Shown here: positions 1 through 64,000 of the stretch, in pieces
How the letters are laid out: every line of letters starts with the position of its first letter
How positions within the stretch are numbered: position 1 is the stretch's first letter
Origin: Maricaulis sp.
GTDB lineage: Bacteria; Pseudomonadota; Alphaproteobacteria; Caulobacterales; Maricaulaceae
Direction of reading: 5' to 3'
Assembly: GCF_015665295.1 (NCBI RefSeq)
Contig: NZ_JADFAJ010000001.1
Location: 1 to 64,000 of the forward strand
Length of the DNA: 64,000 bases
Notes under the pieces: generated by a model
Told to the model about the DNA's origin: nothing
Database searches by the model: none
Seen by the model: only the letters and a program-made list of their open reading frames with translations
Made by a program: the position numbers and the translations under genes

Positions 1-283
1 CCCCGAAAAACGGACTGATGTCGCCCCAGAATGGCGAGATGTCGCCGTAGAAGGGATTGATATCCCCGCGGAACGGATTGATGTCTCCGAAGAAGGGATT
101 GATGTCTCCGAAGAAGGGATTGATGTCTCCGAAGAAGGGATTGATGTCCCCGAGATAAGGGTGAAGGAATGTGTTTCCAGTTCGGTCATTCCCGTCGGAC
201 TCTTGTGCGAATGCAGGCGTCATGACCCCGGTCAGGGACATGAGCGCGATCACCGCGGCTCCGGATTTCAAATACTGACGCAT
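1..283 (-). CDS. Secreted GDINPF heptad-repeat protein, 3' truncated by window edge
   Basis: ATG (complement of cat at 281-283) opens MRQYLKSGAAVIALMSLTGVMTPAFAQESDGNDRTGNTFLHPYLGDINPFFGDINPFFGDINPFFGDINPFRGDINPFYGDISPFWGDISPFFG, open to the window edge. Signal peptide with AFA-QE cleavage-like site followed by 7-aa repeats. Missing from ORF track because it is truncated. Confidence 0.85.
   Translation of the reverse strand, partial: MRQYLKSGAAVIALMSLTGVMTPAFAQESDGNDRTGNTFLHPYLGDINPFFGDINPFFGDINPFFGDINPFRGDINPFYGDISPFWGDISPFFG
5..151 (-). repeat. Seven 21-bp tandem repeats encoding GDI(N/S)PF(F/R/Y/W)
   Basis: Units read GG(G/A/C)GA(C/T)ATC(AAT/TCG/AGT)CC.TT.(TTC/CGC/TAC/TGG). Units 2 and 3 are identical at DNA level and unit 1 differs by 1 nt; array continues past position 1. 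Confidence 0.92.
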
Positions 284-492
284 GAGGACCCTCCCAGCCC
301 AATTTCATGCGACCAACATCCCCCCATTTCGTTTCGCCCCCCTCAACAGACGTTGTAAACAAACGCTTAATCGGGCCAGTGGTTAAGAATGGGTTTCCAC
401 CCGACGCCTCCCGGACATGCCCGCGCGGCACCGCCTGACCGAATTTCGCGCTTGCGTCGGGTTTTCAACTATTCCAGTTAGGCACCCTGGCC

Positions 493-569
<77 letters not shown>

Positions 570-620
570 TTTGCCGGACCATGTGGCGTCATGGCGTTGT
601 CGACCGGCCGTCGGCACCGC

Positions 621-1859
621 TCAGCCAACGACGCCCGGATGGAGGTCGCCCAGGACAAGTGAGCTGACACAGCGCAGCGGCAAGGATGCGCGATTGGAGG
701 CCTGCAAGGTTTTGCGCAAGGCGTCGGCCGTCAGCCAGGCTTGCCCGGAAGCAGCCGCATGGCCGGGATCGACCTGGACCACGCGATACCGCGTCTCGAC
801 CTTGTGGAAGCGTCCACCCTCTTCGGACTGCACGCACTCATGCAGAGTCTGGCCCTCGGTCGGGGCGAGAGTTCTTTCAACGCCCGAAACACTCGGCATG
901 GCCAATTCTCGCCCCGGAAAGCCGAACTCTTCCCCGAAGGTGACGAGATATTCGCGGCGGCTCCCTTCGCCCCGGACCGCCAGCTCGGCAACAAGCCGGT
1001 CTCTCAGATGCATCAATGGCTGGTACCAGTGATCGACTTCCCGGCCTCGCGATTTCACATCATGGAAAAGCACACTGCGACCACTGATGCGCGTGTCATG
1101 GATCCCGAACTCATCCACCTCCCAGTCCGACAGCGCCGCGATCGGGACCATCTCGCGATCACCCAATGTCGACGCCACAGGTCCCGGAATACGGATGGCC
1201 GAATCCGCCGCGTCAGCCTTGCCGGGCGTCCAGCTGCCCCACGGTATGGCCGCCAGCACGGCGCGGAGATCGGTGTTGATGATATGGTCCTGTCGGGCGG
1301 CGGCGCTCAGCACGTCCAGATCGACCCATATGAATGTTTCCGCTGTCGGGATCAGCGTATCGGCTTCCACCACGGACAGGGTTTTCTGCTTGAGATAGTA
1401 AAACTGGCCGAGGTCGAGCTGGGTACTGACAAAGCGCGGCGAGACCTGCGGCGCATAGGTGTGGAAGAGTTCATGATAGGCCGTGCGTCGTCCGCCATGC
1501 AGGCGCAGGTAATTGCCCGCAGTCGACTGGACAGTCGGCCCCAGATTCACGATCCGCGAATTCCCGGGCTCCACGCGCGCATGAACGAGAACCAGGAACC
1601 TGCCATCAGCGCGATGCACCACCACCCCGTTCAAGGCGCTCTGTGGCTGGTAGAACATCAGGTCTTCCTGGCCGGTCCTGTGATCTTTCAGGCCGACAAT
1701 ATGAAAGAAGCCGCCGGTATCATGCGTCAGCACGCCCGCGGTCATTGACCAGTGCTTCGCCGCTGAGGCGGGAATTGTCGCGAGACTGAAGGCCGAGGCC
1801 GCCTCGACTTCGTCCAGGAAGGCGACCAGCGTCTCCATGTCCTTGGCGAGGCGGGTCAT
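621..1859 (-). CDS. NDP-hexose 2,3-dehydratase family protein
   Basis: 412-aa ORF. Motifs such as 'NLGPTVQSTAGNYLRLHGGRRTAYHELF' and a second partial repeat half resemble the NDP-hexose 2,3-dehydratase family. Confidence 0.75.
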   Translation of the reverse strand: MTRLAKDMETLVAFLDEVEAASAFSLATIPASAAKHWSMTAGVLTHDTGGFFHIVGLKDHRTGQEDLMFYQPQSALNGVVVHRADGRFLVLVHARVEPGNSRIVNLGPTVQSTAGNYLRLHGGRRTAYHELFHTYAPQVSPRFVSTQLDLGQFYYLKQKTLSVVEADTLIPTAETFIWVDLDVLSAAARQDHIINTDLRAVLAAIPWGSWTPGKADAADSAIRIPGPVASTLGDREMVPIAALSDWEVDEFGIHDTRISGRSVLFHDVKSRGREVDHWYQPLMHLRDRLVAELAVRGEGSRREYLVTFGEEFGFPGRELAMPSVSGVERTLAPTEGQTLHECVQSEEGGRFHKVETRYRVVQVDPGHAAASGQAWLTADALRKTLQASNRASLPLRCVSSLVLGDLHPGVVG

Positions 1860-2740
1860 GCAGCCACCGCCTGCGAAATTGCGGCCAGGTCTCTGGCCTG
1901 CAATTGCAGGTGCGGACCCTCGGCCCGCCGGTCGAGCACTTCCAGCCGGAGCCCACCCAGATCACCCAGATAGTGCAGGTGACGAATGGGCGTGTCATTC
2001 GCATTGAGAACCACGCAGAAAGCCTCCGGCCTCATCCACAACATGTTCGCCACCTCGGCGCCGCGTATGGCCACGACCCCGCGACAGGCATTGAAGGCGC
2101 GCACCTGATCGAAAAAGCCGTGGGCACCCGGTTCGTAGATTTCTGCCGGAAGGCCGGCCGCGTCCAGCTTCGCCTTGGCCCAGTCCTGACCGGACAGTGA
2201 GCGCCGACCGATACCATAGCGCGCGATTTCGGCTGACCCGCCAGTACGATAGAAGTCAGGTTCGACAGAACGTTTCAGAAGCAGCACCTTATCGGCGTAA
2301 AGGTCCGCTGTGTCGTGGCTCGCAAGCGCGAGATCGACCACCTGGTCGCGGACCTCTGACAATCGGTGCAACGTGTCGCAACGAGATGAACCGCGCGAAG
2401 GCATCCGGTGGCCGTCCGGACCGAGGAAAATTGACAGGTCCCACCGGGGAACCCTGACCGCATCAACGGCCTCAAACCTCGGATCGGTCTTCACGGCGAT
2501 GTCAAAGGACAGGCCAAAAGCCTGAAAGATCTCATCCAGAACCACGTCCATGACGGGCCCGCAGGAACGAAGCAGATAGCGCGGCGGCTTGGTCGCGTGG
2601 ATGCGGCCGCGTCGGATCGTTCCGATCGCCGGCAGGACATAACCCAGCAGAAAATGAAAGTAATGCTCCGCCGACCCGGGCGTGCCGGGCTGGAATGCCA
2701 GCGGGATCACGTCCCGATCCCCTTGCCCTGCCCCATTCAT
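1856..2740 (-). CDS. Glycosyltransferase family 61 (DUF563-like) protein
   Basis: EHYFHFLLGYVLPAIG... and C-terminal VVAIRGAEVANMLWM, typical of GT61/DUF563. Start taken at MNGAGQGDRD; 4-bp overlap with the downstream gene. Confidence 0.65.
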   Translation of the reverse strand: MNGAGQGDRDVIPLAFQPGTPGSAEHYFHFLLGYVLPAIGTIRRGRIHATKPPRYLLRSCGPVMDVVLDEIFQAFGLSFDIAVKTDPRFEAVDAVRVPRWDLSIFLGPDGHRMPSRGSSRCDTLHRLSEVRDQVVDLALASHDTADLYADKVLLLKRSVEPDFYRTGGSAEIARYGIGRRSLSGQDWAKAKLDAAGLPAEIYEPGAHGFFDQVRAFNACRGVVAIRGAEVANMLWMRPEAFCVVLNANDTPIRHLHYLGDLGGLRLEVLDRRAEGPHLQLQARDLAAISQAVAA

Positions 2741-2873
2741 GGCCGCCCCCCTGTTTCGACGGGGCCTCGGCCCGCATGAGCGTGCGATGCGGACCATTCT
2801 TCCTGTTTCAACACCGGATACAAGACCGTTTTCCGGGTCAGACGGGCGATCGAAACCCGAAGCCCGAACCGCC

Positions 2874-3920
2874 TCAGCCCAGCGTCGCCATGTCGATCAC
2901 GAAGCGGTATTTCACATCACTTTTGAGCATGCGCTCATAGGCCTCGTTGATATCGGCCATGGCGATCATCTCGATGTCCGAATGAATGCCGTGCTCGGCG
3001 CAGAAATCGAGCATTTCCTGGGTCTCCGCGATACCGCCGATGGCGGAGCCGGCGATCGAGCGGCGCTTGGCCAGGAGGCGGCCGACCGAAGGGGACGGGT
3101 GGGCCTCATCCGGCACACCGACCAGGACCAGCGAGCCATTGACCTTCAGGCAATCGAGATAGGGATTGAGGTCGTGCGAGGCGGCGACCGTGTCGAGTAT
3201 GAAGTCGAGCGAGTAGCGCACCGCCTTCATCTGCTCGCGATCCTTCGAGATCACGACCTTTGAGGCGCCGAGCCGCTTGGCGTCCTCGACCTTGCCCGGC
3301 GAGGTGGTGAAGAGAACAACCTCCGCACCCATTGCCTTGGCCAGCTTGACCGCCATGTGGCCGAGTCCGCCGAGGCCGACCACGCCGACTGTCTGGCCCG
3401 GGCCCACCTTCCAGTGGCGCAGCGGTGAATAGGTCGTGATCCCGGCGCAAAGAAGCGGCGCCGCGCCGGCACGATCCAGCGTGTCCGGAATGCGCAGGAC
3501 GAAACTCTCTTTCACGGTCACACGCTGGGAATAGCCGCCGAAAGTGTGGCTGCCATCGGGCAGGCGTCCATTATAGGTGCCCGTCGCCCCGGTATCGCAA
3601 TATTGCTCCAGCCCCTCATGGCAGTGGCCACACTCGCCGCAACTGTCGACCAGACAGCCGACGCCGACCGTATCACCTGTCGTGAACTTCGTGACGGCAG
3701 TGCCGACCGCGGCGACCGTGCCGACAATCTCGTGCCCGGGGACGCAGGGATACATCGTGTTTTTCCAGTCATTGCGGGCCTGGTGGAGGTCGGAATGGCA
3801 GACGCCGCAATGGGTGATCTCGATCAGCACCTCATCCGGCCCCGGCTCGCGACGATCAAAGGAGATCGGAGCCAGGTCGGCGTCAGAAGACTGGGCGGCA
3901 TAGCCAAGGGATTGCGGCAT
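2874..3920 (-). CDS. Zinc-dependent NAD(P) alcohol dehydrogenase (YahK/CAD-like)
   Basis: GVCHSDLHQARNDW, GHEIVGTVAAVG, CGECGHCHEGLEQYC, VGVVGLGGLGHMAVKLAKAMGAEV. Start MPQSLGYAAQ. Confidence 0.9.
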   Translation of the reverse strand: MPQSLGYAAQSSDADLAPISFDRREPGPDEVLIEITHCGVCHSDLHQARNDWKNTMYPCVPGHEIVGTVAAVGTAVTKFTTGDTVGVGCLVDSCGECGHCHEGLEQYCDTGATGTYNGRLPDGSHTFGGYSQRVTVKESFVLRIPDTLDRAGAAPLLCAGITTYSPLRHWKVGPGQTVGVVGLGGLGHMAVKLAKAMGAEVVLFTTSPGKVEDAKRLGASKVVISKDREQMKAVRYSLDFILDTVAASHDLNPYLDCLKVNGSLVLVGVPDEAHPSPSVGRLLAKRRSIAGSAIGGIAETQEMLDFCAEHGIHSDIEMIAMADINEAYERMLKSDVKYRFVIDMATLG

Positions 3921-4022
3921 GGGTCGGCTCCGTTTCGATGTTGCGGTACGGAAGTCTAGGGCAGACACCGGGAAAGCCAAGGCCGGATGGCGGATCGGGC
4001 GCGGCCAGTCGGGCGCAGTCAG

Positions 4023-4814
4023 TCAGGCGCGTTCAGTCAGCGCGATGATCCCGGCCTGGCCACCGAACAGGCCATTCTGGCCCTGGTGGTGCGAACGCCG
4101 GGCGGAAAAAAGGCGCGCTTCGTCGGCATAGGTGCAGGCCCTTGACCGCCAGATCGACGCTTCGGCCAGCCCGGCCATGATCAGCTGTCGCCGGCAGGCT
4201 TCGCCGACATCAAGATGGGCACCACCCTCGGGATCCTTCGGTGAGACAATGCCTCCCGTGACGTCGAAAACCGCCTCGAACTGCGCCACGACCTCCGGCC
4301 CGACACGGTAATTCACAGCCGAAATCGACGGGCCAATCGCGGCCAGCACGTGTTCCGGGCGGCTGCCATAGGCGTCCGTCATCGCTTCGACAGTCGCGGC
4401 GACGATATTCTGCACCGTGCCGCGCCAGCCGGAATGGATCGCCGCGACAGCGCGATTGTCAGGGTCGAACAGCAGGATGGGGGTACAGTCGGCGGTCTGG
4501 CACACCAGGCCCAGCCCCGGCCGGTTGGTGATCAGCGCGTCGGCCTCGCCGGCTGGCTGGTCCCCCTTGGGCGGACCATCGACGCGACTCACGGCGCGGC
4601 CATGGACCTGGGTGGCAAAGACCAAGGCGTCCAGCCCCAGCGCCTTGCGAACGCGCTCACGATTGTCGGACACCCGCGCCGCTTCATCGCCGCGCGACCG
4701 GGTCAGGTTGAGCGAGGCATACGGGCCTTCGCTCGCACCACCCCTGCGCGTTGTGAAGGCATGGACGAGGCCGGGGCGCGCCAGCAGGTCTGTCTGGATG
4801 AACTCGAGCGTCAT
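4023..4814 (-). CDS. pgeF: Peptidoglycan editing factor / multicopper polyphenol oxidase family (YfiH)
   Basis: AFTTRRGGASEGPYASLNL, VHGRAVSRV, ADALITNRPGLGLVCQTADCTPILLFD, AAIHSGWRGTVQNI. Confidence 0.9.
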   Translation of the reverse strand: MTLEFIQTDLLARPGLVHAFTTRRGGASEGPYASLNLTRSRGDEAARVSDNRERVRKALGLDALVFATQVHGRAVSRVDGPPKGDQPAGEADALITNRPGLGLVCQTADCTPILLFDPDNRAVAAIHSGWRGTVQNIVAATVEAMTDAYGSRPEHVLAAIGPSISAVNYRVGPEVVAQFEAVFDVTGGIVSPKDPEGGAHLDVGEACRRQLIMAGLAEASIWRSRACTYADEARLFSARRSHHQGQNGLFGGQAGIIALTERA

Positions 4815-6247
4815 GGACGAAATCCTAACCGGTCGCGGCCGAGATCAAAGCCCTTTCCGGCGCCGCGGATGTCGGCAATCAAATCGTTGAAATGCGACCA
4901 GTCATCCTGTTCGGCGATCTGCCCCCAGCAGGCCTCGACCGTTTCGATGACCAGGCTGACCGGCTCGGCCCGCTGGAAGTGCGGATGGTCGAGGCGTTCC
5001 GGCCGGGCCGGGGCATGGGCGATGAGCGCCCGATGCCAGGCCTCAAAGGCCTCGCCGGAATAGGCCGGGGCCCGCGGTCCGGCCATCGCCCGCGCGGTCG
5101 ATGCTTCGCCGCCAAACCAGTCATGGAAAGGCGCCTCCCAGGTCAGTTTCGAGCTTTCCATGAAGGCCAGGAAGCTGCGCACCAGCAACTCGTCGGCGGC
5201 CTCGCCGGCCGAGGCGACGCCGAAACGGGTCAGGAAAGCGTCGAGCAGCGCCGTGCGATACAGTTCGGGGAAAGTATTGAGGGCGGCTTCCAGCGTCGGG
5301 CGCTCGCCGGTCACGGACAGGGCATTGGCCAGTTGCTGCAGCGCCCAGAACACCGCCTCGGGCTGACGGGCGAAACAATAGAGGCCCTGATGGTCGAAAT
5401 AGGCAGCGGTGAAGCCGGGCTCATAATGGGGCAGGAAGCGCCACGGCCCGTAATCGAAGCTTTCGCCGGTGAGATTGAGATTGTCGGTATTGAGCACGCC
5501 GTGCACGAATCCGGCCGCCATCCAGCTCGCCGCCAGGCGGGCGCTCTGCTCCGCCACAGCGGCAAGCAGCGCCGCCGGTGCATCCGGCGCGCCGGCGAGC
5601 TGCGGGTAATAGTGCTCGATCGCATGACCGATCAGCGTGTCGATCCGCGCCGCGGCGCCTTCAAAGGCATGCCGCTGGAACGTGCCAAAGCGGAGATGGG
5701 AATGACCGAGCCGGGTCAGAACGGCGGACCGCGTCGGAGACGGCTCATCATTGCGGGCCAGCTGTTCGCCGGTCTCGAAAACGCAAAAGGCCTTCGAGGT
5801 ATAGACACCCAGCGCTTCGAGCTTTTCAGCCGCGAGCACCTCTCGGACCGCCCCCTTGAGCGTCAGCCGGCCATCGCCACCGCGTGACCAGGGCGTCTGG
5901 CCCGAGCCCTTGGTCGCCAGATCGAGCAGGCGGTCCTTGTCATCACGAAGCTGGGCGAACAGGAATCCGCGTCCATCGCCGAGATCGGGATTGTAGGTGC
6001 GAAACTGGTGCCCGTGATACCGCATGGCGCGTGCACGCGGCTGGTTGTCCGGCAAGGGCTGGAAACGCTGGAAATGCGCCTCGCGGGCCGCGGGGTCGAG
6101 CCCGTCCAGACCGATCGCCGCATCCCAGCGATCATTCCAGAAGCGCAGCGTGGCGGCCGGGAAACCCGCCGGATCGACAGGGTCGGAGAACTCGTCGCCG
6201 AGGCGGGCAAAGACCGGGTCGGGGCGGTAGGTGTCTGGCAGGTTCAT
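4811..6247 (-). CDS. selO: SelO/YdiU family protein adenylyltransferase
   Basis: YHGHQFRTYNPDLGDGRGFLFAQ, DLATKGSGQTPWSRGGDGRLTLKGAVREVL, HGVLNTDNLNLTGESFDYGPWRFL. ATGA overlap with pgeF. Confidence 0.93.
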   Translation of the reverse strand: MNLPDTYRPDPVFARLGDEFSDPVDPAGFPAATLRFWNDRWDAAIGLDGLDPAAREAHFQRFQPLPDNQPRARAMRYHGHQFRTYNPDLGDGRGFLFAQLRDDKDRLLDLATKGSGQTPWSRGGDGRLTLKGAVREVLAAEKLEALGVYTSKAFCVFETGEQLARNDEPSPTRSAVLTRLGHSHLRFGTFQRHAFEGAAARIDTLIGHAIEHYYPQLAGAPDAPAALLAAVAEQSARLAASWMAAGFVHGVLNTDNLNLTGESFDYGPWRFLPHYEPGFTAAYFDHQGLYCFARQPEAVFWALQQLANALSVTGERPTLEAALNTFPELYRTALLDAFLTRFGVASAGEAADELLVRSFLAFMESSKLTWEAPFHDWFGGEASTARAMAGPRAPAYSGEAFEAWHRALIAHAPARPERLDHPHFQRAEPVSLVIETVEACWGQIAEQDDWSHFNDLIADIRGAGKGFDLGRDRLGFRP

Positions 6248-6285
6248 GGCAGGGAGCTAAGCGCGCCCGGCCCGATTTGCAAACC

Positions 6286-7209
6286 TCAGCCGCGCAGCGC
6301 ATCGCCCAGGATCACGGCGGTCTCGTCGACGATCGCCTTCGCGCCCGGCAATACCGCCGTCAGGTTGAAATAGGCGTGCGGCAACGCCTTGCCGAGTGTG
6401 AAGCCGACCGTGTTGCCGGCGGCAATCATCATGTCGCGATAGGCCTGGCCCTCATCCAGCAAGGGATCAAGTTCGGCGGCCACGATATGGGCCGGCGGCA
6501 ACCCGGCCAGATCGGGACTGAGCAGCGGCGAAACCGTCAGCTCCCGCGCCTGCTCGGGATCGGTCAGATAGGCCCGCACGATCTGGTCCAGCGTGAAGCT
6601 GGCCAGCAGGTGTCCCTCGAGGATTTTCGGCTTGGCCTTGCGGCGTTCGACCAGCTGCAAGAGCGGATAGATGAGGAGCTGGAAACAGATCCGGTCGCGG
6701 CGTGCCTGGGCAAGGATGGCGGCGAGCCCACCGCCGGCCGAGTCCCCGGCCACGGCGATCCTGTCCGGCACGGCCCCGACAATTCCGGCGCCGGGCCCGG
6801 CAAGCCAGTCAAAGGCCGCCATCGCATCATCGACTGCGGCCGGCCAGGGATGCTCGGGGGCCAGGCGATAATCAATCGCCAGCACCCGCATGCCCGACTT
6901 GGCCGCCAGCCGCCGGCACAGCCGGTCATGGCTTTCCAGATCGCCGACCACATAGCCGCCGCCATGGGTGAAGAAGGTGCAGGGTCCCGGCGCGTCGGCG
7001 CCGAGCGGGCGATAAAGCCGGGCCGGGATCTCGCCCTCGCCACCGGGCACGGTCAGATCGCGCACTTCGGCGAGATCGGGCGGACGCACATCCATGTGCG
7101 GCGCCGCCTTTGACAGCGCGTCGCGCATGCGCGGTGCGGCGCGCGCGGGTTCCAGAGGGTCTTGCAGACCGAATTTGGTGAAGGCCTCAGGCCAGGCGGG
7201 GGTATCCAT
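6286..7209 (-). CDS. Alpha/beta hydrolase (HSL-type esterase)
   Basis: FTHGGGYVVGDLESHDRLCRRLA, VAGDSAGGGLAA (GDSAG), EHPWPAAVDDA. Confidence 0.9.
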   Translation of the reverse strand: MDTPAWPEAFTKFGLQDPLEPARAAPRMRDALSKAAPHMDVRPPDLAEVRDLTVPGGEGEIPARLYRPLGADAPGPCTFFTHGGGYVVGDLESHDRLCRRLAAKSGMRVLAIDYRLAPEHPWPAAVDDAMAAFDWLAGPGAGIVGAVPDRIAVAGDSAGGGLAAILAQARRDRICFQLLIYPLLQLVERRKAKPKILEGHLLASFTLDQIVRAYLTDPEQARELTVSPLLSPDLAGLPPAHIVAAELDPLLDEGQAYRDMMIAAGNTVGFTLGKALPHAYFNLTAVLPGAKAIVDETAVILGDALRG

Positions 7210-7278
7210 ACCTGTCGGTTAACATGCCAGGGGCCGCGCGCAAACGCGGCAATTTCGTCCGCGCCTGACGGGCGGAGG

Positions 7279-7503
7279 CTAATGCAGCGTCACACCGCCA
7301 TCGCGATCGAGGCGTCCGGCGAGCGCATCTTCCATGACCGAGCGCAGGGCGCGCCAGGCATCGGCACTTTCCGGCAGCCCCTGGCCGTCCAGATCGCTGA
7401 CCGCCTCGTCGGCATAGCCAATGGCCTGTGCGCCGTGCAGATCGACCATGGTCCAGGCAATCTGGTGGATGTCTTGGGCGGTGATTTGCACATGCACGGT
7501 CAT
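7279..7503 (-). CDS. Small hypothetical protein (74 aa)
   Basis: MTVHVQITAQDIHQIAWTMVDLHGAQAIGYADEAVSDLDGQGLPESADAWRALRSVMEDALAGRLDRDGGVTLH. The track's longer N-terminus looks non-coding. Confidence 0.65.
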   Translation of the reverse strand: MTVHVQITAQDIHQIAWTMVDLHGAQAIGYADEAVSDLDGQGLPESADAWRALRSVMEDALAGRLDRDGGVTLH

Positions 7504-7663
7504 TCGGGGCTCCTGCCGGATGGATATCTTTCCATCAGGAAGAGCAAGCGGCAGGCCAGCCTGTGGCCAAAAATAAGCACACAATATCAATAGGTTGAGT
7601 TTTCCACAGACCGGCGCAGCCTGCCCTGCGGTCGAAATTGCCGAGTCGTTCCGTCCGGGTGGC

Positions 7664-8245
7664 TCAGCCGCGCTTGCGGCCCGGCGCGTAACCGCCACCC
7701 TCGAGATAGGCGATTTCCTCGGCCGTCGAGACCCGCCCCAGCGCATCATTGCGGTAGGGAAAGCGACCGAATTGGCGGATCACTTCGCGATGCTTCATCG
7801 CGTGATCACGGGTGCCGGTGCCGGAAAGGCGCTCGCCCGCCAGCCCGACGCAGAGATCCTGATCCTCGATCCGCTCGGAATGCATGAAGGGCATGTAGAC
7901 GAAAGCGCGCCGATCATCGGGGATGACCCAGTCATACCCCTGGTCGATCATCTGCACGGCCAGGTGCCGGGCAATCTTGTCATGGGCGAAGGCATGACCG
8001 GACCCGCGCCAGATATTGCGGGTCAGCTGGTCGAACTGGATGATCAGGGCGAAGGTGCCGAGCGCCGTATCTTCCCAGGGATGGCCACGCGCCCACCAGG
8101 TGCGGGCATTGTGCTCGACCGAGTCGGCAAACAGGCGGCGCACCCGGGCGTCAAAGGCCGGTGTTGCGGCATACCAGCGCTTGGGACCGGCGGTCTCGAA
8201 CCAGAAATCGAGCACATCATCAGCGGTTGGGTCAGCGATACTCAT
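7664..8245 (-). CDS. DUF924 family protein
   Basis: DVLDFWFE..., RLFADSVEH, LIIQFDQLTRNIWRGSGHAFAHDKIA, MPFMHSE, RFPYRNDALGRVSTAEE. Confidence 0.9.
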   Translation of the reverse strand: MSIADPTADDVLDFWFETAGPKRWYAATPAFDARVRRLFADSVEHNARTWWARGHPWEDTALGTFALIIQFDQLTRNIWRGSGHAFAHDKIARHLAVQMIDQGYDWVIPDDRRAFVYMPFMHSERIEDQDLCVGLAGERLSGTGTRDHAMKHREVIRQFGRFPYRNDALGRVSTAEEIAYLEGGGYAPGRKRG

Positions 8246-10038
8246 ACCCGCAGACTGCCTGACTGGACGGCCTGGTAGAGTTCCGGCGTCAGCGGCACAT
8301 AGCGCCCCTCGCCAGGATGATCGAGCAGGATGGGATCCGACACCCTGGCCGGGTCAAAGCCGTCCTTGACCAGATCGACCTTGCGGAACTTGAACGTGCC
8401 GGTCGTATCGGTATGCGGCTGCAAGCGCAGGAAGAGCGGTCGGGCATAGGCCGGCAGCGCTTTGTGGACATGGGTGTGCAGGGCTTCCAGATCGACAGGC
8501 CGCGCTGCGTCGATGACCAGGGCCGCCATGCCGGCCCGTCCGGAATGACCGTTCACCTCGACGCCATAGACATTGGCCTGCTCGACGCGGTCAAAGGCGA
8601 GGGCCTCCGCGACCTCGCCGGTAGCGACATTTTCCGACTTCCAGCGGAATGTGTCGCCGACCCGGTCGACGAAATAATAATAGCCCAGCTTGTCGCGCGA
8701 CATGAGATCGCCGGTGCGGAACCATGCATCGCCCTTCTCATAGACGTCGCGCAGCACCTTCTTCTCGGTATCCTCCTTCGAGCCATAGCCATCAAAGCGG
8801 AAGCGGGCATCATCCGGGTCGATCCGGCCGATCGCCTCGCCCACCTCGCCCGGTTCGCAGGGAATGCAGTGACCATCGGTGTCACGCAGCGGCATCTCGC
8901 TGTCGAGGTCGAACTTGACGAGGTCGATATTGAAACGGTGCTTGAGATAATTGGGGACGCGGCCGACCGCGCCAGGCTGGTTGTAAGCGTTGACCAGACC
9001 GACATTGCCCTCGGTCGAGCCGTAGAACTCGACAATGTCCTTGAGCGCAAAACGGGCCTGGAAGGCCTCCCAGACATCACGGCGCATGCCATTGCCGATG
9101 GCGCAACGCAGGGTGTGATGCTTTTCCTCCGGAACGACGGGGGAATTGATGAGGAAGCGGCACAGCTCGCCGACATACATGAATAGGGTCGCCTTGAAGC
9201 GCTGCACGTCAGGCCAGAAGGCCGAGGCAGAAAAGCGCGGCCGGATGATCAGCGCGCCGCCGAAGGAGAGCGCACAGCCCACCCCGCACAGCCCGCCCGT
9301 GGCATGGTAGAGTGGCAGCACCATCATCATCCGGTCTTCCGGTTTTGCCTTTGCGATGATGGCGAAGATATTGAGATAGTAGAGCGCCCGCACATGCGTC
9401 ATCAGCGCTGCCTTGGGCAGGCCGGTCGTGCCGCTGGTGAACATTTTGAGCACGGGCGCTTCCGGCTTCACCTCGCTCCGCACGGACCGGTCGGGACGGG
9501 TGTCGTGCTCCGCCGCCAGCGCCACATCGAGATTCTCCGATCCGTCCATCGCGCCATCAAACGACCAGGCCGTGACCGCGTCGATCCCGCAAGCCTTTGC
9601 GGCGGCATAGGCCTCGCCCAGGCTGGCCTCGACAATGGCGTGCTTGCCCTCGCCGATGGTCAGGCAGTGCGCCAGCGAGGCGCCGGTCAGCTGGTTGTTG
9701 ATCAGCGAGGTCACCACGCCGACCTTGGACAGGCCGAACCAGACCGCAATGTATTCCCAGCGATTGGTCATGAAGAGCGAGACCGCATCGCCCGGCTTCA
9801 GGCCGCGGCTCAGCGCCCAGCGGGCTACCCGGTTGGCAAGGGCGTCGAACTGGCGATAGCTGACCTCGCCATCGTCGAGAATGGCCATGGGCCGATCGGG
9901 AAACCGGTCAACGGTCGCTTCAATATGGTCCGGCACGCGCAGGCCGGACCCCGCTCCGACCTTCCGCACCGTGCGCAGCACCGAAAGCATGCTCGTCACG
10001 TAATTGAACTCGCGCGCAATCGCGCCCAGCATGCCCAT
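8242..10038 (-). CDS. Long-chain acyl-CoA synthetase (FATP-type AMP-binding)
   Basis: KMFTSGTTGLPKAALMTH, EFYGSTEGNVGLVNAYNQPGAVGRVP, GDLMSRDKLGYYYFVDRVGDTFRWKSENVATGEVAEAL. Confidence 0.92.
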   Translation of the reverse strand: MGMLGAIAREFNYVTSMLSVLRTVRKVGAGSGLRVPDHIEATVDRFPDRPMAILDDGEVSYRQFDALANRVARWALSRGLKPGDAVSLFMTNRWEYIAVWFGLSKVGVVTSLINNQLTGASLAHCLTIGEGKHAIVEASLGEAYAAAKACGIDAVTAWSFDGAMDGSENLDVALAAEHDTRPDRSVRSEVKPEAPVLKMFTSGTTGLPKAALMTHVRALYYLNIFAIIAKAKPEDRMMMVLPLYHATGGLCGVGCALSFGGALIIRPRFSASAFWPDVQRFKATLFMYVGELCRFLINSPVVPEEKHHTLRCAIGNGMRRDVWEAFQARFALKDIVEFYGSTEGNVGLVNAYNQPGAVGRVPNYLKHRFNIDLVKFDLDSEMPLRDTDGHCIPCEPGEVGEAIGRIDPDDARFRFDGYGSKEDTEKKVLRDVYEKGDAWFRTGDLMSRDKLGYYYFVDRVGDTFRWKSENVATGEVAEALAFDRVEQANVYGVEVNGHSGRAGMAALVIDAARPVDLEALHTHVHKALPAYARPLFLRLQPHTDTTGTFKFRKVDLVKDGFDPARVSDPILLDHPGEGRYVPLTPELYQAVQSGSLRV

Positions 10039-10191
10039 TCGATCGACCTCCCGTATTATTGTTGCGCGTGACGATATGGGTCACCCCTGCCCGGTCAAGC
10101 AAGGGCAGGCGTCCCGGCGGCAAGTGTGATCGCATGTTTCAGAAGATTACCGAGAATTTGCGCGTCAATCGAGGGGGCCAGTCGGGACGGT

Positions 10192-11106
10192 CTAGCGTCG
10201 CCGCATCGTGCCTTCACGCCCGGTTTCCGACAGCAGCGCCAGGCAAACCGCCAGAAGGGGCAGGTCCTTCAACAGGAAATGGCCCGCCGATGACAGGGCC
10301 GGGAAACCGCCGAGATCGCCTGCCCAGCTGCCCGGAAAGGTGATCAGGAAACCCAGGGTCAGCACAAAAGTCGTGATCGCCAGATAGAGGCCCATGCGAA
10401 ACAGCGTGTTGTTGAACCAGTAGCCGATCAGCGCCACCACGGTGATCAGCTCGATCATGCCGATCAGGTTGGACACGGTCTGCAGCGCCATCAGGCCGAG
10501 CAGCCAGGCGAAGGCCGGGCTGGTCTGTACCAGCGGCTCGATGCCGGCGGCCTCGACCGCGGTGAATTTCATGCCACCGATCCAGCCAAGCACCACGACG
10601 AGACCGAGCCACATCACAGGCTGGCTCCACATGCGCATGTCCGTATGGCGCTGGGAGAACATGCGCGTATTGGCAAAGCTCCCGCCCCACAGGGACAGGC
10701 CGAGAATGGCGATATATTTCAAGATGCCCTGTCCCGAGCCGATCGCCGGAAAACCACCCGCCGCCTCGATCCAGACCGGATTGGTCAACAGGACGGTCAG
10801 CGCGATGCCGGCATACAGACCCACCATCGCGAAACCGATGCGGCGGAAACTGCCCGAAGGGATCGGCGCACCGACCAGTGCACCGGCAATGATCTGGTAG
10901 AGCCCCAGCGCTTTCGCCGCCGAGCCGGACTGTTCTCCCAGCCCCGACAGCAAGACATGACCTTCGATCCAGCTGCCGGTGATCGCCGTGCCGACGGCCG
11001 TGAAATTCATCACGCCGAACCACAGGAACATCACCGCCAGGGCCAGGCGGGCAAACAACAACGCGGTTCCAGGCGACAGCAAGACCAGGCCTCCGTCCAG
11101 GCTCAA
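10192..11106 (-). CDS. Membrane protein with two DUF417 (YkgB/RclC-like) modules
   Basis: KFTAVEAAGIEPLVQTSPAFAWLL...VSNLIGMIELIT...GGFPALSSAGHFLLKDLPLL, plus an N-terminal half of matching layout (MNFTAV...GGFPAIGSGQGILKYIAILGLSLWG). Confidence 0.75.
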   Translation of the reverse strand: MSLDGGLVLLSPGTALLFARLALAVMFLWFGVMNFTAVGTAITGSWIEGHVLLSGLGEQSGSAAKALGLYQIIAGALVGAPIPSGSFRRIGFAMVGLYAGIALTVLLTNPVWIEAAGGFPAIGSGQGILKYIAILGLSLWGGSFANTRMFSQRHTDMRMWSQPVMWLGLVVVLGWIGGMKFTAVEAAGIEPLVQTSPAFAWLLGLMALQTVSNLIGMIELITVVALIGYWFNNTLFRMGLYLAITTFVLTLGFLITFPGSWAGDLGGFPALSSAGHFLLKDLPLLAVCLALLSETGREGTMRRR

Positions 11107-11208
11107 GACAAGAGGCTAACACCGGGCGAAGCGACTGACGAGAGACGATTTCAAAGGCTTGATGAGGATGCTGTCAGGAATGGGAGACACACGGCGAGAC
11201 CTTTCACC

Positions 11209-11398
11209 CGGCCCCGACCGGGCCGCAAGCGCGACTGCGCGTCGGCGCCCATGCGCCGCCCCATCGGAGGCGTTCGCAACGCGAATTGTCGTGGGATAAA
11301 ATCCGGCCCCGACCGGGCCGCAAGCGCGACTGCGCGTCGGCGCCCATGCGCCGCCCCATCGGAGGCGTTCGCAACGCGAACTGCCGTGAGATAAAAAA
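11209..11398. repeat. 95-bp tandem duplication abutting tRNA-Leu 3' end
   Basis: ccggccccgaccgggccgcaagcgcgactgcgcgtcggcgcccatgcgccgccccatcggaggcgttcgcaacgcgaa occurs at 11209 and again at 11304; the remainder of the unit differs by a few nt. Confidence 0.95.
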
Positions 11399-11483
11399 TG
11401 GTGCCCCTGGCCCGACTCGAACGGGCACTTCCGAAGAAAACGGATTTTGAATCCGTCGCGTCTACCAATTCCGCCACAGGGGC
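11399..11483 (-). tRNA. tRNA-Leu (CAA)
   Basis: Reverse complement GCCCCTGTGGCGGAATTGGTAGACGCGACGGATTCAAAATCCGTTTTCTTCGGAAGTGCCCGTTCGAGTCGGGCCAGGGGCACCA. Long variable arm; anticodon loop TTCAAAA. Confidence 0.96.
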
Positions 11484-11643
11484 CCTGTGATCGCCGCCCG
11501 GGCCTGCATGGGCAGGCCGTGCCGAGCGGGGAAAATCGGAGGCGCAAGCTGCCCATCCGCCCTGCCCCTGTCAACAACCCATTCCGCTTGGATCGGTTCG
11601 CGGCTGCCGCTAGGTTCCCGGGCGATCCAGGATGGAAGACCAG

Positions 11644-12273
11644 ATGACTGAAACCACTTCGCCGCGCGGCCTGATCGGGACGCTGGAACTGATCGCCGAG
11701 GGTGCACCGGAAGACGGAATGAGCCTGGGTGAATTCGTCGACGCGCTCGGCGAACGCGCCTTTGGGGCCATCCTGTTCGCAATGGCCTTGCCGGTCTGCA
11801 TCCCCTTTCTTTACGGCGTGCCACAAGTCATGGCGCTGCCGATGATGGCGCTGTCAGCCCAGATGGGGATGGGGCGCGGCGAGCCCTGGCTGCCGGCCGG
11901 GTTCAAGGCGCGACGGATCGAGCGGCCCGGCCTTGAGCGCATGGCGCGCGGCGGTCGCAAATGGTTCGGCTGGCTGGAAGCCCTGGCCCGGCCACGCCTG
12001 GTCGCCTTGTCGGGACCGACCGCAGAACGCCTCGTGGGCGCGATCTTTGTCCTGTTCTGCGCCTCCATCCTGGTGCCGCTGCCCCTGACCAATTCGACGC
12101 CGGGCGTCGCCCTGGTGATCGCCTCGCTGGGACTGCTCACGCGCGACGGGCTTCTGGTCCTGACCGGGCTGCTTCTGGGCCTCGCCTGGATCATCCTGCT
12201 CATAACATTGTTTTCACTCTTCGGAGCCGCGGCGGCTGATGTATTGAAAGACTTCATCCGGTCGGTGATCTGA
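11644..12273 (+). CDS. exoD: Exopolysaccharide synthesis ExoD family protein
   Basis: SLGEFVDALGERAFGAILFAMALPVCIPFLYGVPQVMALPMM..., VPLPLTNSTPGVALVIASLGLLTRDGLLVL. Start MTETTSPRG. Confidence 0.85.
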   Translation: MTETTSPRGLIGTLELIAEGAPEDGMSLGEFVDALGERAFGAILFAMALPVCIPFLYGVPQVMALPMMALSAQMGMGRGEPWLPAGFKARRIERPGLERMARGGRKWFGWLEALARPRLVALSGPTAERLVGAIFVLFCASILVPLPLTNSTPGVALVIASLGLLTRDGLLVLTGLLLGLAWIILLITLFSLFGAAAADVLKDFIRSVI

Positions 12274-12335
12274 CAACCGTCCGCTCCAGAACTATGTGCG
12301 CATTGGTCGCGGTGCGCGTGCGAGGCGATCCCGTA

Positions 12336-12866
12336 ATGATGCGTTTCATGAATCCGGTCCTGACCCAGTTTCCGCTCACCCGCTGGCCGCTCCTTCTGGC
12401 CGGCGGCTCGCTGCTGTTGATGCTGGGGGCCTGGGGGTTCGAGTATATCGGCGGCTATGAGCCCTGCGCCCTGTGTTATGACCAGCGCCACATCCATTTC
12501 ACCGTCATCGCGCTCGGCCTGGTCACCGGCCTGGCCCTGATCCTGCGCCCGGGCCTGGCCCGGTTTGCGCCCTGGATGATCTTCGTCATCGCCGCCGTGC
12601 TGATTTACTCGGCCGGCTTTGCCGCCTGGCATGCCGGGATCGAGTATGGCTGGTGGGAGGGGCCGGCGACCTGTACCACGACCGGCGGCGTGCCGGAGGT
12701 CGATCTTTCCTGCATTCTCAACGGCACCGATTGCGGACCGATCGTGCTGTGTGACGAGGCCGCCTGGACCCTGCTCGGCATCTCCATGGCCGGCTACAAT
12801 GCGCTGATCTCGGCGGCCATGGCGCTGATCGCCATGCTGGTCGGCTTCAAGGGCCTGAAATCATGA
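12336..12866 (+). CDS. dsbB: Disulfide bond formation protein B family
   Basis: YEPCALCYDQRHIHF CxxC motif, four TM segments, second Cys pair region CILNGTDCGPIVLCDEAAWTLLGISMAGYNALIS. Confidence 0.85.
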   Translation: MMRFMNPVLTQFPLTRWPLLLAGGSLLLMLGAWGFEYIGGYEPCALCYDQRHIHFTVIALGLVTGLALILRPGLARFAPWMIFVIAAVLIYSAGFAAWHAGIEYGWWEGPATCTTTGGVPEVDLSCILNGTDCGPIVLCDEAAWTLLGISMAGYNALISAAMALIAMLVGFKGLKS

Positions 12867-13429
12867 CCTCCGGCTTCACGCCTCCCTTGCCCGGCAAACG
12901 GCGCAATGCGCGCCGGGTCGAGGAAATGGTGCGTGTCGATCATGCCGGCGAATATGGCGCTGTGGCGATTTACCAGGGCCAGCGCGCCATCTTCAAGGAT
13001 CTGCCCCACAAGGCGCGGATCGCCCGCCAGCTGGAGGAGATGGAGGCCGATGAACAACACCATCTCGACACGTTCGACCGGCTGATCTTCGAGCGCGGCG
13101 CGCGTCCGACCGCGCTGGCGCCGGTCTGGAATATCGCCGGCCATGCCCTGGGGGCCGCCACCGCCCTGATGGGCGAGAAGGCCGCCCATGCCTGTACCGA
13201 GGCCGTCGAGAGCGTGATCGAACAGCATTATGCCGGCCAGATCGAGGAACTCCGCGCCATGGGCGAGGACGAACTCGCCGAGCTGTTCACGAAATTCCGC
13301 GAGGAAGAGCTCGAACACCGCGACCTCGCCATCGAGGAAGGCGCCAAACAGGCGCCGGGTTATGCCCTGCTGTCGAAGGCCATCGAGGCCGGCTGCCGGG
13401 TTGCCATCAAGGTCTCCGAGCGCATCTAG
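12863..13429 (+). CDS. coq7: Demethoxyubiquinone hydroxylase (COQ7) family
   Basis: VRVDHAGEYGAVAIYQGQRAIF, EEMEADEQHHLDTFDRL, CTEAVESVIEQHYAGQIEEL, EELEHRDLAIEEGA. ATGA overlap with dsbB. Confidence 0.93.
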   Translation: MTSGFTPPLPGKRRNARRVEEMVRVDHAGEYGAVAIYQGQRAIFKDLPHKARIARQLEEMEADEQHHLDTFDRLIFERGARPTALAPVWNIAGHALGAATALMGEKAAHACTEAVESVIEQHYAGQIEELRAMGEDELAELFTKFREEELEHRDLAIEEGAKQAPGYALLSKAIEAGCRVAIKVSERI

Positions 13430-13435
13430 GCGCTC

Positions 13436-13668
13436 AGACCTGCCGCGCCGCGACCAGTCTCGCCACCGTATTCATGTTGCACATCTTGCCGGCCTTGGCG
13501 GCGGGAATGACCCGTTTCGACTGCGCCATGCCCTCGCCGTGATGGATGTGGGTGTCGCGCTCGCCGGCCGCGACCTGTTCACCGGCCTGGTGTTTCAGCG
13601 TCTCGGTCAGGTCATCCGGCGACGCGGCAGCGCATAAAAAAAAAGCAGCCCGTTCTAGCCAAAAGCAT
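13436..13668 (-). pseudogene. Small ORF interrupted by frame change at T9 homopolymer (frameshifted or decayed gene)
   Basis: ATG at 13668 reads MLLARTGCFFF then MRCRVAG*. Skipping one T in the T9 run gives MLLARTGCFFLCAAASPDDLTETLKHQAGEQVAAGERDTHIHHGEGMAQSKRVIPAAKAGKMCNMNTVARLVAARQV*. Confidence 0.4.
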
Positions 13669-13749
13669 GGCGCCTGTAGGCGTGATGCAACGAATTGTTA
13701 AGCCCAGGGGCAGAAAAATGACGGTCTTCCACTGTCACATGAGTCTGCC

Positions 13750-15891
13750 ATGCTCGATAACCTCAGCCTGTCCCGGAAATTCGGTCTTATCAGTGTCGCG
13801 GGGTGCCTGGCACTCGGGCTTGCGCTTGGCATATCAGCTAGTCTGCAAAGTGACGCTGCGGCCCGGTCCGCGACCGAAGAGCGCCTGACCGTCATCGCGC
13901 TCGACCGAGAACATGCGCTGACGGACTATGTCGCCCAGATCAATGACGACCTGGCGACCACCGCGACCAATCCCAACACGATTGCGGCCCTGACCGACTT
14001 CGCCGAAGCCTGGCAAGCGATGGGCCGGTCGCCGAGCGATACATTGCAGCGCCTCTATATCGAGGATAATCCGCATCCGACAGGCGCCAAGGAAAACCTG
14101 GATCGCGCGCCGGACAGCAGCCGCTACAGCACCATTCACGGCCGTTATCATCCATGGTTCCGGCAGTTCCTGCGGGCGCGCGGCTATTACGACATCTTCC
14201 TCTTCGATACCGACGGCAATCTCGTCTACACCGTGTTCAAGGAGCTGGACTACGCGACCAATCTGAACTCGGGCGCCTATCGCGACACCGACCTGGGCCG
14301 CGCGTTTCGCAATGCGGTCTCCGGGGCTGATGGCCAAACCCACTTCTTCGATTTCCAGCCCTATTCTCCCAGCCACGGTGCCCCGGCCAGCTTCATGGCG
14401 ACACCGGTCAATGATGAGAACGGCCGCCGGATCGGCGTGCTGGCCTTCCAGATGCCGATTGACCGCCTGAACAATGCGATGGGCGCCGAAACCGGTCTGC
14501 TCGAGACCGGGGACGCCTATGCATTCGGGTCGGATGGCCTGATGCGCACCGCGCCACGTTTCGGTTCATCGGCCGACATCCTCAACCAGTCGGTTCCGAA
14601 CGCGTTTCTCGAAGCCGCATCCGGCGACGTCACGCGCTTCGAACGGATAAGGGATTATCGCGGCCAAGACGCTTTCGTGCTGTTCAATCCAGCGAACATT
14701 GCGGGTGTTCGCTGGAACCTCGCCGTCTCCCAATCCGCCGATGAAGCCCTGGCCTCATCACGGACGACACAGCTGATCAGCTTTGCCCTGACGGCCTTGC
14801 TGACAATCACAATTGGTTGCGCCGCGCTGCTCCTCGCCAACCGCATTGCGCGCCCGATCCGGCGGATTACCGAGATCACCCGGAAGATCGGCGAAGGCGA
14901 ACTGGAACAGGATGTGCCGTCACGCGACTCCGGTGACGAGGTCGGCGATCTGGCACGCACCGTGGAAGGCTTCCGGCTCGCCCTGCTTGAGAAGCGGCGC
15001 CTGGATGCGCAGCAGGATGAGCTCGACGCCCAGACGGCGATACGCCAGGAGAAGCTCGAAACCCTGATCGCGGGCTTCCAGCGCACCATCGCCGGTATTT
15101 CCGAGACGGTTTCCAACTCCGCGACCGAGTTCACGGCGACCGCGAACGCCCTCACCGAAATGGCCAATTCCACCACGCACCAGGCCCAGTCTGCCGCACA
15201 CTCCGCCGCGTCCGCGACCGGCAATGTCGAATCCGTGGCCGCCGCAACCGAGGAAATGAGCGCCACCGTGGCCGAGATCGGACGCCGGGCAGCCGACTCG
15301 ACCGCCGCTGCCGAGACTGCGGAACAGGAAGCCAACAAGACCGTGTCGGAGGTCCAGGACCTGTCGCGTGCTGCCCAGCGCATCGGCGACGTGATTGCCC
15401 TGATCCAGCAAATCGCCGAGCAGACCAACCTGCTCGCCCTCAACGCCACCATCGAGGCGGCGCGGGCCGGCGAGGCCGGCAAGGGCTTCGCGATCGTCGC
15501 CCAGGAAGTCAAGCAGCTCGCCTCGCAGACCGATGCCGCGACCGGCGAGATCGCCGAGCAGATTCACGCCATCCAGACGGCAACCGAAACTTCGGCCAAC
15601 GCCATCACCAGCGTCGCCGGCGCAATCGGCGATCTCAGCGAGATCGCGACGTCGATTGCCGGCGCCGTCGAGGAACAAAATGCCGCGACCCGCGAGATCG
15701 CCGGCAATATCCAGACCGCGGCCACCGGAACACGCGCCGTGTCGGACGACATCTCGAATGTCGCCCGCGCGATCGGGGACGCCTCGGCCTCTGCCAGCCA
15801 GGTGCTTGGGGCCTCGCAAGAGCTGAGTGGGCTGGCCGAGATGCTCAATCGTGAAGTGAATGTATTCCTCGCCGGCGTTCGCGCCGCCTGA
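13750..15891 (+). CDS. Methyl-accepting chemotaxis protein
   Basis: N-terminal TM, periplasmic sensor, HAMP region, signalling hairpin [41 protein letters not shown]. Confidence 0.97.
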
Positions 15892-15904
15892 CCCGGAGAC
15901 ACCC

Positions 15905-16579
15905 ATGTCCATGAAAAACACTATCGCCCTTGCCGGCTCCATCGGCTTGCTGTCGGCCGGCCCCGTGCTGGCTCAGGAGATCAGCTTCGGCGCGACCGCA
16001 ACCAGCGACTATGTCTTCCGCGGCGTCACCCAGACCGCCGGCGATCCGGCCCTGCAGCTCGGCGCCGATCTGTCCGTCGGTGATTTTTATGCGGGCGTCT
16101 GGGGTTCGAATGTCGACTTCGGAGACGGTACGGATGTCGAGATGGACATCTTTGCCGGCTATGCGCCCAGCCTGGCCGGTTTCGACTTCGACTTTGGCTG
16201 GATCCGCTACACCTATCCGGGCGCGCCGAGCGCGTCGGGCAACCAGGATTTCGACGAACTCTACGCCGCTGTCGGGCGGTCCTATGGCGCTCTGAGCTGG
16301 GACGCCAAATGGTCCTGGAGCGAGGATTTCTACCTGGACTCCGGCGAAGCCAGTTATCTGGAAGCCGGCCTTGGCTGGGCGCTCACCGACGCTGTCAGCC
16401 TGGATGCCCGCTATGGGACCAGCCGGTTTGATGACCTGGTCGGCGCCGACTATGACGACTGGCAGATCGGCCTCAGCTGGCAGACCGGTCCGGTCGCGCT
16501 CGGCGCCCGCTGGCATGACAGCGATATCGACGACAGCCGGTTCGTCGCGTCCATCAGCTACAGCCTGACGCGCAATTAG
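15905..16579 (+). CDS. TorF family putative porin (TIGR02001-like)
   Basis: Signal peptide, ATSDYVFRGVTQTAGDPALQLGADLSVGDFYAGVWGSNVDFGDGTDVEMDIFAGY. Confidence 0.85.
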   Translation: MSMKNTIALAGSIGLLSAGPVLAQEISFGATATSDYVFRGVTQTAGDPALQLGADLSVGDFYAGVWGSNVDFGDGTDVEMDIFAGYAPSLAGFDFDFGWIRYTYPGAPSASGNQDFDELYAAVGRSYGALSWDAKWSWSEDFYLDSGEASYLEAGLGWALTDAVSLDARYGTSRFDDLVGADYDDWQIGLSWQTGPVALGARWHDSDIDDSRFVASISYSLTRN

Positions 16580-16590
16580 GCCGACCGCCC

Positions 16591-16893
16591 TTAGACAATC
16601 GTGATGATTTCCCGGATTTTCGCCACCTCGAGAATCCGGGCGACCGTTCCGGTGGCGCCGACGAGGCGAAAATCGATCTTCGCCTTGGTCAGACGGTCAT
16701 TGGCGAGAATCAGCATGCCGATCCCGGCTGAATCGATTGCCGTAACCTGTGACATGTCGAACTCGACCTGTTTCGGCGCCGCCGCCTCAAGCTGGGCCAG
16801 CATGGCCTTGTTGGGCTCAAACTCGTCCATTGTCCACACGCCGGAGAACTCGACGCGGGTCAGGGATCCATCATGGCTGGTGGCACGCTGCAT
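16591..16893 (-). CDS. STAS-domain protein (anti-sigma factor antagonist-like)
   Basis: VEFDMSQVTAIDSAGIGMLILANDRLTKAKIDFRLVGATGTVARILEVAKI. Confidence 0.85.
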   Translation of the reverse strand: MQRATSHDGSLTRVEFSGVWTMDEFEPNKAMLAQLEAAAPKQVEFDMSQVTAIDSAGIGMLILANDRLTKAKIDFRLVGATGTVARILEVAKIREIITIV

Positions 16894-16959
16894 GGCCTAA
16901 TCCTCAAGCTGCTTCGGTAGCAATTTGATGCTGATTGCCTGACCTTGGCAACCAGCATG

Positions 16960-17526
16960 CTAGCGTTCCAGCTCGATATCCCAGTAGAGATAGTCCAGCC
17001 AGCTTTCGTGCAGGAATTTCGGCGGGAATTTGCGGCCCTGGGCCTGCAGCTCGTGCATGGAGGGGCGCTGCGGCGGCCGTGGCAGCGGCATGCGGGCCTC
17101 ACGCGGCGTGCGCCCGCCCTTTTTCAGATTGCAGGGTCCGCAGGCGGCGACGATATTCTCCCAGCTGGTGCGACCGCCGGCGCGGCGCGGGATGACATGA
17201 TCAAAGGTCAGCTGGTCGACACCATGCTTGCCGCAATAGACGCATCTGAACCCGTCGCGGAGCCATACATTGTATCGCGTGAAGGCCGGCGTGCGATCCT
17301 GGTGGACATAGTCGCGCAGGGCGACCACGGACGGCACATGCATCTCGAAGCTGGGCGAGTGGACGACCTCGTCATAGTGCGAGATCACCGCCACGCGTTC
17401 GAGGAAGACGTTCTTGATCGCCTCCTGCCAGGGCCAGGTCGACAGGGGCCAGTAACTCAAAGGCTGATAGTCCGCATTCAGGACCAGACAGGGCCATCCC
17501 TGCGGCGCACGATCAAGCACCTGCAT
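16960..17526 (-). CDS. HNH endonuclease family protein
   Basis: FRCVYCGKHGVDQLTFDHVIPRRAGGRTSWENIVAACGPCNLKKGGRTPREA. Confidence 0.93.
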   Translation of the reverse strand: MQVLDRAPQGWPCLVLNADYQPLSYWPLSTWPWQEAIKNVFLERVAVISHYDEVVHSPSFEMHVPSVVALRDYVHQDRTPAFTRYNVWLRDGFRCVYCGKHGVDQLTFDHVIPRRAGGRTSWENIVAACGPCNLKKGGRTPREARMPLPRPPQRPSMHELQAQGRKFPPKFLHESWLDYLYWDIELER

Positions 17527-17753
17527 GGCGACCTCCCTCGCTGTGACCGGCCCGAACCGGTCGGTTGGGCCAGATCAGGAGGGGGTGGGTATCCCGGACA
17601 AAAGTCCTGAAAGCACACCTCCTGTCGCACGAAGGAGACGAATTCGCTTGTACGAATCACCGGTCATCCTGCGCTTGATCGAAGGTTACTCCCGTTCGCG
17701 TGTCAGTCCTATGACGGCCCGGAAAAACCTGGATGACAGGCGGCCTGTGTGAC

Positions 17754-18419
17754 TCAGCGGTAACGCCCGGCCAGCGCATTACCGATGAAGCGTGCGCCGA
17801 TCTCCAGCCCGTCCTCGCCGATCGAATGCGGAATGCCTTGGGAAATATGCCATTGCGCGCCATGACCGGCAGCGGCGAGGTTTTCCAGCGCGTCGAACAT
17901 GAAACCCAGCGGCAGGACCTGGTCCTGGTCGCCATGCACAAGCATGATCGGCGGTTTCGAGCGCATTTCCTCTTTCAGACGGTGGCCACCCGGCAGCGCA
18001 CCTGAAAACCCCATGATGCCCGCGACCGGCTTTTCCCGGCGCAGGCCGGTGGCCAGCGACAGCATGGTGCCTTGCGAGAAACCGCACAGGACGAGGTCCT
18101 GCTCGGTCAGCCCGTAGCGCAGCAATTCCTGGTCGATGAAGGCATTGACGATCGGCCAGGCGGTCGCGGCCCCGGCCTCGATGCGGTCCGGATCGAGATT
18201 GGAGATCGGGAACCATTGATACCCGTCCGGCGCACCGGGCACCGGATCCGGCGCGTTCGGCGACACCCATTGCACATGCGGCAGCTCACGCGCCCAGTGC
18301 TGCCCCAGCCCGATCAGATCCTTCCCGTTCGAGCCATAGCCATGCAGGAAGATCACCAGCTTCTTCGGCTTGGATCCATCCCGCGGCGCGAGGCGCGGTC
18401 CATCGATGGGTCGGGTCAT
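17754..18419 (-). CDS. Phospholipase/carboxylesterase family alpha/beta hydrolase
   Basis: VIFLHGYGSNGKDLIGLG, VLCGFSQGTMLSLATGLRR, GDQDQVLPLGF. Start MTRPIDGPRL. Confidence 0.88.
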   Translation of the reverse strand: MTRPIDGPRLAPRDGSKPKKLVIFLHGYGSNGKDLIGLGQHWARELPHVQWVSPNAPDPVPGAPDGYQWFPISNLDPDRIEAGAATAWPIVNAFIDQELLRYGLTEQDLVLCGFSQGTMLSLATGLRREKPVAGIMGFSGALPGGHRLKEEMRSKPPIMLVHGDQDQVLPLGFMFDALENLAAAGHGAQWHISQGIPHSIGEDGLEIGARFIGNALAGRYR

Positions 18420-18518
18420 GAAAGGGCTCCGTGTTCGCAGCCAACTGGATAGAGGGATGCGGGGGCCGGGGGCAAGTGGGGGTGCAGCTTGCGCGCAATA
18501 TCCTGCAAGTTCTCGCCT

Positions 18519-18650
18519 TGTCATCCCGGACGTATGCCCCGCAAAGGCGGGGCGGAGATCCGGGACCCATTCGCACGAGAGCTGCCGACGATCGCGTCAA
18601 TGGGTCCCGGATCTGCAACCTGCTTTCGCAGGTCTCCGTCCGGGATGACA
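18519..18650. repeat. Compound palindromic element, left copy
   Basis: TGTCATCCCGGACG-[GCCCCGC aaag GCGGGGC]-GGAGATCCGGGACCCAT (18519-18570), 29-nt spacer containing CTGCCGAC, inverted unit ATGGGTCCCGGATCTGC-[AACCTGC tttc GCAGGT]-..CGTCCGGGATGACA (18600-18650). Confidence 0.95.
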
Positions 18651-18662
18651 AACGGGGCCTTG

Positions 18663-18995
18663 TTAGTAGTCCGACCGCCGAATTCCCTCACCAGCGATCT
18701 CCGACGGATCGGTGCCGCCGAGCCCCGGGTAGAGATCGTCCCAGTCGGGATTGTCCTGCTCGATCAGCGCAAGCTTCCAGTCTCGACGCCAGCGCTTGAT
18801 GCGCTTTTCGCGCGCAATCGCTTCGCCGATATCCTGGTGCGCTTCCCACCAGACCAGGCGATGGACATGATATTTCTTCGTGAATCCCGAAACCTGTGCC
18901 GACTTGTGCTCATACACCCGCCGCAACAGCGCATTCGTCACGCCGCAATAGAGCGTGCCATGCCGCCTGGAAGCCAAAAGATAGACGTAATACAT
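18663..18995 (-). CDS. Stand-alone GIY-YIG nuclease domain protein (110 aa)
   Basis: MYYVYLLASRRHGTLYCGVTNALLRRVYEHKSAQVSGFTKKYHVHRLVWWEAHQDIGEAIAREKRIKRWRRDWKLALIEQDNPDWDDLYPGLGG. Confidence 0.93.
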   Translation of the reverse strand: MYYVYLLASRRHGTLYCGVTNALLRRVYEHKSAQVSGFTKKYHVHRLVWWEAHQDIGEAIAREKRIKRWRRDWKLALIEQDNPDWDDLYPGLGGTDPSEIAGEGIRRSDY

Positions 18996-19024
18996 GAATA
19001 CAATTTATAATTGAATTTCCAATA

Positions 19025-19155
19025 TGTCATCCCGGACGAAAACCTGCGAAAGCAGGTTGCAGATCCGGGACCCATAACCGCGAAATCTGCCGACACCGGG
19101 CGTATGGGTCCCGGATCTCCGCCCCGCAGATGCGGGGCCTCCGTCCGGGATGACA
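19025..19155. repeat. Compound palindromic element, right copy (inverted relative to left copy)
   Basis: TGTCATCCCGGACGA-[AACCTGC gaaa GCAGGTT]-GCAGATCCGGGACCCAT (19025-19075), 28-nt spacer containing CTGCCGAC, inverted unit ATGGGTCCCGGATCTCC-[GCCCCGC agat GCGGGGC]-CTCCGTCCGGGATGACA (19104-19155). Confidence 0.95.
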
Positions 19156-19184
19156 ATCCCTGCGAATTCTGCCCCAATCCCCCC

Positions 19185-20021
19185 ATGAGCTTCACCACCC
19201 GTTTCGCGCCTTCGCCCACCGGGCATTTGCATATCGGCCATGCCTTTTCCGCCTGGACGGCCTGGCACGCGGCGGTGGAGGCGGAGGGGCGGTTTCTGCT
19301 GCGGCTGGAAGATATTGATACCGACCGCTGCAAGCCGGAGTTCGAGCCGGTTATCCTGGATGACCTGATCTGGCTGGGTCTCGACTGGGAGGAGCCGGTG
19401 CGGCGGCAGTCGGAGCATTTCGGCGATTATGCCCGTGTGCTCGAGCGCCTGCAGACGCTGGGTGTCGTGTATCGCTGCTTCAAGACGCGGCGCGAGATCC
19501 TGGAGGATATTGCCCGTGCGCCGCATGGGCCCGGCGAGGTCTATCGCGGGCCGATCGAGCCGATGAGCGCAGACGAGGAAGCCGCGCGTATCGCCACCGA
19601 CGAGCCCTTTGCCTGGCGGCTCTCGCTGGATCATTGCCGCGACGTGCTGGGTCCGCGCTTTGACGCGATGGGCTATCTGGAGGACGGCCTGGGCGAACAG
19701 GCCGCAAACCCTGATCCGCTCGGCGATGTCATTCTGGCGCGCAAGGATGTCGGCACCAGCTATCATATCGCGGTGGTGCATGACGATGCGCTGCAGGGGA
19801 TCAGCCATGTCATCCGCGGCGAGGACCTGCGCGAGATGACACCGCTCCACGTCCTGCTGCAGACCCTGCTCGATCTGCCCACACCGATCTATCGCCATCA
19901 CCGGCTGCTGCTGGACGAGAATGGCGAGCGCTTCGCCAAGCGCAACCGGTCGGTGACGCTGAAAGCCCTGCGCGAGGGCGGGGTGCCGCCGGAGGACATC
20001 CGGGCCCGTTTCAGCGGCTAG
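19185..20021 (+). CDS. gluQ: Glutamyl-Q tRNA(Asp) synthetase
   Basis: MSFTTRFAPSPTGHLHIGHAFSAWTAW, LRLEDIDTDRCKPEF, FAKRNRSVTLKALRE. Truncated GluRS-like length. Upstream part of the track ORF is palindromic repeat translation. Confidence 0.93.
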   Translation: MSFTTRFAPSPTGHLHIGHAFSAWTAWHAAVEAEGRFLLRLEDIDTDRCKPEFEPVILDDLIWLGLDWEEPVRRQSEHFGDYARVLERLQTLGVVYRCFKTRREILEDIARAPHGPGEVYRGPIEPMSADEEAARIATDEPFAWRLSLDHCRDVLGPRFDAMGYLEDGLGEQAANPDPLGDVILARKDVGTSYHIAVVHDDALQGISHVIRGEDLREMTPLHVLLQTLLDLPTPIYRHHRLLLDENGERFAKRNRSVTLKALREGGVPPEDIRARFSG

Positions 20022-20587
20022 GGCTGCCGGTCCGCCAACTCCTCGCGCTCGGCGACCCGATGCAGATCACCGTCGCGCCAGATATATTCGCGCACGACAA
20101 CCGCGCTGCGATCTGCTCCGGCATAGGCGCCCTGGCGAACCACGAAACGGGTCTCCTGATAGTCGGTCCGGGTCTCGATCTCATTGCCCGACATCAACCA
20201 GATGACACGATAGCCCTCACCGTCCGACATCAGGGCCGGGAAGGCACAGATCTGTTGGCCACAGAAATAGGCCAAGGCCGAGCCGCGATCGCTGCGGCAG
20301 CGCAGATGCTGGGTCACGAGGGCATAATCCGGTTGCCGGTCATCATTCACAAACCCGACCGCTCTGGGCACCGCCTCGATGGCCGCTTCCGTGCAGGACA
20401 GATCACCCTCGCTCATGGTTTGCAGATGATCCTGAAAGGCCGCCAACGCGGACGCTGGCAGGCGCCCGGCATCGGGCAGCGGTTCCGACGCACCGGAACA
20501 GGCCGACAGACCCAGCACAGCGACCGACCCGCTGGTCAGAACGCGTTGAAACACGACTATCGATCTGGTCTTTCGCATGCGCGTCAT
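20018..20587 (-). CDS. Putative lipoprotein, unknown function
   Basis: N-terminal hydrophobic stretch with lipobox-like LSAC. Convergent with gluQ (4-bp overlap). Confidence 0.65.
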   Translation of the reverse strand: MTRMRKTRSIVVFQRVLTSGSVAVLGLSACSGASEPLPDAGRLPASALAAFQDHLQTMSEGDLSCTEAAIEAVPRAVGFVNDDRQPDYALVTQHLRCRSDRGSALAYFCGQQICAFPALMSDGEGYRVIWLMSGNEIETRTDYQETRFVVRQGAYAGADRSAVVVREYIWRDGDLHRVAEREELADRQP

Positions 20588-20707
20588 CCTCGCAACGCGC
20601 CCCCTCTGCGACCGTCACACTAGCCGCCCCGCGACCCCGTCCACAAGGCCATATGCCGCACTTGTGATACCGCCCGAACGCTAGGCAGGCGCCGCGCAAC
20701 GCGCTAT

Positions 20708-21766
20708 GTGGCGATCATGTTTGTCAAAGACCTGTGGTATTTCGGCGCTCTCGCCAGCGAGCTCAAGCCGGGCCGGCATCTCCATCGCGAGCTGCTGGGC
20801 CAGCCGATCCTGTTCGGCCGCGACCATGACGGCAAGGCCTATGCCCTCAAGGATATCTGCCCGCACCGCGGCATCCTCCTGTCGGGCGGCGAGGCGCAAA
20901 TTCATGACGGCGAGACCCAGGTCGAATGCCCCTATCATGGCTGGCGTTTCCGCACGGACGGCTCGTGCGCGGCCATCCCCTCCCTGACCGCCGACCAGGC
21001 CGAGGCCATGGACCTGACCAAGATCCGCGTCCGCCGCTTCCCGGTGCACGAGGATCAGGGCCTGATCTGGATCTGGTATGCCGATGAGGCGCATGCCGAC
21101 GAACCGCCTTCAATCGAGCCGCCCCGGCTCGACATTCCGGACGGTCACAAGCCAAAGCTGGTGGTCCGCGACATCTTCAACTGCCATGTCGACCATGCCG
21201 TGATCGGCCTGATGGACCCGGCCCACATCCCCTATATCCACCGCCAATGGTGGTGGCGTTCGGCCAAGTCGGTACACGAGAAGACCAAGAAATTCGGACC
21301 CGTAGAGCGCGGCTTCTCGATGCTGCCGCACGTGCCGTCGAAGAATTCCTATCTCTATTCGCTGATGGGCGAGCCGCAGACCGAGATCCGCTTCCAGCTG
21401 CCCGGTCTGCGCACTGAATATGTGAAGGCGGGCGGCAGGCATTTCACCGGCTTCACGGCCGTCACGCCGACCAACGAGAATTCGACCGCGATCACCATCG
21501 TCGTCTACTGGGATCACTGGCTTCCCTCGGTCGTGCCCAACTCGGTGATCCGCAAGGGGATCGAAACCTTCGTCGGGCAGGACCGCGATGCGGTGAACGC
21601 CCAGCAGGTCGGTCTCGCCTATGATCCCAAGCTGATGCTGATCCATGACAGCGACGTGCAGGCGAAATGGTATTTCGCCCTCAAGCGCGCCTGGGAGACG
21701 CATCGCGAGACCGGTGAACCCTTCAAGAACCCCGTGCGCGCAGCCGAACTGCGCTGGAGAAGCTGA
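20708..21766 (+). CDS. Rieske [2Fe-2S] aromatic ring-hydroxylating oxygenase alpha subunit-like
   Basis: CPHRGILLSGG...CPYHGWRF Rieske ligands; NCHVDHAVIGLMDPAHIPYIH mononuclear iron region. Confidence 0.92.
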   Translation: MAIMFVKDLWYFGALASELKPGRHLHRELLGQPILFGRDHDGKAYALKDICPHRGILLSGGEAQIHDGETQVECPYHGWRFRTDGSCAAIPSLTADQAEAMDLTKIRVRRFPVHEDQGLIWIWYADEAHADEPPSIEPPRLDIPDGHKPKLVVRDIFNCHVDHAVIGLMDPAHIPYIHRQWWWRSAKSVHEKTKKFGPVERGFSMLPHVPSKNSYLYSLMGEPQTEIRFQLPGLRTEYVKAGGRHFTGFTAVTPTNENSTAITIVVYWDHWLPSVVPNSVIRKGIETFVGQDRDAVNAQQVGLAYDPKLMLIHDSDVQAKWYFALKRAWETHRETGEPFKNPVRAAELRWRS

Positions 21767-21972
21767 TGGATACCTTCCTCACAGGCCTGCTCTACATCGC
21801 CATGCTGGCCGTCGTCATCACGCTCGGTTTCGGCATTTTCAACATGTACCGGTCGGACGACAAGGCGCGCTCGCGCTCGAACAAGCTGATGCGCCTGCGC
21901 GTCGTGCTGCAGTTTGCCGCCGTGCTGATCATCATCGCGATTTTCCTGGTGAAGGAAAATTTCGGCGGCTGA
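21766..21972 (+). CDS. Twin-transmembrane HIG1-domain small protein
   Basis: Two TM helices with YRSDDKARSRSNKLMRLRVVLQFAAV between them, characteristic of the HIG_1_N family. Confidence 0.85.
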   Translation: MDTFLTGLLYIAMLAVVITLGFGIFNMYRSDDKARSRSNKLMRLRVVLQFAAVLIIIAIFLVKENFGG

Positions 21973-21982
21973 GTCGGACGCC

Positions 21983-23056
21983 TTATTCAGCCATGGCGCG
22001 AATGGCGTCGCCGATCGGCGCCTGCAGTACATTCGCCCGGCCGTCATTGAAGGCGACAACGAAACCGCGATCCGTCGCCGGCTCGATCACCATTTGCACG
22101 AACCACATCGTGTTCGAGCCCGCATGCAATAGCTGCGTGCCGTTGAAGCCCCAGCCCATCGCATAATTCCCGCCAAAGGGCGGGGTGTGCAGGATGGTCC
22201 AGCTCTCATCCGACAGATAGCCGTTCGCCTCGCCCCGTGCACCAGCCAGATGCGCCTGGAGAAACAGCGCCAGGTCGGCCATCGAGACATGCACTGTGCC
22301 GGCCGGACCCAGGACAGGCGGATTGTCCGCCATGGGTCCCGGCGCCATCGCCCGGCGTCCGAACAGGCCACCACGATGCCCGCGCGGCTGGTCGACGATA
22401 TCGGCGGAACCCGGCGGACCGAAACCGGCACTGGCCATCCCCAGCGGCTCGAAGACCTCGCGCGTCATCAACACTTCCCAGCTCTCGCCGGTGGCCTGTT
22501 CGAGCATGGCGCCGGCGACAACATAGCCGGCGTTGGAATAGAGGAAGTCTGTCTCCGGCTCGGCTGCCGGCGCTGACGTCAGGACCCGGCCCGCATAGTC
22601 GCGGCGTTGCGGCGGCAAGGCGTCGCCATTGGCGCCCTGTTGGCCGAACGCGATCATCGCGACCATGTCGACATTCGGTGTGAGCCCGGCGCGGTGCGAC
22701 AGGAGGTGGCGGAAGGTCAGATCACGATAGGCCGGATCCATGTCCGGCACGCGGTCGCCGAGATGCTGTCCGATCGTGTCATCCCAGCCGACAACACCCT
22801 GCTCGACCAGGCGGGCAACCAGCGTCGCGGTCATGGCCTTGGAATTGGAACCCATGTGCCAGAGATCGTCGCGGCCGATCGGTGCCTGGTCGCCGATGGC
22901 GCGCAGACCGGCGACACCGGTTTCGACCTCGTCGCCGACAATCCGCATCACGGCCACGCCGGGCGCACCGGAGGCCTCAAGCGTGGTTGCAGCGATCATG
23001 TCGAGATCGGCAGGCTGGACAAACAGGAGGGCGGCGGTGGCGAGCGCTGAAAACAT
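21983..23056 (-). CDS. Serine hydrolase (class C beta-lactamase-like)
   Basis: Signal peptide; MGSNSKAMTATLVARLVEQG (SxxK), DFLYSNAGYVVAGAMLEQATG (YxN). Confidence 0.9.
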   Translation of the reverse strand: MFSALATAALLFVQPADLDMIAATTLEASGAPGVAVMRIVGDEVETGVAGLRAIGDQAPIGRDDLWHMGSNSKAMTATLVARLVEQGVVGWDDTIGQHLGDRVPDMDPAYRDLTFRHLLSHRAGLTPNVDMVAMIAFGQQGANGDALPPQRRDYAGRVLTSAPAAEPETDFLYSNAGYVVAGAMLEQATGESWEVLMTREVFEPLGMASAGFGPPGSADIVDQPRGHRGGLFGRRAMAPGPMADNPPVLGPAGTVHVSMADLALFLQAHLAGARGEANGYLSDESWTILHTPPFGGNYAMGWGFNGTQLLHAGSNTMWFVQMVIEPATDRGFVVAFNDGRANVLQAPIGDAIRAMAE

Positions 23057-23121
23057 GATCTTCCCCTTTTCAGCCCTATCAGCCCTTCCCCGGGCCGCAG
23101 GCAGGCGCTAGGTACAAATCC

Positions 23122-23700
23122 ATGGTTCGTCTGACAAAAATCTACACACGCACCGGCGATGCCGGAACCACCCGGCTCGGCGACATGTCCGAGACAGTCA
23201 AGCATGATCCACGGGTCGAGGCCTATGGGGATGTCGACGAGGCCAATTCCTCTATCGGTCTGGCGCGGTCGGCACTGGGGTCGCAGCCTGCCCTCGACAG
23301 GGCGCTGGCCCGGATCCAGAACGACCTCTTTGATCTGGGCGCCGATCTGTGCGTGCCCGAGAGCGACACGGCGCCGGACTGGGAGCCCCTGCGGGTCACC
23401 GAGGTGCAGGTGAGCTGGCTGGAGGAGCGGATCGACAGTCTCAACGGCAAGCTCGAGCCGCTCAACTCCTTCATCCTGCCCGCTGGCAGCGAGGCGGCCG
23501 CCCGCCTGCACCTGTCGCGCACGATCTGTCGTCGCGCCGAGCGCAAGGTCTCGGCGCTCATCGCAGCGGACGTACGCATCAATCCGGCCGTTCTGAAATA
23601 TCTCAACCGCTTGTCCGACCTGCTTTTTGTCATGGCACGGACGGCGAATGATGAAGGCCGCGCCGATGTGCTCTGGGTGCCGGGAAAAGATCGAAACTGA
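23122..23700 (+). CDS. Cob(I)yrinic acid a,c-diamide adenosyltransferase, PduO type
   Basis: IYTRTGDAGTTRLGD, VEAYGDVDEANSSIGLA, SRTICRRAERKV, YLNRLSDLLFVMAR. Confidence 0.95.
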   Translation: MVRLTKIYTRTGDAGTTRLGDMSETVKHDPRVEAYGDVDEANSSIGLARSALGSQPALDRALARIQNDLFDLGADLCVPESDTAPDWEPLRVTEVQVSWLEERIDSLNGKLEPLNSFILPAGSEAAARLHLSRTICRRAERKVSALIAADVRINPAVLKYLNRLSDLLFVMARTANDEGRADVLWVPGKDRN

Positions 23701-23808
23701 CGCCATTGTTTCCGTTGTGGAAAGATCAACTTCACGTCAGGCCGGTCGACAAAATGTCGCAACCTCCTATGTCTAGCTCCACAAGTTCAGTCCATACGGA
23801 GTTACCGC

Positions 23809-24390
23809 ATGACCCGCCTTCTGCTTGCCGCTTCCGCGGCCTTCCTGCTTGCCGGTGCCGCCCAGGCCGAGCCGGTGAACTACGCGTTCGACAAGACCCA
23901 CACCCTCATCGAAGCGAGTTGGGACCATCAGGGATATTCCACCCAGCGCCTGCAATTCACCGACTATGACGGCACGCTTTCGCTCGACCTCGATACCCCG
24001 GCCAATTCGACGGTCGATATCACGTTCAACCTGATCGACGGCTTCTGGGTCGGCGCCAATCAGGACCGTTTCATCACCCACCTGAATTCCGGCGATTTCT
24101 TCGAGACCGAAGTCAATCCGACCGCCCATTTCGTCGCCACCGGCTTCGAGACCGAGGACGGCATCAGCGGCACGATGACCGGTGATCTGACGATGAACGG
24201 CATGACCGGACCGGTCAGCCTCGACGTCGTGCTCAACCAGACCGGCGAGACCCGCGAAGGTGCGACCAAGCTCGGCTTCACGGCCACCGGTTCTCTGCTG
24301 CGCTCGGCATGGGATATGGGCTTTGCCGTGCCTTTCGTCTCCGACGAGATCAGCCTCTTCATCTCGACGGAAGTGATCGCGGCACAATAG
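23809..24390 (+). CDS. YceI family protein
   Basis: Signal peptide; YAFDKTHTLIEASWDHQGYSTQRLQFTDYDGTLSLD; FFETEVNPTAHFVATGFE. Confidence 0.93.
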   Translation: MTRLLLAASAAFLLAGAAQAEPVNYAFDKTHTLIEASWDHQGYSTQRLQFTDYDGTLSLDLDTPANSTVDITFNLIDGFWVGANQDRFITHLNSGDFFETEVNPTAHFVATGFETEDGISGTMTGDLTMNGMTGPVSLDVVLNQTGETREGATKLGFTATGSLLRSAWDMGFAVPFVSDEISLFISTEVIAAQ

Positions 24391-24412
24391 GCTTTCACAC
24401 CGGACCCGTATC

Positions 24413-24450
24413 GCGGCGCGTCGGTCCTCCGGCGCGCCGCCTTTGTTTCC
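24413..24450 (+). terminator. Intrinsic terminator after yceI-like gene
   Basis: GCGGCGCG-tcggtcctccgg-CGCGCCGC followed by CTTTGTTT. Confidence 0.6.
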
Positions 24451-24980
24451 GGTCGCGGGCGTGTGCAAACCGTGAACCCAATGCAGGCAGGGCAGCTACC
24501 CGCGCGCCGGGCATGGCGCACACCAGACCGTTCACAGACCTGTCCGGTTTCCTGACCACCAGCCTGACCGCCCTTGCCTTTCCGAGTACGCCCGCCTGCA
24601 GCCGGACCCTCTATCCGGACGGCGCCACACCGAACATGCCCTGACCGTCCAGCAGCAGCACGATGTCTGGCGGGATGAAGGACGATGATCGAGCCTGCGC
24701 CCTTGGCCAACACAGCCGCCAGACCAAAGCCAAACATACCCGCAACTCGAAGGCCGCCCCAGCTCCGCCTTGAATTACGCGGAATGTCCCTTTGCCCTAG
24801 CGCCAGAAGTCATGCCGGGCACGTCCGCCGGAACCATACCGGCAATACCGCAACTGCGAATTGACGCACGCGTAAGCCAGCTGGATGCATTGACTTACCG
24901 CACTGGCGAAGGCAGGTTCCCGGCCTATTCTTGTCAGGTGCGCGAACCTCTATCCGCGCGCGGCCAACCGGAGCCCCAGC

Positions 24981-25730
24981 ATGAAGATTCTCGTCCCCGT
25001 CAAACGGGTCGTCGATTACAACGTGAAGGTCCGCGTCAAGCCCGACCAAACGGGCGTCGACCTCGCGAATGTCAAAATGTCCATGAACCCGTTCTGCGAG
25101 ATTGCGGTCGAAGAAGCGATCCGTCTCAAGGAAAAGGGTGTTGCCGAAGAGATCATCGTTGTCTCGATCGGTCCGGCACAGGCCCAGGAGACGATCCGCA
25201 CGGCCCTCGCCATGGGTGCCGATCGCGGCATCCTGATCCAGACCGATGATGCGGTCGAACCGCTCGCCGTCGCCAAGCTCCTGAAGGCTGTGGTCGACGA
25301 GGAAAACCCGGAGATCGTACTGCTCGGCAAGCAGGCCATTGATGGCGACAACAACCAGACCGGCCAGATGCTCGCAGCGCTGCTGGACTGGCCGCAGGGC
25401 ACCTTCGCCTCGGAAATCGAGCTTGCCGACGGCAAGGCCAAGGTCACGCGGGAAATCGATGGCGGTCTGCAGACCCTGTCGCTCACCCTGCCGGCCGTGG
25501 TCACCACCGATCTGCGTCTCAACGAGCCGCGCTACGCCTCGCTGCCGAACATCATGAAGGCCAAGCGCAAGCCGATCGACACCAAGGCCCCGGCCGATTA
25601 CGGCGTCGACACCGCCCCGCGCCTGACCGTGGTCAAGGTCGCCGAACCGCCCAAGCGCGAAGCCGGCATCAAGGTCGAAAGCGTCGCCGAACTGGTCGAC
25701 AAGCTGAAAAATGAAGCGGGAGTGATCTGA
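24981..25730 (+). CDS. etfB: Electron transfer flavoprotein beta subunit
   Basis: [73 protein letters not shown]. Confidence 0.98.
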
Positions 25731-25732
25731 TC

Positions 25733-26662
25733 ATGGCTGTTCTCGTTATTGCCGAACATGACAATGCCACGCTGAACGACGCGACCCGCGCCGTCGTGAC
25801 TGCTGCCAAGGGCCTGGGTGGCGACATCCATGTCCTCGTCGCCGGGTCCGGCGCCCAGGCCGTGGCCGATGCCGCTGCCAAGCTGGACGGTGTCGCCAAG
25901 GTGCTGCACGCGGAAAGCGATGTGCTGGCCAAGCCGACGGCCGAAGCCATGGACGCGCTCGTCACTCCCTTGATGGCTGATTATGACGCCGTGCTCGCCG
26001 CTGCGACCACCGCCGGCAAGAATTTCATGCCGCGTGTCGCTGCCAAGCTCGACGTGATGCAGATCTCGGAAATCTCCGCCGTTGAGGCCCCCGACACCTT
26101 CGTGCGCCCGGTCTATGCCGGCAATGCGATGATGACGGTGAAATCCTCCGACGCGAAGAAGGTCATCACGGTCCGCCCGACGACCTTCGAAAAGGTCGGC
26201 GATGGCGGTTCGGCCAGCATCGAGGATCTCGGTGCGGCTTCGGGTCCGTTCAAGTCGGAATTCGTCTCGGAAGAGCTGTCCAAGTCGGACCGTCCGGAAC
26301 TGACCGCGGCCAAGATCGTCATCTCCGGCGGTCGCGGCATGCAGTCCGGTGACAATTTCCACCTGCTCGACAAGATCGCCGACAAGCTTGGTGCCGCCGT
26401 CGGCGCCTCGCGCGCCGCGGTCGATGCCGGCTATGTCCCGAATGACTACCAGGTCGGCCAGACCGGCAAGGTCGTCGCCCCGGAGCTCTATATTGCCGTC
26501 GGTATTTCCGGTGCCATCCAGCACCTCGCCGGCATGAAGGATAGCAAGGTCATTGTCGCCATCAACAAGGACGAGGAAGCGCCGATCTTCCAGGTCGCCG
26601 ATTACGGCCTGGTCGCCGACCTCTTCAACGCCCTGCCCGAGCTCGACGAAGCGCTCGGCTAG
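25733..26662 (+). CDS. etfA: Electron transfer flavoprotein alpha subunit
   Basis: [97 protein letters not shown]. Confidence 0.98.
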
Positions 26663-26686
26663 ACCGAAGCGACATCGCAACGATCA

Positions 26687-26718
26687 AGGCCCGGCTGTTT
26701 CAGCCGGGCCTTTTTCTT
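26687..26718 (+). terminator. Intrinsic terminator after etfA
   Basis: AAGGCCCGGCTG-TTT-CAGCCGGGCCTTTTTCTTT. Confidence 0.9.
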
Positions 26719-26727
26719 TGTCCCGCT

Positions 26728-28140
26728 CTAACGGATGGCGAGCGTGTGCTGGCCCAGTCGCCACCAGCTGCGCAGCACTGAGGGATGGTGTCCGGCCGCT
26801 TCGAGGGCCAACAGCGTATCCCGGTCGAGCCAGCGCCCGTCGCGCATGACCGCATCAATCATGTAGAGCGCTGACACATCGCGCGTCGGGTCCGCAGCCA
26901 CCAGGACAAGATCGGCGGCACAGCCGCGCGCCAGGCATCCGACCTCGCCCTCAAGCCCCAGCGCCTCGGCCCCGTTCAGGGTCGCCGCACGGATCGCCTC
27001 CATCGGGGTCAGCCCGGCATCAACCAGAAGCTCGATCTCGCGCACCGTAGAGACACCATGCGGTGTGACCATGACACCGGAATCCGTCCCGACCGTGAGC
27101 GGGACACCAGCCTCATGCAAGGCGCCGGTCACCGCGACATAGAAGGCCTGCATGCGGGAGCGGTCATCATGCGGGTATTGCGCCCAGAATTCGAAATTCT
27201 CCTGCTCGAAACCGGCAATCACAGGATTGTAGCCCGCCATGGCGGGGCGGGTGATGTGGGCACCACGGGTCTCGACGATCCGCGCCAGGTTTTCGTGCAC
27301 GACCAGGGTCGGATCAACCATGGTGCCGGAAGCGGCGACCTGTTCGGCAAGCCGGCGAACGCCCTCCGGGTCCATCGCGTCACTCAGCGCATACCAGACG
27401 ATCGACTCGGTATGTTCGAGCGTTGCGAAGCCGGCCTCGAGCGAGGCGGCAAAGTCCACCGGATCGGCCTCGGTGCCCTCGACCGGATGCCCGCTCATCG
27501 TCATGCCCAGGACGGCGGCCTCCTCGCGGATCGCGGCGAAGCTTTCGCGGGACAGGTTGGAATAGAGTTTGAGATGCCGAAAACCGGCCGCGTACTGCCG
27601 CCTGACGGCGGCCCGCGCCTCGGCGGCGCCAGCGACTGCTTCGTGCAGGGCATTGCCGTTGCGGCCGCCAACCTCGTTGAGGATCGGACCGGTTGTCAGC
27701 AGCCGCGGGCCGAAGACCTCGCCGCGCTCGATGCGACGGGCGAGCGGTAGATGGAAGGGAAAGCCGCCCATGTTGCGAACCGTGGTGACGCCATGGGCGA
27801 GGCCCGCCGCCAGCTCGGTCTCGTCGAAGATGTGAACATGCACATCAACCAGACCCGGCATCAGGACGCGGCCACCGACATCGATCACCGCAACGCCCTC
27901 GGGCCGCACCGGCAAGGCGCCCGTCCCGACCGCCTCGATCCGCCCGTCGATCACGAGAACATGTCCGTCCGCCTGCAAGCGCTCCGTCGCAGGATCCAGC
28001 AGTGTCGCGTTGACGATCAGACGGGATTGAGAAGCGTCCCGATCCGGTCGCATCGCGCCGGGCAGGTGATGCGCCCACGCGACAAGCACCGCGGCGATAA
28101 TGCCGAGAACGAGCCCGAGGGCCATGAAGAGTCGAAGCAT
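26728..28140 (-). CDS. Amidohydrolase family protein (imidazolonepropionase-like, membrane-anchored)
   Basis: N-terminal TM; VLMPGLVDVHVHIFDE; GTDSGVMVTPHG; ATLNGAEALGLEGEVGCLARGCAADLVLV. Confidence 0.88.
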   Translation of the reverse strand: MLRLFMALGLVLGIIAAVLVAWAHHLPGAMRPDRDASQSRLIVNATLLDPATERLQADGHVLVIDGRIEAVGTGALPVRPEGVAVIDVGGRVLMPGLVDVHVHIFDETELAAGLAHGVTTVRNMGGFPFHLPLARRIERGEVFGPRLLTTGPILNEVGGRNGNALHEAVAGAAEARAAVRRQYAAGFRHLKLYSNLSRESFAAIREEAAVLGMTMSGHPVEGTEADPVDFAASLEAGFATLEHTESIVWYALSDAMDPEGVRRLAEQVAASGTMVDPTLVVHENLARIVETRGAHITRPAMAGYNPVIAGFEQENFEFWAQYPHDDRSRMQAFYVAVTGALHEAGVPLTVGTDSGVMVTPHGVSTVREIELLVDAGLTPMEAIRAATLNGAEALGLEGEVGCLARGCAADLVLVAADPTRDVSALYMIDAVMRDGRWLDRDTLLALEAAGHHPSVLRSWWRLGQHTLAIR

Positions 28141-28228
28141 GTCTGTCTCCCGATTGATGACGGGATGACAGGATCACGGGCGCCCGGACGGATCGCCCGA
28201 TATCCGGATTCCGGACGTCCGGAATGCG

Positions 28229-29341
28229 TCAGCTCGCCCCCGCGCCGGATTTCGGACCTTCATGCGGAACCGCCAGAGTCGCCGCATAGGCCGATGGCGT
28301 CTGTCCGGTCTCGCGCTTGAACACGGCATTGAAAACCGACTTGGAACTGAAGCCGGCGGTGAAGGCGAGATCGATGACACGCTGTCGGGTCCCCGTCCGG
28401 GCATCCGCCTGCATCATCGCGCAGACATCCTCGATCCGCAGCGCGTTGATATAGTCGTTGAAATTCCGACCTGTCGCCGACTTGATGGCCAGGGTGACCG
28501 CGCGTTCGGACAGGCCCGATGCCGTCGCGACTTCCTGTCGTGTCAGCCGGGGCTCGGTATAGAGCGCCTCATCACGCACGCAGGCTTCGACGCGCCGGAA
28601 ATCAGCCTGCGCAACGTCGCCCGCCTCCGCCGTTTCAGCGGCTTTTTGCGACGCGGCACGCCCTTCGGCCCAGACCTCGAGGGCCCGGCCTTCGAGGCCT
28701 GCAAACAGACGAGTATGCTGAACGGACAGGACAACCAGCACGAAGAGCGACGCCAGCGAGACTGCGATCTGGAAAACATAGGCCGACTGGCTACCCAGCC
28801 AGGGCCAGTAAGGGTGCAGCCAATGCGCGTCCATTCGCAGCAGGTCGAACACGCCATCAACCACATAGAAGGCGAGCATCGCGACCATCCAGTTCAACTG
28901 AATGGTCCGCGCATCAGAGCGCATATCTCGCGTCGCGCGATGGAAGCGGCCAACCAGCAAAAATGCCGCTGCGGAATAGGCAAAAAGGCTGATCCGGGCC
29001 GCGTGTTCGACCAGTCCGATTTGCGGGGTCAGCGCGAGCGCTGCCAGAAAGGGGAGCGCATGCGGCCAGTCCCGCCATCGCAGCGCCGGACCGGCAATGA
29101 TCACACTGCGCACGATGAGATAGACCAGGGGCGGATAGGCCAGCCGGAAGGCGGGGGTCACCAGCCAGATATCGCGGAAACCCGACGTCTCTTCAAGGAA
29201 GTTGAAGACCATCCAGGTCGCCGACATCGCCAGCAAGGCCGACACGGCGCGCAGGCGCGGCTGCGCCACGGTCAGGGCGATACCCAGGCCGGCGACAGCG
29301 ATCATGGCGAATTGCAGGAGATTGACGGCAAACAGGGTCAT
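28229..29341 (-). CDS. AraC-family transcriptional regulator with N-terminal multi-TM domain
   Basis: Several hydrophobic segments, then C-terminal VATASGLSERAVTLAIKSATGRNFNDYINALRIEDV...VIDLAFTAGFSSKSVFNAVFKRETGQTPSAY. Confidence 0.92.
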   Translation of the reverse strand: MTLFAVNLLQFAMIAVAGLGIALTVAQPRLRAVSALLAMSATWMVFNFLEETSGFRDIWLVTPAFRLAYPPLVYLIVRSVIIAGPALRWRDWPHALPFLAALALTPQIGLVEHAARISLFAYSAAAFLLVGRFHRATRDMRSDARTIQLNWMVAMLAFYVVDGVFDLLRMDAHWLHPYWPWLGSQSAYVFQIAVSLASLFVLVVLSVQHTRLFAGLEGRALEVWAEGRAASQKAAETAEAGDVAQADFRRVEACVRDEALYTEPRLTRQEVATASGLSERAVTLAIKSATGRNFNDYINALRIEDVCAMMQADARTGTRQRVIDLAFTAGFSSKSVFNAVFKRETGQTPSAYAATLAVPHEGPKSGAGAS

Positions 29342-29399
29342 GTGACGAGACTAGCCACCGCGAAGCCGAAGACAATCTTTGACCATCAGGCTCCGACCC

Positions 29400-29699
29400 T
29401 CAGGTCTTCCAGCCGCGGAATTCGCGGTACTCCCGGATCGCCGCCAACGCCCGACCTCTGTCCTCTCGCCCGCCACCGGCCAGCGCGATCTCAACCAGGC
29501 GGAACAAGTGTTCAGGTGCCTCGCGCAAGGCATCGCGGTCGGCCTCGAACAGCGTGATCGGTCCTGACGCATCGACCACGCCAAGAAAGGATTGCTCGAC
29601 CCGCCACAGGCATGCCCTCAGTCCGCCATCGCGCGATCGATAGCGCAGCGCGAGAAACAGCAGGATGGCGACCAGGACAATCGGGACAAGCAGGGCCAT
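29400..29699 (-). CDS. Small membrane-anchored hypothetical protein (99 aa)
   Basis: N-terminal TM helix MALLVPIVLVAILLFLALRYRSR plus soluble tail. Confidence 0.55.
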   Translation of the reverse strand: MALLVPIVLVAILLFLALRYRSRDGGLRACLWRVEQSFLGVVDASGPITLFEADRDALREAPEHLFRLVEIALAGGGREDRGRALAAIREYREFRGWKT

Positions 29700-29708
29700 C
29701 CTGAATTT

Positions 29709-30746
29709 CTATTCGGCTGCGGCACTCGCCTCAATCGCCGCGATCACGGCACGCAGGTCAACAAACTTGAAGTTCTGCCCGCCGGTATCATTCTCGTCGT
29801 CCTGCACCACCAGAACACCGGCCGGAAAGTCAGGTCCGAGATCGGCGGCAGAGATGTCCAGACCATCCGTGTGGGTCACGCCGTCGATCGCCGCGTCGAC
29901 AATCTGCAGGCGCGTCACGAAGGCATGGCTCTCGAGCTCATAGACCGCATAGGTGTTGTCGCCCTGGCTGGAGACGACCAGCCAGCCGCCGGTCTCGCCT
30001 TGCGGCAGAAGGGCCGCGCCTTCGGCATCAGCGGTGATCTCGCGACCATCGGTGACGGCAATCGGCTGAGGTTCGACCGGATCGGTGGGCTCGGCACCCA
30101 TGGTCCAGACCCCGACATTTTCCTCATTCATGTAGAGGCGGCCGGTACGGTCATCGGCAACACAGCCTTCCGCGATCGTTCCCAGCGTGACGCGGCGGAC
30201 TTCCTCGGTCGTGACCATGGCGCCATCCCAGCCCAGCGCATACTGGACGAAAGTGCCCGGCTCCTTGTCGGAGAGGAAAGCATAGAGCGCCTGGTCGACG
30301 GGTGAGCGATAGAGGCAGAAGCCATAAGGCTCGGTGACATTCTCGACTGTCACCGCCCCGACATAGGAGACCGCCCGGCTCGCCGGATCGATGAAGAAGA
30401 AGGCAATTCCGCCATTGGACCGGTCGGATGCGGCCGCGATATCGACGGTCCGGTCACCCAGGTCGAACCCGTAGCGGACATCGACATTGTTGAGCCGGCC
30501 TTCCGGCAAGTAGGCATGCTCGGCGCCACTCATCGTGTAGACATAGACGCCATTGTCCTTGTCCGTGCCGAAAATCAGGCTGTCAGCCGGGTTGGCGGCA
30601 ACCCAGACCGCCGGATCATCGGCTGCATCGCCGGTACCGGCAACGCTGGCCGTCTCGACAGCGGCCTCGATCACAACCGGCGGCAGGCCCTGGCTGCAGG
30701 CCGCGAGGGCGCTGGCGCCAGCGAAAAGTCCGAGCAGCTGTTTCAT
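29709..30746 (-). CDS. Beta-propeller phytase-like lipoprotein
   Basis: MKQLLGLFAGASALAACSQG lipobox; DAADDPAVWVAANPADSLIFGTDKDNGVYVY; LNNVDVRYGFDLGDRTVDIAAASDRSN; GCVADDRTGRLYMNEENVGVW; GLDISAADLGPDFPAGVLVVQDDEN. Confidence 0.88.
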   Translation of the reverse strand: MKQLLGLFAGASALAACSQGLPPVVIEAAVETASVAGTGDAADDPAVWVAANPADSLIFGTDKDNGVYVYTMSGAEHAYLPEGRLNNVDVRYGFDLGDRTVDIAAASDRSNGGIAFFFIDPASRAVSYVGAVTVENVTEPYGFCLYRSPVDQALYAFLSDKEPGTFVQYALGWDGAMVTTEEVRRVTLGTIAEGCVADDRTGRLYMNEENVGVWTMGAEPTDPVEPQPIAVTDGREITADAEGAALLPQGETGGWLVVSSQGDNTYAVYELESHAFVTRLQIVDAAIDGVTHTDGLDISAADLGPDFPAGVLVVQDDENDTGGQNFKFVDLRAVIAAIEASAAAE

Positions 30747-30821
30747 CTTGTCTCTCCCGTCCATGACGGGCGCGATAGCGTGCGGCGACAGCGCCGCCAA
30801 GCCCTTGCTGCGCGACATTTC

Positions 30822-30855
30822 CGTGACAATCGGCAGGTGATTTCGCGTTGTCACG
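30822..30855. promoter_or_regulatory. Inverted repeat CGTGACAA-N18-TTGTCACG between phytase and TonB receptor genes
   Basis: Perfect 8-bp inverted repeat in the divergent intergenic region. Confidence 0.4.
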
Positions 30856-30985
30856 TAGGATCAAACAAAACGACACAAAGGTGAGACCGTAACGTCATCA
30901 TCATGTAGCGGATCCGCGCGCATAGAGGCCGCAACTTTGCCCGACCGGGCAAGGCATCAGTCATGTACATGTGAGGGGGACTCCC

Positions 30986-33793
30986 ATGAAGAAGACCATC
31001 GCCATGCTCGGCACGGCCTCCGTGCTCGCGCTCGCGGCCGCCTCGGCCGCCCAGGCCGGCACGATTGCCGGCCGCGTCACCGACGCTTCGGAGACCATCG
31101 GGCTGGAAGGCGCCGTTGTCCGCATCCTGGAAACCGGCCAGACAGCCACTGTCGGCGCCGACGGCACATTCCGGGTCACCGGCCTCGCCGCCGGCGATTA
31201 TACGCTGCGCATCACCTATGTCGGCGCTCCGGTCCGCGAAGTCAGCGTCAGCCTCGCCAATGTGAGCGACACCGTCTCGCCGACCATCACGCTTGGCGAT
31301 GATGTCGCTTATGTCGACAACATCCTGGTCATGGGCCAGCGCGGCGCGCTCAACTCAGCCCTGTCGCGCCAGCGCGCCAATGACGGCAATATCGCCGTCC
31401 TGTCCTCGGATGCGATCGGTCAGTTCCCGGACGAGAACGTCGCCGAAGCCGCCCGCCGCGCCGTCGGTGTGAACGTGCTGAACGACCAGGGCGAAGGCCG
31501 CTTCGTCTCGATCCGCGGTCTTGATCCGAACCTGGTCTCGACCTCGATCAACGGTGTCCGCCTGGTATCGCCGGAAGCCGAAGACCGCCAGGTCGGCCTC
31601 GACGTCATCGACGCTGACGTGCTGTCCTCGGTCGTGATCAACAAGTCGCTCCTGCCGAACATGGATGGCGACAGTGTCGGCGGCAATGTCGAGATCGAGA
31701 CCATGTCCGGCCTCGACGTCGATGGCATGTATCTGCGCGCCCGCGTCGCCGGTCTGTACTCGGATGGCGAGGAAGAATTCGGGCATCGCGGCTCGATCAA
31801 CTGGGCCAACAATTTCATGGGCGGCCGCCTCGGCATTGCCGGATCGCTGTCCTACCAGCAGCGCGTTTTCGGCTCCGACAGTTTCGAAGTCGATGGCGGC
31901 TGGGATGTCGATGAAAGCGTCGCTTTCCCGAATGAAGTCGAGATGCGCAACTACCAGGTCACGCGCGAGCGCACGACCGCTGCGCTGAACGTCGACTACC
32001 GCGTCAACAATGATCTCAGCCTGTACGCGCGCACGACCTGGTCCGATTTCTCGGATCAGGAATACCGCAGCCGGGTCGAGATCAAGTTCGAAGATGCCGA
32101 CTATGACGACGTCAATTCGAGCGGCAATCTCGCCGTCTTCACGACGTCGGACATGGATATTGACCGCGACATCAAGGACCGCCTCGAAACCCAGATGATC
32201 TTCGCCAGCGATTTCGGCGGCGAATGGCTGAACGGCAATACGGCGGTCGACTGGTCGCTGTCCTACGTCTATGCCGAGGAAGAAGAGCCGAACCGTCTCG
32301 ACGTCGATTTCCGCTACACCTTCGAGGATGGCGAGAGCTTCGCCGTCGATTCCACCAATCCGCTGCGTCCGCAGCTGATCTTTGGCGGCGGCGTCACGAC
32401 GGACCGCGTGTTTGACGCCTCGAACTACGAGAATAATGGCTTCGAGCTGACCAACGGCCTGTCGCAGGACCGTGAATATGCGGCCACGATCAATGTCCGC
32501 CACGACCTGACCCTTGGCGGCCTGCCGAGCTATGTTCAGTACGGCCTCCGCGCCCGCACCCGCGACAAGAAATATGCCCTCGACTTCGACGTCTATGACG
32601 ACGCCGATCTCCTTCTGTCCGACGTCGGCCGCACGGTCGATTACGGCCAGGGCCCGATCGGTCCGGTTGCAAACCCGGGCGACGTCCGCGATTTCTTCTT
32701 CTCGAATCTGGGAAGCCTCGACTATGAGGCCAATGACAGCGATATCGACAGCTTCGGCGCCTCCTATCGCGTCGAGGAAGATGTGCTGGCCGGATACCTG
32801 ATGGGCTCGGTCGAGAACGGCCCGCTGCGCATCGTCGGCGGTGTCCGTGTCGAGCAGACCGACATGGCGGCCCGCGGCTATGAAACCTTCCTCGCCGAGG
32901 AAGACGCCACGGTGGGCGGTATCGTCCTGACCGAGGATACGGTCTTCGTGACGCCGACCAGCGCCGGCGACGACTATACCGACGTGCTTCCGTCCATCCT
33001 GGCGCGTTATGAGCTGACCGAAAATGTCATCGTGCGCGGTGCCTATTTCGCCTCGATCCAGCGCCCCAATCCGGGCCAGTTCGCGCCGCGCATCCTGGTC
33101 GAACAGAATGACGACAACGAAGTGGAAGGCGAGTTCGGCAATCCGGACCTGGAGCGCCTGGAAGCCGACAATTTCGACGTCTCGATCGAGTGGTATCCGA
33201 ACAATGACTCGGTCATCTACCTCGGCTATTTCTTCAAGGACCTCGAAAACGTTATCGGCAGCGTCGGCTATGAAGACATCACGCTGAACGGTCGCTTCTT
33301 CGACGAGGCCTCCTCCTTCATCAACCTGCCGCAGGCGGAAGTGTCGGGCATTGAGTTCAACTACCAGCAGGCGCTCGACTTCCTGCCGGTCGAAGGCTTC
33401 ATTGCCGGCTTCAACTATACGGCGACCGACAGTGAGGCGACGCTGGCCGACGGCCGTGTCATTCCGCTGCCGCGCCAGTCGGACACGGTCTGGAACGCAG
33501 TGCTTGGCTATGACAATGGCCCCTGGGACCTGCGAGCCGTCCTCTCGACCCGCTCGGAATATCTCGACGAGATCCGCGGCGGTGTTGACGAAGACCGCTG
33601 GGTACTCGAGCACAGCCAGCTCGATCTGTCGGCCAAGTACCAGTTCAACGATGTGCTGCAGGTCTTCGGCGATCTGAAGAATGTCACCGACGAACCCTAT
33701 CGCGCAGTCACCCGCCCGGACGGGATCGACCGTGTCGAGCAGCTCGAAGAATACGGCTGGTCCGCCGTCTTCGGTGTCCGCGTCACCTACTAG
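30986..33793 (+). CDS. TonB-dependent receptor with N-terminal carboxypeptidase-regulatory-like domain
   Basis: Signal peptide; AGTIAGRVTDASETIGLEGAVVRILETGQTATVGADGTFRVTGLAAGDYTLRITYVG; plug motif VAEAARRAVGVNV...ISIRG-like VSIRGLDPNLVSTSINGVRL; C-terminal aromatic beta-barrel end VFGVRVTY. Confidence 0.95.
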   Translation: MKKTIAMLGTASVLALAAASAAQAGTIAGRVTDASETIGLEGAVVRILETGQTATVGADGTFRVTGLAAGDYTLRITYVGAPVREVSVSLANVSDTVSPTITLGDDVAYVDNILVMGQRGALNSALSRQRANDGNIAVLSSDAIGQFPDENVAEAARRAVGVNVLNDQGEGRFVSIRGLDPNLVSTSINGVRLVSPEAEDRQVGLDVIDADVLSSVVINKSLLPNMDGDSVGGNVEIETMSGLDVDGMYLRARVAGLYSDGEEEFGHRGSINWANNFMGGRLGIAGSLSYQQRVFGSDSFEVDGGWDVDESVAFPNEVEMRNYQVTRERTTAALNVDYRVNNDLSLYARTTWSDFSDQEYRSRVEIKFEDADYDDVNSSGNLAVFTTSDMDIDRDIKDRLETQMIFASDFGGEWLNGNTAVDWSLSYVYAEEEEPNRLDVDFRYTFEDGESFAVDSTNPLRPQLIFGGGVTTDRVFDASNYENNGFELTNGLSQDREYAATINVRHDLTLGGLPSYVQYGLRARTRDKKYALDFDVYDDADLLLSDVGRTVDYGQGPIGPVANPGDVRDFFFSNLGSLDYEANDSDIDSFGASYRVEEDVLAGYLMGSVENGPLRIVGGVRVEQTDMAARGYETFLAEEDATVGGIVLTEDTVFVTPTSAGDDYTDVLPSILARYELTENVIVRGAYFASIQRPNPGQFAPRILVEQNDDNEVEGEFGNPDLERLEADNFDVSIEWYPNNDSVIYLGYFFKDLENVIGSVGYEDITLNGRFFDEASSFINLPQAEVSGIEFNYQQALDFLPVEGFIAGFNYTATDSEATLADGRVIPLPRQSDTVWNAVLGYDNGPWDLRAVLSTRSEYLDEIRGGVDEDRWVLEHSQLDLSAKYQFNDVLQVFGDLKNVTDEPYRAVTRPDGIDRVEQLEEYGWSAVFGVRVTY

Positions 33794-33831
33794 GACGCTG
33801 ACATAGACACGGCGTTGCCGACACGAGGAAC

Positions 33832-33863
33832 ACGCCCCGGATCGCAAGGTCCGGGGCGTTTTT
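33832..33863 (+). terminator. Intrinsic terminator after TonB receptor
   Basis: ACGCCCCGG-atcgcaaggt-CCGGGGCGTTTTT. Confidence 0.88.
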
Positions 33864-33939
33864 CATGACTGGCTGACGCGCGCCTGATCGCGACACACAA
33901 GCATCGCCAACCTGTCACGCAAGCGTTGCAGATCGCCCA

Positions 33940-34046
33940 TAGAAGGACGCCAACCCGCTCCTCCCCGATCGGGCTTGCTCCTCGATTTTCCCTCCGAGAT
34001 GCACACAACTGGGCCGCCCCGGGAAACCGGAGCGGCCCTTTTTCTT
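33940..34046 (+). ncRNA. Candidate trans-acting small RNA with repeated anti-Shine-Dalgarno motifs (5' end not determined)
   Basis: CTCCTCCCC (33958-33966), CTCCTC (33978-33983) and CCCTCC (33990-33995) followed by a strong intrinsic terminator; no convincing CDS. Confidence 0.45.
34011..34046 (+). terminator. Orphan intrinsic terminator, + strand
   Basis: GGGCCGC-C-CCGG-GAAA-CCGG-A-GCGGCCC followed by TTTTTCTTT. T-run only on the + side although the neighbouring gene is on -. Confidence 0.85.
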
Positions 34047-34062
34047 TGTGCTTTTCCGACGA

Positions 34063-34650
34063 TCAGACGTTGCGACGGATCGCAGCCCGGATCAGCGCGT
34101 AAGCGTCGTCGCTATTCCATTCCGCCGGCGCCGGCACACGCCCGATCTCGCGACCCTGGCCGTCATAGAGAATGGACATGGGCAGGCCGATCGCCCGCAC
34201 CAGGCTGGGGCTGGAGAAAGTCTGGTCATGGATGAGCGGAAGATTGTCGAGCTCCATCCGGGTCAGGAAGTCACGCGCATCCTCGATCGAGCGGTCCAGC
34301 GTCACCGTGACGACCTGGAAGTCGTCGCCGCCAAGCTCGGCCTGGAGTTCGGACAGGGCCGGCATTTCCTCGACGCAGGGACCACACCAGGTCGCCCAGT
34401 AATTCACCAGAATGACCTGACCGCGATAATCCGACAGCCGAACTTCCGCGCCATCGCCGCCCAGATAGGCGAGCGCCGGTTGCGGCGGCGCATCGTCGAT
34501 CGTCACGAAAGCCCGCATCTCACCATGGGCATAGCTGTCGAGTGCACCGGTTTCGCCCTTGTCCATGGCGGAAAACACCACGTATAGAAGGCCCGCAATA
34601 CCAATAAGGGGCATGGCAATAAGCCCGGCCTTGAGCGGCGAAAATTTCAT
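34063..34650 (-). CDS. tlpA: TlpA-family thiol:disulfide reductase
   Basis: [30 protein letters not shown] (WCGPC). Start MKFSPLKAG. Confidence 0.92.
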
Positions 34651-34677
34651 CTCAATCTCCTTTACGGGCATTCCGAC

Positions 34678-36096
34678 ATGGCTGACGATATCCCCGAGAC
34701 CGCGCCGACGAAATCCTCCAGTGCGATGTGGGGAGGCCGTTTTTCAGCCGGCCCGTCCGCCGTCATGGAAGCCATCAACGCGTCGATCGATGTCGATCAA
34801 CGCATGGCGGATCAGGATATTGATGGTTCCCTGGCCCACAGCCGAATGTTGGCCGCTACGGGGGTAATTTCAAGCGAGGATGCTGCGGCGATCCAGCGCG
34901 GGCTGGAACAGGTGCGTTCGGAGATCCATGCCGGCGACTTCCCGTGGTCGAAAGCGCTTGAAGACGTTCACATGAATGTCGAGGCGCGGCTGAAGGCGAT
35001 TATCGGCGAACCGGCCGGCCGGCTACACACGGCACGCTCTCGCAATGACCAGGTCGCCACCGATTTCCGCCTTTGGCTGCGCGATGCCTGCGACCGGATC
35101 GACGCCATGCTGGCCGCCTACCAGACCGCGCTGGTCCAGCAGGCCGAGACCCATGCCGACCAGGTCATGCCCGGCTTCACCCATCTGCAGACCGCCCAGC
35201 CGGTCTCGCTCGGTCACCACCTTCTGAGCTATGTCGAAGTCGCCCAGCGCGATCGCGGCCGCTTCGCCGATGCCCGCAAGCGTCTCAATGAGAGCCCGCT
35301 CGGCTGTGCGGCGCTGGCCGGGACCGCCTTCCCGATCGACCGCGAGATGACGGCGAAGGCACTGGGCTTTGATCGTCCCATGGCCAACTCGCTCGACGGG
35401 GTCGCCGCGCGCGACTTCGCACTGGAAGTCCTGTCGGCCGCCGCCATCTGCGCGGTGAACCTGTCGCGCTTCGCCGAGGAGATCGTGTTGTGGTGCACGC
35501 GTCGTTTCGGCTTTGCCACCTTGTCGGACGCCTGGTCGACCGGTTCTTCCATCATGCCGCAAAAGCGCAATCCGGACGCCGCCGAACTGGTGCGCGCCAA
35601 GCCGGGCCGCATCATTGGCTCGCTGACCGGCCTGCTGACCGTGGTGAAGGGCCTGCCGCTGGCCTATTCCAAGGATCTGCAGGAGGACAAGGCACCGGTC
35701 TTCCAGGCGATTGACGATCTCGAGCTGGCCCTGCTCTCGATGGCCGGCATGGCGGCCGACCTCACCTTTTTCCCGGCCGCACTCGAAGAGGCCGCCGGCG
35801 AAGCCTATTCCGATGCCACAGACCTGGCGGACTATGTGGTGCGCGAACTGGGCAAGCCCTTCCGCGATGCACACCATATCTCCGGCTCCATCGTCAAACT
35901 GGCCGAGGCCAAAGGCGTGCCGCTGTCACTGCTGCCGCTGGCCGACATGCAAAGCGTCGAGCCGGCTATCGACGACAGCGTGTTTTCGGTGTTGAGTGCG
36001 CGAGCCTCGATGTCGAGCCGCACCAGTTTCGGCGGCACATCGCCGGTGCGGGTTCGTGAACAGGTCGCGGTCTGGAAAGACCGCCTGGGATGCTGA
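34678..36096 (+). CDS. argH: Argininosuccinate lyase
   Basis: [66 protein letters not shown]. Confidence 0.98.
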
Positions 36097-36107
36097 AAGG
36101 AATTGCG

Positions 36108-36245
36108 ATGAAACGTCTGGCCAGCCTCACCCTTGTTGTCCTCAGCGCGCTCGCCGTGGCCGCCTGTGGCCTGCGCGGAAACCTGGAACGTCCCGACCCG
36201 CTTTGGGGCGACCGGCCACCGGCCGAAGAGGATGCCGGCGAGTAA
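36108..36245 (+). CDS. lptM: Small lipoprotein, LptM/YifL-like (45 aa); below ORF-track length cutoff
   Basis: MKRLASLTLVVLSALAVAACGLRGNLERPDPLWGDRPPAEEDAGE*. Lipobox VAAC followed by GLRG.L..P, directly downstream of argH. Confidence 0.8.
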   Translation: MKRLASLTLVVLSALAVAACGLRGNLERPDPLWGDRPPAEEDAGE

Positions 36246-36278
36246 GCCCGGCCATCCGGCACGGCTCACCAAAGTGTA

Positions 36279-38876
36279 ATGCATCCGGGCCTCGTTATTC
36301 CGGACCGCCGTGATAGTTTTGCCCGAATGCGTCCTACCTCCTTGATCCTCGCCTGGTTTGCGCTCGTTTGGGAGCGCTCTGTTCCGGTCATCTGGCCGGG
36401 GCTGGCCTGGATCGTCTCCTATCTGATCCTGTCCCTGCTGGGCAGCTGGGATCTGCTGGGCGACCCCTGGCGCGCGATCTACGTGCTCTCCAGCTTTGGC
36501 CTCGCCGTCTGGTTGACCCGGCCCGGCCTGCGCCAGTTCGCCTGGCCCGATGCGGACGACATGGCGCGCCGTGTCGAGACCGATTCGGGAATTGCGGCCC
36601 GGCCCCACGAAGCCCTCACCGACCGGCCGAGCGATACAGACGCCATCGCCCTTCGCGTCTGGGACGAACACCGGCGCCGCATGGCGGAAAAGCTGAAATC
36701 CGCCCGCGCACGTCGGCCGCACGCCGCCTGGGCCCGTCATGACAGCTATGCGGTGCGCGGCATGCTCGCACTGGGTCTGGCGGTCAGCTGGCTTGTCGCC
36801 GGTCCGGCCGCCCGCGATCGGGTCGGTGAAGCCTTCTCCCTGACCCCGATCATCGCCGGCGGCGAAACCCTCTCCATCGACGCCTGGATCGACCCGCCCG
36901 CCTATACCGGACGCGCGCCGATCTTCCTCGCCGCCGACAGCCGCGACGCGGTCGTGCCCGCCGGCTCTACCTTTGTTGCGCGGATTGCCGGCTCCCGCCG
37001 CCAGCCGCGCCTCACCCTGCGAGACAGCGACGGGAGCCAACGGGCTGACGGCAATGAAATCGGCGACAGTGTCTGGGAAATCCGGCAGCCGGTTGACCGC
37101 GACTCCACCCTGCGTCTCGCCGCGCCGGGTACCCGCGAGACCTGGTCGATCAGCGTCACGCCGGACACCGCGCCGCGCGTGCGACTGACCGCCGTACCGG
37201 ACTCGACCGCGGCCGGCGAACTCGATCTCGATTTCACCGTCACCGATGATTACGGCGCCACCGGCTTTGCGCTGGAACTCCGTGAAGAAAACGCTAGCGA
37301 TGGCTGGCAGACGCTGGAGATCGAAACCACGGCCGTCATGCCTGGCGCCAGCGATGATGCCATGTCGGTCCTGCTCGAAACGGCGCGTCATCCGCTGGCC
37401 GGGAGCCGGGTCGAGATCCGCATGGTTGCCACCGATGCCGCCGGTAATGTCGGCCGGTCTCCCGAACTGGGCATCACACTTCCGGCCCGCGTCTTCCTTG
37501 ACGCGCTGGCCCGCGCCGTGGCCGAACAGCGCCGCAACGTCATGGCGTCCGACGCCGCTTACGCCCCCCTCGATGAACCGGCGCCAATGTATGCCGAGGA
37601 CATCCCCGCCGGTCCCGCCTATTTCACGGAAAACCCGGCCCGCCGGATCGAACGGGCGCCGGAAGGCCTGCAGCAGGTCGCCCGCGGTCTCGCCGCGATT
37701 TCCGATGCACCGGAATATTTTTTCGACGATCAGATCGTCTATCTCGGTCTGCGCGAAGCCCTGCACCGACTGCGCCGCCAGCGCGACCAGGCCGCGCTGG
37801 GCGATCTCGAGGGCGATCTCTGGCAGATCGCCCTGCGCGCCGAGCTGGGCTCCCTGGCTGATGCCGAGGCGGCGCTGCGCGCCGCCGAACGGGCCCTGAT
37901 GGAAGCGCTCGCCCGCGGGGCCGACGAAACCGAACTCGCCGCCCTGTTCGAGGCCTATCAGGAAGCGATGCAGAACTATATGGCGGCGATGGCCCGCGAA
38001 GCGGCCGAGGAAGGCGATTTTGCCGAGGGTGGCCAGGGGCCGAGTCTCAATTCCGAAGGTCTGCAGGAAATGCTCGACGCGCTTCGCGATGCGGCCGAGC
38101 TGGGCAATACCGCCGATGCCCGCCAGGCCCTAGCGGCCCTGTCTGAAATGCTCCGCAACATGCAGATGCAACTGGGCCAGGGCCAAGGCGAAGGCCAGCA
38201 GGACGACCCGATCTCAGAAGCGATCGCTCGCGCCCTCGAAGAGCTGGGCGAGGTCATCGGCGAACAACGCAATCTCCAGGACCAGACTTTCGGTCTGTCC
38301 CAGGAAGAGGGCGGCTCGGGCCAGCCGCAATCTGGGACTTCCGGCCAGCAGCAACAGGGCCAGCAGTCCGGCAACGGCCCCCAGACCCTGGCGGAGAACC
38401 AGAGCGGCGGCGGCCAGAGTGCCCAGGCCCTCGCTGACGCCCAGGGCCAGCTGGCCCAGCGTTTCTCGGAGTCTGCCGACGCCCTGCCCGGTCAGAGTGA
38501 TGACGCGCTTGGCGGTGCCGGCGAAGCCATGCGCCAGGCCGAAGAAGCCCTGCGCAATGGCGATACCGAAGGCGCCCTCGCCGCCCAGGAAGATGCTTTG
38601 GCCGATCTGCGCTCGGGCGCCGAACAACTGGCGCGGGAACTGCTCGAACGCATGCAGGAAAACAGCGGCCAGATGGGCGAGGGCGAGGACAATCGCGACC
38701 CGCTGGGCCGTCCCGCCGAAGGCGCCTTTGCCGATGGATCTGGCGTTGAAGTCCCGGACGAGATGAGCCGGGCCCGGGCCCGTGACATCCTGGAAGAATT
38801 GCGTCGCCGCGCCGCCGAAGCCGGTCGCCCGCAGGAAGAACTCGACTATATCGAACGCCTGCTCGACCGGTTCTGA
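36279..38876 (+). CDS. TIGR02302/DUF4175-type large membrane protein
   Basis: N-terminal TM pair; FSLTPIIAGGETLSIDAWIDPPAYTGRAPIFL; Q/G-rich C-terminal region; C-terminal RARDILEELRRRAAEAGRPQEELDYIERLLDRF. Likely start MRPTSLILAW (36327). Confidence 0.85.
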   Translation: MHPGLVIPDRRDSFARMRPTSLILAWFALVWERSVPVIWPGLAWIVSYLILSLLGSWDLLGDPWRAIYVLSSFGLAVWLTRPGLRQFAWPDADDMARRVETDSGIAARPHEALTDRPSDTDAIALRVWDEHRRRMAEKLKSARARRPHAAWARHDSYAVRGMLALGLAVSWLVAGPAARDRVGEAFSLTPIIAGGETLSIDAWIDPPAYTGRAPIFLAADSRDAVVPAGSTFVARIAGSRRQPRLTLRDSDGSQRADGNEIGDSVWEIRQPVDRDSTLRLAAPGTRETWSISVTPDTAPRVRLTAVPDSTAAGELDLDFTVTDDYGATGFALELREENASDGWQTLEIETTAVMPGASDDAMSVLLETARHPLAGSRVEIRMVATDAAGNVGRSPELGITLPARVFLDALARAVAEQRRNVMASDAAYAPLDEPAPMYAEDIPAGPAYFTENPARRIERAPEGLQQVARGLAAISDAPEYFFDDQIVYLGLREALHRLRRQRDQAALGDLEGDLWQIALRAELGSLADAEAALRAAERALMEALARGADETELAALFEAYQEAMQNYMAAMAREAAEEGDFAEGGQGPSLNSEGLQEMLDALRDAAELGNTADARQALAALSEMLRNMQMQLGQGQGEGQQDDPISEAIARALEELGEVIGEQRNLQDQTFGLSQEEGGSGQPQSGTSGQQQQGQQSGNGPQTLAENQSGGGQSAQALADAQGQLAQRFSESADALPGQSDDALGGAGEAMRQAEEALRNGDTEGALAAQEDALADLRSGAEQLARELLERMQENSGQMGEGEDNRDPLGRPAEGAFADGSGVEVPDEMSRARARDILEELRRRAAEAGRPQEELDYIERLLDRF

Positions 38877-38903
38877 TTGTCAGGACTGCGACCGGGCGAG
38901 CGC

Positions 38904-39878
38904 TCAGTGATGTCCCGTCTCAGCAGGCTCGGACGCTGCGTGCTGGTCTGCCGGAGCATGATGCTCGGCCGCCGGCACGTGATCCTCGGCCCCGACAAGG
39001 CCGGTCTGCGGCGCATGCGATGCCTCGACGCTGGCGTCGTGCGCAGTCGGATTGGCATGGCCAGCCTCGACCCCGGAACCGTGATCATCTCCGGTCGCCG
39101 GCCCATGCTCCGGCCCGTGCTCCGGCCCGTGCTCCGGCGTGTGGCCGGTGTCAGCATCATGAGAGGCCGCGCCCGTATTGCCGTGCGACGGGGTCGCCAT
39201 CAGCACGACTTCGACCTCAATCGCTTCCGGCGGCGGATCGGACACAACGGTGCGGAAATCCTGGCGACGACCGGCGCCGAGGCGACCGGCCGGCATGGAG
39301 ATGGTCCATTCCAGGACCGCTTCGCCGTGCGCGTCGCGCAGGATGGCGCGCAGCCCGGGAATCGCGCGGGCCCGGCGATCAAAATTGTGGATGTCGCCCG
39401 AGACGACCAGAAGCGGGACACCATGATCGACCTCGCGGGTGACCTCCAACTCGCCGACATCATAGCCCCACGGATTGACCGAGGCGCCGACAGCGGCATA
39501 GGCCGAGGACGCGCGCGGCCACAGGGTCACGACATCAACGCGGAATATCCAGGCGCAGACAAACAGCACCGTACAGGCCGCGAGCAGACCGCCCCAGGCA
39601 CCGCCGGCTGCAGCGGCTGACAGGGTGCGTCGCTTCTTTTCCTGGCGCTCGCGGAAGGCCGTGTGGACTTTTTTCTCTCCGGCCGTCTCGTCCACCGGGT
39701 CTTCCGGTTTGGCCGGCGGCGCGGGCTGCAGGCTTGGCAGATTGTCCGGATCCTCGACTTCGGCGGTCCAGACATGACCGCAGGACGCGCAGCGCACACG
39801 ACGTCCATTCGTGCCAATCGCATTGGGATTGGCACGGTAACGCGTGGTACATGACGGACAGCTGAGTACTATGCTCAT
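38904..39878 (-). CDS. Zinc-ribbon (MJ0042-type)/DUF3426-like protein with His-rich tail
   Basis: MSIVLSCPSCTTRYRANPNAIGTNGRRVRCASCGHVWTAE; TM; DUF3426-like domain; tail with EHGPEHGPEHGP and many His. Confidence 0.85.
   Translation of the reverse strand: MSIVLSCPSCTTRYRANPNAIGTNGRRVRCASCGHVWTAEVEDPDNLPSLQPAPPAKPEDPVDETAGEKKVHTAFRERQEKKRRTLSAAAAGGAWGGLLAACTVLFVCAWIFRVDVVTLWPRASSAYAAVGASVNPWGYDVGELEVTREVDHGVPLLVVSGDIHNFDRRARAIPGLRAILRDAHGEAVLEWTISMPAGRLGAGRRQDFRTVVSDPPPEAIEVEVVLMATPSHGNTGAASHDADTGHTPEHGPEHGPEHGPATGDDHGSGVEAGHANPTAHDASVEASHAPQTGLVGAEDHVPAAEHHAPADQHAASEPAETGHH
39101..39142. repeat. 12-bp tandem repeat encoding (PEHG) units
   Basis: ctccggcccgtg repeated ~3x inside the DUF3426-like CDS. 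Confidence 0.85.
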
Positions 39879-39960
39879 ATGAGTCGTCTACACATCTTCT
39901 TCGGCTCACCCGTGCCCATGGAGGATTTCCATCGTTTCGAGTTCAACCCAGTCGCCGCAC

Positions 39961-40785
39961 ATGGACCCGGAGCCGGTGATCCGCTTCGACAATGTCGGCA
40001 TGCGGTATGGCCGGGGACCCGAGATTCTGCGCGATTTGTCTTTTGATTTACCACGCGGTTCTTTCCAATTCCTCACCGGCCCGTCCGGCGCCGGCAAAAC
40101 CTCGCTTCTGCGGCTGATCTATCTGGCGGCGAAGCCATCGCGCGGGCTGATCAGCTATTTCGGGCGCGACGCCGCGACCCTGCCGCGCAATGAGTTGCCG
40201 GACCTGCGGCGGCGGGTCGGCGTGGTGTTCCAGGAGTTCCGCCTGCTCGGCCACATGAATGTCTTCGACAATGTCGCGCTGCCATTGCGGGTCGCAGGCC
40301 GCAAGCGCGCCGACTATGCCGAGGACGTCGCCGAATTGCTGACCTGGGTCGGTCTCGGCGACAAGATGAACGCCCTGCCCGCAACCCTGTCGGGCGGTGA
40401 GCAACAACGTGTCGCCATCGCCCGCGCGGTTGTCGGCCAGCCGGAAGTCCTGATCGCCGACGAACCGACCGGCAATGTCGATCCGGAAATGGGCATGCGC
40501 CTGCTGCGTCTGTTCGCCGAGCTCAACAAGCTGGGCACGACCATCATTATCGCCACCCATGATCTGCAGCTGGTGCGCATGCTCGACGCGCCGGTGATGA
40601 CACTGTCGAACGGGCATCTGCACATCCGTCCGCCCCGCAGCGAACGCCTGCGCATGCAGGAGGCGGCAGAGGCGGAAGCCGAAGCAGACCGGATCGCAGC
40701 GGCGCCGGCGGCGGCGGCCCCGCGCAGCAGTGTCGACCCGCAGGCCAGCGATGACGACACGGATCCGGGGCAGAGCGATGACTAA
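39961..40785 (+). CDS. ftsE: Cell division ATP-binding protein FtsE
   Basis: GPSGAGKTSLLRLIYLAAKPSRG, LRRRVGVVFQEFRLLGHMNVFDNVALPLRV, LSGGEQQRVAIARAVVGQPEVLIADEPTGNVD. Confidence 0.96.
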   Translation: MDPEPVIRFDNVGMRYGRGPEILRDLSFDLPRGSFQFLTGPSGAGKTSLLRLIYLAAKPSRGLISYFGRDAATLPRNELPDLRRRVGVVFQEFRLLGHMNVFDNVALPLRVAGRKRADYAEDVAELLTWVGLGDKMNALPATLSGGEQQRVAIARAVVGQPEVLIADEPTGNVDPEMGMRLLRLFAELNKLGTTIIIATHDLQLVRMLDAPVMTLSNGHLHIRPPRSERLRMQEAAEAEAEADRIAAAPAAAAPRSSVDPQASDDDTDPGQSDD

Positions 40786-41683
40786 CCCCATCCCCAAGCC
40801 GCCGTCCGGTGGCAATGGCCGCTTGCTGCCGCCCGATGCCGGGCGTGACCGGCCGCTCTTCGTGGTCGCCGCCATCCTCGTTTTCCTGGCCTGTATCGCA
40901 GGCCTGGGCGCGCGCGGTGCCTGGTTGCAGGCGCAGCGCTGGACGACTGACCTGGAAACCTCGCTGACCATCCAGGTGCGCCCGGCCGAGGGCCGCGACG
41001 CCGAGGCCGATGCCGATCGCGCTGCCGCGCTGACCCGCGCCATGCCCGGCGTCGAACAGGCCACCTCAAGGGGTCGCGATCATGCGCTGGCCCTGCTCAC
41101 GCCCTGGCTGGGCGAAGGCAATCTGCCCGACGACCTTCCGCTGCCGCTTCTGGTCGACGTGCGGACCCGGTCCGGCGTGACCATCGACACGGCTGCCTTG
41201 CAGGCGCAACTCGATGCCGAAGGCATGGCCGCGCGCATTGATGATCATGGCCGCTGGGCCAATGCGGTGCGACGCGCGGCCGGTACAGCCCAGGCCCTTG
41301 GTCTCGGCCTGCTCGCCCTTCTGGCCGGCGCCGCGGCGGCGGTGATCGCCTTTGCCGCCCGGGCCAGCCTTGCGGCGCGGCTGGATGTCATCGACGCCCT
41401 GCACCTGTGCGGAGCCGAGGACCGGTTCATCGCCGGCCTGTTCCAAAGGCGTTTTTTCATGCTGGGGCTGAAGGCCGGCGTTGCAGGCGCCGTGTTTGCC
41501 GGACTGGTCTCGCTTCTCGTGAGCCTGGGTGACGCGCCCGCCGACATGGCATTCTTCCTGCCGCAATGGGCATCGGATCCGTTCGAGTTTGTCTTGCTTG
41601 CCTGTGCACCGGTCCTGGCCGGGCTGACTGCGGCGATCTCGGCGCGTCTGGCGGTCGCCTCCGATTTGCGGGGGCGCTGGTGA
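40778..41683 (+). CDS. ftsX: Cell division protein FtsX
   Basis: Start MTNPIPKPPSGG overlaps ftsE stop; TM topology with VIDALHLCGAEDRFIAGLFQRRFFMLGLKAGVAGAVFA. Confidence 0.9.
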   Translation: MTNPIPKPPSGGNGRLLPPDAGRDRPLFVVAAILVFLACIAGLGARGAWLQAQRWTTDLETSLTIQVRPAEGRDAEADADRAAALTRAMPGVEQATSRGRDHALALLTPWLGEGNLPDDLPLPLLVDVRTRSGVTIDTAALQAQLDAEGMAARIDDHGRWANAVRRAAGTAQALGLGLLALLAGAAAAVIAFAARASLAARLDVIDALHLCGAEDRFIAGLFQRRFFMLGLKAGVAGAVFAGLVSLLVSLGDAPADMAFFLPQWASDPFEFVLLACAPVLAGLTAAISARLAVASDLRGRW

Positions 41684-41779
41684 TCGACCATAAATCCGCC
41701 TGTTTCAGACATGAGGCTCGAGCGTGGTGAGGGTTCCAGCAACCGGCCGGGAAATGCACCGGTCAGTCGGGAGGGCGGT

Positions 41780-42367
41780 ATGAAGCGGAGCTGGTTCTGG
41801 CTGCGCGGCCTGTGCTTCGTGATCGTGCTGGTCAGTGCGATCGGCTTTGCCGACTATGCCGGCAAGGTGGTGGGCTTTGACTTGCCTGACGAGACGATCT
41901 CGGCTGATGCCATCATCGTTCTCACCGGGGATGCCGGCCGCCTGGCAGCGGGAGGCCAGCTGCTGCACGCCGGACGCGCCAGCCAGTTGATGATTACCGG
42001 CGTCCATCCCTCAGCGACCACCGCCGATATTCGCCGCCACACCGGGCTGGATGATGCAGCCTTCGGCTGTTGCGTCACGCTCGGTCGCGAGGCGAGCGAT
42101 ACGGTTGGCAATGCGCGCGAAGCGGCCGCCTATGTGCAGGCCAACGGCTATGATCGCTTGATCATCGTGACGTCAGACTATCATCTGCCGCGCAGCCTTC
42201 TGGAGTTTCGCAGCAACATGCCCGGCGTTGACCTCATCCCCTACCCGGTCCGCACACCGGCCCCCTGGCAGGATGTCCGCGGGCTGCGGCTCTGGCTCCA
42301 GGAATACGCAAAATACACCACGGTGCAGCTGCGCCATTCGCTGACCCCGACCGCGGAAGACGCCTGA
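41780..42367 (+). CDS. YdcF/SanA-type DUF218 protein
   Basis: ADAIIVLTGDAGRLAAGGQLLHAGRASQLMITGV, EASDTVGNAREAAAYVQANGYDRLIIVTSDYHLPRSLLEF. Confidence 0.9.
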   Translation: MKRSWFWLRGLCFVIVLVSAIGFADYAGKVVGFDLPDETISADAIIVLTGDAGRLAAGGQLLHAGRASQLMITGVHPSATTADIRRHTGLDDAAFGCCVTLGREASDTVGNAREAAAYVQANGYDRLIIVTSDYHLPRSLLEFRSNMPGVDLIPYPVRTPAPWQDVRGLRLWLQEYAKYTTVQLRHSLTPTAEDA

Positions 42368-43101
42368 TGCGCCTGTTGAGATCCCTGGTTTTCTACATCT
42401 GGATGTACGGCCTGATGGTGGTGTTCGGCGTGATCGGCACGCCGCTGCTGCTGGGGCCACGTCACTGGGCGCGCAAGATTCTGCGCGCCTATCTCAAAGC
42501 CCTCTGGTTCGGCATGCGCTTCATCCTCGGTGTGACCTTCGAGGTCCGCGGGCGCGAGCACCTGACGTCCGGCGGCGCCCTTGTTGCCTCCAAGCATATG
42601 AGCATGTGGGAGACCCTGGCCTTCTGGGAAATCCTGCCCGACCCCGCGATCATCCTGAAGAAGTCGCTGGTCTATATGCCCTTCTTCGGCTGGTTCGCGG
42701 TCAAGCTCGGCAATATCTCCATCGACCGCGACGGCGGCGGCAAGGCCCTCAAGGGCATGTTGCGCGACGCGGCCAGGCGCGGCGCCGAAAACCGCCAGGT
42801 CCTGATCTTTCCCGAAGGCACCCGTGTGCGTCCGGGCGAGGCTCCCGAGTTCAAACCCGGCATTGCCGGCCTCTACAAGTCGATGAACAAGCCCTGCATT
42901 CCGGTCGCGTTGAATTCCGGCGTGCACCTGGAGACCTATTGTGGCCTGCGCAAACCCGGCCTGATCGTGGTCGAGTTCCTTGAGCCGATCGCGCCGGGCC
43001 TCGACAAGGCCAGCTTCATGCGCGAGCTGCATGCGCGCATCAATCTGGCCACGGACGCCCTGCTCGCGGCTGACCCTGCGGCCGTCGAAAAAGAGATCTG
43101 A
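42367..43101 (+). CDS. plsC: 1-acyl-sn-glycerol-3-phosphate acyltransferase
   Basis: GALVASKHMSMWETLAF, KKSLVYMPFFGWFAVKLGNISIDRDGG, LIFPEGTRVRPGE. Confidence 0.93.
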   Translation: MRLLRSLVFYIWMYGLMVVFGVIGTPLLLGPRHWARKILRAYLKALWFGMRFILGVTFEVRGREHLTSGGALVASKHMSMWETLAFWEILPDPAIILKKSLVYMPFFGWFAVKLGNISIDRDGGGKALKGMLRDAARRGAENRQVLIFPEGTRVRPGEAPEFKPGIAGLYKSMNKPCIPVALNSGVHLETYCGLRKPGLIVVEFLEPIAPGLDKASFMRELHARINLATDALLAADPAAVEKEI

Positions 43102-43103
43102 TC

Positions 43104-44114
43104 ATGACCGGACGCTTGCGTTTCATCCTGCCGTTCGGCGCGATCCTGTTCGTTTTCCTGCTCTATTCCGTCTACTGGCTGTATGCCAGTACGCAGATCC
43201 GGGCTGCGGTCGAGACCTGGGTCACAGACCAGGAAGCCGCCGGTTATGTGATCGAGCGCGAGGCCCTGACCGTCACCGGATATCCCTATCGTTTCCAGAT
43301 CACCTTCCGCGCGCCGCACATCACGGCACCGCAGAGCGATGGTGGCTGGCATGCCGAGCTGGCAAGCCTGCAGGCACACGCCGTGCCCTATGACCTGTCA
43401 CACTGGATCGTGCGTTTCGAGGGACCGGCCTATCTGGACAATCTCAATGGCCCGGGCAGCCAGCTCGAGCTCGGCGCCGCCGATGCCCGCGTCAGCCTGG
43501 TCTACAATGAATCCGGCGAGACCGAACGTGTCGGCGCCGAACTGGTTGATTTCACGGTGCTGACCCGCGCCGGCGACGCGCCGGACGTGCAGTCGATCGG
43601 CACGCTTTTTCTCAACGGTATCGTCGAGGCCGACAACACGCTTCATGTCCGTGTCATGGCAGAGAATGTTGTCGCCGCGTCCGGCGTGCTGAGCCGCGAT
43701 GTCGAGCGCGCCTTCGGCGAGACGGTCGGCATGGCGCGCATGGATTTTTCAGTCACCGAGTGGTCCGCGCTCGCCCGCAATGCAGACGCCATGGCGTGGA
43801 GCCTGGCCGGGGGCCGTATGGACATTGCCGACGCCACCCTGCAGTGGGGACCGGCGGATCTGACAGCGGTCGGCGAATTCACCCTCGACCGCATGGCACG
43901 TCTCGATGGCCGCCTGTCGCTGCGCGTGACCGACCCGGACACGCTGGCCGAGGCCCTCGTCGATGCCCGGCTCATCCCGGAGCAGAATCGTGAAGCCCTG
44001 CGTGTTGCCGCCATGATGGCGCCTCGCGGACCGGAAGGCGTCTCCCTGCCCTTCCGTATTCGCGATGGTGGCGTCTATCTCGGACCGGCCCGACTGGGCG
44101 GACTCGGCGACTAG
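43104..44114 (+). CDS. DUF2125 domain-containing protein
   Basis: Membrane-anchored N-terminus; VIEREALTVTGYPYRFQITFRAPHITAP; APYDLSHWIVRFEGPA-type repeats. Confidence 0.82.
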   Translation: MTGRLRFILPFGAILFVFLLYSVYWLYASTQIRAAVETWVTDQEAAGYVIEREALTVTGYPYRFQITFRAPHITAPQSDGGWHAELASLQAHAVPYDLSHWIVRFEGPAYLDNLNGPGSQLELGAADARVSLVYNESGETERVGAELVDFTVLTRAGDAPDVQSIGTLFLNGIVEADNTLHVRVMAENVVAASGVLSRDVERAFGETVGMARMDFSVTEWSALARNADAMAWSLAGGRMDIADATLQWGPADLTAVGEFTLDRMARLDGRLSLRVTDPDTLAEALVDARLIPEQNREALRVAAMMAPRGPEGVSLPFRIRDGGVYLGPARLGGLGD

Positions 44115-45199
44115 GCGTTCATGAAGTCCGACAGAACCTCGACGAGGCGACGGTTCTCGGCTTCGGTCCCGACGGTTGCCCGCAATGCGTTGGGCAGGCC
44201 ATAGGGCTCGACGCTTCGAATGATCAGGCCTTTGGACGTCAGATAGGCATCGGCCTCGGCCGCGGTCTTTCCAGCCGTTTGCGGGAAATGGATCAGCACG
44301 AAATTGCAGACACTCGGCGTGACTTCCAGGCCGAGCCCGCCGATCTGCTGGCGCAGGAAGGCAACCCACTCGTCATTGTGATCGGCTGAGCGCTGCTGGA
44401 AGGCCTTGTCGCGGATCGCCGCCGTACCGGCTTCGATTGCCGCCATGTTGACGTTGAACGGGCCACGCACCCGGTGCAGGACATCAATGATCGCCTTGTT
44501 GCCATAAGCCCAACCCAGACGCAGGGCCGCCAGACCGTGAATCTTGGAAAAGGTCCGGGTGACGACGACATCGTCGCGCTCGCGGGCGAGTTCGATCCCC
44601 GCCTCATAGTCGGGATTGCGGACGAATTCCGCATAAGCGGCGTCCAGCACAAGCAGAGTGGTCGCCGGCAGCCCGTCGCGCAGGCGGCGGACTTCGTCGG
44701 CGGGAATATAGGTGCCGGTCGGATTGTTCGGATTGGCGAGGAAAACGATCTTGGTATCGTCGCCGGCCACCTCGAGGATGGCATCGACATCCGAGCGATA
44801 ATCGCGCTCCGGCGCCGAGACGAATTTCGCCCCGCATTGCATGGCGACAAGGCGATAGACCAGAAAGCCGTATTGCGACTGGACGACCTTGTCGCCCGGA
44901 TCGAGATAGGCCCGACCCAGCAGTTGGAGAAGTTCGTCAGAACCGGTGCCGCAGACAATGTTCTCGGCCTCAAGTCCTTCCGCCTCGGCGATCGCCTGGC
45001 GCAGCTTGGTGGCGCCACCATCGGGATACAGATGGAGTTTCGGCGCCATCGCCTTCATCGCCTCGGCCGCCTTCTCCGAACAGCCCAGCGCATTCTCGTT
45101 CGAGGACAGCTTGACCGGATTGGCGATGCCCGGCGCTTCGGAGGAACCCGGCTTGTAGGGGCGGATATCCAGAATGCCGGCGCGTGGTTCGATAGACAT
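44111..45199 (-). CDS. hisC: Histidinol-phosphate aminotransferase
   Basis: KLSSNENALGCSEKAAEAM, HLYPDGGATKLRQAIA, VFLANPNNPTGTYIP, TRTFSKIHGLAALRLGWAYG. Confidence 0.95.
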   Translation of the reverse strand: MSIEPRAGILDIRPYKPGSSEAPGIANPVKLSSNENALGCSEKAAEAMKAMAPKLHLYPDGGATKLRQAIAEAEGLEAENIVCGTGSDELLQLLGRAYLDPGDKVVQSQYGFLVYRLVAMQCGAKFVSAPERDYRSDVDAILEVAGDDTKIVFLANPNNPTGTYIPADEVRRLRDGLPATTLLVLDAAYAEFVRNPDYEAGIELARERDDVVVTRTFSKIHGLAALRLGWAYGNKAIIDVLHRVRGPFNVNMAAIEAGTAAIRDKAFQQRSADHNDEWVAFLRQQIGGLGLEVTPSVCNFVLIHFPQTAGKTAAEADAYLTSKGLIIRSVEPYGLPNALRATVGTEAENRRLVEVLSDFMNA

Positions 45200-45208
45200 G
45201 GAAACTCC

Positions 45209-45976
45209 TCAGTCCCGTTTTGCCCGAGAGGGCACTCGCCGGGGAGATAACGCGGGCTGGCTCTGACCTTCAAGTGCCCGTCTGCTGACACGCGCAGTGC
45301 GCAGGCCCGGCGTGATGCCGGCATTGTGCTTGACGGCTTCCACCATGATCAGCCCGCCCAGTGCTGGCCAGGCATATTCCCCGACCTCTTCCCAAAGATT
45401 GGAAATGCGCCGGTGCGTGCTCCAGCCCCAGGGTGGCGCATAGAGCGCATTCGACCAGGCCGTTGGGACCAGCAGCGCGTCGTCGAGCAAACGGGTCAGC
45501 TGGCCGCGCGAAAAGGGGCGGCCGTGACCGAATGGCGTGGAATCGAGCAAGGCCCATATCCCGGCGCGCGACGGCGAGACGATCATCAAACGCCCTTCCG
45601 GAGCCATCACACGCCAGACCTCACGCAAGAGCGCCGGCAGGGACTCGGCCTCCTCAAGCGCGTGGACCAGCAGGACCCGGTCGAACAGGGCCTCCCGGAA
45701 AGGCAGGCGGGTCTCGTCACCCAGAGCCGTGGGCACGCCATCAGGCCCGGGCACGATGGCGCCCTGGGCGGCCGGCATGAAAGAGACGCAGCGCCGGGCG
45801 CGGCCCTGCCAGCGGTCGAGATAGGGATTGGTGAAACCGATCCCCAGCACGTCCAGGTCCCTGAGGTCCGGCCATATGGGCCCGAGGCGCCGACCAATCA
45901 TGCGGCGCGCCGTCCGCCCCTGGCGGCTGCGATAGAAGCGATCAAGTTCTAGGACGTCACGGCGCACTGGCCACAC
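45209..45976 (-). CDS. Class I SAM-dependent methyltransferase-like protein
   Basis: DVLGIGFTNPYLDRW, LPFREALFDRVLLVHALEEAESLPALLREVWRVMAPEGRLMIVSPSRAGIWA. Likely GTG start with AGGAG upstream. Confidence 0.85.
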   Translation of the reverse strand: MWPVRRDVLELDRFYRSRQGRTARRMIGRRLGPIWPDLRDLDVLGIGFTNPYLDRWQGRARRCVSFMPAAQGAIVPGPDGVPTALGDETRLPFREALFDRVLLVHALEEAESLPALLREVWRVMAPEGRLMIVSPSRAGIWALLDSTPFGHGRPFSRGQLTRLLDDALLVPTAWSNALYAPPWGWSTHRRISNLWEEVGEYAWPALGGLIMVEAVKHNAGITPGLRTARVSRRALEGQSQPALSPRRVPSRAKRD

Positions 45977-46064
45977 TCCTGTGCGATGCTTAAGTTCTCT
46001 CGCTGACACACCGGTCAGCAATGGCACGACTGGCGCCAGCCTAAAGCAAGCGGATATTTGGACA

Positions 46065-46835
46065 ATGAGCGAACTCCTCATCCGGCAGTTTCCCTGTCTC
46101 TCCGACAATTACGGCTTCCTGGTCCACGACCCGGACAGTGGCGAGACCGCCACCATCGACACACCGGATGCCGACACCATCCTCGCCGAGGCCAAGGCGG
46201 CCGGCTGGATGATCACGCAGATCTGGAACACGCATCACCATTTCGACCATGCTGGCGGCAATGATGCGATCAAGGCGGCCACCGGGGCGAAGCTGGTGGG
46301 GCCCGCCTATGATACGCACCGCATTCCCGGCATCGATACCGCAGTGAAGGACGGCGATACTGTCAGCCTTGGCGATCACATGGCTTCGGTGATGTTCACA
46401 CCGGGGCATACGCTGGGCCATGTCTGCTACCACTTTGCCGGGGACAAGGTCGCTTTCGTTGGCGACACGCTGTTTGCCCTCGGGTGCGGTCGCCTGTTCG
46501 AAGGATCGCCGGCGCAGATGTGGCAGTCCCTGTCGCGGCTCGCCGCCCTGCCCGACGAGACCCGGATCTATTGCGCCCATGAATACACTGCGGCGAACGC
46601 GCGCTTTGCCCTCAGCATTGATCCGGACAATGCCGAGCTGCAAGCCTATGCGACCATGGTCGAGGCCGAGCGCGCCCGCGGTGAACCGACCGTGCCAACG
46701 ACGATCGGAGCCGAGCTGGGGGCAAATCCTTTCCTGCGCGCGGCGGACCCGGCGATCCGGCAACGGCTCGGCCTCGCCGACGCCGACAATGTGGACGTCT
46801 TCGCCGAAATCCGTCGCCGGAAGGACGCGTTTTGA
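46065..46835 (+). CDS. gloB: Hydroxyacylglutathione hydrolase
   Basis: IWNTHHHFDHAGGN, FTPGHTLGHVCYHF, VGDTLFALGCGRLFEG, IYCAHEYTAANARFAL. Confidence 0.96.
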   Translation: MSELLIRQFPCLSDNYGFLVHDPDSGETATIDTPDADTILAEAKAAGWMITQIWNTHHHFDHAGGNDAIKAATGAKLVGPAYDTHRIPGIDTAVKDGDTVSLGDHMASVMFTPGHTLGHVCYHFAGDKVAFVGDTLFALGCGRLFEGSPAQMWQSLSRLAALPDETRIYCAHEYTAANARFALSIDPDNAELQAYATMVEAERARGEPTVPTTIGAELGANPFLRAADPAIRQRLGLADADNVDVFAEIRRRKDAF

Positions 46836-47269
46836 GCCTGCCCGACGACGCCCGGCGCATCATCGAGACGCTTGGATTGCAGCGCCATCCGGAGGGAGGC
46901 TGGTATGTCGAGACGCTGCGCGATCCGGATCCGGGCGGCGGTCGGGATCGCTCGACAGCGATCTACTACCTGCTGGCCGGGGGCGAACGCTCGCATTGGC
47001 ACCGGGTCGACGCGGTCGAGACCTGGCACTGGCATGCCGGCGCCGCCCTGGAATTGGGAATCAGTGAGGACGGGCGGTCGATCAGCACCCAGCAGCTGGG
47101 AGCGGATCTTGAGGCGGGCGAGCGGCCCCAGGCCATCGTCCCGGAAGGCGCCTGGCAAACTGCCAGGTCGAAGGGTGCCTGGACGCTGGTCGGATGCACC
47201 GTTGCGCCGGGTTTCCGCTTTGAAGGATTTGAACTGGCCCCGCCCGGTTGGGAACCGGGGTGCACGTGA
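46832..47269 (+). CDS. Cupin family protein (DUF985-like)
   Basis: LQRHPEGGWYVETLRD, STAIYYLLAGGERSHWHRVDAVETWHWHAGAALEL. Confidence 0.9.
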   Translation: MSLPDDARRIIETLGLQRHPEGGWYVETLRDPDPGGGRDRSTAIYYLLAGGERSHWHRVDAVETWHWHAGAALELGISEDGRSISTQQLGADLEAGERPQAIVPEGAWQTARSKGAWTLVGCTVAPGFRFEGFELAPPGWEPGCT

Positions 47270-47284
47270 CCCGGCTCGCTCTGA

Positions 47285-48019
47285 TCAGGTCGCGCCGGGA
47301 TCGGCGAGCAGGACCTGCCCTATAAAGGCCGAGGACGGGCGCCCGGCATATCCCAGCTCGGGCGCGATCACGACGACGAGGCTCGCCTCCTGACGGTAGG
47401 CGGCAGGAGCCTCGCCCAGCTCGATGCGGACATGTTCCACGCCGCGCAGCAGGCGCCGTTCGCTCCGGACACCATCAAAAGCCAGGGCAATGATGTTGAG
47501 CGTATCGTATTGCACGCCCAGCCCGGCCCGGGGTGCCGGTGCGTAGGCCACCGAAATGGAGCGATCAAGCGACGCCGCCATCTGGCGGGCCAGCTGCTCG
47601 GCACGTTCGCGGATTTCGTCAGGCGATCGCGGAGCCGGAGCCAGGGATCCGGCAGGGCTCGCGAAGTCTGCGATCACGCCATCTGGAGATGAGCTGGGAA
47701 AATAGGTCGCGCCGCCCAGCCCGGTCAGCCGGATGACCTCGCGACCGGTATCCGTAATGAAGGCGGTTCCGCCACCGGGCGCACGATCCGGATAGAGCAC
47801 CAGAACTTCACTGTCGGGCGCATCGCGCTCGCGCAGCAGCGCGGCATCGCCGGACCGGTCGAACAGGAAGAATTCACCCGTATCGGCCCGCTGGAACCAG
47901 CCGGTCACCTGCTGCGCGCGCTCATTGCGCAACAGCCTGTCACGCAGGGGGTTTTGCATCCCTGCTGCAGCGCCCGCAGCGAGTGCGGCGACAAGTATGG
48001 CCAAGATCCAACGCGTCAT
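47285..48019 (-). CDS. Exported hypothetical protein (possibly DUF4908-like)
   Basis: Signal peptide MTRWILAILVAALAAGAAAG; single domain, no firm family motif recognised. Confidence 0.6.
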   Translation of the reverse strand: MTRWILAILVAALAAGAAAGMQNPLRDRLLRNERAQQVTGWFQRADTGEFFLFDRSGDAALLRERDAPDSEVLVLYPDRAPGGGTAFITDTGREVIRLTGLGGATYFPSSSPDGVIADFASPAGSLAPAPRSPDEIRERAEQLARQMAASLDRSISVAYAPAPRAGLGVQYDTLNIIALAFDGVRSERRLLRGVEHVRIELGEAPAAYRQEASLVVVIAPELGYAGRPSSAFIGQVLLADPGAT

Positions 48020-48076
48020 CCCGCCCCGCATCATGACCGGCAAGACGGCAAATTTGGGGCAGAAGTGCGATTCATG

Positions 48077-48802
48077 TCAGGCGAGGTACTGGCCGCCATT
48101 GATGGTCAGGGTGGATCCGGTCATGAAGCCGGCCTCCTCGCTGGCCAGATAGGCGCACAGCGCCCCGATTTCGCCAGCCTCGCCGAGCCGTCCGACCGGT
48201 ATGCCGGCGATGATGCTCTCGAGCACCTTCTCCGGCACCGCAGCCACCATTTCGGTGTTGATATAGCCGGGCGTGATGCAGTTGACGGTGATCCCCTTGC
48301 GAGCGGTCTCCTGGGCCAGCGCCTTGGTGAATCCGATCACCCCGGCCTTGGCGGCGGAATAATTGACCTGGCCCATCTGGCCCTTCTGGCCGTTGATCGA
48401 GGAGATGTTGATGATCCGGCCCCAGCCGCGCTCGCGCAGCCCGTCGATGAGCGGGCGGGTGACGTTGAACATCGAACTCAGATCGACTCTGATCACGTCA
48501 TCCCACTGCTCCCTGCTCATCTTGTGGAACATGGTGTCGCGGGTGATACCGGCATTGTTGACCAGAATGTCGATCGGGGCACCGGCAAGGGCTTCCGCTT
48601 CCGCCAGGCCCGCGGCAGAACTGTCAAAGTCGCCAACGTCAAACTTGACGACCTTGATACCTGTCTCGTCGGCGAATTCGCGCGCCTTCTCTTCATTGCC
48701 GGCATAGTTGGCAATGACTGTGTGGCCAGCCGCTTGGAGAGCCATACTGATGGCGGCGCCGATGCCGCGCGTTCCGCCTGTGACCAACGCTGTACGTGTC
48801 AT
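48077..48802 (-). CDS. phaB: Acetoacetyl-CoA reductase
   Basis: MTRTALVTGGTRGIGAAISMALQAAGHTVIANYAGN, DILVNNAGITRDTMFHKMSREQWDDVI, NISSINGQKGQMGQVNYSAAKAG, CITPGYINTEMV. Track extension to 514 aa is antisense to phaR. Confidence 0.95.
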   Translation of the reverse strand: MTRTALVTGGTRGIGAAISMALQAAGHTVIANYAGNEEKAREFADETGIKVVKFDVGDFDSSAAGLAEAEALAGAPIDILVNNAGITRDTMFHKMSREQWDDVIRVDLSSMFNVTRPLIDGLRERGWGRIINISSINGQKGQMGQVNYSAAKAGVIGFTKALAQETARKGITVNCITPGYINTEMVAAVPEKVLESIIAGIPVGRLGEAGEIGALCAYLASEEAGFMTGSTLTINGGQYLA

Positions 48803-48949
48803 GATCATTCCCCCCGGGACCTGTTCGTTGCGCATCGGCTTTGGCGCCGATTGCGTTCGCGCTTGCAGCACACCGCCTTGAGCGCGTAAACCCTTACATG
48901 AAATTGCAATGCGCCCAAGTCGAGCGAAAAACAATCTCGACATTTTTTC

Positions 48950-49579
48950 ATGGTGCGAACAGGGGAGTATGTGGTGAGCAAATCCAATGGCAAGGCCGCC
49001 GGAATCATTATCAAGAAATATGCGAACCGGCGCCTCTACGACACCTCGACCAGCCAGTATGTGACGCTGGACTATCTCCGCGACCTTGTGAAAAAAGGCA
49101 CGGACTTCCAGGTGGTTGACGCAAAGAGCGGCGAGGATCTGACCCGCGGCGTGCTGGCCCAGATCATCTTCGAAGAAGAATCGCGCGGCGCCAATCTGCT
49201 GCCGGTGGATTTCCTGCGCCAGCTGATCGGTTTCTACGGCGACAGCCTGCAGAGCGTCGTGCCCGGCTATCTCCAGATGTCGATGAATTCCTTTTCGCAG
49301 CAACAGGAAGAATTCCGCGACAAGATGACCGAGGCCATGAGTTCGCCGCAAGCGACCATGGCGATGCTCGAGGAGCAGACACGACGCAACATGGAATTGT
49401 TCGGCCAGACCATGCGCATGTTCACGCCGTTCCAGGCTGGCGCAGCGCCTGGCACCGCACAGGCCGATGACAGCAGCGCCCGGGACTCGTCCGAGAGTAA
49501 ACCGGAAAACCTCTCCGCCCTGCGCGAGGAACTCGACAGCTTGCGCGCCAAGATGGACCAGCTGCTCGACAAGAAGTGA
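48950..49579 (+). CDS. phaR: Polyhydroxyalkanoate synthesis repressor PhaR
   Basis: IIKKYANRRLYDTSTSQYVTLDYLRDLVKKGTDFQVVDAKSGEDLTRGVLAQIIFEEE. Confidence 0.95.
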   Translation: MVRTGEYVVSKSNGKAAGIIIKKYANRRLYDTSTSQYVTLDYLRDLVKKGTDFQVVDAKSGEDLTRGVLAQIIFEEESRGANLLPVDFLRQLIGFYGDSLQSVVPGYLQMSMNSFSQQQEEFRDKMTEAMSSPQATMAMLEEQTRRNMELFGQTMRMFTPFQAGAAPGTAQADDSSARDSSESKPENLSALREELDSLRAKMDQLLDKK

Positions 49580-49651
49580 TCGAGCGTTGCCGGTCCATCG
49601 GGACTGGCACAACCCCCTCACAGGGTTAACGAAATCGTACCGAAATGAGCC

Positions 49652-49678
49652 AACCGGTCCGCCTCGCGGGCCGGTTTT
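49652..49678 (+). terminator. Intrinsic terminator after phaR
   Basis: AACCGG-T-CCGC-CTC-GCGG-G-CCGGTTTTG. Confidence 0.7.
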
Positions 49679-49724
49679 GCTTTGGCATCTGCGCGAAATG
49701 CCGCATTTGCAGCCAGAATCGTGG

Positions 49725-49739
49725 TTAACGTCTCATTAA
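49725..49739 (+). promoter_or_regulatory. Perfect CtrA-type box TTAA-N7-TTAA
   Basis: TTAA-CGTCTCA-TTAA, 31 nt upstream of the ATG at 49771. Confidence 0.65.
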
Positions 49740-49770
49740 GAGTTGGCATCCGGCTTGCGATGGATGAGGC

Positions 49771-50100
49771 ATGACCACGATCCGCAGCGCATATTCTGTC
49801 CCGACCCCGACCAGCCGGCGTATTGAGCCGGCCAGTCGTGCGCGCGGCTCGCAGGATCGTCCGCCGCGGCAGGACCGGGCCCTTGTCACCGTCCCGACCC
49901 CGCAATCGAGCGAGCGCGACAGCGCCCGCTCATTTGTGAGGGCCCGTCCTGCCACGGCGGAAGTCATGATCCAGATCATCGGCGATGCGCCGCGTCGCGG
50001 GATCAAGGCCGAGGCGAGCGAGCTCGAGCGCTTCCGCCGCACCTATGCCCAGGCCGCACAAAAGGCGACGCCGCCCCCGATGTGGGAGCGGCGCGCATGA
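49771..50100 (+). CDS. Uncharacterised 109-aa protein
   Basis: ORF preceded by CtrA-type box; C-terminal VMIQIIGDAPRRGIKAEASELERFRRTYAQAAQ; ATGA overlap with the next small ORF. Confidence 0.65.
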   Translation: MTTIRSAYSVPTPTSRRIEPASRARGSQDRPPRQDRALVTVPTPQSSERDSARSFVRARPATAEVMIQIIGDAPRRGIKAEASELERFRRTYAQAAQKATPPPMWERRA

Positions 50101-50183
50101 CAATCGCTGTTGCCAAGGCCCGGCGCTATGAATTCTGGCTCGATGTGAGCCTGGGCGCCGGCCTTCTCTTCGTGCTTCTCTAG
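50097..50183 (+). CDS. 28-aa single-TM peptide, translationally coupled
   Basis: ATG overlaps upstream TGA; MTIAVAKARRYEFWLDVSLGAGLLFVLL*. Confidence 0.5.
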   Translation: MTIAVAKARRYEFWLDVSLGAGLLFVLL

Positions 50184-50575
50184 CCTTCGCCACCGACTGC
50201 GAGGTCGCGACGGGCTGCCACGATGGTCACGACGAAACCGGCAACGGTATCCATCAGCGTCATCAGCATGAGCAGGAAGAAGGTCGAGGTCGAGAAGTGC
50301 CCGACCAGCAGGAAGAGCGCCATGGCGATCACGAAGATCAGCATGGACAGGCCGTGATTGATGATCGTGGCCGTGCCCGACCCGGCCGCCTTGATAAGCT
50401 CCATGAAGAGCATGATCATGCCGAGGATGACCAGAAGATCGCCCTTGGACAGCGGCAGGCTGCCCGACACCATCGGCACCGAGAAAACCTGTGTACTCAT
50501 GTCGGCGCCCGTCGTGTAGGCGACGATGGCGTAAATGATCACCGGAATGATCAGAAGTGGAAATACGTTGAACAT
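50180..50575 (-). CDS. Four-TM hypothetical membrane protein
   Basis: MFNVFPLLIIPVIIYAIVAYTTGADMSTQVFSVPMVSGSLPLSKGDLLVILGMIMLFMELIKAAGSGTATIINHGLSMLIFVIAMALFLLVGHFSTSTFFLLMLMTLMDTVAGFVVTIVAARRDLAVGGEG. Confidence 0.8.
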   Translation of the reverse strand: MFNVFPLLIIPVIIYAIVAYTTGADMSTQVFSVPMVSGSLPLSKGDLLVILGMIMLFMELIKAAGSGTATIINHGLSMLIFVIAMALFLLVGHFSTSTFFLLMLMTLMDTVAGFVVTIVAARRDLAVGGEG

Positions 50576-50724
50576 GGAACCTCCCCCATTGCCGCGACCG
50601 CCCGATCTCCGGGCCTGATTGGCCGCTGTCATACCTAACAATACGCCGTTATCCCCGCCTCCGGCCATTCTTCACTCTCCCCGGTTGTGAAGCGGTCTGA
50701 CGACTCGCTTCTTTCAAACCAAAT

Positions 50725-51471
50725 TCAGAATTCGTCACTGCCGCGCGAATTGCGGGCGCGCGAATTTAACCACATCACGCCCATCATGTCTGTCAGTGAG
50801 GCGAAAAGACGGCCAAAATTCGTGTATTTCGATGTCCCGATCGTGCGGTGGCGGTGGGTGACCGGCCGGAATTCACAGACATAGCCCTCGCGGATCATGA
50901 GCGCCGGCAGGAAACGGTGCTGATGATCGAAGAAGGGCAGCTCCAGATAGGCTGAACGTTTGAAAGCCTTCAGCCCACAACCGGTATCATTGCAGTTATC
51001 GTTGAGCATGGCCTTGCGCAAACCATTGCCGAAACGCGAGGCGAATTTCTTCCAAGCCGAGTCCTGGCGATTGGCCGAACGGTCACCGCCCACCAGGGCA
51101 AGGCCGGCCGGAGCGTCGTCACGGGTCAGCGCATCAATCACTGTCGGCAGGTCCTGCGGCGGGTTCTGGCCGTCGCCGTCAAGCGTGCAGACAATGGGTC
51201 CACGGGCATGCATCACGCCGGTGCGTACCGAGCGGGACTGGCCGGCATTGTGACGATGCGCGATCACACGCAACATCGGCAGTTCGGCCTTGGCGTCGAT
51301 CAATTCCTGACGCGTTTCATCCTTCGAACAATCATCGACAAACAGGATCTCGAAAGACCGCCCGTCGAGGGCGGCCGCGATTTCGCGTGCCAGTGGAACG
51401 ACGTTCCCGGCCTCATTATAGGCCGGAACAACAACTGAAATGTCGGGGGAAGTCTGATCGGAAGGGCTCAT
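50725..51471 (-). CDS. Glycosyltransferase family 2 (dolichol-phosphate mannosyltransferase-like)
   Basis: ISVVVPAYNEAGNVVPLAREIAAAL, LFVDDCSKDETRQEL, VCTLDGDGQNPPQDLPTVIDAL. Confidence 0.93.
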   Translation of the reverse strand: MSPSDQTSPDISVVVPAYNEAGNVVPLAREIAAALDGRSFEILFVDDCSKDETRQELIDAKAELPMLRVIAHRHNAGQSRSVRTGVMHARGPIVCTLDGDGQNPPQDLPTVIDALTRDDAPAGLALVGGDRSANRQDSAWKKFASRFGNGLRKAMLNDNCNDTGCGLKAFKRSAYLELPFFDHQHRFLPALMIREGYVCEFRPVTHRHRTIGTSKYTNFGRLFASLTDMMGVMWLNSRARNSRGSDEF

Positions 51472-51546
51472 AGGTGTCTGCTTGAGCTTGCGAATACGGG
51501 AAGCCCGTTACATACCGGGTTTCAGTGAAGACGCGAGGGATTTCTC

Positions 51547-53433
51547 ATGCCCCGCGTCGCAGACCGGCTTGGCAGCATGAAGAGCGGAGGCAACGCATTG
51601 ACCGATCTGGCCCGCGGTATCCGCGCCTGGTGGATCATCGGACTGCTCGCTGCCCTGTCTGCCATGGCCGGCATTTTCACCCTGCCGCCGATCGACCGTG
51701 ACGAAAGCCGCTACGCCCAGGCGACGGCCCAGATGCTGGAGACCGGCAATTATATCGAGATCAATTATCTCGACGAGCCGCGCAACAAGAAGCCGGTCGG
51801 CATACACTGGCTGCAGGCCGCCGCCGTCGCCATCGTCTCGGACGCGGATGACCGCCAGATCTGGGCCTATCGCCTGCCCTCCGTGCTCGGCACCATCCTG
51901 GCGGCGCTCGCCTGTTTCTGGGGCGGTCAGCGCCTCGTCGGGCGCGAGGCGGCCTTTGCCGGAGCGGCGCTGTTTGCGACTACCGTGCTCCTCGGGGTCG
52001 AAGGCGGCATCGCCAAGACCGACGCCATGCTGGTCGGCTGCACCACCCTGGCCATGGCGGCTCTCGCCAATGCCCGCGGCGGGACAAGCCCGGGCTGGCG
52101 AACCGGCCTCCTGTTCTGGGCAAGCCTGGGCGCCGGCATCCTGATCAAGGGACCGGTCACGCCGATGGTGGTGGGGCTGACCGTTGCGGCCCTGGTCATC
52201 TGGGAACGGCGGATCGCCTGGCTGAAACCGGTTCTGGTCTGGTGGGGACCGCTGCTCGCCATCCTCATCGTTGCCCCTTGGCTGGTCTCGATCCAGATCG
52301 CCACCGATGGCGGTTTCCTGCGCGACGCGCTCGGCGATGACCTGGCGCCCAAGCTGGTCTCGGCCGACGAACGGCATGGCGGTCTTCCCGGCTATCATCT
52401 TCTGGTGCTGCCCCTGGTCTTCTTCCCGGCGACCCTTTTCCTCATTCCTGGCGCCGGGCGGGTGGTTGCGGCGCTGCGCGAGGGGGATGACCGGCTTGCC
52501 GGCGCAGCCCGCTTCCTGATCGCCTGGGCGGTGCCGACCTGGCTCCTGTTTGAAATCCTGCCGACCAAGCTGCCGCATTATGTGCTGCCGGTTTACCCGG
52601 CCCTGGCCCTGGCCGCCGGCTGGGGTCTGGTCGAGCTGGCAAAGGCAACGCGTTGGCAACGCTGGGCAAGCTGGGGCCTGTTCGCGATTGGCGCGGCCGT
52701 GTTCGCGATCTTCCTGCCCTACGTCTTCATCACCTATGGCGCGAATGCCAGCTGGGATGCGATCCGGCTTGCCGGTTCCGGCTTTGAGGGCGGTTTCCAG
52801 CTTGGCTTTGACTTGGGTAGCATTGCGCGGGTCTTCGCCGGCCTCGCTCTCTTCCTGGCGCTGGCCATGGCAGCCCTGGTATCCGACCGGTTGCGGCCCG
52901 GCGTCCTGGCCCTCACCTTTGCCGTTCTCTCCGGCCTCGGCTGGCATGTCGCGGCCCGAAGTGGCGCCTTTGCCGAGGCTTATGCGGTCCGACTGGCCGA
53001 TCAGGTCCGCGCGGCCCGGGTCTATTCCGACGTCATCACCGGACTCACGCCGGACGAGATCGTGACGGCATCGAGCTTCACCGAGCCCAGCATCGCCTTC
53101 TCGCTGGGTACGGACACCAGGCTGGGAACCACCGAGGAGGTCCTGACCTTTGCCGAAGGCCGGGACGAGCCGACAATGTTGGTACTGGACCTGTCGCGGG
53201 ACGCAGAGCTGCGCCGCTATCTGACAGATCCCGCCGCACTGGCTGGGTCAGACATTCAGCCCCTTGCCGAACGCTTCGCTGCGCTTCGGATCTGTAATCG
53301 AACGCTCGCTGCCGGAACGAATTATGCGCGCGGCACAGACACCGTCCTGGCGATCGCCTTCACGCATTGCGCGCCGGACGAAATTCCCCTGAACCCGCTC
53401 GACAATGAGGCTCCCAATGACCCGCAAGATTGA
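51547..53433 (+). CDS. ArnT/GT39-like membrane glycosyltransferase
   Basis: LPPIDRDESRYAQATAQMLETGNYIEINYLDEPRNKKPVGIHWLQ; multi-TM; KLPHYVLPVYPALALAAGW. Confidence 0.92.
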   Translation: MPRVADRLGSMKSGGNALTDLARGIRAWWIIGLLAALSAMAGIFTLPPIDRDESRYAQATAQMLETGNYIEINYLDEPRNKKPVGIHWLQAAAVAIVSDADDRQIWAYRLPSVLGTILAALACFWGGQRLVGREAAFAGAALFATTVLLGVEGGIAKTDAMLVGCTTLAMAALANARGGTSPGWRTGLLFWASLGAGILIKGPVTPMVVGLTVAALVIWERRIAWLKPVLVWWGPLLAILIVAPWLVSIQIATDGGFLRDALGDDLAPKLVSADERHGGLPGYHLLVLPLVFFPATLFLIPGAGRVVAALREGDDRLAGAARFLIAWAVPTWLLFEILPTKLPHYVLPVYPALALAAGWGLVELAKATRWQRWASWGLFAIGAAVFAIFLPYVFITYGANASWDAIRLAGSGFEGGFQLGFDLGSIARVFAGLALFLALAMAALVSDRLRPGVLALTFAVLSGLGWHVAARSGAFAEAYAVRLADQVRAARVYSDVITGLTPDEIVTASSFTEPSIAFSLGTDTRLGTTEEVLTFAEGRDEPTMLVLDLSRDAELRRYLTDPAALAGSDIQPLAERFAALRICNRTLAAGTNYARGTDTVLAIAFTHCAPDEIPLNPLDNEAPNDPQD

Positions 53434-54328
53434 GATCGTTGAAGTCGGGCCGCGTGACGGTCTGCAGAATGACCCGGCGATGATGTCGACGGATACCAAG
53501 ATCGAGTTTGTCGAACGCCTGATCGCGGCTGGGGTGCGGCGCATGGAGGCGGCGAGCTTTGTCCATCCCAAGCTGGTGCCGGCGATGGCTGACAGCGATG
53601 CGGTTATGCAGCGCGTGCCGCGCCAGGACGGGGTGAAATATATCGGCCTGGCGCTTAATGAACGCGGCATGCGGCGGGCGCTGGAGGCGGGCTGTGACGA
53701 GGTCAATTACGTCATGGTCGCCTCGCCGGGCTTCGGCCTGAAGAACCAGAACGCCACGCCGGACCAGACCGCCGACCTGTTCGACCGTATCGCGCTGCTC
53801 GCCCATGACGAGGGCGTGCCGGTCTCGGTGACGGTTTCGGTCGCCTTCGGCGATCCGTTTGATGGCGAGGTCGATCCCAAGGTCGTTGCCCGCCTCGCGG
53901 CGCGCGCCCGCGCGGCCGGTGCGGTCGAGTTCGCCATGGGCGACACGATCGGCGTCGCCGACCCCTGGTCCGTGCGCCGCATGCTCGACCTGGTCCGGGC
54001 GGAGAGTAGCGACATGCGGATCCGCATGCATTTCCACAACACGCGCAATACGGCGATGGCCAACATCTACGCGGCGGTCGAGGCCGGAGTCGATGTCATT
54101 GACGCCTCGGTGGGCGGGATTGGCGGCTGCCCGTTTGCGCCGGCCGCGACCGGCAATGTGGCGACGGAGGACGTCGTCTACATGCTCGAGCGCGGCGGGT
54201 TCGAGACCGGGCTGAACCTGGACAGGCTGATCGAGACGGCAAGATGGCTGGAGACGGACGGGCTGAAACACCCGGTCGACAGCGCCCTGTCTAGAGCGGG
54301 CGGGTTTCCGAAACCGGCGGCGGGCTAG
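53417..54328 (+). CDS. mvaB: Hydroxymethylglutaryl-CoA lyase
   Basis: IEIVEVGPRDGLQNDP, VHFHNTRNTAMANIYAAVEAGVDVIDASVGGIGGCPFAPAATGNVATEDVVYML. Confidence 0.95.
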   Translation: MTRKIEIVEVGPRDGLQNDPAMMSTDTKIEFVERLIAAGVRRMEAASFVHPKLVPAMADSDAVMQRVPRQDGVKYIGLALNERGMRRALEAGCDEVNYVMVASPGFGLKNQNATPDQTADLFDRIALLAHDEGVPVSVTVSVAFGDPFDGEVDPKVVARLAARARAAGAVEFAMGDTIGVADPWSVRRMLDLVRAESSDMRIRMHFHNTRNTAMANIYAAVEAGVDVIDASVGGIGGCPFAPAATGNVATEDVVYMLERGGFETGLNLDRLIETARWLETDGLKHPVDSALSRAGGFPKPAAG

Positions 54329-55364
54329 ACGCGGTCGCCGCCCGATCGATCGCGTGCCGCTCGGCCCGCCGGGCTTCCATCCGGCGCAGCCGGGCAAAGG
54401 CCTTGCGGCGGGCGGTAACAAGCCGGATCTTGTGGCGCAGCTGGATGACGGTAATACGCCCCCAGATCGCGGCGAAGATCGGGACGATCATCGCCATCGT
54501 GGTCAGGCGCTCAAGCGCGCCAGGATAGTACTTCCAGAAATACTTGACGAAACCCAGAGCCTTGTGGGTCTCCACGAAATACGGATCGGACTGGCTGGTG
54601 CCGCCGTAGTGGACAATCGAGGCGCGCGGTTCGAACCAGACAGTCCCGCCGCATTCGCGCACCTTGCGGCAGATATCGATATCCTCGACATGCAGGAAAT
54701 AGCGCTCGTCAAACCCGCCCATCTGCAGGAAACCGCGGCGCGGCATCAGCATCGCCGCCCCGGAGACCACGGGCACCGGGACAATCTCGTCCGGCAGGAC
54801 GTCTTTCTCGAAGTGCAGCCCCTTGATCGAGGGCATGAAGCGGTCGAGCCCGAGGAAGGAGACCAACGCCGAACGGGGCGTGAGCTCGCCGCGACGCCCG
54901 CCGCGCTGCTCGCTGCCATCGGGATTGATGATCCGGGCGCCGATGGCCCAGATGCCGTCGCCGAGACCCTTCGCGGAGGCCTTGAGGCGACTGGCAACGC
55001 CCTTGGCGAGCACGGCATCCGGATTGAGGAAGAGCAGGATGTCGCCGCTGGCGCGCTGGGCGCCGATATTACAGCCGCGCGCAAAGCCGAGATTCGAGCC
55101 GGTTTCAACCAAGACGAAATTGTCCTTGTCGGCAGCCATGGCACGCAGGGACTGGATCAGTTCGGGCGGATTGCCGTGATTGACGAGGACAAATTCATCG
55201 ACACCGGGTGCCGCCAGAATGGATGCGACCGCCTCGACCAGGCGCGGCCCGGTCTGCCACGAAACGGTGACAACCGTCAGGCGCGGTTGATTGATCGCGG
55301 TGCTTTTCGCGCCGCGAGGAAGAACACGCTCGTTGCTGCCAACGCCACTGTCCCTTGGTGCCAT
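54291..55364 (-). CDS. Glycosyltransferase family 2 (rhamnosyltransferase-like)
   Basis: LTVVTVSWQTGPRLVEAVASIL, FVLVETGSNLGFARGCNIGAQRASGDILLFLNPDAVL, MGGFDERYFLHVEDIDICRKVRECGGTVWFEPRASIVHYGG. Confidence 0.92.
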   Translation of the reverse strand: MAPRDSGVGSNERVLPRGAKSTAINQPRLTVVTVSWQTGPRLVEAVASILAAPGVDEFVLVNHGNPPELIQSLRAMAADKDNFVLVETGSNLGFARGCNIGAQRASGDILLFLNPDAVLAKGVASRLKASAKGLGDGIWAIGARIINPDGSEQRGGRRGELTPRSALVSFLGLDRFMPSIKGLHFEKDVLPDEIVPVPVVSGAAMLMPRRGFLQMGGFDERYFLHVEDIDICRKVRECGGTVWFEPRASIVHYGGTSQSDPYFVETHKALGFVKYFWKYYPGALERLTTMAMIVPIFAAIWGRITVIQLRHKIRLVTARRKAFARLRRMEARRAERHAIDRAATASSPPPVSETRPL

Positions 55365-56515
55365 TCCTGCCAGACCCCATAGGAGAATACGATCAAGGAC
55401 ACATAAACCACGACCACCCAAGCCACGCCCACAGCCTGCAATCGCGAGAGCTGCTGTGCGGCGGCGATCCGTCCCCCCAAAGCGACAAGTACGCCAGCCA
55501 AAAGCGCGGCCCCGACCGCCCCGGTCTCAAGCCATATGTGCAGAGTGGCATTGTGCGGGTGCATCGGCAAGGCCTCGACGTTGTGCAGCATGCCGCGCGC
55601 AAAGACTTCTGCTTCTCCGTTGAGCGGTCGGGACGCGTCCATTCCATGGCCAAACCAGGGCTGTTCGCGGATCAGATCGCCCGTATAGCTCCATATCTGC
55701 AGGCGCCATTCGAAGGAGGGCGGCAGGGCTGCCCGCCAGCTGTCGGGCATGACATCGATCAGACCGGGCAGAACGAGCGGCAATACGATCACGGCGCCGG
55801 CGAGCAGGCCGAACAGGCAGGCCAGCATCGTGCGAGGCCAAAGCGCCGTCAGACCGGCCGCAATCAGCCCGAATACAAACGCCACCATGTTCACTTCGGT
55901 GTCGAAGCTGAACGCCGCCACGCCCGCCAGAAGGAGAATGCCGACACCGATGGCAGGCCCGCCTTCGCGCCACGTCATCAGAGCCGCCGGCATGCTCATC
56001 AACAGGAGCGGGACGGCAGCATGTCCGAGGCTGCGATTGACGAGGATGTCCACGCCGAATTCGCCAAGGGCGGCGCCGTTCTCCTCGGCCAGCTTGAATC
56101 CGCGCGTCGCGGCTCCGTCCAACAGGCTTTCAGACAGGAGAAACAGACCCAGCGCGATCATGCCGAACAGGAGCGCGGCCTCGGCGCGGCGACGCCAGGC
56201 CCCTTCCAGTTGTCCGACCCGGACGGCGAAAAGCACGTAGAGCGGCACACCCAAGCCTGTCCGCCAGAGCTGACCGGGATCGTCGTGGGGGGACCAGGCA
56301 AAGCTGACCAATACCCAGACCAGAAAAACGCCGGCGCCGAACAACGCCCAGGGAGGCCGGGCCGGGCGCCAGAATTCGCGGTGGACCGGAAAGGCGGCGA
56401 TCGCCATCAGCGAAATCCATGGCGCAATCAACAAACTGCCTGCCACGCCGAACGGGAAGGCGAAGACAAAAGCCAGAAGCCCTGCCCAGCCCGCCCGAGT
56501 ATCGCCGCGCTGCAT
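55277..56515 (-). CDS. O-antigen ligase family protein
   Basis: Multi-TM; SWRAALPPSFEWRLQIWSYTGDLIREQPWFGHGMDASRPL, LPMHPHNATLHIWLETGAVG. Confidence 0.9.
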   Translation of the reverse strand: MQRGDTRAGWAGLLAFVFAFPFGVAGSLLIAPWISLMAIAAFPVHREFWRPARPPWALFGAGVFLVWVLVSFAWSPHDDPGQLWRTGLGVPLYVLFAVRVGQLEGAWRRRAEAALLFGMIALGLFLLSESLLDGAATRGFKLAEENGAALGEFGVDILVNRSLGHAAVPLLLMSMPAALMTWREGGPAIGVGILLLAGVAAFSFDTEVNMVAFVFGLIAAGLTALWPRTMLACLFGLLAGAVIVLPLVLPGLIDVMPDSWRAALPPSFEWRLQIWSYTGDLIREQPWFGHGMDASRPLNGEAEVFARGMLHNVEALPMHPHNATLHIWLETGAVGAALLAGVLVALGGRIAAAQQLSRLQAVGVAWVVVVYVSLIVFSYGVWQEWHQGTVALAATSVFFLAARKAPRSINRA

Positions 56516-56531
56516 CGCGCTTCCCTTGGTT

Positions 56532-58462
<1,931 letters not shown>

Positions 58463-58466
<4 letters not shown>

Positions 58467-58834
58467 TGTTGCATGTCCTTGTCGTCGGCGCGGTCCGCCG
58501 GCGGAAACCTGTCCATCATGCGCTCCGGTTTCGATCTGAACCGCCAGACCGCCCACCAGGGCGCATGATTGTGTTCGCACGGCGCGGGATCGACACCGAA
58601 TGTGCCGCCCGGCCGACATCGACCGAGCCGCCCCAGCGTGAGCCAGCCGCCGCGCCAGGGACCCTGGGCGCGGATCGCGTCCATGGCATAGTGCGAGCAG
58701 GTCGGTTCATGCCGGCAGCGGATGCCAAGGGCATAGAAAACCGGTGACAGGCTCAGCTGATAGGCACGAAGCAGGATCAGCATGAGGCCGGCGACCGGGC
58801 TTTTCAGCCCCCATCTCCGTTCGCGTGAACGCAT
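58463..58834 (-). CDS. yidD: Membrane protein insertion efficiency factor YidD
   Basis: [67 protein letters not shown]. Confidence 0.93.
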
Positions 58835-58982
58835 ATGGAATCAAGCCTTTTAACGTCGCGGTGCGCGCTGTCCACCATGGACATGAAGCGCGCTTCGCGG
58901 ACCGCAGTAAAGTTTCGGGGTGAGGTTGCCTGCCTTGCGGACCGTCCACCGCCTCCTGCCGGCGCGGCAGGTGCGGACGGCC

Positions 58983-59447
58983 CTAGCCAGTCAGCGGGGT
59001 GGTTTGCGGAGCCGTCGCCCGGCCGCGCGTCGCGGTGGCGGCGGCATCAACAACAGCCTCGAAGGCCAGCATGACCGATTGATGCCGGGCGGGATAAGCC
59101 CGGGCGCCCTCCAGAACAGCCAGCTCGGCAAAGCGTCCGCGCGGCGCAGGCTTGCCCTCTTTCAGCATGGCCTTGAGCTGGTCGCGCGCGATCACAAGTT
59201 CCTTGTGCGAAGCCCCGATCACATGCCGACCGAGAATGGCGGCCGAGGCCTGCCCCAGCGCACAGGCCTTCACCCGCAGCGCCAGATCACCAACCCGGTT
59301 GCCGGCCATGGCGATATCCACCTCGATCTCCGATCCGCACAGGCGCGACACCTTGCGGGCAGACGCGTGTGGCCGGGCCAGACGCCCGATGCGCGGAATA
59401 TCCGCGGCCAGCCGCAGGACGGCATTGGAGTAGAGTTCGTCGCTCAT
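58983..59447 (-). CDS. Iron-sulfur cluster assembly scaffold (NifU/IscU N-domain-like)
   Basis: MSDELYSNAVLRLAADIPRIGRLARPHASARKVSRLCGSEIEVDIAM, VKACALGQASAAILGRHVIGAS. Confidence 0.85.
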   Translation of the reverse strand: MSDELYSNAVLRLAADIPRIGRLARPHASARKVSRLCGSEIEVDIAMAGNRVGDLALRVKACALGQASAAILGRHVIGASHKELVIARDQLKAMLKEGKPAPRGRFAELAVLEGARAYPARHQSVMLAFEAVVDAAATATRGRATAPQTTPLTG

Positions 59448-59512
59448 GGGAGACAATTTAGTGCGATTGCCCGGCTGACGCCAGTGGCCGCAGGCCACCG
59501 TGACGGCCCGCG

Positions 59513-59782
59513 TCAATCCTCCTCGAAATCATCCTCGTCGAGATAGGTCGGCTCGGTACGACCGAGCACTTCGGGGATGTCGCCAAAGGGCTCGTCGCCC
59601 TCTTCCGGTTCCGGTTCCCAGACATCATCGATCTCGATCGACCAGAAGCCTTCCGCCTGGGCGGCGCCTTCGGCCAGTCGCCCGGCGGCATCGGCATCCG
59701 CAGCGACGACGCCGTAGGTGACAAAGCAGTCACCCACGGCATCCTCGACCTGCAAGAGCACGTTGAAACCCTTGAGTGCCAT
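59513..59782 (-). CDS. Small protein with acidic C-terminus, unknown function (89 aa)
   Basis: MALKGFNVLLQVEDAVGDCFVTYGVVAADADAAGRLAEGAAQAEGFWSIEIDDVWEPEPEEGDEPFGDIPEVLGRTEPTYLDEDDFEED; directly downstream of cysS. Confidence 0.75.
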   Translation of the reverse strand: MALKGFNVLLQVEDAVGDCFVTYGVVAADADAAGRLAEGAAQAEGFWSIEIDDVWEPEPEEGDEPFGDIPEVLGRTEPTYLDEDDFEED

Positions 59783-59786
59783 TGTC

Positions 59787-61172
59787 CTAGTCCAACTTGC
59801 GCCAGGTCGAGCCTTCCGGCCCGTCATCGACCTGGACCTTGAGGGCGTTGAGCGCGTCGCGAACCGCGTCGGCTGTCGGCCAGTCCTTCTCCTCGCGCGC
59901 CGTCTGGCGACGCACGATGAGATCATCAATCTTCGCCCGTTCGGCCGGATCGAGATCGGTCAGGCCGAACCAGGAATCGGGGTCCGACTGACCCAGACCC
60001 AGCAGGCCGGCCGCGGCCAAGAGCTCGCCCTTGGCCCGGGCCTTTTCGACATCACTCACCGCCTTGTTGGCATTGCCGGCCAGCTGGAACAGCTCGGACA
60101 AGGCCTTGGGCGTGTTGAGATCGTCATGCAGCGCTTCAAGGAAAGCCGCCGGCACGTCGGTGGCTGAAGCCTCGATATCGCCGAGACGCCGCAGCACGCC
60201 ATAGATGCGATCAAGCGAACGACGAGTCTTGGCCAGCAGGTCCGCCGTCCAGGTCAGCGGGGCCCGGTAATGGGCCGTCAGCAGGGCATAGCGCAGCACC
60301 TCGCCGGGATAGTCCTTGATCAGCTCGTGCACCAGTTGAACATTGCCGAGCGATTTCGACATCTTGTCGGTGCCCATGGTCAGGAAACCATTGTGCAGCC
60401 AGTAATTGGCCATCGGGGCGCCCTTGTGGGCACAGACAGACTGGGCGATCTCGTTTTCATGGTGCGGGAAGACCAGGTCGGTGCCGCCGCCATGAATGTC
60501 GATGGTCTTGCCGAGATGCTTCTCGCTCATCGCCGAGCATTCCAGGTGCCAGCCCGGACGACCGCGGCCCCACGGGCTGTCCCAGCCCGGCTCATCGTCC
60601 TTCGCCGGCTTCCACAGTACGAAGTCAGCCGGATTGCGCTTGTATCCGGCCACCTCGACCCGCGCCCCGGCGATCATCTCGTCGAGATCGCGATTGGAGA
60701 GGCGACCGTATTTTTCATATGAGGATACATCGAACAGGACATGGCCGTCCGCCTCATAGGCATGACCGCCATAGACGAGATTCTGCACCATGCCGATCAT
60801 CTCGGGGATATGGTCCGTGGCCTGCGGCTCGATGGTCGGCAGGGTGACGCCCAGCGCGCCCATGTCGGCGCGGTAAATGTCGGCAAAATGTGTGGTGATC
60901 TCGTCGATCGGCTTGTCGCTCTCGCGGGCCGCCTCGATGATCTTGTCGTCCACATCGGTGATATTGCGGGCATAGATCACCTGGTCCTCGCCATAGAGGC
61001 GGCGCAGGACGCGGAACAGCGTGTCGAAGACCACCGCCGGGCGGGCATTGCCGATATGGGCGTAGGAATAGACGGTCGGTCCGCAGACATACATCGTCAC
61101 CCGGTCCGGATCGGTCGGTTCGAAGTCGCGCTTGCGGCGCGCCATCGTGTCGAAAAGGGTGAGGGAATTCAT
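59787..61172 (-). CDS. cysS: Cysteinyl-tRNA synthetase
   Basis: VTMYVCGPTVYSYAHIGNARPAVVFD, GWHLECSAMSEKHLGKTIDIHGGGTDLVFPHHENEIAQS, MSKSLGN. Confidence 0.98.
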   Translation of the reverse strand: MNSLTLFDTMARRKRDFEPTDPDRVTMYVCGPTVYSYAHIGNARPAVVFDTLFRVLRRLYGEDQVIYARNITDVDDKIIEAARESDKPIDEITTHFADIYRADMGALGVTLPTIEPQATDHIPEMIGMVQNLVYGGHAYEADGHVLFDVSSYEKYGRLSNRDLDEMIAGARVEVAGYKRNPADFVLWKPAKDDEPGWDSPWGRGRPGWHLECSAMSEKHLGKTIDIHGGGTDLVFPHHENEIAQSVCAHKGAPMANYWLHNGFLTMGTDKMSKSLGNVQLVHELIKDYPGEVLRYALLTAHYRAPLTWTADLLAKTRRSLDRIYGVLRRLGDIEASATDVPAAFLEALHDDLNTPKALSELFQLAGNANKAVSDVEKARAKGELLAAAGLLGLGQSDPDSWFGLTDLDPAERAKIDDLIVRRQTAREEKDWPTADAVRDALNALKVQVDDGPEGSTWRKLD

Positions 61173-61398
61173 TGGGTAACCGTTCTTTGGTCGAGGGTGA
61201 TACTGAATTATTCCGCGCCGTCTGCGGCGCAATCATTGGAAACCGCGCGCGGAAAGCCTAAATAACCGCAAGCGCAAGAGCGCGAAAGCAGAGGATAACA
61301 GGTCGCAACAGTGAAAACTGTTGTCTGCATCCTCGATCCGGAAACCGGCACTACGGTTTGGACGTATACGCCGAACCGACCCGATAACGAAAGGATCC

Positions 61399-62022
61399 AT
61401 GAGGATGGACGCCGTGACCCCTGACGCTGCCCGTATCCTGGCCGCAGCCAAAACCAAACCGAGCCGCGAGGAGGCCGAGGCCGCCGTTCGCACCCTGATC
61501 TCCTGGGCCGGCGACGACCCGAGCCGCGAAGGCCTGCTCGACACGCCCAAACGCGTGGTCAAGGCCTATGAGGAATGGTTCTCGGGCTATGATGCCGACC
61601 CGCTCAAGGCGCTCGGCAAGACCTTCGAGGACGTGCAGGGCTATGACGACATGGTCATGCTGACCAATATTGATGTCGAGAGCCATTGCGAACACCACCT
61701 CGCCCCGATCATGGGCGTGGCGCACGTTGCCTACCTGCCGTCAAAGGCCGTGGTCGGCATCTCCAAGATTGCCCGCGTGGTCGAGATCTTCTCCAAGCGC
61801 ATGCAGACGCAGGAGACCATGACAGCCCAGATCGCCGATGCGCTGACCGACGCGATGGAGCCGCGCGGTGTCGCCGTCCTCGTCGATGCCAAGCACCAGT
61901 GCATGACGACGCGCGGCGTGCATCACCCGAACGTCTCGACGATCACCACCACCTTCACCGGTGAGTTTCGCAATGACCGCGATCTGAAGGATCGCTTCAT
62001 GCGCCTTGTCGAACGCGCCTGA
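61399..62022 (+). CDS. folE: GTP cyclohydrolase I
   Basis: [83 protein letters not shown]. Confidence 0.98.
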
Positions 62023-62052
62023 TCCTTCCTGACCGGCCAGTGACGAATACTG

Positions 62053-62084
62053 AAAAGCCCCGCAGCCAGGCTGCGGGGCTTTTT
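62053..62084. terminator. Bidirectional intrinsic terminator between folE and GST genes
   Basis: AAAAGCCCCGCAG-CCAGG-CTGCGGGGCTTTTT. Confidence 0.9.
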
Positions 62085-62106
62085 GTTGTGCGGTGACAAA
62101 CGGCCG

Positions 62107-62727
62107 TCAGGCGGCTTGCAGCAAGCCTTCTGCCTCAAGCGCCGCCTGCACGGCAGGACGCGCCGCGACCCGCGCCTGGTAGGCCGCCAGTCCGGGGTGA
62201 TCCGCAAGGCCGATTTGCGTCGGACCGGTCCAGTTGGTCAGGGTGAAAAGATAGGCGTCCGCGATGGTGAACACCTCGCCGGTCAGCCAGGACCGCCCGT
62301 CGGCGAGCGCCGCCTCGACCATGTCGAGCCGAGACTTCACCTTCTTGATGGCTGCCTGCCGGGCTTCATCACTCGACCCCGGCGTGAACAGCGGGCCGAA
62401 GGATTTGTGCAGTTCCGACGACAGGAAGGTCAGCCATTCATTGACGCGGGCGCGCGCCGCCGTGCCGGCTGCCGGAGCCAGACCGGCCTCGGGATGACTG
62501 TCCGCGATGTGCTGGACGATCGCCGCGCCTTCGGTCAGCGGCAGGGCTTCACCGATCTCGAGCGCCGGGACATAGCCCTTCGGATTGATATTGCGGAAAC
62601 GGTCACCGCTGGCGACCAGCTTTCCGGACGCCAGATCGACCTGGATGAGTTCGACGGGCAGGCCCGCCTCACGCAGTACGATATGCGGAGACAGCGAGCA
62701 GGCGCCAGGGGAGTAGTAGAGTTTCAT
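62107..62727 (-). CDS. Glutathione S-transferase
   Basis: MKLYYSPGACSLSPHIVLREAGLPVELIQVDLASGKL, INPKGYVPALEIGEALPLTEGAAIVQHIAD, FTIADAYLFTLTNW. Confidence 0.94.
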   Translation of the reverse strand: MKLYYSPGACSLSPHIVLREAGLPVELIQVDLASGKLVASGDRFRNINPKGYVPALEIGEALPLTEGAAIVQHIADSHPEAGLAPAAGTAARARVNEWLTFLSSELHKSFGPLFTPGSSDEARQAAIKKVKSRLDMVEAALADGRSWLTGEVFTIADAYLFTLTNWTGPTQIGLADHPGLAAYQARVAARPAVQAALEAEGLLQAA

Positions 62728-62760
62728 CAGACTTGTCCTTTGCTGGTGATGAAGGGGCAG

Positions 62761-63834
62761 TCAGGCAGCGACATGGGTCGCTGCCGGGGCCGTGAGGTCG
62801 GCCATCAGATCGCCGACGCGGCGATGCTGGAGCAATGGCGCGCCCTGGCCGGCATAGAGCGAGGCAAAATCCTCGTCGCCGGCGGCAAGGGCGGCACGTT
62901 TGAGATGTCCCAGGAACCAGGCCTGGACCGGGAAGGGCGGCAGGCGATCGGCCCGCGCTTCCATTTCGGCAATGACCCGATTGGGAATCCCGCGCGCAAG
63001 GCGGCCGGTATAGGCGCGGGTGAGCACGGTCTGGCGGGCCCGGTCGCTGAACAGCACGTCCCGGTGGGCGTTGTTGGTGCCGGACTCAGCGCAGGCGAGA
63101 AAGGCGGTACCCAGCTGGGCCGCGCCGGCCCCCAGAGTCAGGGCTGCATCGATGCCGCCCCTGTCGGCAATACCGCCGGCCGCGATCAACGGGCGCTTGA
63201 TCCGGCTGGCGATCTGACGGGTCAGCGGCAGCGTGCCGACCAGATTGTTTTCCGGCGGCTCGAGGAAGGCCGGGCGATGCCCGCCGGCTTCAAACCCGGT
63301 CGCCAGGATCAGGTCAATGCCGGCCGCATCCAGCGCCTCGGCCTCGGCCAGCGTTGTCGCGGCGCCGAGCGTCAGGATGTCGCGCACCCGGCAGGCTTCG
63401 AGAATGCTCCGGTCCGGAATGCCGAAGACAAAGGAGAAAACTCGCGGTCGGGCTTCCAGCACCGCGTCGACCTGGTCGACAAAGCGCGGATGGTAGCGCC
63501 GTTGCGGCTCTGGTCGTTCCAGACCGTACTCGGCAAAGAAGGGCTGGAAGACCGGCCAGACTGCGTCGTAGGCATCGGACGAAAGACTGTCGCCACCGGG
63601 ATCATGATCCGAAATCCACAGATTGAGCGCGACCGGTCCATCTGTTGCTGCGCGCAAATCCGCGGCGAGCGCATCGATCCCGTCCGGCTCAAGGATATGA
63701 GCCCCGAACGAGCCGAGCCCGCCGGCGTTGGCGACAGCGGCCGCGAGCTCAACCGTCGACAGACCTCCGCCGAACGGCCCCTGGATGATGGGGTGCGACA
63801 GACCGATGCGCTGTTGAACTTCGGTTATGGGCAT
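62761..63834 (-). CDS. Nitronate monooxygenase
   Basis: GLSHPIIQGPFGGGLSTVELAAAVANAGGLGSFGAH, GFEAGGHRPAFLEPPENN, PLIAAGGIADRGGIDAALTLGAGAAQLGTAFLACAESG. Confidence 0.93.
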   Translation of the reverse strand: MPITEVQQRIGLSHPIIQGPFGGGLSTVELAAAVANAGGLGSFGAHILEPDGIDALAADLRAATDGPVALNLWISDHDPGGDSLSSDAYDAVWPVFQPFFAEYGLERPEPQRRYHPRFVDQVDAVLEARPRVFSFVFGIPDRSILEACRVRDILTLGAATTLAEAEALDAAGIDLILATGFEAGGHRPAFLEPPENNLVGTLPLTRQIASRIKRPLIAAGGIADRGGIDAALTLGAGAAQLGTAFLACAESGTNNAHRDVLFSDRARQTVLTRAYTGRLARGIPNRVIAEMEARADRLPPFPVQAWFLGHLKRAALAAGDEDFASLYAGQGAPLLQHRRVGDLMADLTAPAATHVAA

Positions 63835-63965
63835 GCCGTTTCCCTCCTGTGCATTGCCGTCGGGGGCACAGGTGGGGCGCGGACTTACGAAATGTAACCA
63901 TGTCTCTTTCGGTTATCGGTATTTTGTACTATCCCCCTGGTAAGCCACTTACCGGATGACCCGTC

Positions 63966-64000
63966 ATGCTCAAACGCCGCCGCAACCAGGCCCCGCCGCT
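63966..64000 (+). CDS. Possible start of a CDS truncated at the window end
   Basis: ATGCTCAAACGCCGCCGCAACCAGGCCCCGCCGCT: MLKRRRNQAPP...; only 11 codons visible. Confidence 0.3.
   Translation, partial: MLKRRRNQAPP

Follow-up and report, generated by a model that had tools for sequence, protein, structure and literature searches.

A heptad-tailed S8 protease with a predicted outer-membrane barrel and its co-inherited TPR receptor in Alphaproteobacteria

The first bases of the window (the whole 64,000-nucleotide stretch of Maricaulis DNA analysed here) encode the N-terminus of a protein with a tandem array of aromatic heptads, which is cut off at the contig end. This raises the question of what the complete protein is, what the heptads are attached to, and with which partner such a protein might act.

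The heptad array and the assembly break

Translation of the window showed that the minus-strand open reading frame running from 283 to 2 starts with MRQYLKSGAAVIALMSLTGVMTPAFA, continues with QES..., and then enters seven heptads; up to the first heptad, the protein reads MRQYLKSGAAVIALMSLTGVMTPAFAQESDGNDRTGNTFLHPYL. The N-terminal segment MRQYLKSGAAVIALMSLTGVMTPAFA (206..283, minus strand) resembles a signal peptide, with an A-x-A type end site assigned by eye, and the homologues have the same type of signal-peptide-like N-terminus. The short mature N-terminus QESDGNDRTGNTFLHPYL (155..205, minus strand), located ahead of heptad 1, contains the FLHPY motif common to close relatives. The seven complete heptads of the form GDI[NS]PF[FRYW] and the first Gly of the next one occupy 2..154 (minus strand), where the array leaves the contig. 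The heptads are arranged in the order GDINPFF, GDINPFF, GDINPFF, GDINPFR, GDINPFY, GDISPFW, and GDISPFF, with F, F, F, R, Y, W, and F at position 7. TRF identified a tandem array at 3-161 with a 21-bp unit, 7.5 copies, and a score of 176, and at least one GDI[NS]PF motif appeared in 46 of 100,000 shuffles of the 67 mature residues, compared with seven in the real sequence. An origin by chance or as an antisense artefact is ruled out by the TRF array, the shuffles, and the homologues.

The original prediction of a secreted protein with a signal peptide and a genuine heptad array is supported by the signal-peptide-like start, which recurs in the homologues, and by the open reading frame, the TRF array, and the shuffles. 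Its finding that units 2 and 3 share the same DNA sequence, from which unit 1 departs by one base, was confirmed. The motif that it proposed, GDINPF(F/Y/W), is present but too narrow, since one unit ends in R and two carry S in place of N. On the strand opposite the array, an open frame of 118 codons (2-358, plus strand) is a by-product of the repeat and no gene candidate. The divergent upstream neighbour is a tRNA-Arg gene (CCT; 493..569, plus strand), which is found in the same place in three related loci (L010, L011, and L012). A second tRNA gene assigned by Rfam (11402-11483, minus strand) is unrelated to the heptad gene.

Base 1 of the window is also base 1 of contig C1, and the truncation of the reading frame is therefore due to the assembly rather than to the choice of window. 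Within the same genome (G000), a search located the heptad at a single further site, the final 130 bases of contig C17 (minus strand), where the array resumes (68831->68703, minus strand) with about six more units, giving at least 13 units in this genome. From the C17 end, the frame stays open for 873 amino acids and comprises the approximately six units (some of them SDDINPFW), followed by a helical region and a subtilase domain; the C-terminus is barrel-like and ends in RFEMRF. The original prediction had considered that the frame might be disrupted just outside the window, which is not the case. In L010, the counterparts of the C17 end (3.8 kb, 85.7% identity) and of window 9-570 (81.7% identity, with the tRNA-Arg CCT included) adjoin each other end to end, an arrangement with which L011 and L012 agree; the gene is uninterrupted in the relatives, and the same tRNA-Arg lies upstream of it. 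No exact overlap of 10 bp or more was found between the C1 and C17 ends, and it is the synteny that indicates that the two fragments probably belong to one gene. The assembly break falls inside the 21-bp array and leaves the gene as two fragments on two contigs, and the assemblies of G006 and G022 are likewise split at their heptad-protease gene. Such arrays break short-read assemblies, and the heptad-protease gene is therefore likely to be mis-annotated in draft genomes.

Domain anatomy and predicted structure of the protease

The full-length protein consists of a putative signal peptide, the heptads, a helical domain, an S8 subtilase, and a C-terminal predicted outer-membrane barrel ending in Phe. 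One-piece homologues in the closest set (tblastn against 101 relatives) range from 942 to 1066 amino acids. The protease domain belongs to the S8 subtilases (PF00082, E 2.7e-31), Foldseek places it among the subtilisins (E 2.5e-17), and the triad residues D270, H295, and S476, together with the oxyanion residue N392, are invariant in 63 homologues. A free fibre, solenoid, or passenger made of heptads alone is rejected, as the array forms the N-terminal tail of a protease. The original prediction, which had taken the heptads for the body of the protein and for something other than a common enzyme, missed the S8 serine protease with its intact triad; its suggestion of searching for a C-terminal domain proved correct, with a predicted barrel found past the subtilase.

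We modelled one homologue (L039) by AlphaFold2 with 63 homologues. Residues 1-131, which contain the heptads, have pLDDT values mostly of 25-40 and no predicted fold, and a solenoid is thus neither predicted nor excluded by the structure prediction that had been suggested for the repeat. Residues from about 132 to 260 are helical and well folded in the model, and the S8 domain, which reaches to about residue 535, scores about 85-97. Heptads and helical domain may together constitute a pro-region that maintains the subtilase in an inactive state or guides its folding or transit and is then removed by self-cleavage, the receptor described below being a separate regulator. Subtilases usually have an N-terminal pro-domain, the two elements sit at the position of one, and no I9 inhibitor domain was found in the heptad protease. 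However, pro-domains are folded and of near-constant length, whereas the arrays extend from 3 to 34 units and lack a predicted fold next to a well-folded helical domain, which makes this explanation unlikely.

Analysis of the region between the S8 domain and the barrel revealed just short strands and one helix, the latter directly ahead of the barrel, and no beta-helix stalk in the model. When modelled alone with 67 homologues, the barrel reached a mean pLDDT of 89 and a pTM of 0.88, with about 16 strands. Its best fold matches are 16-strand porins, secretin-like 16-strand barrels, and cellulose synthase subunit C, with modest TM-scores of 0.2-0.5. No classical autotransporter translocator occurs among the 50 best PDB fold matches of the barrel, and a PDB sequence search with the barrel profile gave no match. 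In a sequence scan run without a positive control for sensitivity, PF03797 was matched at E<=0.1 by 0 of 67 members, and three S8 proteins that lack heptads likewise had no PF03797 match. No POTRA family was matched in scans of the full-length protein or the barrel.

Subtilisin-like (S8) type Va autotransporters, including Ssp, SphB1, NalP, and EprS, form Group 15, which is mainly beta- and gammaproteobacterial (PMC9289746). Like these, the heptad protease combines a putative signal peptide, an S8 protease, and a C-terminal outer-membrane barrel in one polypeptide. Unlike these, it lacks PF03797 (67/67) and a beta-helix stalk, has about 16 predicted strands rather than 12, possesses an N-terminal heptad array and a helical domain, and is inherited together with a TPR receptor. 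Assignment as a classical type Va autotransporter was rejected: with PF03797 in 0 of 67 members and a barrel of about 16 strands, the protein should not be filed under this class. Comparison with the patatin-like type Vd proteins (PlpD type) revealed the shared fusion of an enzyme to a barrel of about 16 strands, but the heptad protein has an S8 protease in place of a patatin and no recognised POTRA domain.

These features also bear on a surface-displayed protease, the alternative nearest to the original prediction, for which the barrel would export the passenger, the tail would serve as the outermost, extended, aromatic-rich adhesive or tethering arm, and the receptor would just control or sense export. 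Subtilisin-like autotransporters act at the surface (PMC9289746), the helix directly before the barrel in the model is as in autotransporter translocators, and the tail is repetitive, aromatic, of low confidence in the model, and different in length between near-identical proteins. We nevertheless regard surface display as rather unlikely, given the missing PF03797 translocator (0/67 members), fold matches to 16-strand barrels rather than 12-strand autotransporters, the lack of a beta-helix stalk or POTRA match, and a conserved partner that is predicted to face the periplasm.

Variation and constraint in the heptad array

A scan of 84,980 species genomes yielded at least 79 named alphaproteobacterial loci that were kept. 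The loci listed include Maricaulis, Hyphobacterium, Marinicauda, Oceanicaulis, Parvularcula, and Aquisalinus; Sphingomonas, Sphingomicrobium, Erythrobacter, Altererythrobacter, Croceibacterium, and Novosphingobium; and MAGs of Caulobacter and Phenylobacterium. Among the matches listed, lag-7 periodicity exceeded that of all shuffles in 73 of 79 N-termini; of the six exceptions, five show a super-repeat of 14 residues, and the remaining one (L086) is cut by a contig end and has few units. Across the family, the array forms an N-terminal tail of about 90-250 amino acids in most members and, under the counting rule applied, contains between 3 and 34 units. The fixed unit number of a known non-repetitive leader, which the original prediction had named as an alternative, does not apply, as the arrays vary across the family.

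The consensus over 951 units is G(0.90)-[DN]-[ILV]-x-[PA]-F(0.90)-[WY]. The corresponding frequencies are 0.90 for G, 0.90 for F, 0.94 for P/A, and 1.00 for I/L/V, the last being fixed by the search rule and all coming from a motif search that favours the consensus letters. Diverged heptads include GSVSPFW, GNLRPFY, GHIRTF, and, in Parvularcula lutaonensis, DLHIDPL. The locus of the latter species (L116 4630-8415, plus strand) has a DLHIDPL array of about 34 units, which is attached to the same protease and accompanied by the same TPR-kinase partner. The family shares a conserved mid-array block, YGDISPFWGDI[NS]PFWGDINPF, and some lineages show super-periods of 14 or 21 residues.

Comparison of two homologues from Maricaulis MAGs revealed 19 and 26 units attached to cores that are 97.9% identical, although one of the two arrays may be mis-assembled. 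Synonymous differences separate units that encode the same heptad, and the identical GDINPFG unit is encoded by many DNA variants within one gene. The unit difference and the synonymous differences together indicate that the length of the array is variable and its residues are constrained. The proposal that the array changes length by recombination or slippage agrees with the two unequal arrays on near-identical cores and with the break of the assembly at the array. It is very unlikely that the tail is a linker under low constraint that grew by repeat slippage and is kept as a mere spacer with no specific binding role. The length polymorphism, the super-periods, and the low-confidence structure are in line with a spacer; the strong residue constraint over the 951 units (in a search favouring these letters), the many DNA variants behind the identical GDINPFG unit, and the conserved central block all argue against it.

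We also searched for the heptad outside the family. In evenly drawn class and phylum samples, a two-unit DNA pattern, which is narrow and misses diverged arrays, was not found outside the heptad-protease family; it matched the own genome and G244, and the controls gave zero. Use of the heptad as a general repeat in other proteins was rejected, the two-unit pattern being confined to this family in the samples. The repeat had no Pfam model match in the proteins scanned, and GDINPF and five related hexamers were not found in a search confined to open-access papers.

The neighbouring TPR receptor and a possible mechanism

Clustering of neighbouring genes revealed one family beside almost every member of the heptad-protease family. 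In G000, the partner gene (C17 64848-65960; L008 3484-6048; minus strand) lies 161 bp past the protease stop, and its product combines a signal-peptide-like segment with TPR repeats, a single membrane span, a degenerate GGDEF domain, and an EAL domain, in which the usual catalytic motifs are readable and look intact. The sensor has an N-terminal hydrophobic segment and one central span, and its TPR domain is predicted to face the periplasm. Of the 76 listed loci whose flanks were readable, 73 have the sensor next to the protease, which is downstream on the same strand in 68, downstream on the opposite strand in 1, and upstream on the same strand in 4 (L057, L064, L088, and L089), with a median gap of 74.5 bp. 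Two of the remaining loci (L058 and L101) have the sensor elsewhere in the genome, and no sensor was found in a search limited to the third locus (L091). Loci of S8 proteins without heptads have no such TPR sensor as a neighbour.

The protease and sensor genes are inherited together. Among the 101 relatives, both occur in 24 genomes and neither in 76, the latter including the congeners G002, G005, and G011; G022 has the sensor without a protease match, its protease C-terminus being cut by a contig end. The co-occurrence has a Fisher P of 2e-22, with relatedness uncorrected. Divergence of the sensor follows that of the protease (Mantel r 0.85), and none of 2000 permutations reached this value. 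The sensor outputs comprise EAL with degenerate GGDEF, GGDEF plus EAL, and histidine kinase with or without a receiver, and at least three changes of output type were mapped on the protease tree (FastTree, with class calls made partly by motif). The output thus changes on this tree, and the TPR part and the protease are what stays together. Linkage alone could mean co-regulation. In addition, co-inheritance applies to the whole protein rather than to the heptads in particular, as heptads and partner are both present in nearly all members.

TPR domains are generic and commonly bind short peptides, and their ligands are often short, repeated, aromatic, and proline-containing. The heptads are attractive as a TPR ligand because they are short, repeated, aromatic, proline-containing, and unstructured in the model, and the TPR domain may read them. 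On this sequence evidence, we give a probability of about 40% to our main reading, that the membrane-anchored S8 protease with its heptad tail works together with the receptor encoded next door. The predicted barrel would anchor the protease in the outer membrane, with the heptad tail and the protease facing the periplasm for at least part of the protein's lifetime. The periplasmic TPR domain of the inner-membrane receptor would bind the tail or otherwise sense the protein, with either the heptads or the helical/S8 part as its ligand. Binding, loss, or self-cleavage of the tail would then alter the receptor output, namely c-di-GMP breakdown in the G000 lineage and a phosphorelay in others, and the length of the tail may tune reach or avidity. 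We put forward only tentatively the more specific proposal of a two-gene envelope module, in which the variable tail is a tunable ligand read by the periplasmic TPR domain and the outputs, c-di-GMP turnover or histidine-kinase signalling, were swapped during alphaproteobacterial evolution.

LapD-LapG and DvhD-DvhG (for the latter, PMC13090378) each pair a c-di-GMP receptor with a periplasmic protease, and in LapD-LapG the binding between the two is controlled by c-di-GMP. Like LapD-LapG, the pair described here (in the G000 lineage) joins an inner-membrane periplasmic sensor bearing EAL and degenerate GGDEF domains to a non-cytoplasmic protease. In contrast, the protease here is S8 (PF00082) and predicted to be barrel-anchored, not a LapG-type cysteine protease; the sensor is TPR rather than LapD_MoxY_N or dCache; the EAL catalytic motifs look intact; no adhesin substrate is known; and histidine kinases replace this output in other lineages. 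Both S8-barrel proteins and TPR-linked c-di-GMP proteins represent kinds already known. In the open-access literature searched, neither the combination of an S8-barrel protein with a TPR receptor nor the heptad tail nor the swapping of outputs was found, and the near-constant adjacency across Alphaproteobacteria suggests a previously undescribed protease-to-signalling pair. If real, the pair would represent a widespread alphaproteobacterial link from an outer-membrane protease to intracellular signalling, with the output exchanged and the sensor and protease constant. It would also provide a testable function for a short aromatic repeat, in which tandem-repeat length could set signalling strength.

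Additional gene copies were observed in two genomes. In G244, L131 (C1 2682500-2685587) and L132 (C2 297000-299993) are paralogues with differing heptad arrays and identical C-terminal ends; both are truncated where their contigs end, which suggests that a repeat was collapsed. In G072, the copy L031 (C1 311142-313697) contains an in-frame TAG, and another copy in the same genome is open and accompanied by a TPR sensor of its own.
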